A DNA stretch of 64,000 nt from Arctopsyche grandis (taxonomy: Eukaryota > Arthropoda > Insecta > Trichoptera > Hydropsychidae): assembly GCF_051622035.1 (NCBI RefSeq), contig NC_135362.1, positions 18,996,501-19,060,500 on the forward strand, read 5' to 3'. Within the stretch, counting starts at the first letter, position 1. Each line of letters begins with the position of its first letter. The notes under the pieces were generated by a model that ran no database searches, was not told where the DNA came from, and saw only the letters and a program-made list of their open reading frames with translations. A program made the translations under genes and the position numbers. This document shows, piece by piece, positions 1 through 64,000 of this stretch.

Positions 1-1630
1 TGAGAGTCTTTAAAGCACGAACACTGCTGTGGAAATTATATAACAAATAGAAGAATATTTTTTCATGTTAAATGTTTGTTTTTACGACCTTCAAGGCTAT
101 AAAATTTTTAAATCGTTCATTGTGCAAAAAAAGTTTACTAATAAGTAGATATTTATATTCAAATGTAAGTTACACCAAAGCAATTCGTGTTGTGTTTTGA
201 GTAGAGATTGTTGTTTTGGTCCAATAGTTGTGTCATGCGGAAATTGATTAAAAACCATCATTAATTTTCTAGTCCGGAGGTAGTGGCCATCGAATTGCGA
301 TAAACTGCTTTCTTCTGCACATTTTTGTTTGCGTTTTAAATTCGCGTTGGCGTTATTGAACTTGTGGCTTTTCCTATAATTTGCCATTGATTTCATAGAA
401 CATTTATTTCGTGCCGGTCAATTTAAAAATAATATGATTTGTAGATTGTGGTTATCTCTGATGTATGTAGCTTCATATTATTGTTAACAGTTTCATTTCT
501 TCGTCACTACATTTACATTTAATTTGTATTCTTAGACAGATTGTTCTGTTTGACGGCAGCATTCATGATGGCGAAAGTAGTGTGTCAATATAGAAAAATA
601 TATTAGTATTAAAAATTTCAAACATTCACTCGGAAGTACGATACTATTGTGCTCAATCGAGTCCCGGTTGTTAACATTTTAACAAGGTCTTTACTTTGGT
701 AAAAAGTGAAATTGATCATTACGTTTTCGTCGTGAGAAGAAAGTAATGATGTCTGTACGAAAGTAATTTTTTTTGTCTTTGCACAATATATCATACATAT
801 ATCATTCAATTGTATTACCATTTCTTTAGCATTATAAATCATCAGTGACATTGAATGAATCTTATTCGAGTCATTATTTTTTAAACGAGTTGTATTAATT
901 ACCTTTCGTGGCTATCAATCGCAATATCTGTGTGGCAAACGTAGCGGATAATTTTTTTTTTGTTAATTTATGGATTTTATAAGATTTTCCTTGAATAGTA
1001 TATTTTTTCTCACATAAAATATAAGTGAGAGTGAATTCCAACGAAACTAATGATTTATTAGAAGCCCTAAAATTAGGTAATTCTATATTACACGATGATC
1101 TAAAATTGAATGCGTAAGAAATTCAAAACAATCACTGGTTTACACTTATTTTGTAACATCAAAAATACATACTAATCAATTTTTATTAAAACTATACGGT
1201 TCAGTATATTTAAATGAGTCTTTCATTTTTTTAAGTAACGAGGTCATATGATTTTTTTATTTGAGGTGGGTTGTGCATGCGATCATTTATCCTTAACGCT
1301 CTAATCTAATAATGATTGGATATACATACATATTTAGATTGCGCAAGTTCATATGTATGGTATATTGTGATCGTAGTTAAAATTGTATACATAGATTCAA
1401 ACACATATTTGCATTACGTTTTATTTACATTTAATAGTATTGTATATAAATATATGCACTAGAATTAACTTATCAAATGTCACATATGACAATCATGAAA
1501 GTGGTTGTCAATTTATGGTTCTATCAAATGGTTGTCAATTCATGATGTATGCAGATATGTACATATGTATGTACGATGATTTAATGCTATTACGCTTATG
1601 TATGTAGTTCCATTATGTAGTTTGGAATCT
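1..1630. other. A+T-rich stretch, no secure gene
   Basis: No supported gene is seen here. The longest open frame is on the minus strand at 97-396 (99 codons from ATG). It is hydrophilic and basic in its first half and hydrophobic near the end. It shows no recognisable motif and no clear splice context. A second minus-strand frame at 618-851 also lacks features. Both are most likely chance frames. The stretch also carries the dispersed CATATGTATG-type palindromes found across the window. Confidence 0.5.
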
Positions 1631-1632
1631 TA

Positions 1633-1887
1633 TTAAATTTCACTTTCGTCCGTAAAAACTTGACCTAATCCGGTTTCAGGTTTCGCCGGCTTCGAATCAT
1701 CTCCGAGTATTTCCGATGAGTCAATTTGCAGACGAGATTCGCTTCGCGAAATTGTGGTTGAATTGACCCGAAAGCGGTCACTTTCACAACATTGCCCAAC
1801 CCAAGATCCGAAGGTTGAGGACTTGACGAAGGTTTTTCTTAAATGTATTATTGATGTGTATGTATGCGGCAAAAACTTATTTAACAT
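1633..1887 (-). CDS. possible terminal coding exon, unknown protein
   Basis: A minus-strand open frame ends in TAA at 1633. Its last ~60 codons look more coding-like than the surroundings: more G+C at third positions, and a hydrophilic peptide rich in S, E, D and K ending in TDESEI. The 5' part is A+T-rich. The true 5' boundary could be an ATG at 1887 or an internal acceptor such as the AG before the SSTFGSW segment. AATAAA signals occur on the minus strand downstream (for example near 1420). I do not recognise the protein. It could be the last exon of a gene whose other exons lie to the right, but no convincing partner exon was found in 1.9-4.7 kb. Confidence 0.3.
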   Translation of the reverse strand: MLNKFLPHTYTSIIHLRKTFVKSSTFGSWVGQCCESDRFRVNSTTISRSESRLQIDSSEILGDDSKPAKPETGLGQVFTDESEI

Positions 1888-1949
1888 CGCGGAAGGTCAA
1901 GGAAGTCGAATTCAAGAGTATAAGGAACTGTATTTATTATAAACTTTGG

Positions 1950-3150
1950 ATAAAAATGCGAGTGTGAGAATGAACATGATATGACATACCTTGATCCAAA
2001 TTGATTTATGGCGTTTTCCTTGATGGATTTTTTTACTTAGAAAATGTGGTATGGTCAAAAAATTAAAGCACACCCACTGTCTCGAATTACACCTTGGAAG
2101 TGTGTCAACGTAATTACAGATTGATTAGAAATCGCGTGCAATTTTTACGACTGCTAAAATTTCATTGTATAATATAACATTGAATGCAACATTTTATAAT
2201 TTTATATTTAGAAATTTTACGCTTATTATAATAGTTAATTTCAGTGAGATTATGATTTTAATTTGATCTTTACGCTTTAATTAGATATTGATGAATGTAA
2301 TATATCGAAAAACATTGCTCGTTTGTCTAATTGAGTGTCGATTATAATTAAAATGAAAAAAAAATCATCACTTGCTTTATATTTGATGAAATTTAGAGGA
2401 AAAAATACTATGAAAATTATTTCAGTGAAATTTTGTAATTTTCAGTGGAGAAATTGGTGACTTAATCTTTTCTCCGACCGGAACTAAACTGTATTAGAAT
2501 TGATACAATCTTTTGCCATCGATTAGAGACAGTCACTTCAAAGATTTTTCTCGTTGAGCTCGTGAAATATTGTGGATTATATAGTGTGTTCAAATACCAT
2601 AACCAAAGACCGTTACTTCTGTTTGACCATCGTGACTTTGTTGATTTGCTCACGCGTAACGTAATTATTTTTGCTTACGAACACATGACTTTATGAACTG
2701 ACAAAAATTTTAAGTTACCTTTTACTATTCTAATTAATAATTATTCATTATGTTTTTACGCTTCGCTTATGAACCGGTCGATAAAAATGATTTATTATGG
2801 CGAATGTGCATAGTAGTAACGTTTCGCTTTTTGCTTATCTGCAAAAAAAGACTATGAAAATTTTATACGCTCCAAGCGAACAATTTCACCATACGGAAAA
2901 ATCGACTCGAACAACAATTACCAAATGTAGGTAACGTTTTGTTCATCGGAAATAAGTATTTTACGATATACTTTTCTCTAATATACAGCGGCTTTGCTCC
3001 GCTCGAATCAAGATCGAATTTATAGTTCGAAAGATTAGGCGGCAACTCATGCTAACTGAAATAGTCACAGTTAAATTATAATAACGTTTGAACTTTTACC
3101 AGTCGTTCACTATGATATAACATATGTATGCTTAGTTCATACATTTTACT

Positions 3151-3216
<66 letters not shown>

Positions 3217-4740
3217 TACCAAACGCATAAAATATGTATGTTTTATTTATAACATATGGGAGGCGTATCTGTGTACATATACGGTTGTATGAATTTTAAA
3301 AGTTAAAGTTAAAATAAAACGAAATTTTCAACACGAGCAGAAAGTTGTCCCGATGCATTTAAATTTCTTTTGTTAGTACTTGTTCTGTAGTAACCTTCTG
3401 TAGTAATCCTTTAGACCTACATACATACATGTTATGTACATCCATATATGTATGTTCATATGCACATATATTGACTTAAAATATAACAATTATTATTAAT
3501 TCAGTTTTATTAACATATGTATGTATAAATGTAAATACATGTACATATATATATATATATACATAAATAATAAAAAAGCATTGGTTAATGTCAAACAATT
3601 TATAGAAGTTCTGATCAAGTACAAATATTATATATCACAAAAGCTCTCGTTTGATCGAATTATCATACATACATATGTTTGTATGTACATTGGCTTGAAT
3701 ATATAAATAGCCTTCACCAGCAGCTTTTGTTTGTTGCTGGAATAAATTAAGTTCATAATATGTTACCAAAATGATGTTGTCGTTGTTTTTTTGTGTGTCA
3801 TTTTATTTAGAAAGTTGCTGAGTAAGATCGCTCTCAAATATAAAGTAAGGTCAACGATATGTATGTATCTCTTTGAAACGTCGCGAATTAAAGGTAATGG
3901 GTTAAAAGCTGACATGGAAGTTATACTTTTTTTAATGCATGCAATTAAAATTTAACAGATTGAAAGTCGTCTTGTTATATTGAATTAAAAATAGTCGAAG
4001 TGATGATTGATGTAAATCGCTTATGCAAAATCATCGCTACTAGTTCTGTTTTTTAGTGGTATCATTATCGTTAACGCTAAAAAAAGTTACGTAAATATTT
4101 TAGTCATTAGAAAATGATTAATTGAAAGTGCTCATCGACTAGGATGATTTTACAGTGATTGTGCAATTTTTAAGAAAGGAATTTCGAGCATAAAATATTC
4201 AATAACATTTTTCAAATTGACGCTCGTTACAATAAATTACCATAACGGCATCATCAATTCTAATTACGTATTCGATTTTTGTTTTAAATAAACATAAATC
4301 GATTCATTGCTTATAATTATTATTGGTGATCAAGGGATATTTACAATTGTTAATGTTAATTGATTAGATATATGCTTTCGCTAATTTAATTATTTTAAAA
4401 TGAAAAGCGAAATTAATTTGGTAACTCTGTTTTATTGGCTAATCTTAATTACATTTAAATATAAACGAAAAAAATAAACTTCAATAAATACATAAGGAGA
4501 GAAGAATGATCAAATGTACAAGTAGACTAGCTTCAAATAAACACCGTTACTGATTTGATTCGTTTAAGTATCGCAAAAATGCAATGAAATGGAGAAAGCT
4601 ATTCGGCAATATTATTGTCAGTCAATTGGCGCGGGATTTGCAGTAAAAAAATAAAGATATATTTATAAGAATAGCGTTCACTTTTATCTTCACTGTTTGC
4701 GAATGTCAATGTTTTCTTGCGATTACACAATGTCAATAAC
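1950..4740. other. intergenic A+T-rich DNA
   Basis: No gene is supported. It holds short minus-strand frames at 2462-2653 and 2863-3045 without motifs or convincing splice sites, a long (AT)n tract, clusters of ACATATGTATG-type palindromes at 3420-3475 and 3515-3560, and otherwise unremarkable A+T-rich sequence. Confidence 0.5.
3154..3209. repeat. (AT)n microsatellite, ~56 bp
   Basis: Uninterrupted AT dinucleotide repeat read directly from the sequence, followed by a T-run. Confidence 0.95.
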
Positions 4741-4764
4741 GTGTTTATTAGATAGACCTAAACA

Positions 4765-6919
4765 CTAAAAGTTGTAAATTTCAGCTAATCTTCTATCTTC
4801 CTCCGATATCGGAAACACTGTTAAATTATTAGCAGAGGTAGAACCTTTCAAAGATACAGACGAGGCCAAAGATGTTGAAGACGTATCTTGCTGAGATGAG
4901 AAATCGTCTATTTTTCGTTGAAGCTGGTTAATGGCTTGTGGTAAAATAAAATCTTGCTCGGTTGGCTTCATATAGGGTCGTCTCGGAGGGAGGAGATTAT
5001 TTCTGGCTTTGACTATATTACTCAGACCGAGTGAGCCTGAACCTATGGCAATTCTTCCTCCAGGAAGGTAACTATATCCTAATCCTCCCGATCCAAATGC
5101 AACAGCTCCATGTTGAGGTACGACAACCCTCGTCGGTCTCGTATTGACGATCGGCAATGTCACCGGCAAACCTCCTTCTGGGATGTATCCTGGATATTTA
5201 AAAAATAGCCCTTCATTAAATGGAGTCAAAATCCTTCTGGTTACCATTGTAGCTCGGAAACCAGGTGGCAAATTAGAATTTGGAATGGGTAAATTTCGCA
5301 TTGCTGGCGGTATGACGAGATCGAAAGAGTTTGGCACCGGTTCTTCTGCGAATCTTTGCCCATTAGGAATTTGATAGTCGTATCCATCGAAAGCAGGAGC
5401 TACTGGAGCTCCTAAAGATTGAGGCAATGGTTTAAAATTCAAGCTGCTCGTTTCGAAACTAGGTAGAAACGATCCGAAGTTGCCGTTTCCAAACGGGTCA
5501 AAATTGGCTTGTTGATTGGCAAAATTGACGCGGTAAGGAGTCTTGATCAGAGTTGGCAGCGGCACACGTTGTTGGGGTATTTGATAAACATTGTGGGCGT
5601 TGATTGCATCTGTAGTCAGTAATCCATGTGTGCCGTATAAGGAGCCATCGCTGTAAATGTTTCTTTTTTTATTCACTTTGTTCGAGACGCTGGCCGTTGT
5701 CGAGAGCCCGGCTAGGCCAAGAAGGGTTAATAGTATCTGTGGAAGTAAAAAAGAATGTGAATATTCGTACTGAATTTGATCACTTTTGTCAATGGCAAAG
5801 AACAACATGTCACATTATAGTGTGACAAGTTGTTGTCAGTCAAGTGTTCGGTCACTATCACTGGGTCGCATAAATTTACATGAATTAAATTTTTAATATT
5901 AGTTTTATCGCATATTGCACTGCGATATGATCACTTAGGATTTAAAATAAACACTTAATTTCTGTAAAAAAAAAAATAATTATCGTGCTGAATACAACTT
6001 AAATATTTAAATGTGCATTTATGATACTTTTCTATGAATTTTCAACTTATTAGAAATCAGGGGTATGAACCAATTAAATTTAATTCTATTCAAATAAATA
6101 TAATCAATATTATTTATTTCTCTTATAATTGGTTTATAATTTTGTGTTTAATGGCTCATTTACTTATTTAAAATATGTAGAGACTGCTCTCAAATCTTTA
6201 GCAAAATAACGATTTAGCGTAAATTTAAATTTATAAAATGTAAAATATGAATAATAAATTTTAATGTTATGTGTTTCTATTTGTGAATTAACTTTTTGCA
6301 GTTTGCAATATCACCCAGTTATATTATGTTCGTTGGAAAGCTGTTATAATTGACTTTTAAATTAGAATTGATCTCTATTAAGTCGTTAATTAAAGTATGG
6401 TTCGTTTTGTGATAAGTTATTTGATATTTTTCGAAGAATACGTTCTAAGTTAATTTTTCACTTTTTAAAAGTACATACATTAGATCACTTTTCAGAATTG
6501 AAAACATCAATTTTTATGTTGATTTTGGTCTTAAATAGCAAAGGAAACAGATCACTTTAGCAATTCGGTTTTTGGACTATAAAACATTGGTAATATACGC
6601 CAAATATATGTATGTACATACATATGTATATATCAAAGACTTTGAACGTAGCTTAATATACTTATAAACAGATATATTATTTTCTATTTCATTTTTTTCC
6701 ACAAAAAATGTTATAAAACTTTCCACGGGATATAACAAAACGGTCACTTAAAAATATACATATATTAAATTATAAAAAGCACTCAATTATTTTTTTTTTA
6801 TCACAGAACACACGACGTATTTTGTTTATATAATTCACTTATCATCACAATAATTTGAATTGTAGTTAAAAGTTCAAATTGAATCGGTTGGTGAGTGTTT
6901 GTCCTACCGTTGATTTCAT
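4765..6919 (-). CDS. secreted protein of unknown function, two coding exons
   Basis: Proposed model on the minus strand: exon 1 at 6919-6908 (ATG AAA TCA ACG, then donor GTAGGA) and exon 2 at 5736-4765 (acceptor CTTCCACAG, ending in TAG). Joined in phase 0 this gives 327 residues that begin MKST-ILLTLLGLAGLSTTAS, a classic cleavable signal peptide. The open frame also runs upstream into the intron and offers an ATG at 5808, but that start gives a charged, non-secretory N-terminus, so the spliced start is preferred. The mature chain is rich in P, N, G, F and L. It has GFGSGGLGYSYLPGG-type glycine segments around residues 220-260 and an S/T-rich stretch before the acidic C-terminus. No enzyme motif or cuticular RR consensus is seen. 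A minus-strand AATAAA lies just downstream at 4744-4749. It is probably an extracellular structural or matrix-type protein. The family was not recognised. Confidence 0.72.
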
Positions 6920-6948
6920 TTTGTACCGGCGCGGCAGGTGGCGAGTGG

Positions 6949-6990
6949 CGCACTGGACTGGTTGCGACATTCGATGTTACTTTATATCGA
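6949..6990 (-). promoter_or_regulatory. TATA box and initiator region of the secreted-protein gene
   Basis: On the minus strand TATAAA lies at 6986-6981, 62 nt upstream of the proposed ATG at 6919. An initiator-like CCAGTC lies about 30 nt downstream of it, near 6950-6957. The flank from 6895 to 7110 is G+C-rich compared with its surroundings. Spacing of TATA, initiator and ATG is right for an insect core promoter, which independently supports the 12-base first coding exon. Confidence 0.55.
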
Positions 6991-7169
6991 AGTGATGGGT
7001 CCAACGTTGGGGGGAGATGGGGGGCGGAAGCTCTGTGGGGGGGCCCAGGGAAGGTCCTCGCAAGCCTTGCCCCGCCGTTGACTTGTAACCTTCTGGGTTG
7101 TGTATGCTAAATGCACAATACCTTGGAGAAACGAGATTGAAAGTCGATGGGTCGTTACCCGCCACAATT

Positions 7170-7660
7170 CAACAATAAAAAGAATACGACAAAGAAATTA
7201 AAAAGCCATAAAATAATTTTAACAGCAATGCAAAATCCACCTACATACGTATGCATATACATATATATTATTGTGCAAATGTAATAAAAAAGAAACTGGG
7301 CACAAAGCTGATCCAGAAGTGTTAATATTGGGTGTGTGCTGAAACGTTAATATTTTATAACGACCGTTTCTTTAATATTCTATTTAAACTAGTAAACATT
7401 TGTAATCGCATTGATACCATTTTAATTGAAGTAGTTTTAGGGCTCATGTACAATCTTTGGTAATGTTTAAAATAAGGTGACCAGATTTTTTCAGTTGCAA
7501 TGTGGGACGCATGAAAAACATGATTATCGAGATCATTTGTTTAACACATTTATTATTTAAAATATTAATTCACAAATATAATATTTCCTTCAAAATTAAA
7601 ATCGAAGTGAAATAATCTGAAAATAAAAAAAAGGGATAGTATTTTTGGAACGGCTGTAAA
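7170..7660. other. intergenic, no gene seen
   Basis: A+T-rich DNA without coding features. From about 7475 it contains a stretch beginning GGTGACCAGAT and a GTGGGACGC motif. These resemble the end of a dispersed element also hinted at near 8490, 33240 and 48250, where CCGGGAC motifs recur. Confidence 0.4.
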
Positions 7661-7664
7661 ATAA

Positions 7665-8155
7665 ATTTCACGACAAATGTCAAAACGACATTTAATGTCA
7701 AATTAGCATCTCTAAAATAGCTCGCACGGCAGAATCGGCGTTCGCCCGTCAAATGGAACGTCAAACGGGTTGCCAGTAACAAAAATAAATTTTGAATTAA
7801 AATTTTTGACAGTTGGATGATAGCGCGTCGCCCCGCTCCTGTCCATTCCCACTCTCCTCATGGTCCAACCATAGTAATATCTATCCAAACACATCGTAAT
7901 ATCTTAGCAGCCAACACTTATTTATTTAAGGGTTAGGTTAAGTTAGGGTTGGCGCTATTCATTTAAGATTAGGTTGTTAGGGTCGGTATTTATTTTTGTG
8001 TAATTTTATTTTTATTACTAGCAACCCATTTGACGTTTGATTTGCCGGGCGAACACCAAATCTGTCGTGCGAGCTTTTTCAGAGAGGGGCACTCTTTTTA
8101 TTTACAGTGCAAATTTTTTTAGAGATGGGCATTCGCATATAATGTCGTGATAAAT
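7665..8155. mobile_element. foldback (MITE-like) element with long imperfect inverted arms
   Basis: The outer ~130 bases on each side are imperfect inverted copies. The left arm runs through CTCGCACGGCAGAATC and GTTCGCCCGTCAAATGG. The right arm, reverse-complemented, reads CTCGCACGACAGATTT and GTTCGCCCGGCAAATC, and both then continue into CAAAYGGGTTGCYAGTAA. The centre carries AGGTTAGG-like motifs (7920-7990). A fragment of the same centre recurs inverted at 25381-25483. No transposase is present, so it is non-autonomous. No target duplication could be fixed. Confidence 0.7.
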
Positions 8156-10000
8156 ACCTAATTTGTCTGGAAATAGGACTATTTTGCCGGGCCGATAAAT
8201 GGTACCCATAAAAAAATGACTTATACTGCTAATCATAACTATTAGTAGCAATAGTAATACTTAACAAAATAATATTATTTAAATCACCTAATAAAAAACA
8301 GATTTTTATGCATATGTTGTCGCATAGTGAGTTTCTCAGAATTTCGAAAATTCCGTCTGTCTTGCAATACTGACTTAAAATTATCTAGTTGACTTAGAAG
8401 TATCAACATTTACCAAAAATGCAATACGCACTATCTCACGCAAAAATCCAAACCCAAAAATATGTATTTCATCCAAAAATAGTTCGTCATGTCCAATCCG
8501 GAACACTTTCCGGGACACACTACTGAAATCCGGGACTGTCCCGCCCAATCCGGGACGTGTGGTTCCCTTAGTTTAAAATAAACCAATAGTCTACTGGTGT
8601 ATAGAGCAAAGTTCATTAAACTGTAACATTTATCGTGTCGTGACAATAGATTTGCAGTGAATGTTATTGCATTGCAATTCTTCACTTTTAATACATATGT
8701 ACATATGTGCATATGTATATTAACATAAAAAAAAACATTTAAAAATGTGTTAATTCATTTGAAATATTATATTGAACAAATCAGTTGTGACCAATGAATG
8801 ATGATTAATCACTCGACAAATTCTGGTATTATTTATGCATTTTTTTGCAATGAGTTGAACGATATGTTTATACTATAATGTTCCACAAGGTTAAAGTGAT
8901 CCTTTATTGCCTTTCGAGTTTGTTATCTATGTCGGAACTTTATTATATTCTAATTTGGTCGTGCTAATACATATACATCATAGTGACGTTTGAGAACGCT
9001 TTTTAAAATATAAAACGTTTGTTGTAATAAATAGAGTCATATTTGATTGTTATTAAAGTTGGTGTAGAAACATCCTCTTCGTGGTAGATAAAATCACTAA
9101 CTAATATATGTATGTATACAAATATTATATTAATGTTAAAAATGTTTGTGTTTACTATCGAATTCGTGACTGCGTTTCAGTATCAGGGACAATCTTGATA
9201 TATCGCGAGTGTACTGTTCTAGAGTGGATTGCAAATAACAGGTAGGTAAACGAGCTTTAACAGTCCTTTTTGTTAAACTGAATAAAGCGCCAACCTAATT
9301 ATTGCACCGCATTGCATTGGCGCAATTTCTGTTGCACTTTTGTGAACGTGCATGTTATTTTTACGACCTCAATCGCCTGGGATGTAAAAACTGTTTCGAA
9401 AGTAGGATTCATATCAAATGAATGAGATGCAAAAGTAAAAAAAAAATGAATTGATGTATTCATAATATGCTTGTATTCATGTAATATATAAAATCGTCAT
9501 GTACATATATGAAGGTACATATTCTATGAACTAATGAAACAAAGAAGTCGATGTTTTTCATTAATTTCGGTACAAGTCGGTACCTCTGGATAAATTTGAT
9601 GCTTTTTTTTTTGGTTGACGAGAACGCGGAATTTCGGAAAATTGCAACAAATGCAATTCGCTATATTTTTTGCAAATAGAAATTCGCGTTACACTCGATG
9701 CAGCAGACAATGTCTTCAAATAGTGCCAATTTGCACAAAAAAACAAATGAAAATCTCTCGAGATCGACGAGTGATTACGTAGATGGACGTGAGCGTAAAA
9801 TTCGTTTGAAAAATATCTACAATACTAATCAAAATTTAAAATAATCGTTAGGCAAGAAGTATGAGATTATCGACCTTTTTCCAGGATGCAGGGTTCAGAC
9901 TAAACTTTTTAATGACTTTAATATTCGTCTATGATATAAAAAGTTTGTATAATAGACAGTAATACTTGGCATATTTGGCAAGTCTATCTATCGTGTGCAG
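8156..10000. other. intergenic, no gene seen
   Basis: No coding region is supported. A repeat fragment with several CCGGGAC motifs lies at 8490-8575 and resembles 48240-48330. Small palindromes of the ACATATGTAC type occur near 8690-8720 and 9100. Confidence 0.45.
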
Positions 10001-10004
10001 TCCA

Positions 10005-10100
10005 GTGGCGTGCTGTGGAAATCTCCCTGTTTTTATCGCACAGTCTTACTTACGTGTGCGCGAGCAGGATACAAAGGGACTAGGTGACGTCATACACTGG
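10005..10100 (-). repeat. fragment of dispersed foldback family ('CCAGTGGCGTG')
   Basis: The segment from the CAGTGGCGTG motif through AATCTCCCTGTTTTTATCGC to GCGAGCAGGATACAA is the reverse complement of 50104-50195. It shares the GCGAGAGCAGGATACAA part with 31320-31345. It is non-coding. Confidence 0.65.
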
Positions 10101-10170
10101 TGTGCAGCTCTCTTATAGTATTCAAAATCAGGCTAAAAGGATTTACATTTCAAAATTTAGTGTTTAAGAC

Positions 10171-10495
10171 CATCATCATCATCGTCGTCGTTTACAGACA
10201 CTCACCATCCACTGCTGGATGAAGGCCTCTTCAGCACACTTCCATTTGTCTCTATTTTGCGCAACTATCATCCATATCACCTCACACATTTTCCTAATTT
10301 CGTTTATCCATCTTCCATGTGGCCTTCCTTTCACCCTTTTACATTCTCTCGGGTACCATTGTAGCACTTATTTTGTCCACCTTTCGTCTATTCTTCTAGC
10401 TACGTGACCCGCCCATTCCATTGCCATTTCAGTCTGTTCGTTCTCTCCACTATATCCACTACCCTTGTCATACTTCTCACCCATGTATTCCGTTT
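10171..10495 (-). mobile_element. 3' end of a non-LTR retrotransposon (LINE family 1, copy A)
   Basis: Read on the minus strand, this encodes the C-terminal tail of an endonuclease-reverse transcriptase polyprotein. It has the pattern W-x-P-R-E-C-K-R-V-K-G-R-P-x-G-R-W, then K-M-C-x-V, A-Q-N-R-D and an EEAFIQQWM motif. The element ends on the left in a (GATGAT)n-like tail (CATCATCATCATCGTCGTCG on the plus strand), as in RTE-like LINEs with short tandem 3' tails. It is 5'-truncated at about 10495. Six more copies occur in this window. The clade assignment is inference. Confidence 0.8.
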
Positions 10496-10741
10496 AAATG
10501 TTTTTAGATAGTTTAGCAAAAAAACTTGACTTCGCAAGGTAATGTTAAATAAAAAAAAATGTCGAAATAACACGCTAATAGAAGACAGATCGTTTTATAA
10601 AAATCGACGAAATTTTTTATTCCATATGATGTGTATCACATCCAGGGCTGTGGAGTTGAAGTTGGAGTAATTAAAAATTAAGAGAAAAAATCTAATTATC
10701 AGTTAATTATATAGATCAGCTCACTGTGTGTACATATAGTT

Positions 10742-11116
10742 AGCCAGCAGTATAGCTCGGTGGTTGCGTTTACGTTTAGCACCTGGAGGTTACCGGGTTC
10801 GATCCCGTGCAAATATTGATTGTTACTGGCCAGACTTGGATATCTGTGACTACAAGTAGATCGTTTCCTATCAGAGTTTTCCAATTTATCTGATTTCATT
10901 GTTGAAACGGTTCCTCCATCAAATTGGCAAAAACCAATCTACCCCTCTAACGTCACAAATATCCGAATTTGATATATGTAAAAATTTATGCACAAGTCTA
11001 AATCCACAGATGTCTCTATGGATTAATTAATTTTTAATTTCGTGTTCTTCAGCGTCTCAAAATACAGCGGTTTATGTAATAAAAATGCTGCAGTGTTTGT
11101 AATTAATTTTCTAGGA
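10742..11116 (+). mobile_element. tRNA-derived SINE (copy A, most complete)
   Basis: The 5' head has a pol III A box (TAGCTCGGTGG, about 10753-10763) and a B box (GGTTCGATCCC, about 10796-10806) at tRNA-like spacing, so it is a tRNA-derived promoter. The body continues through CACAAATATCCGAATTTG and CAGATGTCTCTATGGATTA, and the tail region ends near TTTTCTAGGAAG. Copies B (23412-23620) and C (47872-48208) share body or head. The minus-strand frame at 10699-10899 is a by-product of this element, not a gene. Confidence 0.8.
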
Positions 11117-11119
11117 AGA

Positions 11120-11940
11120 CGCATTGGAGTTAACCTGTTAACCTATGTAAAAATTAAATAAGATAAAAATAAAATATGTACATATGTATATATGAGGCAC
11201 CCTATAAATAGAGGTCAAATTATATAGACGTAATTTGTTTTTGATATTTTAAAAACTGAAAAGTGATATATATATAGATATATGTATGTATATTTTGATT
11301 TTGAGGGAGGGGATATTGAATTATAATATTTACTGGGTGAAGGGGAGGCGGCGGTTTCAAGCGATAGTTTCGTTACAGTGTTAGGCAACTGCTTAGTGTG
11401 TAAAATTTAAATTTCAATAGCACTATTTTGAACGCTGAAACGGGTGTTGTTGCCCATTTGATCGAAACGAATAAAAAACGAAATTGATAATACATATACG
11501 GAAACGATTGCAAGTAGGAGGAATACGTGCATTAAGAAAAAAAAAGTGTATAGCTCCGTATTCCGTCGGTCAATTTCAAAATTAGATTCATCGACGCAAT
11601 GCAAATTCGTAAAATGTAAATATCTTCCGGCTATTAAAGAGTAGAAATTTATTTCACGCTATAACTACGTATGTATACATATATCGTATCAGTTATAAAG
11701 ATAGCTTGAACGTGTAATGAAATTTCGATTTAACAGACATTAGTTAAAACGTTAAAAATTCGCTTATTCATTTTTGATTTGTCGTGTTTAAAATAATAGC
11801 ATGACTTAAAACATTACCGAAATTGCAAATACGTATAACATGTTCATATATTTGAATTAGCATTGAAACGAACTTCTCTTATTCATACATTTATTTATAT
11901 TTAAATATTTATTATAAAAACACAAATTTTGTAAAGGCAT
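11120..11940. other. intergenic, no gene seen
   Basis: A+T-rich sequence with short tandem ATAT and TATGTA tracts. The minus-strand frame 11407-11604 is hydrophobic but lacks gene-like context. Confidence 0.5.
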
Positions 11941-11943
11941 CGG

Positions 11944-12066
11944 CACAGAGATCTGCAAATTTTGTGCTCAACATTTTATGTAACACAGTTAAATGCAAAC
12001 TAGCTTAATGTTTTGTTTTTTTTTTAAATTTAATTTAATGTCATTAAATCATTTGTAGATCTCTGT
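11944..12066. mobile_element. short MITE-like element with inverted ends
   Basis: Inverted terminal sequences of about 16 bases (ACAGAGATCTGCAAAT at the left, ATTTGTAGATCTCTGT at the right) bound a 123-bp A+T-rich core with no coding capacity. TCGG is present directly on both sides (11940-11943 and 12067-12070), a candidate 4-bp target-site duplication. Confidence 0.55.
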
Positions 12067-12419
12067 TCGGAACCAAAAATGGCGTAGTCTTTATATTATC
12101 TGACACATTTTAATGCAATCTTAACAATTAAAATATCATTACTAACAAACAACATTATATACAAAGAATGTAGAAAATTTGAATAACAAGTGTGTAAAAA
12201 AACTAAGTGAAGAAAAGTACTGAATGCAAAATGATAATATTTATAATTCAATCTCATTATATATGTATAATATAATAAAACAATAACAAAAGCTTTTACA
12301 TAACACCTAGTCGTTAGATGTTCTATAATATGTAATTGAATATAAAAAGTAAAAATTCGAATCACTTTTATGTATGTACATAAATGGAAAAAAAATTTCC
12401 ACATAATATTATTTAACAC

Positions 12420-12541
12420 TCAAACTTATTATTTAACATTTAATACTCAAAATGTATTTATACAATCAAAATGTATTTATTTAACATTTAACACTCAAAA
12501 TGTATTTATTTAACATTTAACACTCAAAACGTATTTAAACA
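12420..12541. repeat. minisatellite, ~32-bp unit
   Basis: Three to four imperfect direct copies of a unit containing ATTTAACACTCAAAATGTAT. Units abut without unique spacers, so this is a tandem repeat and not a CRISPR-like array. Confidence 0.8.
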
Positions 12542-12544
12542 ATC

Positions 12545-13955
12545 AACATCGAAAGCTTAGAAATAGAATTACAATAAAGTTCAACGAAATCTAATCAAAA
12601 ATATTTATAATTGTATTAATCAATTTGTGAAAAATTTTAAACAAAAAACTATAATAATACAATAAAATTAATATCATAATATTACAACATTAATTAATGC
12701 AACGTTTCGAAATTCTCAGTTGTGTCATAATATTGACCGAAGGAGATATTTAAATGATTGAAAAATAATAAGATATTTTATTTTTATAATTTGAGTAAAA
12801 ATAATAATTAAATAAAAATTAAGGCACAATTTATAAATAAATTTTATGTTTGAGAACAAAATTATATGTATGTATGCAATTAATGGGTTTGCTGCAAATG
12901 ATTACAAACCACCCCGCCTGCATGATCATTTCGATTGCATTTTAACTGTTTGAATTTCAGCATGTACGAAAGAGGAGATATTCATAGGGTTACGCAGATG
13001 ACATTTCGATGTATGTATATTGATGATTGGCAATTCTTAAAATTGAGTTGATCTTTCTGGCAAGTTTAAAATGGCAAAAGCCGATACAAAAGTAAGAAAG
13101 TATGAAATCGTTGCAGCGCAGGGGCAATTAATATTATTGAATGTTTTGAACATTTTCAAATAAAGAAATTAAAGCAATAAATTTGGCTTTGCACTTATCC
13201 ATTGGATAAAAGTTGCTAATTATAAAATATCTGATCTTACATACATATGTATGTATGTAAATATATGTATTTTAATTTCTAGAGAAGGGTATATAAAATT
13301 ATGATCTAATTATAATAAAAAAATGGTACATTAATACAATTTAACGGCAGTAGTTTTAATACAATAATGAAATTTAAAAGAAAGATATACAAAAATTAAA
13401 TAATAAAACAAATGGATGTATGTAGTATATACATATGTACCTACGTACATACATTCATATGTACATATGAGCAATTAAATTCAGTGATTTTGGAAGGGAA
13501 TACTATCGAATATATTAATACTATCGAATATATCGAATATAATTGAACACGTGTGTGATGGGTTTTAGTTATAAACATTTATTCTGGGGATATTATTGTA
13601 TATGTAATTTTTTTCAAAATTTTCGCTGCAGTCAATTAAATTCTAATACCAAACAAATAGGTCATTTTCATTAATATTATTTTCAAATTAAATTCGCACT
13701 TATGTATATTACGTTTACGTTTATATTAATATTCAATAAATACAATCAAAACTTTCAGTGTTAAATATTATTTACAAAACTTGTCTGTCAGCAGTTTTTG
13801 TGTTTGGTGTATATTGAATATTGTCAAATATTGTAGTAAAATTTCAAGATTTAAATTATTGTGTATTTAGGAGGCACTTTTCCCATGTCATTTCACCTGT
13901 AACTTAGACTATATGTATATACATTTGTATATGAAATTACATCATGGTTAACGTC
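12545..13955. other. intergenic DNA downstream of tim
   Basis: No gene is seen. It includes palindromic ACATACATATGTATGT clusters (13240-13270, 13420-13470) and short repeats of ATACTATCGAATAT near 13500. A minus-strand AATAAA at 13583-13578 could serve as a poly(A) signal for tim, about 380 bases past its stop codon. Confidence 0.45.
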
Positions 13956-13958
13956 GTA

Positions 13959-14811
13959 TTAATCTTCTTCGTCACTAACATACATTCTGGTTAAGTCTGA
14001 TGTAACGGATTCTGATTCGCATACACTGAAATTTTTTTATAAATAATAATATAAGCCATTTTCACTATTTAAGTTTAATTTGTTTAATAAATGAAATTTC
14101 AACCTAATGTCTTCCGGAATTGGAATAGGCATATGAGGAATATCAGGCATTTTAATCATTGGAGTGGTTGTGAATGTTGGCAGTTCCGTGAGAGTTTCCT
14201 TGCTTATTTTTACCGTATCTGTTAATACATTTAAAATAGGAGTTTCAAGAGATCTGTAACATTATTAAAAGTAATATAAACTATGCGAAAATCTGTAAGC
14301 ACTCCAACGACATTTGAAATCACATATTATCATTGATAGAATAGAACTCCAATAGTTGATAGAATAGATATATCAGACTATTAATTACAAATCAGGTAAT
14401 GATAATAATTCAAACGATGCAAAAATGTTTATTACTAATCTTCAACATAGACTCAACTTACCTTTGATTATGTGCTGATAAGACGGTATTAGATCCTTTC
14501 ATTTTTACTACATCTAACCAACTACTATTTTTTTCAGATGGCTTTGTCCTGTACATATATAATGCAGAAATTACTGTTTGTTTTTCATAATCAATATCAA
14601 TATTAAGAATTTGTAAATAATAATTACATTTTAGTGACTTCAACAATTGAATCAATTTTCTGTCTTTTGGCGTTTTTGGCACTGATGATATTCGATACAT
14701 CAGAATTTTGATGTGCAGAATTTATTTTTAGATCGAATTCTGATATTTTATCAATAGCTTCTGCAGATATTACATTTGCAAATACTTGTTGCTTTGTAAA
14801 TTTCATTGTAG
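13959..14811 (-). other. tim: tim exons 14-17: C-terminal tail
   Basis: Exon 14 ([16 protein letters not shown]) ends AAA AT|GTAATT and exon 15 opens with the completing G, giving [18 protein letters not shown]. This matches the conserved W-L-x-x-V-x-x-x motif of the TIM C-terminus. Exon 16 is proline-rich ([19 protein letters not shown]) and has a weak donor (TTAG|GTTGAA). Exon 17 encodes [21 protein letters not shown] and stops at TAA (13961-13959). The [12 protein letters not shown] tail is a hallmark of insect TIM, so the 3' end of the coding sequence is secure. Confidence 0.9.
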
Positions 14812-17800
14812 CTGTAAACACATTAGATACATTTTAAATAAATTTTTTTTTTTTTTTTGAAAAAGAGGTATAATTTTTGTAGTCAAAGTTTTATGTACAT
14901 ACATTCATCAATTGGGCCAAGTCGACTGGCAATTTTAAATATAACATCTGTAGTCCAAAAGCTAGGAATTCTTACAAATAGTTTTCCCGAATCTATTGGT
15001 AAATGGAATCCAAGATGGTGTAGTAGTATTAAAAATGTTTGGTTATGGATTGCTGTTGACTGTTCATTGTTCCATGGTACTATAGGAATCGACTGATTTA
15101 TTACTGAAATATATATAAAATAAGATAATTTTTCATTAAATAAAAAAGGAAAATTTTTTAAAGCCTTTCAATATAAAAAAAATCTTGTAAAAGTACACAT
15201 ATGTATGTATAATGTTGATAAAACTTACGTATATTATGAAATGGTACTGGTTCTACAGTTGGTATTATTTGGTCAATTTTAATTTCGCTTTTGGTTTCGA
15301 CACCATTAAGACATATTTTAACAAAACAAATTTCTAGCAGCACTTTCTGTAACCATTGTAAAGCATTTGACATATTCTCTTTATGTAATTCATTCTTCAA
15401 TCGTTCAATTTCATCAATGGGCGAAGTGACTTGTATAGGAACAGAACACTTGGATTCTTGCGATAGGATATTTGTACTACCACCCACAAAACATTGATAA
15501 AATTCATCTTCGGAAATTAGTCCTTGTTTGTGTAATTGTCGAATTATCGAATCCTGAGTCTTTTTAATACCATCTTCAATATACATTGAAGAAATTGTTT
15601 CAATAATGTTTGCTTTTTTACTGCATTTCATGTAACACCAGCCTAGATTATTAACTTCTTCTGGCGTCCAACTACAAGTAAGAGTTTTCAGACTGTTAAA
15701 TAACACTTAGCTGGTTTAATATAATAATATTATTCATATAGTCATATTGTATCATGCAAAATCTAGGGGATATATAATTTTGATTCAATACAATATCTAA
15801 TATATTGTAATAAATCAAAATGGTATATGTAATATGTATCTAGATTGCGATAAATCTTATTAATAAAACACCTAATTTTAGCTTACCTCTCACAATTTCC
15901 AGATTCATTATAATTAATTAATTGACAGTCCTCAGAATCCTTCGTTTTTATAGAAGATTTTGGATTTTTTATAAATGTATTGATTACATAATCGAGTAAA
16001 TCGGTCCAATCCTGAAATAAATAATTATTTATTTGAAATTTTTTATATTATAAAAGTATTATATTTAGTAGTTTAAAAAACGTACATCACAGAGCTCGAA
16101 TCCAGTTTCCCAAATAGTGAGAAAAACCTTTAATATATTTGGTTGAAATAGCACATTTATGCGGTTTAAATCTCCTCCAACATGATGCATCATGGTAAAT
16201 ATACAATCATTTATATATTCTCCATTCGTTTTGAAATCTTGTAAAAGTAATCCATATGGGTGCATGACTTCTACTGTTGCAAATCTAAGATTCATAAAAA
16301 GAAGTAAATGTTATTTTATAGAAGTTAATAAGATGAAATATTTGTGATATATGTAATTCTTCATGCTAGCATAGGAATGGTTATCAAAAGCTCAAAAATG
16401 ACATTTTAAATATGCAAATAAATTCAAACAATAGAATCTTACTACAAATTTATTATTTATTTGTTTTTAATATGAATTTAAAAATTCTGATAAAAAAAAC
16501 ATCTAGAATTATAAACTGTTGAATTATAGTAAAATTTTAATTATCACCACTAAATAATTAGCTATTTTCTCACCAGTACAAAATTGCACTTACAGTGTGT
16601 AATTTTTTTTTCTATATTTCGAGAAAAGAAAAATTATAAACAGAAAAAAATTATCATACCTCCAGGAACCAATGTTTACCAGAAATAAAAAATGTCCAAG
16701 AAATTAGATCCACATCCAAATATATGTATGTGCAGAAAAGTATACGAAGCTTTTGTATCTTCATACAAAACCCTTCATATATATATTTATATATATATAT
16801 ACATATGAAGGGTCTAGTATCAAAACTTTGTTATTTCACATCAGACTGTGTAATATGATAAAATCTTCTTTAAATATTCCTTTGATGCTAACAATTACTA
16901 TTTCTTTTTAATTATGGTTAAGCCATCTATTATTAGCAACATCAAATAACACAAATCTGTGAAGTTTAACATTGTAACATGTAACATACACACACTTATC
17001 AATACTGAAAATAAAGATCGATTATTTTAGTTGTGGGTGCAAAAGTGCCATAAAATAGTTTAAGAAAAGTTATCAAAATGAATCAAAACACCTTTTAAAA
17101 TTTTGTTATAAACCTAATAAATATGTATAACCACAATAAAAAATAAACTATTTTCATTTACCTAATATGTATGTAGGTACATATACAAAATATGCATTAC
17201 GTTTAGTATTGAAGCAGTCTTTTTATGTTTATTTAGATGAACTTTTTATAATAGCCAGTCAATTTATCGAAAAATTATAATTATTCTTTAGAAAAATATA
17301 GTTGATATCAAATGGAATGAGTACAAAATTACATTATATAATATTTAAAAACATAAGCATACATAAAATAAAAAGGTATTTTGCTAAGCCAAGGTTTGAT
17401 AGCAACATTTTAAAAATGAATAAGTTCTTGCCTGCTTCCGCATATTAATTTTATGTACATAATATATTACTGCAACTATAAAATTAATATACGATATATT
17501 TTTTAGTATGTACATACATACATATGTATGTATATATGTATGTACTATACATGATATCACAAAACGTTAGATTTATTATTTTACTTTGATTTCTTACAAT
17601 GTGAGAAAATAGCTTACTCATTTCTATGATACAATGTACATATAAAAAGCAAGAGGATTTATTAGTATACCTATGTAAATTCTACAATTCACACCTATTT
17701 ACCTATTTTTTTTAAACATTTATTTGCATACACATCTGCATGTATAATAAAAATTACAAGGAAGTAAAATTACATTTAATATAAATCTCATTTATATTAT

Positions 17801-20800
17801 ACAAAAGGCCATAAGTAATTAAATGCATTTTTATACTCACTGGTGAAGATGTTCAATTAGAACAGTCCCTTCAATATTTGGACGGTTCAAGGAATTATCC
17901 AGAAAATTCAATAATATATGATTTGTAACGATCAAGTCCTATGAAATTGAAATATTTATAAAATGCCATCAATAAATTGAAGATTCACCCCATACAAAAA
18001 ATATTATAAAATATGATACATATTTTAAAAATTTTTCAGAATCAACCTACTTGCAAATACTGTTTACTATGAATATCTGGTTGGTAATGTCTGAGTAAAA
18101 GAATAAGAAGACATCTCAAATCTTTAATGGAGCTTATACACATTTGTAACTTCACCAATTGAACACGGTCCTCGTCGGTTAGATGAGATATTTTTTTATA
18201 TATTTCAATTGTCTGAATAAACTCTCGTATAGCTGTTACAGCCTGAAATGAAATTGAATTGATTCAGTTATTGTTATTAAAAAAAATAAAAATTAATATG
18301 ATTAGTGACAAATATACGAACCAGGTGCAATCTTCTCAAGCACGACTGCAAGTCGATTTTATTTATTTTGTCTGCAAGTTGAATCTGTTCACAAAGATTG
18401 ACCCCTTCAAATGTCAAGTACGCGATTATTTCAAACGATAATACTTGATTTACAAACTCAAGATCCAACTCCAACTGTGCAGCGAATTTAAGGAAATAAG
18501 TCAATAGCCAAAAAAAATGTGAAGTGTCAATTTGAAGATGCGCATTGTGGAGAAGTTGGGCGTGAAGAGCTTTAATCAAAGCACCGTATCCTTTTAATAG
18601 GAAGTCAACAGTGAATTCTTTCAACACATTTGTAATATCATCATCTGTAGGAATGTGGTGCATTAGGCCTTTTACATTAATTCTAAAAAAAAAACATTTT
18701 TCAAAATTTGATAATGAATTGTTCTGATATCAATATTAAATTCATGTTAGTCAAACCTACATGTTGGTTTTTCCTCGTTTGACAAGCTTTTTTCTATGCT
18801 TGTCTTTTTTTTCTTGAGCTGTTAAAACTTGTTTCAATTTAATTCCATGCTTGTGTTTTTGCACGTGTGATTTTTGATGCACAGGCTTTATTTGTGAATA
18901 GTCATCTTCATTGCTGGATGTCGATATGGATTCTTGATTTTCCAATTGGGTCACATAGCCGCAGTCAGAGAATTCGGAATTTGTCGACATACAATCTTTT
19001 TTCACACCATTATTGGGACCACTGCAAATCTGAAAAATAATAATCGAATTTAAAATGATTTACTAAATGTACACATCATATTTAAAGCACAAAACATACA
19101 TAATTTATTTTTATTGTAAATATGATTTACATATTTACATACACCTGAAGACTAAAAGAAAATGAAAATAAAATATTATAGTATTATTACCAGGTGTGAA
19201 AGAGGTGTAGTAGGACCTCTCTTGTTATTAAGTCTATTTTTGATGATCGCAGAATTGCTGGCAATCAACTCAGCATCCTGATCCACGAAAATCGTAGTGC
19301 TTGGACGGATTACAGGATGTATTTGAGAAGGATTTAGTGATCAAGTTAAAAGGGAGGTTAAAGGTTTGTGTAAGTTGGCAGAAGTACAAAAAAAAAAATC
19401 ATGTAAAAACCGTAAAATTGGCTGAAGAATATTTGAATTAAATTTAATGTGAAGTATTGATATTAATTTTCTATACAATGTTGCGAATAGCTGAATTTAA
19501 AAATACCTATTAACTCTAAAAGAAGTTAGAACGAATGTGTTTTTAATGAAACACATTCGTTTTTAATAAACTTACGAATTAAAAATTTCAGAAAGAGACA
19601 CGACTGAAACCCGAAACATTTGTTATCAAACATTAAAAATGTACTCACGGACTAATAGTTATTTGTAATTGATTTTTTTAGCTAAATTGCAAAATAAATT
19701 AAAAGAGAAAACTTGCCTTTCTGTCGTTTAAATTTTCATTTGATTCCATGGCATTATGATTTTTAGAGTATTCATCCATTTGATAGTCCATTTTAGAAAC
19801 GCAAGTTCTATTTTGATTCGTCTTAGAAATGTCTCTGCCACCATTATCAGAAACCTCTGAAGTGGGATCTGAAGTAAGCATTGGAGATGAGTCATCACAC
19901 CCTAAATAACGAGTTAAATCGAAACCACCAATTAATACAAATCCAACAAAGGAAAACGATTATAATTTAGATGAATTTGATTAATCTCACTTTGGTCAAG
20001 CGGAGATGTGTTGCTTTCATTATCCTCAGAGCTATCTGATATGGATGCTTCAAACCAAATACTGAGCAGCTTCTGTAATGTGGTGATGTGTTGGTCTTTG
20101 TAAATCAAAGCAATCAGTTGTACTATTGCAACACTCCAATACGTCTACAAATTGTATATTATTATGTAATCTGAATAAAAATATAGTAAAACGTTTGAAT
20201 ATTGAATTTAAAATACATACCCCATATGGAGATGAAATGAGCAATAATATAGTTTTGTCAATCCCTTGGGTAAACAAGTTCCAGACAATTTGATTTTGAG
20301 GTGAAGTGTGACCTGAATTTGGGTCTAACATTGACCGCATTTCAGGTATGTGCAATATATTCCTCAGAAGGAGTAAACAATTATTAACACTCTCAATATT
20401 TTGAGTAGAGAGTTTTATATTATTTTCGAGAACCGCATTAATGCAATCCAGAATTGACTTCGTAACTCTGTTGTCCATAAAATTTTGTTTACTGGAAATC
20501 AGCATATTATTCAATTCAAATATTGTGTGACGTCCGATGTTATTCTTCGACGATTCGTCTATAGAGAGTAAGCATTCTAATGGAACCGTGAGGTTCACAA
20601 GAACTTTAATTGATAAATCAACTATTTTCGGATTATCTTTTACATAGATAAGAATAGGAATTAAGTCTTTTTTGATATTTTGTCCAAAACCAACCGCTCT
20701 ACGAAATGTTCTTAGATTTTTGTCTTCATTTCCAAGCTTTTTATATATCTCCTCAAGTGTGACTGTAACATACAAAATAAATAAAGTAAATTAAAAAATG

Positions 20801-21666
20801 GAAAATATCATCAAATAATTGGATTTGGAGTCTCTAAAAATCGAGCGACTACGATTAGAATTTCACATTTATTATTTTTTTTTATATGGAGAGTATTATT
20901 ATATTTATAAAGCATCTCTGGAGCACCTACATACAATGTATGCTTCGTTCATAATTTTCAACATAAAGAGACTGTCTGAAAAGTATAAAGCTGTTTCAGA
21001 AGATGTCGTTCGAATCGAATCGAGGAGAATATTGTTCCTGTGCAAAAGAACGTTAAAGAAAACTAAAAAATATAAGCGAGAATACGTTGTCAATATTTGA
21101 GGGGCGAATAAACACAATTCAGATATGTGATTCCATTATGAGTGCACTGAAAATGTAGCGCGTCAAAGTCATTTGAGGGATATTTCGATGATCGATTATT
21201 CAAATCATGCCATGGTATGATCGTTCATATTAGGTAAATACCTGATATGAACTATTTTATGTGGGGCTCTCAATATCTTTAGTTAATGTGAAAGCAGCTG
21301 AAGGCTGACATTAGAGAAGGGACTTATTAGTCTCGTTGGTTTAATTTTTTTTAAATTTTATTGTTTATTTATGTATTTTTTCCCAATTTAAAAAAAATGT
21401 ACCTACATGTATGTGTATGGTATGTCTATACTCGTATATACATGCATACATATGTATATTTATATATATTTATACATATCTAATATTCATATATAATTTA
21501 TACCTTCCTGATATAAAGTTTGTAATATTACATATAAAATAAATATGTATCATATATGGTATCACTTACCAGTACAATCATCACTGAGATGGTAAGTATC
21601 TCCCTGGACGAATCCCAAAGATCCAAATGTGCTATGAAATTGGGGGCTCGATAAAATCCACTCCAT
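13959..21666 (-). CDS. tim: TIMELESS circadian clock protein, 17 coding exons
   Basis: TIM partners PERIOD and is degraded on light input in the insect clock. The reconstruction keeps one reading frame across all joins: 21666-21570, 20762-20221, 20144-19991, 19901-19717, 19277-19191, 19029-18761, 18682-18322, 18242-18051, 17938-17841, 16284-16086, 16011-15887, 15692-15229, 15103-14903, 14811-14628, 14548-14462, 14253-14104, 14025-13959. This gives about 1153 residues plus TAA. Diagnostic parts: start [28 protein letters not shown] and [10 protein letters not shown] in exon 2; [11 protein letters not shown] in exon 4; [20 protein letters not shown] in exon 6; [13 protein letters not shown] and [20 protein letters not shown] in exon 7; [13 protein letters not shown] in exon 10; VPWNNEQST in exon 13; [13 protein letters not shown] at the end. 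These match circadian tim, not timeout. All introns are GT-AG except one GC-AG candidate. The exon 5 start is the least certain boundary. The start codon sits 6 nt after an acceptor, so there is at least one 5' UTR exon upstream. Confidence 0.95.
14903..18682 (-). other. tim: tim exons 7-13: second conserved TIM block
   Basis: Residues ~445-991. Exon 7 opens [16 protein letters not shown] and encodes the long hydrophobic [15 protein letters not shown] segment. Exon 8 opens [13 protein letters not shown] and exon 9 [14 protein letters not shown]. Exon 10 gives [17 protein letters not shown] with [16 protein letters not shown]. Exon 11 opens [10 protein letters not shown]. Exon 12 carries [17 protein letters not shown]. 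Exon 13 carries [13 protein letters not shown] and [10 protein letters not shown]. Every donor and acceptor phase agrees with its neighbour. The exon 7 donor (CTG|GTTCGT) is weak. The 1.5-kb intron between exons 9 and 10 holds only A+T-rich sequence, including an imperfect palindrome at 16771-16812. Confidence 0.93.
18761..19901 (-). other. tim: tim exons 4-6: serine-rich linker and nuclear localisation signal
   Basis: Exon 4 (19901-19717) holds [11 protein letters not shown] and a low-complexity N/S/D-rich tail. It ends at AAAG|GCAAGT, a strong GC-type donor. The next coding block ends at 19191 with [20 protein letters not shown]. Its best in-frame acceptor is the AG at 19279-19278, which opens [12 protein letters not shown]. 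The frame stays open further upstream ([15 protein letters not shown]), so a different acceptor, such as AAG before CACTACG, cannot be excluded. Exon 6 contains the [12 protein letters not shown] phospho-acceptor cluster and the basic [14 protein letters not shown] stretch. The latter corresponds to the known TIM nuclear localisation signal. Confidence 0.8.
19532..19560. repeat. perfect short hairpin in a tim intron
   Basis: An 11-bp perfect stem (CGAATGTGTTT / AAACACATTCG) with a 6-base loop lies in the intron between tim exons 4 and 5. It would form in the pre-mRNA. Function unknown. Confidence 0.6.
19991..21666 (-). other. tim: tim exons 1-3: N-terminal TIMELESS block
   Basis: Residues 1 to ~264. 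The ATG at 21666 is chosen because it opens MEWIL, the usual insect TIM N-terminus. The A/T-rich acceptor TTTGTAG ends 6 nt before it. Exon 1 ends in phase 1 (ACT G|GTAAGT) and exon 2 opens TC ACA CTT, restoring a valine before [13 protein letters not shown]. Exon 2 carries the [10 protein letters not shown] and GRHTIFELN segments and the [12 protein letters not shown] motif of the armadillo-like fold. Exon 3 opens [19 protein letters not shown] and ends in an [13 protein letters not shown] serine/acidic stretch. All are landmarks of the insect TIM N-terminal half involved in PER interaction. Confidence 0.93.
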
Positions 21667-22178
21667 GTTTGCCTACAAATTCGAATTAAAAATAAATTTA
21701 CAATTTGAAGGTATGCAATTACATATATCTTCAAACACATGTAATTATTTTACAATAGATTAAAAATATTTATATACAATAGACAAATTTCAGACTATAT
21801 GTATACGGATTTTGGAAACGTTTTATGCTGAACAAATTTTTATGTTAGATGAAGCGTCATTTAAATAATTCAGTCACATTGAATTTAAAAACCTAAGTAA
21901 CGAATGGGCAGTACTAAAATATGCTACGAGCGTACATATGTATGTGCATATGTACTTAGCAAATCGATCGATAAAATAGCATTTGGGAAACCATATAAAA
22001 TGCTAACTGCAAAATACTAAACGAGATAAGATTAATCGAATTCAATACAATTATTTTTAAATTTATATTGAAATTTTTGATTGAGTTCAATTTGATTGAT
22101 CCTTCAAGTCAGTTTCAAATTGAGTTGTAATTTACACAACGTGCAATCGTACCTATGTATGTACGTATGTACATACAT

Positions 22179-22453
22179 ATGAGCCGTTATATATGAAAGT
22201 GGCAGAATTTTCAGTTCCAAAAACATTATTTCTGTTTGACTTAATTCACAAATTGTTATCACTTATTTCTATTCGATATATCCAAAAGCCCGGAAAAGCA
22301 GAATAAACGTATGACAGTATTTTTAAATATTGCCATTGGCTCACCAGTATTTTTAAATGTTGTTAAGCGCAAAACATTATATTATGTTTAATGTTTTGCG
22401 AGATATTTCTCGAAATGAAGAAAAGTGGATTTGCATATATTTGAATTATAACG
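22179..22453 (+). mobile_element. MITE family 'GAGCCGTTATA', copy 1
   Basis: The segment from ATGAGCCGTTATAT onward aligns, in reverse complement, with 62481-62724. Shared internal landmarks are GGAAAAGCAGAATAAACGTAT, CCAGTATTTTTAAAT and GCAAAACATTATAT. The left end is intact, while the right inverted end is eroded (AATTATAACGAC). There is no coding capacity. Confidence 0.65.
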
Positions 22454-23411
22454 ACTTATATACATATATGTATGTATATAGTACATAAATACATTCACTA
22501 TTATCTTACGAATGCGTATTTTATATCACGATTCGAATTAGGAAAAGGTTTGTACATTGTATATGCGTTATGAGAATCCCGAAAAAGTCTACAAAAATAT
22601 ACATGTATTCATTTTAAAATAAAAAAAATAAATTTGACCTATGTAGTATTTAGAATATTCCATATTGAGGTAAAAACACCACGAGTGTGTATATATGTAT
22701 ATATTATTAAAAAAAAAGCGATTTGTATAAATAGTTATTCTGTCGACTTTTAAGTATACGGATTTTAAACTTATACAATAAGATAAGCTTTTCGTTTACG
22801 AGACGAGTCACGGGGACGGACACGAGACTGTTACTGCTGCAAATGCCAGTCATCAATAAGCTACCCATCTATCTATTATACATATGTATGTATGTACATA
22901 CAACGATTCATCGACCGCTTCTATTTATATTATAATTCACAAATAAATATTTACTACAGGTAATAAGTACAAAAGCAATTATAAATTTGATACAAAAAAC
23001 GTATATTTAATTGTTTAACATTTTAGAAATTTTGGAGATTTTAAAGTATGTACAAACATACAAATAAATTCCAAAAGCGATTGCTGAAAGTTTATATTAT
23101 ATTTATATTAATCTGTAATTTCTTCTTAGCCATTTTACTTAGGTAGTATCTTAATTTACGTCTGCTACACTTGATACGTTTGATCATACAATTCAAATAA
23201 TATTATTATACTGTATGTATGTATGTATGAACATATATATGTACGTGCATATGCATATACATAATAGACCATAAATATCCCGTCTTCCCGTGTCACGCGT
23301 GCGGTGTGGAAGCATAAGTATGGTATATAATACAGGTATTTAATTATTTTAGATATTTCAAACTTATATTTTATTTTATTTTACATATGTAGGTACATAT
23401 ACTATGTATGT

Positions 23412-23620
23412 GTACTAGGAAGACCAATTAATTACAAACATTGCAGCAGTTTTATTACATAAATCGCTGTATTTCGAGAGGCTGAAGAAATGTACAGTTA
23501 ATTAATTGATTAATTAATCCATAGAGACATCTATGGATTTAGACTTGTACATAATTTTTTATATATTGTACATAAATCAAATTAAGATATTTGTGACATA
23601 GCGGGTGGGATGGTTTTATT
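23412..23620 (-). mobile_element. SINE fragment (copy B, 5'-truncated)
   Basis: The reverse complement of the 3' two thirds of the SINE at 10742-11116. It shares CTAGGAAGAC, the TTACATAAATCGCTGTATTT stretch and TAATCCATAGAGACATCTAT. The tRNA-like head is missing, as expected for 5' truncation. Confidence 0.75.
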
Positions 23621-23641
23621 CATATATTATGGGTAGGGTAG

Positions 23642-23691
23642 TACAATACATATCTACCTCTATATATATATAGAGGTAGATATGTATTGTA
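23642..23691. repeat. perfect 50-nt palindrome
   Basis: The sequence reads identically on both strands: ACAATACATATCTACCTC on the left, an AT core, then GAGGTAGATATGTATTGT on the right. The perfect match ends at 23641/23692. Confidence 0.9.
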
Positions 23692-25146
23692 GAATTTTAC
23701 TCCGTAGTGGAAGTAGGAAGATATGCACGACACTTTGAAAGTATAAGCTTGCGATGCCAACATCTTCAATTCTTCTCCATGCAGAAGTGAGGTGAGTATT
23801 GGAAGGAATTAGTGATTCAGATCTGCTTGGTCTATCACGAGAGGATCCACCTTGTAAAGAGTGTATTCTATAGGTTTATTTCTTAGTTCGGCGATAAATG
23901 TACATTTGTAAGTGATTTTTATTTATTTAAATAAATAAAAGTAAAAATACAGTATACTACATATCACGTGATAATATGTACAATATATGTATGTATATAT
24001 ATATATATATATTTTTTTTTCAGGTTATATGTCAGGTAACTTTTCCCCCCTGTCACGAGGCACAATTTGTCACGTTTTAATTTGCGTGACGCTTATATAT
24101 GCAGTTAATTAAAAAATGTTATTATTTTTTTCTCCAAATGAAAAACATTTCTACCGGTGAGTTTATTTATTTATTTTTTGTAATTGTTGGTTATACATAT
24201 GTACATATATATGCATGTAGAATTGTCAACAGAAGATATATATGTTTATTGCTAGTATATAAATATTTGTTGTTAATCGTGTATTAGTCATGTAAAATCT
24301 ATCACAGATTTATCATTCAAAGATAGCAAATTAGCGCGATAAAATATTATAAAACAATCATGACAAAATCGGATGTGAGCAACCCATAACTTTATCTATG
24401 TATGTATTTGAGGAATATAAAGTCATAAAACAAAATTCGATAATTAAGCATACATTGTACACGTTCACACATATCCAGAATAAATCATTCAAAATATATA
24501 AATTTATTACATATTTAGCAACCAAGTGTTCAATCTGATTGCAAATGTGGTAATTGTTATATGTAGTTCAGATGATTATTCTACCTTCATAAATACATAC
24601 ATTAATACGTATATTTGTATGTATGTATGTAAGTATTGTGTGTCACTAGCTCGTGGCATCGCCACGTGATGGTCGACGTAAACGATTCTGATGGCGACGA
24701 AAGATATATCAGTGCGAACAAAGTTACGACATTTCACGTTAACGTATTACATATATATAACATACCAAATCCAAAATAATTAATAACTAGAAATAAAATG
24801 AAAAGAAAAATAACGTGTTCGATATTTTATCATAAAATTCTCAAAAATGGATTTCTTCTGAAACATATGTAATTTTTGGTGTCACTTTAGTATGCGTATG
24901 GTCTATCTTCACATATCCACTCTAGTGTGCGCGATCTACCACGTTTTTACTTTAATATATGGTGTCACTGTCTCAGTTCTCGCGTGTGACAGTGAGACTG
25001 AATAATACCGAATAATTTTTACTTTATCTATGTACGTAGTAACAATATATGAAGTTTTGTGATCATGCGAAAATTCGAACTCAAGATTTTGACTGATTCG
25101 AACTCAGAATCGATTACTGATCACGTTTTCATGATCTAGAAAAAAA

Positions 25147-25171
25147 TGTGTGTGTGTGTGTGTGTGTGTGT
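25147..25171. repeat. (TG)n microsatellite
   Basis: About twelve TG units, read directly. Confidence 0.9.
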
Positions 25172-25380
25172 ATTTTGGGGATTTTTTGAACATCTTTAGT
25201 CCTATCGAACCGAAACTTAGTATCGGTTACTGAAATTATTATCGACACGACGTAATTTTTTTTCAAATTTTTAATTTTTATTTGTATCGTTGCAACGACC
25301 TGTTTATTATAATTTTTGTTTTTTCCTGCCGCCCCATAATGTTGTCGAAGCATTTCTACCAAAATATCGTCAGCAGCGAA

Positions 25381-25483
25381 GAAAATACCGACCCTAACAA
25401 TCTAATCTTAAATGAATAGGGACAACCCTAACTCAACCTAACCTAACCGGATCCTTAAATAAATAGGTGTTGGCTGCTAAGAT
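25381..25483 (-). repeat. fragment of the 7665-8155 foldback core
   Basis: AATACCGACCCTAACAA, CTTAAATGAATAG and AAATAAATAGGTGTTGGCTG are the reverse complement of 7905-7995. The fragment includes AACCTAACC repeats. It lies inside the larger inverted-repeat element. Confidence 0.75.
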
Positions 25484-26191
25484 ATGTTTTTTTTTTTTTG
25501 TGAAAATATTGATGAAATAAAACTTTAAAATTCTTTTTTTTTATTAACTGCGTAACAGGGGGGAAAAGTTACCTGACATATAACCTGAAAAAAAAACAAT
25601 ATATAATACATATAAATGTACATATTATTACGTGATATGTAGTATACTATATTTTTACTTTTATTTATTTAAATAAATAAAAATCACTTACATATGTACA
25701 TTTTTTTCATAATTTTGTCTATCGTTGTGAATTATTATGATATTTTTGTAAGTCAATCTAATTTCATACTATAAAATGTTTGTAATTATGTATACGTGTT
25801 AATCAAAAACACTCGTTACACAATAGAGTTCTAGTAAAGGATTTGTTTATAAATTTAAATTAAGCATAGTATGTGTGGCCGTCACTATTGAAAATTCAGC
25901 AGTGGTCCCATTAGAATAGCGACGTGCGGATTCTCGCAAAATAAACATGTACATATGTATCAGCATGCTGGAAAATATATTTAACTTCCAACATACCTTA
26001 AGTTTTATATGTAAAACAGCAGTAAAATCATAATTACGCCGACGTTTTAGTGTATTCATATCTAATTACACATTCAATGGGTATAGTTATATTTTCACTA
26101 CGGAATTTACATATTCAAAATTATAATTTTTTGACAGTTGAATGTTAGTGAAATATCAACTTAAGATTATTTTATAGAATGCTTTACGATT

Positions 26192-26585
26192 CAATAATTA
26201 ATTGGTATTACGTGCTATGGAAATAAAGTTTCTGATTACGACGACCCTTAAGTGAACGACCCGAGAAGTGAATTTGTAATTCTACTGTTACATTCGTACT
26301 CACTGAATCAGTGAAATTATAATTCAATAAATTGAAAAATATTAACAAGGTAGAGTGTTTTAATAACTCAAACTTTATTGATTATCAAAACTAGTTTTTA
26401 GTGAACTAATGAACTTGAAATGTGAAATGAAAATAAAGTCTTCATCTATTTTGACGATAATATGTGTGTTATCAGTTTGAGTCAGTTTATCAGTTTAGTC
26501 AGTTTGAGGTGAATGTAAAAGCATCATTCGATTCGTCGTAATCAGAAACTTTATTTTCATAGTACGTAATATCAATTAATTATTG
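26192..26585. mobile_element. foldback MITE with 53-bp terminal inverted repeats
   Basis: The left arm 26192-26244 (CAATAATTAATTGGTATTAC through TTCTGATTACGACGA) and the right arm 26533-26585 are inverted copies with three mismatches in 53 bases. The ~290-bp centre is non-coding. It lies in the proposed first intron of tim. Confidence 0.85.
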
Positions 26586-28039
26586 ACAAGAACAATTTCA
26601 CTGTTACATATATAATATAACAGCAAATTGGATATGTCGTGTTGTACGTTTGTCGATTACGATAAATTAAAAAAAAATACATTATACCTACTATATAAAG
26701 TTCGCAATTTCGAGTCACAGGTAAACTAAGCTTATAAGAAAAGTTTGAAGTTAAAATATTTTCAAATAGGATTTAATGCTAAAGTGATTTTCAATATGTG
26801 CCTAGCCTAACCACCTGTAATAGTATGTATATACATACAAATATTCGATACACAGGAAATGGAAAATTCTCTCCACAACACAATCTAAAAATAAATTTTA
26901 CATACATAAATATATTCATTAACACATTCGTTGACGTTAATATCCGCACGAGCAATGATAAGAATAAAAGCGCAATACATATTACGTATGCATGTACTTT
27001 AATATTTGGAATTCATAGCGTTCATTTAGTCATTATTAATAAAAATATGGGTTTCGTAAGGTATGGAATCAATAAGTAAGCAATCTATTTTACATTAATG
27101 GAAAAGTAAAGTTTATATTGACAGGGAATCACCTGTAAGGATAGCGTATTAATGAAATTATGTTCACAATACAACTTAAATATATCCATTTTAATAGCTA
27201 CTGACCTACTGATCATTTTCCATTTTACAATTTTAATTTAATTTTGTTAGTAATTATAGTATTGTATTATTCTAATGTACAGCATAATAGGAAAAAGAGC
27301 TCAAAAACCTATTTAAGGATAGCGTATGGATGTCAAACAACAATTCATTCTTAGCAATATTCTGGTTAATATCTCCACTCTCGTACTTTAACTGACCTTC
27401 TTTTGCTACCAGACCTTCTCGACTGTTGCGAGGCTAATAAGTAATAAGTCGAGTTTCCGATCTCTAGAATTTTTTTCTACCGTAGCTGATTTGTGTTTTA
27501 AGACGTAAACGAAGGTTTAAAAAGGCTCTTTACTTTAGTGATTTAATCTGTAATTAATTCATTATATTTAAATATGTTGAATATTTCAAAGAGATTTCAA
27601 CACTTTAAGACTGTAACTTCGTTTCCGTTAGTGTCGATACTGTAAAATATAAAGCTATAAAGCGTACTTAAAACGAAACTCATTCGAATTAAAATTTTTT
27701 GAATCGGGAAAAATATTGTAATACAGTATCGCATTTAAATTTATGGAGAGATAGATGGTAACAAACAAAACGGAACGACGAATATTTTATAGCGATGGAT
27801 AATATAAAATGTTTCCTATATTGAAAGCTACATCTGTATATATTACACATAAAACCAATAATAATTTACGAAAAAAATACTAACTTTGTAGAACATACAT
27901 ACAGATATTAAAAACAAAAGAAAAGATAAAAAATACCAAAACAAAATTATATCAAACTAGAAGTTTTACCCGGCTTCGCTCGTTATTTGTAATATAAACC
28001 GCTTTAACATGGCTAATCAAATAGTAAAGATTTGTTTTT

Positions 28040-28420
28040 TTTCTTGTAAGGGAATCGGAATTGAAATTGGAACCGGGAATCTGATTTGAAACTGAAACAG
28101 GAATCCGGATCCGGAACTGAAACATTTATCTGGAACCGGAACTGAAAAAGGAAAACAGAACCGGAACTGAAACAGAGATCCGGATCCGGAACTGAAAAAA
28201 GGAATCCGGAACTGGAACAGAAACAGGAATCTGGAACCGAAACAGGAATCTGGAACCGAAACTGAAAAAGGAATCCAGATCTGAAACTGAAAAAAAAATC
28301 CAGAACCGAAACTGAAAAAGGATTCCGGACCCGGAAATGAAAAAGAAATCGGAATCCAAAACTGAAACACGAATCTGGATCTGGAACTGAAAATGGAAGA
28401 AGAAAAAGAAAATTTTGATT
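28040..28420. repeat. purine-rich minisatellite (GGAATCCGGAACCGGAACTGAAA-like)
   Basis: Tandem variants of a short purine-rich unit built from GGAAYCGGAAC and TGAAA(C/A)AGG blocks run for ~380 bases. The long minus-strand frame here encodes only F/S/P/V/R-rich repeats and is a composition artefact. The array is preceded at about 27967 by ACCCGGCTTCGCTCG, a motif often seen at the ends of invertebrate retroelement fragments. Confidence 0.85.
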
Positions 28421-29448
28421 TTTTCGATAACGTCACGGATTATCAGACTTGCTTACATACATACTAACATAAAAAGTCTCCTTCGAAATTAATATTAGAT
28501 TTAAATACACAATATAACAGGTACATGTAAATAAATCGGTTTCTTAAAGAGAAAATACGAATCAAAATTCACAGCAATTCAATATTAAAATTTCTTTAAT
28601 ATCCCAGAAAACATTTTGACAGGTAACGGATAAATTTCATGAAAAGAGCGATTTCATAATTTTGCATTTTCCTTTTGCCACACAATAATTTGTACGACCT
28701 TGCTTTTTTTTTAGAATTCAATACTTAATATAATATGAATTTCGTTGACAGCATTTCTTTAAAATTAAAATAAATTTTAGCTTGAAAACTTTTCGCGAAA
28801 GCTTTCACACACAAGAGCTTAATTTCTATACAGATTTTATATACAAAGATAAGTTACCATTGTGGTATAATTATTTTGTATAAATTAATAACGTTTAAAA
28901 TTGTAAAGCACCCCATTTGTTTATAGTTTTCTCTATGAGGATTGTACATAATGCTTGATGATCGATGTTTCTAATTAACCTTGAATAATACTTGCGTACA
29001 ATGTTGAAAATAGAATTCGTGTTAATAAAAAAAATGGGTGTTTAACATTACTGGTAAATAAAAGGAAAAGATTACAATACGATGTTTTTTAATTAGGAAA
29101 ATGTGTTTTGTCCAAATACGTTCTAATTACATACGCAAATTTTAGTTTTCGTCAAAAACAATAAAATCCGAACTTAATAAGGTTAGAATTAATACAATAC
29201 CATAATTGATAAAACAGTTTGCATTCAATTTTATATATGTATTCGTGTTTTACAAACAGAGGTTAATATATGTAGGTATATGTACTATCAAAGTAAATAT
29301 CAAAACTTTTCTAACAATCACACGCACTTTGATTGTACTTACACATCTTAAAAACAACACGCGAATTAAGACCGACACTAAGATAGCAACGATGAATTGG
29401 GAATCTAAGATCAACGTAAACAAACATCGTTACAATCAATCAACATAC

Positions 29449-29760
29449 CTCTAAAGAAGAAGTAGACACCGCAGTGATAAGCTTCGGCATCAACCGCACC
29501 ACCGCACAGGCGAAAAACCACCAGAAACAGTCCTAGATGTTCTGGTATCGACAGTCTAGTTGATGTGTCTGCTGGGAAGGTTTCCACTGTTGTGGAATCT
29601 GGAGAGACTGGCTCGAGCCGGCGAATGATCGCACGTGAAATTGCAACGTGATCACGAACTGCGCCTGCTTTTGTATTGTGAACTCTCTCACTCTGTCTGT
29701 CGTATTGCGCCTGTCTTTTATATTGTGAACTCTCTCGCTCGCACTAGCAACGTGACCGAT
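29449..29760 (-). promoter_or_regulatory. tim: proposed tim promoter and 5' UTR exon
   Basis: On the minus strand: TATAAAAG at 29722-29715, then about 240 bases ending in the strong donor AGAG|GTATGT (exon end 29449). On the plus strand CACGTG lies at 29632-29637 and AACGTG at 29645-29650. That is a tandem E-box/E'-box with a 7-bp spacer, the arrangement bound by CLOCK:CYCLE/BMAL dimers in circadian genes. Further AACGTG or CACGTT copies lie at 29749-29754 and 29916-29921. No ATG opens the long frame in this exon, so it is taken as non-coding. Direction, donor and distance fit a 5' exon of tim. The link to tim is inference. Confidence 0.5.
29661..29740. repeat. tandem duplication of a 46-bp promoter segment
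   Basis: Two direct imperfect copies start at 29661 and 29707, each reading GCGCCTG, TTTTGTATTG or TTTTATATTG, then TGAACTCTCTC. The upstream copy (minus-strand sense) holds TATAAAAG and the other TACAAAAG. CTCTCTC on this strand is GAGAGAG on the transcribed strand, a GAGA-like element. Confidence 0.7.
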
Positions 29761-29976
29761 CATGGAAAACTCTTGTGTGTTAACTGCGGGAAAACGTCGA
29801 CCCGGCTAATGCGTATCACTTCCAATTGTGTGCGTGAAAACGTGCGCTTACTTTTACTTTATTTTTTTTGTAGAGGGTTACATATTTGCTAAGCAAATTT
29901 AATCAAAATTTTCATCACGTTGCAGCGCATTCACCTTAGCGCAAGATGGTGCAATTGCAACTGTGTCTAGAGCACG

Positions 29977-30094
29977 GGTCTACCTCACGGCACCGAAAGT
30001 GAAAAGGTCCAAAAACCAAATATCGGAAGGCAAAGATCGAAAATCGAAAGATACTTAAGTCGAAAGATCGAAAAAAAAGGGTCCATGGTAAACG
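29977..30094 (-). repeat. dispersed repeat 'AAGATCTTTCGATTTTCG', copy 1
   Basis: The reverse complement of 31556-31672: ACGGCACCGAAAGTG, ATCGGAAGGCAAAGATCG, AAAATCGAAAGAT and CCATGGTAAACGGTAC. A second partial start (GGGTCTACCTCACGG) follows at 30126. Confidence 0.8.
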
Positions 30095-30169
30095 GTACTA
30101 TGTATATATTATATGTATGTATAATGGGTCTACCTCACGGGACCGAAAGTGAAACGTGAGTATTAAATT

Positions 30170-31264
30170 TCACAGTTAGTAAGATAAGTTTTGGAAAAAA
30201 ATTGGTATAAATTGTATAAGAGATAAATTGTATAATCTTGTTTAAATCACTGGTTTTGGTTATGATCAAAACTTTGGATGTATCGTTCATTCTTATGTGA
30301 ATTTTACCATGTTTAATCCAAGTGTACTGATTGTTTTTTTCTTTGGCCGTTTCCTTGGTAATAGTGAGTAGTTGTTTGGATTCTGGTGTGAGGTGGTCAT
30401 ATGTACATATGTACATACATAAATGTACGTACGTCATATGTATGTACGTATATCATATGTCATATGTATGTATGTAAATACATAAAAGGGCTAGTATTCA
30501 AATTCAATAGTCAGTAATTCAAAAGTATGAACAGTTCGATAATTTATGTTTAAGATAGTCGGAAAACATGAAAACAGAAATCAAATCACTGTACGATTTG
30601 ATAATTGCTGTAAAAAGTAAATGAAGTATTATTAGAAAAAGGCTCAAAGCTAAAAATTAAGATACAAATATCTATGTAATTTGGGATAAATGTAGAAAAA
30701 TACGAAAATTAGTCTTGGTCGAGTAGAATAGAGTAGTAATATTTGGACTTTACAGAGATACCAGAATCAGAGAATTCAGCTTAAGTGGTGCCTCACTAAG
30801 TAAAATATTGTTTTTTACCTACCACTTTTATGAATACTTACTGACCGTTTTAGCAAAAAATTTGTTGCCATTTAAATATTGAATTTTGATATTCTATATA
30901 TTATTTTTTTCATTTCTTAAAAAAAGTATTCGTTTGTCTATATATGTACATATATATATATATACATATGTATGTACATATATACATATCTATATATGTA
31001 CATATGTATATATAAAATTGAATGTCCAAAAACGGGAATGAGTGGCATTGCAACGCAATAATTCCAAATGTTTTCCTGCGTTGTTAGGCGTAAAATAAAC
31101 AAACAATTAAATAATTAAAAAAGTGTTTGCTGCCTGCATTTTCCCGACAAATGGGAACGGGAAGGGGAATTGGATGCGTTATTGTGGCTTTGCAATGGGT
31201 GACCGTAAAAAAGTCGAAAATGTTCGTTTACCATGCATACATATGAAAAACGGTTAGTATATAT
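30170..31264. other. intergenic, no gene seen
   Basis: A+T-rich sequence with dense CATATGTATG and TACATATAT palindromes at 30395-30475 and 30940-31010. The minus-strand frame at 30135-30437 has no features. Confidence 0.5.
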
Positions 31265-31680
<416 letters not shown>

Positions 31681-31887
31681 GGTTTTTCCGCTGCTATCGG
31701 GCACTTTGACCAAAAACTACGAAGGAATCTACGTCCTACGAACCTACCTTCCACTACGAAGGAACCTCTCGTCAACTTTGACGATCAATCCTTCGCTTGC
31801 GAATTTCTGCTTTGGCTGCTGTCGATTCAAGGACTCGACGCAAACTTCTTGCATGTATTTTATTTCAGTCGACGGTTGTGTTCTTGT

Positions 31888-32094
31888 TCATGCCCAATTC
31901 TTCGTTGCAGTTTGCCCAGCGACAATTTCTTGGACCATAAATAAATGAAACGAATGGTTCTCACAAATTTGATACGACCGGTTTGCAATGCGGATATCGA
32001 TCTTATTTCGACACATAGACTTTCCGCAATTCCAGGAAATACGCAAACTATGGTATAGCTGCATCTCGTGACCGTTGTGACAAATTAAAGACAT
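31888..32094 (-). CDS. short FLYWCH-like zinc-finger ORF
   Basis: ATG at 32094 opens a 68-residue frame ending in TGA. Its spacing resembles a FLYWCH-type zinc finger, a domain found in insect chromatin proteins and beside MULE-type transposases. It has LICHNGHEM, then W-N-C-G-K-S-M-C (C-x4-C after a conserved W), then E-N-H-S-F-H (H-x-x-H). The usual final motif is H-x-H, so the last ligand pair is atypical. The frame is richer in G+C than its surroundings. No further coding sequence is joined to it convincingly. It may be a lone exon, a small gene or a transposon remnant. Confidence 0.4.
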   Translation of the reverse strand: MSLICHNGHEMQLYHSLRISWNCGKSMCRNKIDIRIANRSYQICENHSFHLFMVQEIVAGQTATKNWA

Positions 32095-32234
32095 TAATTT
32101 TATTGTATGAAAAAATTCAAATAAAACAAACGATATTTTTTTCGTATAAAAATATTTAATTAAATAAAAAAAATTATTTTGAGCCGTGATAACAGGAAAT
32201 TACTCCATTTTGTATAACAAAATGCTTCTCAATG

Positions 32235-32450
32235 CAGTGCCGGTTTTAGGGGGGGGCTTGGTCGGGCGGCGCCCGAGGACGCCAAATAAGTTAGGGCGCC
32301 GCTCGATGCGCCAAAGGCGCTTTAAAACTTAAATCTAGAGCGCCAAAAGCCATACAAAATTTTAGATTAGAGCGCCAAAGGCGAAATTTTTTTCTAAAGG
32401 TGTTAAGAAAAAATTGCCCGAGGGCATCATTGGGTGTAAGGCCGGCACTG
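32235..32450. mobile_element. non-autonomous hAT-type element with 8-bp target duplication
   Basis: The ends are inverted: CAGTGCCGG at the left and CCGGCACTG at the right. The identical 8-mer TCTCAATG flanks both sides (32227-32234 and 32451-32458), a hallmark of hAT insertion. The 216-bp interior is non-coding, with GGCGCC and GCGCCAAA(G/A)GC motifs repeated. Confidence 0.92.
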
Positions 32451-32743
32451 TCTCAATGGATTACATTTCATTAGCGATGAAGTGAAAGTGAATGCACCAA
32501 CAAATAAGCAATAGAGTTTTATTAAATTTAACCAGAACTTATTTTTAAAACAAGAAATTTATTTTTATAAATCTTTGTATGTTTCGATAGTCGCAGCATT
32601 TCAGATTTCATATTAACTGTTTATAAAAAAATTTAAGAGCGGTTCAATTTTCCAGGTTTGCACCAGGGCCCAAACTGTTGATGAAATGCCACAGTCATCA
32701 TGTATAGGTACGGTTTTCAGATTTCATGCAAGTCAAACCGGGA

Positions 32744-32759
32744 AACCCCCCCCCCCCCC
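32744..32759. repeat. C homopolymer run
   Basis: An uninterrupted run of C in an A+T-rich context. Read length may be unreliable here. Confidence 0.8.
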
Positions 32760-32763
32760 AAAT

Positions 32764-32975
32764 CAAATCATACCAAAGATAGGCTTCACTGAGAGGATTA
32801 GTGAAAAACTCTAATAAGGTTTTTGGTGTTTTTGCTTCAGCTAAAAAAAACCTTCAAATACCTTTGAAGTGCGTTCTATTGCAGGTAATAGTGATAGCCA
32901 CCTAGTTTTTGAATGTGAGAGTAGATTTTTAACAGCAAAATCACAGAAATCTTTTAGTCTTTCTGTTCTGACGTT
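32764..32975 (-). pseudogene. decayed hAT-family transposase fragment
   Basis: Minus-strand translation gives RTERLKDFCDFAV, then SHSKTRWLSLLPAIER, then AKTPKTLLEFFTNPLSEAYL. These are the SKTRWLSLLPAIER and NPLSE-type motifs of hAT-like transposases (the ZBED/THAP-associated group). Upstream sequence is interrupted by a stop and the frame is not continued, so it is a relic. It is not the source of the neighbouring 216-bp element unless their ends match, which cannot be tested here. Confidence 0.75.
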
Positions 32976-32999
32976 GTCTATAACGCATCTGCGTGTAAA

Positions 33000-34880
33000 G
33001 AATCATTCTGAGTGTGAGAAAATTATCGTAATAAGTTGATTGATGCCTGATACACATTTTTTGTCTCCCTTCTACACATAGTTTTCCGGAAAGTATAAGA
33101 CAGAGACAAATAGTTCATTGTTGAATATTGCTGCAGTGTTTACCAGACTATCTGGTCCAGAAATCGACTTTTTGTTTATAGTTTATGTTAATTCTGAGTT
33201 AAAAACTTCTGTAGGAATTTAAAAAGTAGTAAACCGAGACATTTAGGCGTCCCGTGAGGTTTGTTCGGGACACGAGACTTAAAACTAGTGACAATTCCGA
33301 TTAATTGGGACGCCTGACAACCCTATGTATAGGCAAAGGTTTTACTAACCATAAGCCAGGATACCAAGGCGTTGAATAAACGATGATGCAACGTTTTTGT
33401 TTGGCTTCATTGAATCGACAGGCAAACAAATTAGTGCTGAAACTTAATACTGCATAACACTTTTTTTTAATAAAAAAGTGTGAAATGTACTAGAGGAAAT
33501 AATTTACATAAGTGTATTGGTTCTGTATGAAAAATCATGAAAAGTTTTGTTGCGTGAAAACTATTTATTACAAATTAAAATTGAATATTTTACAATTAAT
33601 ATTATATTAAAAATAGTAAACATGTTTTATGTACAGTCAATAAACCCACCACCCTTCAAACTAGATTTTTGTATATAAAAATAATTACTATTTCCGATTG
33701 TGCTGACACCCGCCAAGTAAGTTATTTTGCATATATGACACACAAAAATAAATAATCTTCCAAGATTTTAAGTATCATGAATTTCAGAAAAAATTATAGA
33801 TAATAAATACTATCACCCTTTTCAAAATGGTCTAGATTTCCTTTAAACAAATCAAAACAATTGGCACAATATAAATATACAAATAAGTATGTACATTTAA
33901 TTAGTAACAAAGCAGTCAGATTTTTTGTCTTGTATTATTTATGGAAAACATACAAATGGTATATTTTTAAGAAAAATTTGGTGGAAACATTTTGTTTAAT
34001 ACTGTACTGCAAGTAAAGTTTAACACATTTGAAGATAAAAAAGTTAAAATTATAATTAGAAATTCTTGCGTTTAGCAAAAGATGCGTGTTTTAATATTTT
34101 TACAGTTCTAAAATAAAAATATTTCAGTTCTACTAAATTGCAATAGGCACTGTATCTTGTCAGCATTAAATCTTAAGTAGTTGGAAAATATATGTATATT
34201 TTTACTATTATACAGTTTACATATTGTGATCCTATATCACTATAATTTCTTAAATAATATAAATGTGCATTTGAAAATACATATGTCCTATTAACATTAA
34301 AAATAATTATAATTATATATTTGATCTAAATTTAATTCACTAAGAAGGAGACTAATTGAAAACAGAAAAAATTGTATTTGAAAAAATAATTTAAGGCAAA
34401 GATTTTGTAATGAAAATAAATTGAATGTATGTATGTATGTATTTAGAATTTTTCAATGGCTATTCTATAACATTAGGACACTTTTGACTACCCAAATATG
34501 TGTATACAATGTAATATTATAAATTCGTTTCTATTATATTCATATATATGTATGTATACTAGAAATATATGCTGTGAATGCAACAGTTGCGAATTTCCCA
34601 TATTTAGTCATTTGAACAGTTTTAAATAAGTTTGTATGCACGAAATTTCCGCAGCCGATAGTTTGTGAAAAGCAATTTAAAGTGCAAAGTTACTAATCTC
34701 AAGCACAATTCAATTAAGTCACCAAATTTACAGCAATAAATTTCATTTCGAACAAGACACTTACGATTATATTGTCAAACAATTGTTAAATTTTAATTTT
34801 AAAAATCTTCAATAATTCACCATTAAAATTAAACTTTACTTCTAAAATTTGGAATATCTTTCTGGAAAGACTTTCTCAAT
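33000..34880. other. intergenic, no gene seen
   Basis: A+T-rich DNA. The stretch at 33235-33325 with GGGACGCCTGACAACCC resembles the CCGGGAC repeat fragments at 8490 and 48250. No coding frames are supported. Confidence 0.45.
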
Positions 34881-34888
34881 GTTATTTC

Positions 34889-36657
34889 TTATTCACATTT
34901 ACTTTTGACTGTTAACATTATCTGATTTGTTTGATGAATGAGATATAAAGCGCTTACGAATACAGCATTGGCTCTGAAAAAAAAAAAATGTATTATTTAT
35001 TTTATATTTATAAACCTGTAGTCATCATTTTCAGCCATTCCATGTTTTGGGCAACTTCCATCCATCTCACACCACACATTTTTTCTAATTTCGTCTACCC
35101 ATCTTTCTTGCAACCATCCTTACAAATTCTTTCGGGTCCATTGTAGCACTATTTTGTCCACCATTCGTCCATTATTCTAGCTAAGTAGCCCAACCATTGC
35201 CATTTCAATTTCTTCACTCTCTCCACTATATACATCGGTGAGAAACCTCCAGTATGAATATATAAATAAAAATAAAAACTTACTGTCCCTCTTTGAAATA
35301 CTCCTTTAGGGTATTAGAAAACCTTTTGGAATATTTGACAAATTCCCTTTTACGCTGTTCCAACATTTGTTTACCGGCACCCGGGGTAAAACCAGCCACT
35401 TCATTAACTGCATCTAACAATTTCTTAATAGCAGAGGCAATTTCTCTACAAAAAATGATTTAATTAAAAAGTGTTAACTATACATTCATAGTACAATATA
35501 TGTGGATGAAAATAAAGTTTACTTTATCGTTTCCAAAAATGTTTTTCTATCTGTAATTTCATCAGGAATACGGCTAAGAATTTTCTTCAATGCGGCAGAC
35601 TTTTTGTTCAGTTCTTGAAAAGCATCTTCTGATCGATTGAGACGAAGCTCCATCGCTATAATCAAAACAATTAAAATAATATCAGTATTATATACAGTAT
35701 AGTGATGAAATTAGATCAAAAATTATATGATTGACATTGAATTCGCTTTTGAGCTTAAAGGTCTGACCGCACTATACAACAACCGAACGATCCTTCACTT
35801 CACAACAGTACGCGACCAAATATCGTTGCGCGACAGTCGCATGACGTAGAATGACACCTTGCGTCAAAGTTGACTTTTCGACCAACTTTGACGCAAGGTG
35901 TCGTTGAATGGGGGGTTGCCTTGCGACAATTATTCTCCTTCTTCATATCGTGACTTTGAAATAGCATGTAGCCATAATCTTTTGGGTTTTCTCGATTGTT
36001 CTTCTTCTTCGCATATCAAAGATACTATAATAACGTCCATTTTGCTCCGAGGTATCGAACGAATGATTGACATAATCTGTCGTTGAAGTGCGGTTTACCT
36101 AATATTATCGCACACTGTTGTGACGTGAAGGAATCGTTCGGTTGTCGTATAGTGCGGTCAGACCTTAAACATGTCGCAGTGTAATATTTACCAAATAAAT
36201 TCTTTGAAAGCTCTAGTTTAAATATTTACATTTGTCTTCATACATCACAATACACAATACGAAATGAAAACAAAGTGTGTTACCGTCCGCTTCCGTCGTG
36301 CTCCCCTGCAATCGCAATATGCTTTCGTTCAAATTGATAGAAAGGTCTGCATGTCGTAAGATTCCTGCAACGAGATCATAGCTCAATCCGGGAACGGTAG
36401 CTTCGGCCCTTGACAGTGCAGTTCTCAATGTTTGCGATGCTCCGACGTCACATCTTTCAAGCTAAAACAGGAGGAGACGACATCGTGAACAGTTCGATAA
36501 GTGTGAAGACACGAGAGGATGTCTCGTATGACACAAGTAGAGATAAGCAGTGTGTCATATGTAGATGTGGATGTGTATGTGGTACCTGTGCGAGGACTGG
36601 CCTAATGAGTACCGGCAGCACGAGAGCCGCTACGGGAGCCTCGTCACCCATCGTCAT
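34889..36657 (-). CDS. PDCD10: Programmed cell death protein 10 (CCM3), five exons
   Basis: PDCD10/CCM3 is a small adaptor. It binds GCKIII-type Ste20 kinases through its N-terminal dimerisation region, and binds STRIPAK and other partners through a C-terminal focal-adhesion-targeting-like four-helix bundle. Exons: 36657-36586, 36461-36284, 35655-35523, 35445-35284, 34973-34889. All joins are in phase and give 209 residues plus TAA, close to the usual ~212. Landmarks: [15 protein letters not shown] start; [13 protein letters not shown] with [73 protein letters not shown] with the basic patch; and the last helix LIHQTNQIM. The ATG at 36657 is preferred over the internal M3. Intron 2 (36283-35656) carries a 405-bp MITE and intron 4 a LINE fragment. 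The 5' flank is G+C-rich to about 36800. Confidence 0.95.
35022..35236 (-). mobile_element. LINE family 1, copy B (in PDCD10 intron 4)
   Basis: A shortened, diverged copy. TTTTCAGCCATTCCATG then CATCCATCTCACACC, TTTCGTCTACCCATCTT and CACTCTCTCCACTATA match the same minus-strand reverse-transcriptase tail as copy A. Internal deletions are evident. It is both 5'- and internally truncated. Confidence 0.8.
35760..36164. mobile_element. MITE with ~50-bp inverted repeats and TTAAA flanks (in PDCD10 intron 2)
   Basis: Ends GGTCTGACCGCACTATAC and GTATAGTGCGGTCAGACC are inverted copies extending about 50 bases with few differences (through CCGAACGAT.CCTTCAC and TCACAACAGT). TTAAA lies directly on both sides (35755-35759, 36165-36169), consistent with a TTAA-type target duplication. 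Inside lies a second, perfect 20-bp hairpin (35853-35872 with 35883-35902, 10-base loop). The plus frame 35898-36086 has no transposase features. Confidence 0.88.
35853..35902. repeat. perfect 20-bp hairpin inside the MITE
   Basis: GACACCTTGCGTCAAAGTTG is followed, after 10 bases, by its exact reverse complement. Confidence 0.92.
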
Positions 36658-36659
36658 GT

Positions 36660-37360
36660 CGGAGGGTCAACACTCGAAATCAATGGCAATGACAGTAGTT
36701 GTGGCCCCCGAAGGCCTCTCCCACAACACACACCTCGCACCTCACACCTCACCACCACAATCACACCACACTGACAGCTCGCTGACACGCCTGACAATAC
36801 ACTCGGCACGTCGTGTACCAACTTGATTCTAATGAAAAAGTGCCATGATATTTTTTTAAATATTGAGCTATTTCACGATTATAATATCTGTTTTATTGTT
36901 CTAGTACTTTTTTCAAATCTGAATGGTAATTATTTATTATATGAGTGACTTCTTAGCAATGTTTTTTGAAGCTAAAAATAAAATCTCAATCTCTTGATGG
37001 AAAGGGTTATAGGTCAGGTTAAAGGTTTCGACCGTTTCCCGGCCTATGGAAACTCAGTTGATTTTGAAAGAGGGTCGTTTATTTTTGTTCAATTGTTTCA
37101 ATGGTTATTGTATGTACGAAGAGGTTGAGCTTCGGAGAAGTGAGCTGGTTGAACTCTAGAGGTACACTCTGGTGTTGGGAGCTGGTGCGTCGCTTTATAT
37201 ACGTTCTGGCTTAAAACGTGCCGTGTGCAGATGCTTTGTTTTTGTTTCCAGGACACGTGTGTTGGGGACACGTGTTGACCTGATTTCGAGGTGCGTGTGT
37301 TCGGTACACGTGTGGTTTATAGGTATGGGGTCAGCGCCAGGACGTCATTCGTTTGAGAAT
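36660..37360. promoter_or_regulatory. intergenic flank with E-box cluster
   Basis: Upstream of PDCD10, 36660-36830 is C/A-rich and G+C-richer than its surroundings. Further right, ACACGTGT occurs three times within 61 bases (37253-37260, 37268-37275, 37306-37313), each containing the E-box CACGTG. Another CACGTG lies at 37509-37514 beyond a LINE fragment. A TATATA sequence is at about 37196. This may be promoter DNA or part of an unrecognised LTR. The gene served, if any, is unknown. Confidence 0.35.
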
Positions 37361-37460
37361 TGTAATTTATTTATTTATTTATTTATTTAATAGTTTTAAT
37401 AGTTTTGGACCATTGTGGCATTACAGGAAGAACCTAATGCGCCACAATGGCCTACATTTG
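37359..37460 (-). mobile_element. 3' end of LINE family 2 with (TAAA)n tail
   Basis: Plus-strand (TTTA)n followed by GACCATTGTGGC, GCGCCACAATGG and neighbours. In minus-strand sense this is a 3' UTR hairpin (CCATTGTGGC...GCCACAATGG) followed by an (AAAT)n tail. The same structure ends the longer copy at 46496-47250. Confidence 0.75.
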
Positions 37461-37464
37461 AAAA

Positions 37465-40400
37465 AGATATAAAAACAATGGGGTCGTGTGTCACGCGTAA
37501 ACGCTTGCCACGTGTTTACGATTTCCTGATGACATCACTTTTGGGTTTCGTTCGTTTTACGATCGAGCGATGAACTCATTCTTCTGGAATGGTCGAAGGG
37601 GACGTTGCCCTTGAGTTATGCATGTTTGTACAAGATCGATGATGATTGGTGTTAAATGTATGAGATCACAGGTTTTGATTCGTAATAGCACAAGTTGTGC
37701 TATATTCCTACAGGGGTTTACAAAAATAAATCAACAATGGTGGATATGTAGAAAGGTTTTTTTTGATTTTGGCGAATTTCATTCGAATTCAACATGTCGA
37801 TTTGTAAAAAACGACTGAACTTTTGATTTTCTCACTTCTCATTCTTTTCCCTTGTGCAGAACGTTGACTTTCGTGCATAGCAAAAAGTTTATAGGTTTTA
37901 AATTCTTTTGATAAAGCAAACTTTTGGACAGTTACATCATTATCATTCAAGGAAAACGAAAACTTGTTTGAACACTATAGTTTGATAATACTTTAAGGAT
38001 CGATTTGAAAAAATGCTTATTAATTTTTGGTCAGATGCCAGAAGTTAATGGTCAAATGATTAAATAACGAGCACTCTATTATTGTGTTACTACAAATAAT
38101 CTATTCACAAACCTTCACCAAGCTGAGCTTATTGGGGCCTTCAACACAGTCAATATTAGTAACAGCATCACTCGTATCAACCTCCCATATAGCCAACTGT
38201 GGTGGCTTGCTTTACTCGCACGCCCTTTGCTATGCAAATGCTATTGATTCATATTATAATTACAACAAATTTGAAATAATAGCAACATATAAATATTTTT
38301 GTGATTTGAGGGGAGAGGTAAAGTTCATTGAAATGGGCTGCCAGGTCATAAAAAGACTGGGCTGCCAGGGCAGACACGAGTCATAAAAAGTTGGGAGTCA
38401 CTGTCCTAGATCAAGATTTTTTTAGGAAATGAGAATACATATACATGTCTGTAAATGTAAATGTTTGATGTTCACAATATATGTATATCTAAATTCTTAT
38501 GTATTTTTCAATATTAGCTATGGGTCCAGTGATCATTGGGGGGTATTACACTATGGGGGCGTAAAAAAATGAAATAACGGAATATTGTACACTCGACTGT
38601 TTAATTTGACGGTCGGGAAGAAAGTGAAAAAGCGGCAAACCGGTATGGCCGAATCAGTCCCAACTCACAGGATGGTGACTGAAACTCGACCATGTCGTAG
38701 AGCCGCTACAACACTACAATACGGATTGTGATTCTAGTATCGTGGATTTCAAAACAGCCCGGATACACTGCTGCGCGATAGGCGTGAATCGTGTGATAAT
38801 TTAGATTGTGTAATATGCCTCATTATCTATTTTTTTACATATAATTTTTGTTGCAAGTATTATAAGGAATGGGTAGAGGTGTAACAACAGTATGGTTTGA
38901 AACACGACTATTATAGTTGACTCTATTAACACGCTAAACCTGGCAGGTAGACAGGCTCAATAAGTTCTGCTTGGTGAAAGCTTGTGAAAAAAAAAAAGAT
39001 TATTTGTGGAAACACAACTATACAGTTCCTTGAATACACAAAGAATACCCTACTACAAAGCAACTCACTACGGATTGAAATTTTATTTTTAACTTAAAAA
39101 TTGTTTCTGTGGTGAGAGATTTATTATGATTTTATAGACGGTATTTTTTTGGATTATTAATAAATAAAAGAATGAGTGTAATGTTTGAATATTTGAATGG
39201 AAAAAAGGGTAATATTGATTTTTAGTTTTGTAAACAATGTGCGTATTGAGTTGGCTGCATTTTGTGGGCTTATGTTCATAAGTGAATGTCAACGTGACGT
39301 TAGGTTAAGTCGCGTGTTGTACAATTTTTGAAAAAAAGTTATAATCACGTGGTTTTTAAGGTTTGGACTTATCATAAAATTAAATGTATCAATTTTAATG
39401 TGATTACTTGTAATTTTATGTAAACCGTTCTAAAAGTAAGTGAAAACGTGGAGTTTAATTTAATTTGTTATTTAAAATTGCTTGAATTTTAAAATGTAAT
39501 GTGTAGCTGAAGACTTTAACTTTTTTTAATATTTTTTTTAGTAAAGAAAATACATAAGATAATGTAATTTAAATTTTATATTACCGGTCACAGTAAAAAT
39601 TTATTTTTTACAATTTGGTTATTTTCAATGAAAATTTGTTTTTTATCAATGAAATAATTTTTCTGCGTATATAGGGGGCAAAAGTCTAATGATCTGTGAA
39701 ATCCTGTCAGGATTTCAGGACATTTTCATACGGCATTTTCAATTGTCCGAAATTTGTATTGAAAATTTTATAGTCTTCATCTTTTAAAATGGTTGAAAAA
39801 AATCATTTTGACTGCTAACCCCATTCGCTTCAGTCAAATTAGTAGTAGTAAATCATTGTGATACTTAATATTTTTTTAAGATATATACAGTATTTATTGA
39901 AATATATCAAAGACAATTCAATGAATGCAAGTTATCCTTATTTATCTAGATAAAATGTTGAATGAAAGGAAATAGGCAAGTTTATCAATGAGATCTTGGC
40001 CAGAGGCTTATTTTAATAGATTTGCATAGCTAACCCGTCATCCATAACCATTGCCTTATTTTTGAAAATTTAACTTTTTTGCAACTATGAAAATGAAATT
40101 TTTATTTGTTTTAACTCGAACTATTTTATTTAATCATGGAGTGTTTTTACCTTTTTTTCACGATATTTGTGATTTTCGTCCACAGCGGTGTGTTAATAAT
40201 TACATACATACAATTTTCTTGCTGGTTCTTAATTCTAAATTAACAATTTAATTATTGCAACAACACTTTGAATTACCAATTTTAGTTTAGTCACTGCTAG
40301 TTATTGGGTAAGTTTGTTACAATTCTCTACATTTTTCAATTCTTGTTATTATATATGCCTATTAATTTTTATGCTCGAACATTTTATACTGAAACCATTT

Positions 40401-40690
40401 TATAGTTTTTCAAAAATTTGCTTCATCTTTTATGTATGCGAAGTATTATTTTCAAGAGAAATTCCAATCTGCAACATGTACTTTTTTATTTGAATGATAA
40501 TTTTTAGCTAAAATGTCTTCAATGGTATAAGTAGAATGTATTTTGTAAATGCTTTCACATAGATCAAGTTCTGCTTTTTCATTATTTTATCATTTCAATT
40601 TATTTCGCTGATATGAATGCCTTAATTTTCCTTATACATACATAATTTTTAAGAGTATAATTCCTCACATTCAGTGATAATAATTTCGTT
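37465..40690. other. intergenic, no gene seen
   Basis: No coding sequence is supported. A hAT-like end (minus strand CAGTGACTCCCAA) lies at about 38392. A G+C-richer block at 38520-38820 is of unknown origin. The minus frame at 39089-39292 has no motifs. The WDR55 promoter should lie near the right end. A TTGTAG immediately before its first ATG hints at an upstream non-coding exon that I could not place. Confidence 0.4.
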
Positions 40691-40694
40691 GTAG

Positions 40695-43600
40695 ATGGGA
40701 ATTTTAAAAAGAGGCCTAGGAAAAATGACTGATAATTCGGATGTTCCCAAAAATGAAACCATAGATGAGAGTGATTCAAGTGATTCGGATTCAGAAAGTA
40801 GTTCTGATGAAAATTCTGCTGCTGCTGCAGACACTAGCCCCGTTGAAAGTGATCAAGGTAGTTCATTTAAACGTTTTTTGTTTTTTTAATACCTGGATTA
40901 ATAAACATGTACATACATACATTTATAAACACAGTAAGTAAACTTTTTACGAAAATTTTCGTGACATCATTCCAATGCCAAAACCATGAATGTGCAAAAT
41001 TTATGATGGAAGGTAATTAAGCAGCAAAGCAGTGGCCGACAATCTTTTTGGTGACTGAGTAAATTATTGAATAAAAATGTAAAATATAAATTAAAACTAT
41101 AAAGACTAGAATATTAATTTTGATAGGTTTAAAATATAATATTTGAAGACATTACATCAGTGTCTATGCATTTTGTATGTTGGTTGCTATTGGTCAGATG
41201 ATTCGTGTAAAAACCTAGTTCTTGCTAGCTAGCTTTTAATAATGCGGGATGCTTTAGCTTTTTGAGTGTTTGACCGTCGGCTTAAAATGTTTTTCTTTTT
41301 TATAAACATCCTTTGTCGTAATCAGGGCCGATGAGGATGGGGGGGGGGGGGGAGCTAGGGTAAAGTTCCAGAGCCCGGACTACTAAAGGGGCCCCGTGTC
41401 GGGACGTCCGACTGACCGATATTGATATTTTATATTATTCTATATAGAAAAACATACATACATATATTTATTTAATGTTAAATGTTTATTTTTTTTGATC
41501 CGCGCATTCTTTGTGTCCATGTGAAATTTTACTTGTTATATCACACTTCTTTATTCAATTATTTAAAAAAATAACAATCATCATGTAGGTATTTATCTAA
41601 TAGTTCTGATAGATTTTTCGCATATTAACACTATAACAGCAGCTGACTCATATTTGTATCATGTTGGGTGCACAACGCTTACTGGCTACTAATACATATA
41701 TGATTCATGATTGCGTGAACTGTTACAGTCCACTGATATATTTTTGTATCAGGTTTTCGTCATAAACGAAAACGTGATACGAAATTGTATCATTGGCCAC
41801 AAACGATTGACGAAAACGTGATACAAAAATATATCAGCGGACTGAAACAGTTCGCGCAGTCGTGAATCATATATGTGTCAGCGGCCAGTAAGCTTTGTGT
41901 ACCCAACATGATACAAATATGAGTCAACGGCCATCATAGTGTTAAATATACATCTATAAAATCTTATTTTTATTTTATCATAGAGCCCGGAATAAATTTT
42001 CCCAGTGCCAGAGATTCTCCTCGGCGGCCCTGGTCGTTATATTTCACATTACCTAAGAAGTTATATTTTCAGTGCAATCATTACAATAAAAGATATATAA
42101 GATATATTTCAATCATTACAATAAAAGATATGTTTGTACAATACATACATATATGCAAATTTTACCTAATCGTATACTTTTTTCTAATAATTTATTTTTT
42201 GTATAGATATGTACATATGTATAGTGTGATGATAAAAAACTACTTATATACGTCTATATCCTCTTGAAATTAATTGCATTTGGAAAAAGAATTTTAGTTT
42301 GAAAAAAAATTGCTCATATAGTCACTCTAAGCATTGCCTTCTGCGATAATTATTGTATCAAGCAATATAGCTCGATAAATTGCCTCTGAAAATATAAAAT
42401 TTTCAGTTGATTATTATTTATTACTTCATTATCATCATTTACATTCACCATCCACTGCCGGATGAAGACCTCTCCAACACGCTTCCATTCGTGTCTGTTT
42501 TGCAACGCAACCCTCATCGATCTCAACCCAGACATTTTTCTAGTTTTCGTCTACCCATCTTCCTTGCAGGCTTCCTTTCACCCTTTAATATTCGCTCGGG
42601 TACCATTCCAGCACTTCTTTCGTCTATTTTTTTAGCTAAATGACCCACCCATTGGCATTTCAATCTCTTCAGTCTCTCCACTATATCCACTATCCTCATC
42701 ACACTTCTCACTCACATATTCCATTTCACATCTCTCCTCATTATGCCGAGTATATAGCTCTCCATATTTATTTGGGTGCATTGGATTTTGTGTAACATCT
42801 TGGTATTCAATTTTCAAGTTTCACATCCACACATCATCACTGGCAAAATACATTAATCAACTATCTTTTTCTTCAGGCAAATGGCATTTTTGATTTAAAA
42901 ATGACATTCATTCGTCCAAATGAACTCAATCCTAACTTCATACGTTTTTTATTTCCTCTTTACTACCGTATATGTGTATTATTTGCCCTAAATATAAATA
43001 ATTACTGACTACTTCTACTATTTTATCATCTACTTAATAATATCAAAATTTACATAAATTCTACACATGGTTTTGGCATTGTAACAACGACACATTCTAA
43101 TTAATTATATTTGATCTAGTCTCATTTAATTATATAATAGTATTTAAGTAATACCTACATACATACATACATGTACCTGTATATCTAGTATAATATTTTA
43201 TCATTTAACTTCTTATATTAAATTTAATATTACATTATAATATTTTCTCATCACTTTTTATATTAAAGTTATGTATTATATATTGTCAGAAGAAGAAAAG
43301 ATGGATGAAGGTGAAGCTGCTGGTGAAGGAGAAACTCTGGATGAGGATGATGAACTTGTGAAAGCGATTAAAGCTGCCAAGGAAAAAGTGCGAAATCACC
43401 CACCAGATATAAAGCTGGAAGAATGTATAACGGACATTTGCTTTCATCCACTAAATGATATGATCGCTGTTGCTTTAATCACAGGCGATGTCGCACTTTA
43501 TAATTATAGTAATGAAGGTAATACTTTGGTTGCCACACACGAAATACATGAAAGGGCATGCAGAGACATTGAATTTAGTGAAGAAGGATCTATATTATTC

Positions 43601-45282
43601 AGTACTTCAAAGGTATCATTATTTTACACAAGTAGATAGTTTCGATGTTTATTTATGTACTTCATATAATACCTTAATTTTTTTTTTGTAGGATCATAAC
43701 ATTATGCTTACCGATACAAACACGGGAAAACTCAAAAGATTTTATGAAGATGCTCACGAAGTGCCCATATATTGTCTTACCATCTTAAACAACTTCACTT
43801 TTGTTACCGGTAGTTTAAATTTGTATTACATATACATATATTTGTCTATTTAGAATTTTTGTTTGATTTTTAATTTGTTATTATTTGTTCTAGGGGATGA
43901 TGATGGAATTGTGAGATTGTGGGATGTTAGGACAAGAACTAGCAGTCCAGTGTTCTCCATAAAATTAGCAGAAGATTATATCTCTGATATGATAACGAAT
44001 TCTTCTCATAAGTATTTAGTCTGCAGCTGTGGAGATGGAACATTGAGTGCAATTAATATGACTGCAAGGTTTGTAAAATGAGAATAAATATTAATAAATA
44101 CACATTATCTAAAATATGCACTCGTATTATTCGAAATCAGTAAATCAGAAATGGTAGCTTTTATCCCCCCTTGTTGCATTAATGTGCGAATCAAAAATGA
44201 ATTCTTTTGTCATATTTGATGTCTCTCTGAATTGCATCGAAGAGATGTATTTATTTATTACTAATTATGATAATGATATGCTAAATATAGTATCCCTTGT
44301 AATGAGAGACATAATGGATTGCATATTGTTAATTATATGTAAATGGCTTAATTTGTAACCACGCTGAAATCATTGCTTGATGTATGCATTGACTCAGGTT
44401 ATCATTATATTCAGCTTAAGTATCTTCAAAAGACAAAGGCCAATTATTGTAATTTGTTCATTTTGATATGGTCTGCCACACCCTCTCTTTCGAAGTGAAG
44501 TACCTGTCATCTCACAATATTATTGTTCTCTGCTTGCTTGCCTTTTTTGTATTTATTGGTAATGTTATAATTTATTTTATAACCTCATTGTCTTTGTTGG
44601 AAAGGGGAGAAGAAATCAAAGAGACAATGAGACCATGATTACTCATCCATGTCATATGATCGTGTCGGCCCAACTCACATCACTCATCTTACATGCTACA
44701 CAATATACTATATATATGTAGTCGCCGTGTAACATGCTCAGTCATTGGAACACTTTTTCATTACATTTTGATTGATTCCTTTTTTTTTTTAGAAAAATTT
44801 ACGTCCAAACCGAGGAGTACGAATCTGATTTGACGTGTTTGGGTTTGTATAGAAATGAGACAAAGATTATGGCTGGTTCAGCTAAAGGAAAGATGTATAT
44901 CTTCAACTGGGGTGAATTCGGTTTGCATAGTGATGAATACTCGGGATTGAAACAGTCGATTACCTGCATGGTGCCTGTGACCGAGAACATTGCGGTTATC
45001 TCCGGCGAAGACGGTGTTTTGAGGGCTACCCACCTGTTTCCACATAAGCATCTGGGAGTTGTCGGTCAACATTCTATGCCAGTGGACAATATGGACATTT
45101 CGAACGATGGCCACTTCATTGCATCGTCTTCGCATGATAACGATATCAGATTTTGGAATTCTACATATTTCGAAGACATAGAAGTGAAAACGAAGAAACA
45201 AAACAGACGTCGTGATTTAAGAAATAACTTGCCGTCCAGCAAAATCGGAAATTCCTCAGACTTTTTTGCCGATTTGAGCTAA
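40695..45282 (+). CDS. WDR55: WD repeat-containing protein 55, five exons
   Basis: WDR55 is a nucleolar WD40 protein needed for rRNA production and ribosome assembly. Exons: 40695-40857, 43290-43612, 43692-43809, 43894-44068, 44793-45282. Phases agree at each join and give 422 residues plus TAA. The N-terminus is an acidic, serine-rich low-complexity region. WD-type blades follow: LEECITDICFHPLNDMIAVA, GDDDGIVRLWDVRTRT, AGSAKGKMYIFNWGEFG, GEDGVLRATHLFPHKHLGVV and SSSHDNDIRFWN. The family-typical end is NLPSSKIGNSSDFFADL. An alternative start is the ATG eleven codons in (MTDNSD); TTGTAG abutting the first ATG leaves open that it is an acceptor. AATAAA is at 45368-45373. The 2.4-kb intron 1 carries a foldback element and a LINE copy. 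Confidence 0.95.
41338..41352. repeat. G homopolymer run
   Basis: A run of about 15 G in intron 1 of WDR55, next to GGGCCGATGAGG, probably at the end of a decayed element. Confidence 0.7.
41629..41941. mobile_element. foldback element, ~145-bp inverted arms, TTAA flanks (in WDR55 intron 1)
   Basis: Almost the whole 313 bases are two inverted arms: CACTATAACAGCAGCTGACT through CTGATATATTTTTGTATCA at the left, and the same series inverted at the right, ending ATAGTG. The unpaired centre is only about 20-25 bases. TTAA is directly present at both borders (41625-41628, 41942-41945). No protein is encoded. In a WDR55 pre-mRNA it would form a long hairpin. Confidence 0.9.
42428..42896 (-). mobile_element. 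LINE family 1, copy C (in WDR55 intron 1)
   Basis: The longest minus-oriented copy. From ATCATCATTTACATTCACC it runs through CATCCACTGCCGGATGAAG and CTCTCCACTATATCCACTA to TCATCACTGGCAAAATAC and a CTTCAGGCAAATGGCATTTT end. Minus-strand peptides VDIVERLKRLKCQWVGHLA and the ERILKGERKPARKMGRRK region match the reverse-transcriptase tail. Frameshifts and stops show it is dead. Confidence 0.85.
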
Positions 45283-45382
45283 TTGTATTATATAATATCT
45301 ACTTATTGTTAAAAACAAATTTATTTTATAAGCTGAATGTTTTTTATGACAAGAAATTCACATTTCAAATAAAATTATGAAA

Positions 45383-46490
45383 TTAAATTATTTATTGTGT
45401 TGTCATTATTTATGAAGGCAGTTTTAATTTTCATTTTGCGTTTGTATGTGAAATTTCACTTACACATAAAAACTGTAATAAATATTAATTTTTGCAAACA
45501 ATACGATGATAATGCACTTCAGGGGCTACTACCATCAATTTATTACACTTCATCTTTGTCCTTGCACATGTTTCGTAATTAATAACATCTGTTAACTTGG
45601 CGAGAAATATGGAGAAATTACTATTGATATTTAAATTTATTTTCCCATTATACAATCAAGGGTTGCCCCTGAGCAAAACCTGGGGTATTAAAGTTGTTCA
45701 TATATAAATTTATTTTAAATTCGATTTGAAATTCAGCACACTTCCAATTAACCGTTTTAAACGAAAACAAAAAATAGTGTGGCCAGAACACTATCCCAAT
45801 AAACATTTTTCAATGGAAAATATTCTATATAAAATAGTATTAACAGTGGGAAAAATCCCATGTGAAAATACGTTTTTTTGACTTTTGATTTGAACTGGAC
45901 GACTACTTAGAGAAATTTAAAGGCTGAAAAGTACTACAAATGAAAGATAAAATACCCGACTATAGATTCCAATATTCATTTTGAACAGGAACATGACAGA
46001 TTTTGAGACATCGACCGAACAACACCAAGATATAGAAAAATCGCGCTATTTAAAAAACACATATCTCCGAATCTCGATCCAATCAACATTTTTTATTACC
46101 AGATTCGTATTTACTGGGCATAGATCTATAAGAAAAGTCATATCTCGTCTCTGAACCATTTTTCATGTCGAACAGTGTTATTTAATCTTCTATTAACACC
46201 AGAGAAATTTTATAGATGTGGCTTTAGGCGTTATATTGTTGTCAAGTGACGATTGTCCACAGACAATCCTAAATAATTTTAGCATCAGTCGTATTTGATG
46301 CTTGGTGCTCGACGTATGTCCGATAAAAACTTCTCTATTTGTTTATATTACTCGCAAGATGGGCAAGCATCGGTAAAAATTACACAATGCATTCAAAAAC
46401 AATAAACAACATGGGATACATTTTTATAAGTAAATTTATGCGATTGTATTCCGTGCGTTGTAGCGTATTTTTTATTATTAACATTAAAAC
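45383..46490. other. intergenic downstream of WDR55
   Basis: No gene or clear repeat is seen. The plus frames at 45397-45582 and 46339-46557 have no motifs. Confidence 0.5.
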
Positions 46491-46495
46491 ACGAC

Positions 46496-47250
46496 AACAA
46501 TTATTTATTTATTTATTTATTCTAAACAGACCATTGTGGCATAACAGGAATTCCTAAAGCGCCACAATCGTCAAAAAATATAACACAAAAACAAAATAAC
46601 AATTAACATAAACATAAATACATCCATACATAAACATAAAAAATAGCATTTAATAATAACAGATAAAGTAAAAATATCAAATAAAATATAGCATAAGGAA
46701 TGCCTTGCACCTACAGCCAGTTTCAATAAATATGTAAGAAACAACTACAAATACAAAACATCCCTGTAAGGCCCAAGTGGAAGAGAGTTAATCAAAATTT
46801 CACTCATAAATCACAATCAATCATGAAAACAATGATGAGCGCAGACTACCAGATAAATGGGTTAGAGTAATTTCCGACAATTTACGCTCACTAAGGTTGA
46901 AAATATCACATTCAGTCTCGGCAGCAACGATTTCATTAAGAAGTCGGATAGCTCTTGGAATAGGAGCCATTCGAAAAAGGACTGTGCGGGCAGGAGGTAC
47001 AGCCAGCAAATGATGATGTCTACCACGCACATAGTGATTAGGGACATAAAGTCCCAACTGCTCCAGCAACAACGGGCATGACGTATTACCACGTAAGAGC
47101 AGGAGAACGAAACGAATTAATGAGAAGTTTCTCCGAAGTTCAAGGGAATTATACCCAAGCATGCCCAAAAGGAAAGGAGTGGGGAAAGAATTATTTATTC
47201 GTAAGGGCCCTTCTATTATTAGTCGATGCGGTGCAAACGATCGACAAGCC
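46496..47250 (-). mobile_element. LINE family 2 (Jockey/CR1-like) with reverse-transcriptase C-terminus
   Basis: The minus-strand frame 47168-46821 gives SLELRRNFSLIRFVLLLLRG, CPLLLEQLGLYVP, LLAVPPARTVLFRMAP and IPRAIRLLNEI. This is the L-E-x-R-R, CPxLL, (V/A)PxART and R-x-x-x-L-x-N pattern at the C-terminus of Jockey/CR1-type reverse-transcriptase proteins. A 3' UTR with the CCATTGTGGC hairpin and a (TAAA)n tail at 46496-46525 follow. The copy is 5'-truncated; the clade is inferred from motif layout. Confidence 0.78.
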
Positions 47251-47563
47251 CCAGACAGACTGAACCACAGATTAACGACACGTGTACCTTATGCGTGCGC
47301 ACTGCTCGCACTTACACTAAGCTAAATCTACCCAAGTCCCGACATACCTATACGTTCTGTGCTTCTGATACTTTAGTTCCGAATTTTGCCTTATTAAACT
47401 CGCCAGAAAGATCCAACTCAATTTTAATAATTGTATATGTGCACATCGAAAGGTTACTCGTCATCTGATGTGCAATCTATCATTCGTGAAGTCGAAAATT
47501 GCGTTTAAAGCAGCCATCCAGTTAATCTGTGGTTCATTCTGTCTGGCGCTTGTCGATCGTTTG
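47227..47563. repeat. inverted duplication of ~50 bp, 230-bp spacer
   Basis: 47227-47277 (GCGGTGCAAACGATCGACAA ... CACAGATTAA) recurs inverted at 47511-47563 (TTAATCTGTGGTTCATTCTG ... GATCGTTTGCACC). It lies at the 5' edge of the LINE copy and may mark a twin-priming inversion. Confidence 0.75.
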
Positions 47564-47871
47564 CACCAAACCCATTATTATTACATTTCATTGATTAACA
47601 CCTCCAAATTTGGAATTTTTATTGTGTGCACAATATTCCATCAACTTATTTGTCAAGTTATTTGAATCCAATGCATCAATAACTGATTTCGTCATTATTA
47701 TATTTTATTTTATTATTCCATATCAATATACACTTGCCATTACAGATTTGCTCCAATGCGACGGGTGTACGTTAACGAAATACAGAATACATAAACAATC
47801 AGAAATACAGTAATACATACATATACAATCAGAATATATAGCATATAACAATTAATCAGAAATAATAATCA

Positions 47872-48208
47872 TAGAGACATCTATGGATTATTTTTAGATT
47901 TTTTTTGTATACAATTTTTATACATATAATAAATACGAAATTATAGAGATATCTATAGATTTCAGATTACTGTGTACAATTATTACAAATTATACACAGG
48001 CAGATTTTGTGACAACAGGATTAGATCTAATACCAATTTTCAGGAACCGTTTCAGCAATGATCAGTTAAAATTGGCAAACTCTGATAGAGAAACGATCGA
48101 TTTGGAGTCACAAAACCCCCAAATCTAACCAGCAGTGGCGAGGACACAAACCTTTGACCTCAGTGGTGCTAAATATATAAGCTACCACTAAGCCAAACTG
48201 CTGGCTTA
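47872..48208 (-). mobile_element. tRNA-derived SINE, copy C
   Basis: On the minus strand it opens GCCAGCAGTTTGGCTTAGTGG (A box TGGCTTAGTGG near 48203-48193). The B-box region is degenerate (AGGTCAAAGGTTTGTGTCC). The body contains CTCTATCAGAGTTTGCC and ends at the CAGATGTCTCTATG-type motif, present twice (near 47878 and 47950) as if part of the tail was duplicated. Confidence 0.72.
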
Positions 48209-48239
48209 TGTATAAACTAAATTTATTTTGATAAATTCT

Positions 48240-48330
48240 TAAATCCTGGACATTTATCGATGCGGGACGCAGAACTGGAATCCGGTTCCGTCCGGGAAAA
48301 TCCGGGACGAATGGTAACCCTATACATAAA
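48240..48330. repeat. CCGGGAC-rich repeat fragment
   Basis: GATGCGGGACGC, GGAATCCGGTTCCGTCCGGG and GGGACGAATGGTAACCCTA recall the fragments at 8490-8575 and 33235-33325. Likely one dispersed family; boundaries are unclear. Confidence 0.45.
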
Positions 48331-48379
48331 TGATAATAAAAAACATTAACTTCAAACTGAACAGTTGAAAATCCAAACG

Positions 48380-49550
48380 TGTTCAATTATGTATGTATTA
48401 ATAATTATATGAATATATATCAATACAATATTTAAAATAATTATTTGTACTATTGCAATCTTGACGTTATATCAATAACAAACACGCATTGAAAACGGGC
48501 CACGTTTGTAACGTATACGTAAGTTTGGCAATCAAATTTAAACCGTCGTTACGCTAACGAATACAATAAAAAGTGACAAACTCAAATTGCACAACAATAC
48601 TTATGATCTTTTGTCGCCGCTCATGACTTTTTTTATTTTATTATATATTTCACTATGCAATGTGGGTACTGCACGCTTCACAGGCAGATCAAACGCAATT
48701 ACGCTAGAGGCTAACACGATCATAAATAAAAGTTCTGGAAGTGTTTTGTAATTGATACGAGCAAACAATTAAAACGGGGCGCATAAAATTCTCTCGGAAA
48801 TAATTAACGACACAACGTAACGTCGCCACGACTTTTCACGGGAAATTTTTACGATTATTTTTATCCAATAACTCAAACGTGTCGAATATTACGCGTACAT
48901 GCTAACTTTTTAATCTCCGGCGCCAGCCTGTTGAAAAGTTAATAGAATTATTTAGGTGTAAAAAAAAATATAGTAAAATAGATTGTTTATATGAGTAGGT
49001 TTTTTTGTCGGCCTATTCCCGTTATTGAGAGGTGTTAATCGCTAATTTGCAGTTTACGGTTTTAGCACCTGAGAGCCAGGGGTGTTATTATGGCGTTTTG
49101 CTAAACGGCAGGTGGAACCGCCACGGGTGGTGGTTGGGATGGATGAAAAAGCGTGATGATTACCTTTCCTTTCGGCAAAGCATCTTCTAATCTATGTTAT
49201 TAAATCGCGATGAATCGGCAAAGCAGGTGATCTACTGTTATGAAACGAATTCGTTTAGCAAAACGTACATATTACGTATAAAATCAAAATGAATACCTGA
49301 TTTAATGATAATAGAAAATAGTGAAAGTCTCAAGTAACACTATATTATATTTCGCACATACATATAATATGTATGTAAGTGACATTCTACAAGATGATAA
49401 CGTGTTGAGTGTTGAAGAATGCTAAGTGGTGCATCTGTCAAGATATCTATTTGTGGCGAGATAAAAGGGAAGCTTGAATGATATTGAACGTTTGCCAATC
49501 TGTACGTCATCATTCTTGTGTGTTTTCTATTACTTTATATCGTTCGATGT
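48380..49550. other. intergenic, no gene seen
   Basis: No coding region is supported. A slightly G+C-richer stretch with purine-rich motifs lies at 49060-49170. Confidence 0.45.
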
Positions 49551-49559
49551 GCATTGTTT

Positions 49560-50040
49560 TGTCTCCAGAGTAGAGTATCGTTCGTGGGTATCTACATATA
49601 AACGAATAGCTGGAGGCTAGGATCGATTGTCTTCGGATTGAGACAAATGCGAGCGTGTGGCTCAGGTGTATGCCTACCTATGTATGTACATACATACGTA
49701 TATAATAATGGGTCGTTTGTTTCGTGGAGATGTTGCTCCCTGGTGAATAATTGAAGTTGAGGAGCGGTTGGCGCCAGCTACTTGGCGGGTCACAGGGTCG
49801 GCTCCTGCTTCCATTGTCAAGAACTGCCCCGACCACCACCTACGCCTAAAATGCCTTTTGTGCCTTTCGAATTATTGCTTTTGGTGAATTTTATCGTCGA
49901 TCGCTTACATTATCGCCGCGACTTCGTGAAGAATTCCTCTTTAACATCTCTCAACGGCTCGTTTTTCAGATGTGCCAGCCTGTACCTGTGCACATAAACT
50001 GGCAATCTCTACAATTGCGGAAGTGATGTACCGAAAAGAT
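49560..50040. other. G+C-richer island, possible regulatory or exon DNA
   Basis: Composition rises above the surroundings, with several CpG (CGTCGATCGC, ATCGCCGCGAC). An ATG at 49851 opens a 48-residue plus frame (MPFVPFELLLLVNFIVD start) that is hydrophobic at first and ends in a stop. There is no homology I recognise. It may be a short exon or promoter DNA. Confidence 0.25.
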
Positions 50041-50084
50041 TTACGACTCTGCGATCTTAACTTGTCAATATGGTACAAATGAGT

Positions 50085-50310
50085 GAGTAGGATACAAGGT
50101 GACTCGGTATAATGTCACCTTGTCCCCATGTATCCTGCTCGCGCACACGTGTGAGGCTGTGCGACAAAAACAGGGAGATTTTCACGTCACGCCACCGGTA
50201 CATATATACACCCTTTTTTATCTTTCGACTTAAGATCTTTCGATTTTCGATCTTTGCCTTCCGATATTTGCGTTTTCGGGCGTTTCACTTTCGGTCCCGT
50301 GAGGGAGACC
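50085..50310 (+). mobile_element. dispersed foldback/repeat family, copy 3
   Basis: The tip of a foldback (GATACAAGGTGACTC ... GTCACCTTGTCC ... TATCCTGCTCGCGCAC) is followed by ACAGGGAGATTTTCACGTC and the AAGATCTTTCGATTTTCG block ending CGGTCCCGTGAGG. Same order of parts as at 31265-31680. Confidence 0.75.
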
Positions 50311-50450
50311 ACATATATACATATGTAGGTTGTTATCCTATATTTTTTAAATCAAAGGAGCATAATTCCAGTTAGCCTTGAAAAGTTTAATCAACAGTGA
50401 ATGCTCATTTGATTGAATATAATCTTGAAATGAATTTGATTATTTCTATA

Positions 50451-50802
50451 TCATCATAATTTACAGCCATTCACCATCCACTGCTGGATGAAAGCTTCTC
50501 CAACACGCTTCGATTCGTCTCTGTCTCTCACATCTCTCAACTCTCATCTATCTTATCTAACACATTTTTCTAATTTCGTCTACCCACCTACATTCTCTCG
50601 GGTACCATTCTAGCACTTCTATTGTCCGTTCTTCTAGTTACGCCCGCCCATTGTTATTTTAATATTTTTACCCTCATCATTACATCAACCACCTTTGTCA
50701 CACTTCTAACCTATGTACATAACCCTCTGTGCGCCATTTCAATCTCTTCATTTTCTCCACTATATCTACTACCCTTGTCATACTTCTCACTCACGTATAC
50801 TA
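50451..50802 (-). mobile_element. LINE family 1, copy D
   Basis: TTTACAGCCATTCACCATCC, GGATGAAAGCTTCTCCAACA and CATTCTCTCGGGTACCATTC identify the family. The region corresponding to 'CACTATATCCACTACCCTTG' occurs twice, so there is an internal duplication or nested copy. Confidence 0.85.
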
Positions 50803-50809
50803 TGTGTAT

Positions 50810-51690
50810 CCTCCTAGTCCTATCTATCTTTCTATATATGTATTTTATAGTATGTAAATATATGCAAATCAAATGGCCTGCTTCCTTGTAACTAGATTAA
50901 TCCTTCTAAAATATTTTTGATGCAAATTATAAGTTGAATTGACTTCGATGTGGTCTTTGTGAATGAGCATCAATAGAGATTGTCTGAATCCTCTGTTTGT
51001 AAGTGTATGGAGGTGTAGACAATGGAACATATCGCTGAGAATTAACCGTATTCCAGACAGCATAATTGCTACGCGATGTTTTAAAGTGTAGGGGGATATA
51101 TGTATGTTTGTATGTACATATAGTGAAGGTGCAATACTTTTATGAGCTGATTTATTCCCTGAAATGCTGGAAGAGATTCACCAACTGATTCTTTGGGCAT
51201 ATTAGGTGACTGGAGTGAATGGATAAATTATTTGATAGGAGACCATACGACAAATAATAATAATTCCTTAATATGCCTAAATTTGAGATGGATCTGCATA
51301 CATACATATGTATGTACATACATAGTTTGTACACGATTTCCTATGGTATTGTTAGAAAAAACTAAGGTCAATTCGGTAACAAAAAGGAGGATGTATGTAT
51401 TTTATATGTTAATGTTTAATGATGATTAAAAATACAAATACACCAAAGGATAGGATAGATCTTTTTTTTTATTTAAGGATCAGTAAGGCTTTTCTATTGT
51501 TGGTACTTGGTAATGCAGAATGTTGAAACAAGTGATCTCAAACCGAAGAGATGTTGATGATTTATCTTTATGTGCCTCAGTTCGACATATTTATTAGAGA
51601 CTTGTATCTTGTAACATTGGTAGTGTAATGTTGGAGGACTTATAGTTAAGAGAGGACAGGAGGGACTTAATTAGACTAGGTCGTGACCGG
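50810..51690. other. intergenic, no gene seen
   Basis: A+T-rich, with ACATATGTATGT clusters. No supported coding frame. Confidence 0.5.
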
Positions 51691-52010
51691 TGTGCCGGTG
51701 CCTTTTGTGACCGCGGCGGTCACATCACGCGCCGACAATACCAAAAATGCCATCTCAGATGGAATAGAGACGGTCCCACGTGCCTTTGAACCCATCGTAA
51801 ATTACAAACAATCCTAATCGGGGCACGGCCATCGCGCACGTCGTGATTTTTGACCACACTGCACTGGACCAAAGCCCGCGCTTTCGTGGCTCTCCTCCCA
51901 AACTGCGGACGTGAAAGTTTCCATGGCTCACACCCGTCGGTTTTGATGATTGCTCCCAGATAATTTTCCCAAATTGCAAATTTATTTCCCATATCGAAAA
52001 GTCATCGAGT
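51690..52010. other. G+C-rich island, possible first exon or promoter (minus strand?)
   Basis: Distinctly G+C-rich and CpG-containing against A+T-rich flanks, with CGCGCCGACAATACC, GACCGCGGCGGTC (palindromic) and GGCACGGCCATCGCGCACG. Two overlapping minus frames are open (51720-51992 and 51755-51979). The second includes MAVPRLGLFVIYDGFKGTWD from an ATG near 51831. No family was recognised and no donor is compelling. It could be the CpG-rich start of a gene, or a fragment of a G+C-rich element. Confidence 0.25.
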
Positions 52011-52194
52011 GTCGGCGAGCTTTCAGATCATCCGATTGATGCTCCTATGGTGTGATCTAACACTTACTGCAAACGTTTAAATTGGATTTTCCAAGCGAAA
52101 TTACCTGTTATATAACATAAAATATCTATAGAAATATCACACACTCTTTGATTAATAAATATAATGGGTGCGAAATAGCATACGTACATAGTTG

Positions 52195-52310
52195 TAGGGA
52201 CGTCCCGTGGACATAGCCAAGTAAGGCGACACCTAAGGGCGGCAAATTTTAAGAGGCGGCATATATTTTGTCATTAAAAAATGGACCGGACCGCTAATTA
52301 TCAACTGATT
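52195..52310 (+). repeat. CTAAGGGCGG repeat fragment
   Basis: GGACGTCCCGTGGACATAGC, ACACCTAAGGGCGGCAAAT and AGGCGGCA. The same motif set recurs at 60596-60660 and a piece at 52794-52810, so a LINE copy appears nested in it. Confidence 0.6.
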
Positions 52311-52387
52311 TATTTAAACAAATGCACCCTAATTACTATTATTACCTAATTACTATTATCAGTGTAAAATGTAATTTAAAATATTTG

Positions 52388-52790
52388 ATCATCATCACCA
52401 TTCACCATCCACTATTGGATGAAAGCCTCTTCAACACGCTTCGATTCGTCTCTGTTTTGCACAAATCTTGTCCATCTCACCCGACACATTTTTCTAATTT
52501 CGTCTACCCACCTTCCTTGCTGCCTTCCTTTCGCCCTTTTACATTCTCTCGGGTACCATTCTAGCACTTCTTTAATAAATTCTTCTGGCTACGTGACCCG
52601 CCCATAGTCATTTCAATCTCTTCAACTCTCCACTATATCCACTACCCTTTTTGTACTTTTAATCCACGTATTCCATTTTCTATCTCTCCTTGTTGTGTCG
52701 AGCATACAGCGTTGCTTACTTCTTTGAGTACACTAGACCTTTTGCAGCATTCTGGCGTTTAATGTCCAAATTTCGCATCAATACGTCATA
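52388..52790 (-). mobile_element. LINE family 1, copy E
   Basis: From a (ATC)n tail through CCATTCACCATCCACTATTG, CATCTCACCCGACACATTTT and TAGCGTTCAATG-type motifs to TTTCGCATCAATACGTCAT. In minus-strand sense it is the reverse-transcriptase tail with stops and frameshifts. Confidence 0.87.
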
Positions 52791-52814
52791 TAAGGGCGGC
52801 ACATATGTAGTCTA

Positions 52815-54800
52815 GGGACACACATTATATGCTGCATAGTTGGCTTAAAGTACGCAAAACTTCCTACAATTCATTATTGACATACATTTTAGAGCTAAAC
52901 TCCTGTTAGAATTTGATAAATAGTATTTCAATAACTGTTGAAAGAATCTTTTACGCTTTCGTGTTAAATGAAAAAATCTAGATACGTAAGTCTTGATGTT
53001 AGAAGTCGAATTAATTTTATACTTCAAAATGAATATATTTCCAACTGTATATTAAAAATACATAATTTTAGTTTCTATAAAATGTAGTTGATATCAGTGT
53101 ACATATAATATAGTTAAGATGAATAAATTTAATTTAATTTTCAAGAACAGCATACATATTTTCATATGTATGTACGTGCTTCAAAGCATTTAAGTAGAAG
53201 TCTACACGTAACATAATACGATATGCCAATATATCGTACGCTTATAATATCCGGTTGCATGGACATTCATAATTTTGCTACTGAATGGCACGCGAGTGTA
53301 AAATAACTTATAGACCGGAGCCCAATTAACGGCAGGGGTCCTTCCACACCGCGACAAATATCCTCGAGGTTCAAAACCCAACAAAGGTCTTCAAGCGACA
53401 ACAACAGTTGCTTACCAAACATCATAATTGGCCGATAAGTCAAAAATATATATATCCCCACACATAAATAAAATTGACTATTAATCATGTTCGCGATCGA
53501 GGACAAAAGCCATTGCAATGCAACGTTCGCTCGTTAGACCCAATTGGCATTTTACCTCAGCATATAAATTTTGTGAATCGTGTGTGTGTGAATTGCAATA
53601 TTCTCGATATCAGTGAGATCATAGAAACTGAACGGTCTTCCTCATAGATAGCGGAAAGTCATCAACCTCTTTCGGGTTTCGGGCCCATCACGTTTTCTTT
53701 CAAAACTGTGCGAGGAAAACTTTTACCATCTCAGTTCCGGTACACACGGTCCGACCTGGTCGATTGTGATTTATGCCGGCCGCAAAACTTACCAAATAAA
53801 ATAAATGCTTTCGTTTGTCTTTGTGGCATTTGGACAAAAACTTTCCCAATGCGATTCGGCAATTAAGTCGGTCAAAATAATGAAAACGTTATTCGTTTGA
53901 CAAACGATCCGTTCGATCACGAAATCTCTCAGAATTGCGCAATACCTTTATACATAACACCTTTCATATGAAATTTTGGATAGTTTTGTCCATAAAAGTT
54001 CACTTTTTGAACAAATCAAGTTGTCTGAGAGTCAATCAAGTTCGAAAATTGAAAAACCACCTGTACATTTATAGGTGAATTTAGAGCACGGCAAAGATAA
54101 GATGATAAAATAAATTTAAAGCTTTTAATTATATAGCACGTTTTAGTAATGATTATATAAAAAAAATAGATTAGAAAACGATTTTTATATTGAATAACAT
54201 TTTGATTAATACCTCCATGGGTGAGTTACTTTTTAACTATGTAGAAAAGTAAAAATCAAATAATAGATATACAATATGTGTGATAGGTATAATTTTTCTC
54301 ACATCATTTGTTGTTTTAAATATGCCAAAGTGTTTTCATTACACGCATAATAAAACATGAGCAAATATAATGCAATGCTTTCAAAGCTCAATTGGTTCAC
54401 TTTCGAGCAAGATTTATAATTTTCGATTAATGGAAAATTTAAACTCGTAAATTGCTACACGGCAATATTAGCATTATTGCATTAGAATTGATGAATGTTG
54501 CCCAATGAAATCGAACATGTATTGTATTATATGACTCACTGAGTCAAATTGTATCCGTTGTACAAGTACGCTTTATTAATGAAGAAACTCAATTGACATT
54601 TGGAATGCTCACATATGTAACTATCGAATCGATTTGTTCTTCAGTTTTTTTCCCCGATCGCTAATGTGCATGTTTATAATTATTTTTTATTATTTTCGAC
54701 AAATCAGACAGGCGATAGAGTAGTAATTCGATTTATAGGAGTGGTCCGTATCCTCGACAGGCAGTCGTAGAAGTCTTACGGTGAGTCACTCGATGGAGGC
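52815..54800. other. intergenic, no gene seen
   Basis: No gene is supported. The block at 53270-53420 is G+C-richer; its minus strand contains GGGTTTTGAACCTCGAGG, faintly tRNA-like, but no fold could be built. The region at 53580-53900 is mixed composition without motifs. Confidence 0.45.
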
Positions 54801-54807
54801 TCTACGC

Positions 54808-55140
54808 CAGTGGTAGGCAACATTCTCAACACTCCGAATGAAGCCATAGTATATTAAATAGATGATGCTCATTTTGATTACAAATTTATTAAATTTGAAA
54901 AAAGTAAGCTTCTATGCATACTTTGGAGTACGAGCCCGTCAAAAAGTGCAAAATAAGTTTATGTATGGAGAAAGTATGGGTATTAGCCGTATTTATTTCC
55001 CACAGCTTTTCTTCAAGATTCATTGGCTTTGATTCACTATTCGTATTAATGGTAAGTACGCACAAACTCCCCAATTTTTGCTGAGCAATAACTTTTGGCA
55101 CCTGAATGTGGTAGAGCTTTACCTCACCGTCGGCTTTTCC
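54808..55140 (-). mobile_element. possible hAT-type remnant with unidentified ORF
   Basis: CAGTGGTAGGCAAC at 54808 resembles a hAT terminal sequence. On the minus strand an open frame at 55101-54889 reads QQKLGSLCVLTINTNSESK, NLEEKLWEINTANTHTF, SIHKLILHFLTGSYSKV. It has no signature I can name. The right inverted end was not found, so membership in hAT is weak inference. Confidence 0.3.
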
Positions 55141-55605
55141 AACCTATTTTGGCGAGATCGGTTTCTTTCACCAACTGTTTTATTTAGAGTGTATCCGGAT
55201 TCTCATCGTGATAGAAAATCATCTGGACCTGTTCAATTCTCGAGTTGAGGAATTGGTCAGCTTCATAATATTTAATACGTGTTAGCTTGAATGAGATGAA
55301 TGTGTGCAGTGGCTGCGCTAGGGGTGGTGTCACCTAAAAAATATTTTTTTATTAATTATTAATATTTTTTTAATAATTATGACTTACGAGAGAGAAGCGC
55401 CAAAAGAAAAGCTAAGTTCACACGTTGTTTCTGGATTGCGTCTCCGTTTGACTGAATCAGTTAACCTTCTTACCTTTAGGTACATACATACACTGATTTC
55501 TCACGAATTCGAACAAAAGCCAATTATGACTCATATTTGATGCTATATATATATGTATATAGCTGCACCAGACGGCTTTAGCGCTAGCTGTATAGATACA
55601 GAAAG

Positions 55606-55608
<3 letters not shown>

Positions 55609-55684
<76 letters not shown>

Positions 55685-55685
55685 C
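55609..55685. repeat. (AT)n microsatellite, interrupted
   Basis: About 77 bases of AT repeat with one AAA interruption. The YIYIYI frames on both strands are artefacts. Confidence 0.95.
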
Positions 55686-55744
55686 AGAAATTGCAATTAG
55701 GGTTTAGCCGCTCGAAGACCGTCATACAACGAACGGAACAATTT

Positions 55745-56007
55745 GGTGTCACCCATTGATGTATAATACACTAGATCCGCCTTCACGTCTTATACTGGTC
55801 TCCCTTTTGGCGCATGCAAAATACATGGCGCATGCACAGTTTCTCTTAGTAGGTAGGTAGGTACCGCTGCGTCGTAGGTAAAAAAACCTTTACTTCCCCG
55901 CTAGTTAAACCCCCCGCACCCCTCAGTTAGTGAAGACAAGATCTCCGACCAAAATCACACATCAGGGCCCATCTATGTATGTGTTTTATACATCAATGGT
56001 GTCACCC
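55745..56007. mobile_element. probable TE fragment with inverted ends
   Basis: TTGATGTATAATACAC (55755-55771) pairs with GTGTTTTATACATCAA (55981-55996), with GGTGTCACCC beside each end. The interior holds GGCGCATGC twice, GTAGGTAGGTAGG and CCCCCCGCACCCCTC. The GGTGTCACCCGGTGC and GCACCCC motifs resemble widely dispersed insect transposon fragments, and GGGGTGGTGTCACC at 55320 may belong too. Confidence 0.45.
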
Positions 56008-56149
56008 GGTGCAAACCGCACTCCCCACACGCTACTGATGAATGGTCGTTTTTTTATAGCTTTCACATTTGTTGCTAGAATAAAATAAAATACATAAGCT
56101 GAAGGGTAAGTTTTACCTAGAAAGCCTCTATTTGTGTACCACTGTTCTA

Positions 56150-56660
56150 CGCATTCGACCTAACGTGTACGATTGCGACACGGAAGGCGTATCTGCAATA
56201 TGTACCTCTCGAGTGCAATACGCACCGGGGTTACCGACTTACGCAACGTTTGGATATTTTTAAAGACAAAACAACTTTCAACAAAAGGAGCAAACCGCCG
56301 GGAGGAGGTCACAGTCAGCTACCGGGGGAGGGCTACACGTACTCGTAGCTACAGTAAAGTAGCAGTCGGGTTGTGGGTTCTGGCCGTCACGTCTTGGCCC
56401 ACATTCCGCTGTCAGGTTTTAGGAGCAGGTTTTAGGTCTGTGTACAGGTGTCGCCCGGGTCGTGACCGGGCTACGCCCCCGATATGTAATGTCTGATCGA
56501 GAGATCTCTTAACACGACCGTGCAACGCCGACGAGATCACAAGACGGGGAAAAAAACTCGAGCGAAACAAATCGAACGGTTCGATTAGTAGCCCAGAGTG
56601 CCACTGCTTAGGTAGCGCTATTGCGTGTCGGCCGAAATCAGCGAGACATGCTTGCCATAT
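56150..56660. other. G+C-rich CpG-containing island
   Basis: CpG-rich (CGGGGTTACCGAC, GTGTCGCCCGGGTCGTGACC, GCAACGCCGACGAGATC) in an A+T-rich setting. A plus frame at 56173-56496 is basic and R/T-rich without motifs, probably chance. It may be promoter DNA of a gene outside the resolved set or a G+C-rich element. Confidence 0.25.
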
Positions 56661-57217
56661 ATTATATTATGAATATATATATTTATAGGTACATGCTTTG
56701 TTGTGTATCATATACGTATATACTTGCCTGTATGTATATCGAATCCATGTCCGGATTAAAAAGCATTATGTATGTAGATGATAAATGGTTAGAGAGATGG
56801 AGCCAGTTTTCCATGTCAGTGTGACGTCAACTATGCATGTATTGTATTATACTATACTGTTAATAGTAATCGCTTTTTTATTTAAACTTAATTTCAAAAC
56901 TTTATTGTCTAGTTCTAATCACTATAAAATTTAATGATTTGTTTCAAAGTACATCTGTACATACACACATATTTAGATATGTACAAGTGGTGTTGAAATT
57001 TTAAAATTCAGTAATTACTTCAGAATCGGGCAACTTTTTGAACGTATCAGTATTTATCAGTATGGTGTGCCGTCAATGGACTAGAAGGGTTAGGCTAGTC
57101 CCCAAAAATCTTTTACCTGAAATTTTAAATATCAACATTGCAATTATAGTGAATTCCAATCGTTTAACATATTGATATTGTTCAGTTGAATTAAGAAAAG
57201 TTCGTAAACCGGCCCTA

Positions 57218-57324
57218 CCTGATATGGTAGTAGTGGTAATGGAATTTAATGGAAGGTCCACCGCTTCGTTCGCTTGCACGGACTCGCCGTCCCAATTTAT
57301 TCCCTTCTTTGATAAGCGTTCCAT
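57218..57324 (-). CDS. possible short first coding exon, unknown protein
   Basis: On the minus strand, ATG at 57324 in a fair context (TTCGATGG) opens MERLSKKGINWDGESVQANE-AVDLPLNSITTTTIS and meets a reasonable donor (ATATCAG|GTAGGG) at about 57219. Third positions are G+C-enriched compared with neighbours. The plus strand is also open here (MEFNGRSTASFACTDSPSQ...), so strand is not settled. No downstream exon was identified to the left and the protein is not recognised. Confidence 0.3.
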
Positions 57325-57349
57325 CGAAGACAAAACAATTCTTCATTTA

Positions 57350-59195
57350 CTCTTCAAGGATTTACGGAATTTTCACTAAGAATATTCTGATTTGCATCTA
57401 TCAAACATCATCCTGAATTTTTTTTTTTTGTTAAAATAACACATTTACACAAAACTTTTTGAGTGCAAATATGGCAAGGGACTCGGCTTATGAAACGATT
57501 CCCTCAGAACAAATCTTGAAATTGATTTGCAAGAACAAGCCTTGAAATGTTGCATTCTAAATCGATTGCTGGACAAATCATTCACAAGATTAAGTTTTGA
57601 TGTAAAACAATATTTTATTAAGAAAAGTAGCCTAATGATGTTTCTTTTAGCACAAAAATGAAAATTTATGCTCATCACTAAAAGACAGATTATTATAATC
57701 AAAAAAGTAAATGATATTTTTGTGTCCATACCTAGTCCCGTTTTAAATGTCACGGCACGCCACTGGTATGTATGTAAATACGTCTATGAAATAAGTTTAG
57801 CTTAGTTTTTTTAGTTAATTTTATTTTGATATTCCCAATAACTTGAATTCCTATTTGTAATATGCTCTGTTATTAAATTGTAGGTATTATTATATTTTTT
57901 TTCTCATAAGTTGTTTGCAAAAAACACAAAAGTAAAAAAAAAATAAAATTTAAATATTAAATTCGAAATTTTGTGTTCTTACATATGTATGTATTTGCGT
58001 TTACAAAATGACTTGGAATATAACGATTTAATCAATACATATGTACTTAAGTTTTCGAAGTATTCAAATAATCAATGAGAAATTTATCATAGGTGTGATA
58101 CTTACACAACACGCGTATTCATATAATCACGATTCATTATAGCAATAATAATAATGAAAGAAATTATGTGCAAATCTTATTAAGCTGTCGGATCGAACTT
58201 TGACTGTAAAATTCGCCTCGACACCGTTGTAATTGCATCAGATTTGTCGTTGCCTAGAAGCCTTCATTATGATGAAGTATAAAAAAATGAAAGTAAATCT
58301 TGTAATAAGTCGTGACTGAACGATTGATCTAAATATTGACATCTCGCTTATGACAAACACTTGCCTTTTTTATTTATAATCCGACCGTTGTGTTCATACA
58401 ATTTACAATTGACCACGAAATGTGTTTTTAATTCGTCATGTTCGATGCTGAGAGGAATATAATTGAACTGAATGTCGGATAAGGTACGGTTGAATGATCG
58501 TTTAGTACATACATATATAAAAACTGAGGGTATGTACATACTTAATAGACCTGAGTCAGCGTAAAACAAATGACCCATTGTCAAAAGTTGCCTTCTGGTT
58601 AGCCGCACCTTCAATTTAACACATCCGCCGCTCGTATGCGTTTACCCCGTGAAGAAGTTGAGGCTAATAAATATCCACATACGAGTCGAATCAATGAAAC
58701 CAATTCGGGTACAAAATAAAGAGGAATTTCTCGATCTTTGGCGATAAAAAAATAAATGGTTGGTGAAGCTCTGTTTCTAAAATAAATTGGTAAATAACAA
58801 ATTAGGTTATTACGATGCGGAACGATTCCGTGCCCGACCCGTGCCATATGGCCGCGTGCCCTTCTCCCTTATCGCACGGACGCCCCTGGCCCTTATTTTT
58901 TTAATATTATCATTTTGTTCCTACCCAAACGGTCGTGTGCCAAATGTCCCAATTAAAAGGAATAAAGCACACATTAAATTAACCGACCGATGCGCACAAC
59001 AATTAACAATCATCATCACGCACTTTTACTTCAGCAATAAAAATGTACATTTGTATTTGTACAATAATTTTTCAAAGATCATCAGATATTGAATGTATTT
59101 GAATATGAAAAAATATTCTATTTTAAAGTCATACAAATATTATTTTTTTTCAGTTTCATCTTCCTGAGCAATATCCGTATCATAATTTACAAACA
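57350..59195. other. intergenic, no gene seen
   Basis: A+T-rich. The minus frames 57445-57753, 58348-58614 and 58611-58847 and the plus frame 58787-59092 lack motifs and splice support. The block 58610-58960 is slightly richer in G+C. Confidence 0.45.
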
Positions 59196-59202
59196 TTCAG
59201 CT

Positions 59203-59523
59203 ATCATAATTTACAGCCATTCACTATCTATTGCTGGATGGAGGCTTCTCAACACGACTCCATTCGTTTCTGTTTAACGCATCTCTCTTTTCTAATTTCG
59301 TCTACCCATCTTCTTTGCAGCATTCCTTTTGTCCATTTTTCAAGCTACGTGACCCACCATTTATATTTATATCTCTTCACTCTCTTCAATATACGTATGT
59401 ATCTATCCCTTGTCATATATCTTACCCGCGTATTCCGTTTTCTATATCTCCTCGTTATGCCGAGCATATAGCGTTCCATACTTGAGCGCATTGGACTTTG
59501 TGTAGCATCTTAGCGTTCAATGT
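59203..59523 (-). mobile_element. LINE family 1, copy F
   Basis: TTTACAGCCATTCACTATC, GGATGGAGGCTTCTCAACAC, ATTCCGTTTTCTATATCTCC and GCCGAGCATATAGCGTTCCA identify the same reverse-transcriptase tail in minus orientation, with internal deletions. Confidence 0.85.
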
Positions 59524-59539
59524 CTCGAATAGTTTTCCT

Positions 59540-61020
59540 TTTGAAATCATTCCAAGGTAAAGGAGACACCAAAACATTTCCTCAGACACTTAATTAAATG
59601 ATAAAATTATGTTTATAATGAAGCTGTAAATTGAGAAGAAAAATAAATAATATAATTTGCAATATTTTATACAATATATGTATACCTGTTACAACTCTGG
59701 TTGTGAATCAGGTGTTGGGGCAATATTTCATCTTGTGCGTCTACCATTAGGTGCAATTAAAATTGCAACAGAAGATATATGCCACGAACAAGAACTATTT
59801 CTGTCCAAATGATGCGGTTGTTCACAGGTGTCGGCTGTAACACACACACAAGAAGTTGAAACTTTATGGCCATACATAAATGCAACATATGGACAGTGAC
59901 TACGATGACCAACTAAATAAGTTTAAAATCAGCAGTCCTCAAAGTGTTTAAAATTTACGCATTTAACGAAATCATTGAAAATAAAAATCCAGGATATTAT
60001 ACAGAATTAAAATATCCACAGACTGTCCTCAAATAATATTTCGACGATGAATTATGGGACTGTTACTTATTTCTTGGTATTTATATGTAAGTTTAATATT
60101 ATATTCTGGACCGAGCATGTTGATTATCATAGTTAATTAACAGGATGCGACCTATATGTTCGGACAGTGCGATAAACTAATCAATTAAACTGAACCCACA
60201 TATTGTAAATAAAAAAGGGAACTGTAACAAAATTCATTATTCAAGCATCTGGCTCTGTAGGGGTTGTTAATTTCCAATATACACGAGTTTTGGTATATTG
60301 CATCGTATTAATGTAAAGTAAATTCAGCCAATTAAAATAGATTTTTAGGAATTCAATATTATTTTTAACAAATCGACATTAAAATTTGTCGTTTGAAGGA
60401 AAATTTTATTTTTTCTTTGATTTTCCATTGAGTAAAAGTTTCATAATCATTTTTTTTTCTTTTATGAATGGAAATATATATAAATAAACTGATGTTTGTA
60501 CTTTATATGTTCTTACACTATTCGAGTAATCATAACCAAACTTTGCACTGTCATTTTCTATGAACTGACCATCATTTCAGTACTTAAGTACAGGTACTTT
60601 CCGTGGGCGGAAGTAAATAAGGCTATGCCTAAGGGCGGAACACTTTGAGGGCGGAAAATTAAATATGATTGTTTTAAATAATGACATTTAAAAATATAAA
60701 TAGCGCGTAAATAAATTTGAATGGACCGATTTAAGTGAATGCATCATAATTACTTTCATTAAAATATTTATGCATTAAAAAAAAATTCGAAGAAATTTAT
60801 GTTTCCAAACAAATGAACAGAATCAAATCGTAATTTAAAATATTTATTGTTTAGTTTAAATAATATTTATAAAGTGGACGGCAATTTGCCCAAAAATCTC
60901 AGGACGTCATTGCTTAAGTATATATTCTTTGGATTTGGGGAAAATTTTAGACATATCCGTTAGTAAGGAAGAGGAATTAATGAGACGTATGAATTTTAAA
61001 TGAAGTGCATTTGGCCGAAT
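59540..61020. other. intergenic, no gene seen
   Basis: A+T-rich. A fragment at 60596-60660 (CCGTGGGCGGAAGTAAATAA, CCTAAGGGCGGAACACTTTG) matches the 52195 repeat and may resume at 60885-60910 (CAGGACGTC). Confidence 0.45.
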
Positions 61021-61029
61021 GATCGCCAT

Positions 61030-61500
61030 TTATAAAAGAATAATGCCACTTTAGCTGAAAAAAAAACGATCTTCGATCAACGTGTTTTGCCAGTGATGAC
61101 TTATGGATGCGAAACTTAGACATTGAACGCCAAAATATTTGCAAAATATATACATATGTGGCGCTATATACTCGGCATAATTAGAAGAAATAGGAAACAC
61201 AATATATATAGATGAAAGTATGACAAGGGTGGTTGATGTAGTGTAGAGTGTAGAGATTGAAATGACAAAGGACGGGTCACGTAGTTAGAAGAACTAACGA
61301 TAGATGGACGAAAGAAGTTCTCGAACAGTACTCGAGATAATATAAATATTATTAATAATAATAATTTATAATGTAATAAAATGCTGCAAGTAAGGTCACG
61401 GGTGGATGAAAAAAAATAAATGTGTGGGATGAGATGAATGAGAATTGCCCTAACAGAGACGAATAGAAGCGTGTTTAAGAGGTCTTCTAAATGAAGATAT
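61030..61500 (+). mobile_element. LINE family 1, copy G (plus strand)
   Basis: The only copy in this orientation. AAGAATAATGCCACTTTAGC, CGATCTTCGATCAACGTGTT and TGACTTATGGATGCGAAACT give FDQRVLPVMTYGCET. Then RYILGIIRRNRK follows, and GAATAGAAGCGTGTTTAAGA near the 3' end. It has an in-frame stop and frameshifts plus an A+T-rich insertion near 61335-61380. Confidence 0.82.
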
Positions 61501-61509
61501 GTACGAAAA

Positions 61510-62475
61510 CAAGTAATTTAATAGTACAATTGGTTACAATTTCCTTCCATATATGTTTTAAATTTCAATTAAAAAAATTTATATATTCAATCGCATGTCT
61601 GAAAGCGACATACATATATATTAATAGAACTTTTCATTGAATTTTCCATTGAAAAAGCTCACGACGCGTATCAAAATGCAATATGTATCAATGACAGCGT
61701 TAAAAATTGATTAAATTATCCTATAATGGAATGCCAGTTAAATTGTGACGCATCCTAAAAAAAAAAAAAATAGAACGAAGGGAGCTACGCATCGTTGATC
61801 ATGCAAGTACACAGTTAACCCAAACGGACCGAATTTCTTTACGATTCGTCACCTATTTTCGGGAAAACTGTAGATAGACGTTCGAATTGTGAAGATGTGA
61901 TTGTGCATTTCCGCCTACAACTTAATCAATAAGACCATAGCCGCAGTGCTTTATTAACACGTATTAATTATAAAGTTCCGTTTTCTCGATTAAGTATAGT
62001 GGCGCTCGGCACGCGATTCCCCGTGCAACGTTTAACATGGCGTCTGCGCATGTTCACTATAACGAGACACATAATTGCGTTTAATACCGATCGATTATGC
62101 GGCGCAAAGAAAACCCATTCGAAACATTCGTATCTATCTTTAGTTGCAATGCGATAAACACGAGAAAGCCGTTTCCTTTATATACGTATAATGGGGGTGT
62201 ATACGTAGCCACTTTGCGCAATCGCGGCTCGATATTATTGTTGCGTTAATTTGTCGTCTGTTCGACTGATATATCGATGTGTTGTGTTTTAATATGCTCG
62301 CTTGCTCGAACTGATTAGTTTTGTTCTTGTTACAATTTTAGAATTATGCAGACTCCAGAAAATTCCAATGAAGTTGTTCTTAGCAAGGGATGCTTCCATC
62401 TTACGTAAAAATAACTAACCTTAATGTGAGATGTGCTTTTGTCATATTGTTATATGATGAAAAATATGTCGCATT
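61510..62475. other. intergenic, mixed composition
   Basis: No gene is supported. 61780-62290 is richer in CpG (GTGGCGCTCGGCACGCGATT, AACATGGCGTCTGCGCATG), which could be regulatory DNA. No open frame of note. Confidence 0.4.
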
Positions 62476-62480
62476 ATTAT

Positions 62481-62724
62481 ATGGGCCGTTTTATTTGAAA
62501 GTGGCATAAGTCCACTTTTTTTTCATTTTAAGAAATATTTCATAAAATCAAAACATTAAATATAATGTTTTGCGTTTAACAATATTTAAAAATACTGGTG
62601 GCCTGTAATACGTTTATTCTGCTTTTCCGAGATTCGGGACATATCGAATTAAAAGAAGTGATAACAATTAATGTTTTTAGAACTCAAAATTAGACTTCGG
62701 GCACATTAAAATATAACGGCTCAT
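62481..62724 (-). mobile_element. MITE family 'GAGCCGTTATA', copy 2
   Basis: The ends ATGGGCCGTTTTATTTGAA and TTAAAATATAACGGCTCAT are inverted copies (about 18 bp, few mismatches). The interior matches 22179-22453 in reverse complement. Non-coding, 244 bp. Confidence 0.78.
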
Positions 62725-62729
62725 ATTGA

Positions 62730-63510
62730 CATTAATATACATATATATATATGTATGTACCTAACATATGTATATCTAATTTGTTTTACATTGAATGACA
62801 AATATATCTATAGCACCAAATATCTGTAATATAAAGTACTACGAGATAGTGTGTAAAAGCTAATTGTTATGGTTGTGTATGTATGAAACGGTTGAAATTG
62901 AAAATGGGCGGCGAAACAGCTTTTATGACTGTCAGTTGTCATCACGTCGATCTGACTCATGATTCTGATGACATTTGAATAATTCAATTCTTCTACCGTC
63001 ATATCAGAGACATTTGCTTACTTACATGTAAGCTAACCCCCTTTAGAGTCGAATTACATTGTTCAAAATCATCTCATAAATATTTTAGGCCGCAGACAAA
63101 GTCAGTGAAACTAATAAAAAGCTTGTAAAAATATGATGATTTTCAAGTAACTTCCAATGATTAGTTTGAATTTGTCAAATTTTGACTTAAATTACTTTAT
63201 GGTTCAGAACTGTCTTAAAAAAGCTTGTAATAATGGCTTTTCCTAAATGATAGTTATCTTTCATAGTTATATCTATACATTCATACCAGTGACGTGACGG
63301 GACTTCATGGTGTCTTTAAGCGAAGTTCAAAATGCTGCCTCCTCTAAAAATGTCATACAAACGAAAAAAAAAATCATAATTATATTATATATATATATTT
63401 TGAATGATGTTATAATGAAAGTAATTAGAATGTACTCATTTGGATCAGGTGAGTTTTGGCGGTCTATTCTTGAATGTCAAATACATACATACATACATAT
63501 ATACATATAC
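62730..63510. other. intergenic, no gene seen
   Basis: No supported gene. CAGTGACGTGACGGGACTTC at 63289 recalls the CCAGTGGCGTG end of the dispersed foldback family. Confidence 0.45.
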
Positions 63511-63515
63511 TTATG

Positions 63516-64000
<485 letters not shown>

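Follow-up and report, generated by a model that had tools for sequence, protein, structure and literature searches.

In flies, timeless (tim) carries tandem E-boxes seven nucleotides apart that are bound by CLK and CWO, and its circadian enhancer fragment spans −714 to −578 (PMC5096704). A second CLK-bound E-box region, which is intronic, is also described for flies (PMC11009632). In E1–E2 elements, the spacer is constrained to 6 or 7 nt; with mouse liver extract, the CACGTG-N7-AACGTG probe sp7 gives a shift closely resembling that of Dbp-I2, and the complexes contain CLOCK and BMAL1 (PMC3043000). Lepidopteran CLK:BMAL1 acts on E-boxes to drive per, tim and cry2 and is itself repressed by CRY2 (PMC8635995). 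Drosophila tim also exists as an ls-tim allele, in which a further in-frame ATG, upstream of the canonical one, lengthens the protein by 23 residues; the resulting L-TIM shows less CRY binding and lower light sensitivity (PMC9008550, PMC8971440).

The locus described here lies in a 64-kb window, by which we mean the whole stretch of DNA that was analysed. It resembles the Drosophila tim enhancer in that two E-boxes with a 7-nt spacer precede the coding part of tim, and in the size of the first intron, which is large in the fly and predicted to be so here (PMC5096704, PMC11009632). The two differ in position: the Drosophila pair lies some 580–710 bp upstream of the start, whereas the pair here lies at most 25 bp from an initiator match or inside predicted exon 1. 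It also shares the order CACGTG, 7 nt, AACGTG with the E1–E2 elements of CLOCK:BMAL1 targets, namely mouse Dbp and Per2 and the synthetic sp7 (PMC3043000). Unlike those targets, the element here is a candidate predicted from sequence and, of the 93 exact copies in this genome, only the tim copy was seen near a recognized clock gene. We consider it probable that tim has its core promoter region and its main 5′ exon on the minus strand at about 29450–29760, and that CLK:BMAL1 drives it through the tandem E-box. As a promoter and first-exon prediction it is well placed and ordinary, of a kind known from flies and mice.

The timeless gene and its upstream interval

The first canonical coding exon of tim (21570–21672, minus strand), delimited by splice signals, contains ATG 21666. 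The next coding exon (20221–20762, minus strand), whose ends were read from splice signals, matches the Pfam TIMELESS domain. When the two are joined, the alignment of their product with fly TIM begins at the first residue of both proteins and scores 214.7 bits, vs 77.5 bits against human TIMELESS. On this alignment evidence, the identity of the gene as a clock-type (insect d-type) timeless is established. An earlier sequence-only reading of this DNA had proposed a tim promoter on the right strand and side of the gene, and gene, strand and side all agree with the alignment. A single tblastn scan found no TIM relatives in viral contigs.

The coding exon is preceded by the predicted acceptor TTTGTAG-GCAAACATGG, whose first exon base, 21672, lies six nucleotides ahead of the ATG. 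Upstream, tim adjoins PDCD10/CCM3 on the same strand (34889–36657, minus strand), three exons of which match Pfam PDCD10_N and PDC10_C. Because PDCD10 is on the same strand and ends near 34.9 kb, the tim promoter is expected within about 21.7–34.9 kb. Beyond PDCD10, WDR55-like exons occupy the plus strand from 43.2 kb (best Pfam family WDR55, each piece below the model cut-off).

A candidate first exon and core promoter

The proposed 5′ exon occupies 29449–29692 on the minus strand and would be 244 nt long with a TATA-set start or 178 nt long with an initiator (Inr) start. It would end at the donor GTATGT (29443–29448, minus strand; AGAG-GTATGT, last exon base 29449), which ranks third among the 717 minus-strand GTs of 21673–34889 when scored with donor weights. 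This donor is one of two AG-GTRWGT matches on that strand of the interval, and two other donors, at 22344 and 31747, score slightly above it. Splicing from 29449 to 21672 would remove a first intron of 7,776 nt (21673–29448, minus strand); both the strong donor and this pair of coordinates are exactly as the sequence-only reading had given them. The exon block has the highest 250-bp G+C content of 21673–34889 (0.496 vs a median of 0.292), and 29400–29900 matches itself alone in the genome in a first-pass search, which can miss copies.

Within this block lies the tandem E-box CACGTG-N7-AACGTG (29632–29650, plus strand; CACGTGAAATTGCAACGTG), found by motif search. It consists of a canonical E1 CACGTG at 29632–29637 and a second, E-box-like AACGTG at 29645–29650, with a spacer of 7 nt. 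The pair had been reported at these positions, 7 bp apart, with a spacing called typical of CLK:CYC/BMAL; the positions hold to the base, and the arrangement is the E1–E2/sp7 one of the literature (PMC3043000, PMC5096704). Allowing up to one mismatch, CACGTG-N6/7-AACGTG occurs only here in the window, and CACGTG-N5-8-AACGTG averaged 0.01 occurrences in 100 shuffles of the window. Additional AACGTG/CACGTT copies had also been said to flank the pair, and they are present at 29749, 29839, 29916 and 30153; the last belongs to repeat DNA. The first of them (29749–29754, CACGTT on the minus strand and AACGTG on the plus strand) shares its context CACGTTGC with the tandem element, the shared word occurring twice, at 29747–29754 and 29643–29650. 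The repeat holding the 30153 copy is an element at 29976–31672 with inverted arms at 29978–30052 and 31598–31672, and its near edge is some 250 bp from the TATA sequence, on the 5′ side.

That TATA sequence, TATAAAAG (29715–29722, minus strand), was found by motif scan and is the sole minus-strand copy in 21673–34889. Under the 30-nt rule for the distance from TATA to start, it implies a start near 29692. Its first T, at 29722, precedes the E-box pair by 72 bp, so that with a start near 29692 the pair would belong to exon 1, at about +43 to +61. The sequence-only reading had set TATAAAAG beside the E-boxes; it is present, at minus 29722–29715, and its 5′ position means that the E-boxes may be exonic. 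A TCATTC match to the Inr consensus (29623–29628, minus strand) lies just 3′ of the tandem E-box with its A+1 at 29626, and a start there would leave the pair just upstream, at −24 to −6. A distance of 96 bp separates the TATA match from the Inr match, and a scan of 29440–29760 found no match to RGWYVT (DPE). The TATA sequence sits in a local duplication (29668–29740, minus strand) of two 26-nt copies, 29668–29693 and 29715–29740, that are 92% alike; one holds TATAAAAG and the other TACAAAAG. A sigma-70 promoter scan was disregarded as inapplicable to insects.

From these elements, we infer the start site, splice junction, binding, rhythm and feedback of a tim promoter. Two CLOCK:BMAL1 (CLOCK:CYCLE) heterodimers would occupy the tandem E-box with cooperativity and so make tim transcription rhythmic, beginning near 29692 if the TATA sets the start or near 29626 if the Inr does. 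The 5′ exon would then be spliced from 29449 to 21672, six nucleotides ahead of the canonical ATG, and the clock repressors PER, TIM and CRY2 would act back on CLOCK:BMAL1 at the same element.

E-boxes elsewhere and alternative promoters

Two other E-box clusters in the window are associated with repeats. The sequence at 36998–37712 is a high-copy repeat containing four CACGTG (37254, 37269, 37307 and 37509). Its part with three of them occurs in 39 other places at 87–94% identity, among 40 scored of 2,252 candidates, and many of these matches also cover the part holding the fourth. We therefore rejected the 37.25–37.5-kb cluster as an element of tim's own, all four CACGTG lying within the repeat. 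Such a repeat could spread E-boxes through the genome. Inside the proposed intron 1, an element at 23896–25703 has 87-nt inverted arms that are 97% complementary, between which a cluster at 23.97–25.13 kb holds eight E-box-like words. Three of the eight (23965, 24460 and 25122) fall in parts with listed copies elsewhere and five fall outside such parts, with 40 of 4,319 candidates scored; we set this cluster aside as a less likely tim element rather than rejecting it, and because its repeat nature is only partly shown, our confidence in the main reading is slightly lower. The same proposed intron contains an imperfect tandem array at 28050–28400, with periods of 19–120 among the matches listed.

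For comparison with other clock genes of this genome, we used loci named by recognition of translated Pfam hits, which we take to be per (C2:25.29 Mb), Clk (C2:4.35 Mb), cyc/BMAL1 (C2:29.31 Mb), cry1 (C6:6.90 Mb), cry2 (C9:12.52 Mb), vri (C11:24.70 Mb), Pdp1 (C2:4.61 Mb) and cwo (C4:32.01 Mb). Of the exact composites, 93 genome-wide, none comes closer than 300 kb to the matches for per, Clk, cyc, vri, Pdp1, cwo or cry2; the copy nearest to cry1 is 178 kb away, and the one nearest to per 370 kb. With up to one mismatch allowed, one composite was found in the 70 kb scanned at per, one in 20 kb at vri and one in 20 kb at cry2, three in all vs a summed shuffle mean of 0.36. Taken region by region, 12 of 100 shuffles did as well for per, 16 for vri and 3 for cry2. 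The 20 kb that cover the vri-like coding exon and its 5′ side (C11:24699001-24719000) contain 17 CACGTG, whereas their shuffles average 4.3 and none of 100 reached 17. These counts modestly support the view that clock genes of this genome use E-boxes. A background set contained no composites in 104.6 kb and was given no weight, being a poor control: its loci overlap in part, and among them are 3-kb pieces from around Clk, cyc, cry1, Pdp1 and cwo. On the 5′ side of a cry2-like exon, at a distance of about 2.4 kb, CACGTT-N6-AACGTG is followed by CACGTG within 35 bp (C9:12519826-12519860). Separately, two Met/gce-like exon sets, named by recognition, lie about 46 kb apart at C2:18.84 and 18.89 Mb with equal match scores, which points to a recent tandem duplication or an assembly duplicate.

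The tandem motif is not commoner than chance in the genome. In 475.67 Mb, there are 47 exact CACGTG-N7-AACGTG copies vs 56 for a reversed-pattern control and 46 exact N6 copies vs 73, or 93 vs 129 in total, fewer than a control that is imperfect because its reversed words lack CpG. We therefore rejected rarity as an argument; the same non-enrichment says nothing against one functional site. It does bear on an explanation that we regard as unlikely, namely that 29450–29692 is indeed the tim 5′ exon and promoter, with the E-box pair a chance neighbour and circadian drive coming from other elements. That explanation draws on the genome-wide count, which is not above control, and on the 13.2-kb PDCD10–tim interval, in which a composite with at most one mismatch appeared in 8 of 100 shuffles. 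Nor does this interval show a significant excess of CACGTG by itself (three vs 1.28 expected, reached in 16 of 100 shuffles). The argument therefore needs the exact match, of which about 0.0026 copies are expected in the interval (93 per 475.67 Mb). Because the motif alone is not rare, it is the context that carries the argument for a tim promoter: the same spot unites the sole exact tandem E-box of the 13.2 kb with the sole minus-strand TATAAAAG, the top G+C content and the third-ranked donor, so that a chance pair would have had to fall within a block marked by independent signals.

It is likewise improbable that tim has its main start elsewhere in 21.7–34.9 kb, this block then serving as a minor or alternative promoter of the gene or as the 5′ exon of a non-coding RNA. 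Other good donors exist at 22344, 31747 and 25996, but those at 22344 and 25996 sit in G+C-poor DNA, and the one at 31747, in a fairly G+C-rich window (0.464), has no TATAWAWR in the 800 bp 5′ of it. CACGTG, AACGTG and CACGTT are all absent between 30154 and 37214. The intronic CLK-bound region in flies (PMC11009632) is a precedent for such an arrangement, and the E-boxes at 24–25 kb, shown to be repeat-borne only in part, also favour it. A start just upstream of the ATG, with the AG at 21674–21673 being no acceptor, is very improbable; this acceptor is predicted from sequence, but a T-rich tract and AG stand six nucleotides ahead of the ATG, and 22138 is the sole E-box-like word from 21673 to 23964. 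We therefore retain 29450–29760 as the probable main promoter and first exon. Gene, strand, splice pair, G+C peak and E1–E2 arrangement all support the sequence-only reading of a tim promoter, and its TATA placement and its non-coding exon are the points that change.

A possible upstream in-frame ATG

That reading had called for an upstream non-coding exon. The acceptor six nucleotides before the ATG is consistent with an upstream exon, but that exon may be coding. The single ATG of the proposed exon (29488–29490, minus strand) is in frame with TIM across 29449/21672. If this predicted junction holds, the reading from ATG 29490 runs open for 16 codons into the canonical ATG and would add MPKLITAVSTSSLEAN. 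When exon 1 is shuffled, an in-frame open ATG arises in 27% of cases if the exon starts at 29692 and in 24% if it starts at 29626; a single ATG that is in frame as well arises in 1.7% and 5%, respectively. The context of the upstream ATG, TTGATGC, is weak and that of the canonical ATG, AACATGG, is strong, which makes leaky scanning plausible. We offer as a speculative novel lead rather than a result, and as a rather doubtful one, that every clock-promoter tim transcript carries the in-frame upstream AUG and that, by leaky scanning, a single allele gives two proteins, S-TIM and an L-TIM that is 16 residues longer.

As in Drosophila ls-tim, an upstream in-frame ATG would extend the TIM N terminus while the canonical ATG is retained (PMC9008550, PMC8971440). 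Unlike in ls-tim, the predicted ATG lies in a separate upstream exon and adds 16 residues vs 23 in the fly; ls-tim is a polymorphism, whereas the present case is predicted from a single genome sequence. Among the papers listed, there was no report of an upstream in-frame tim ATG from another insect group, which is not proof of absence. Such a dual start would amount to the ls-tim polymorphism built into the gene through an exon, in a genome with a CRY1-like light receptor. Were the upstream AUG used, the choice of start codon, and not a rare allele, would determine how long TIM is and so perhaps how sensitive it is to light. With the promoter prediction, tim gains a testable start site, first exon and candidate CLK:BMAL1 element in an insect that encodes both CRY1-like and CRY2-like proteins.
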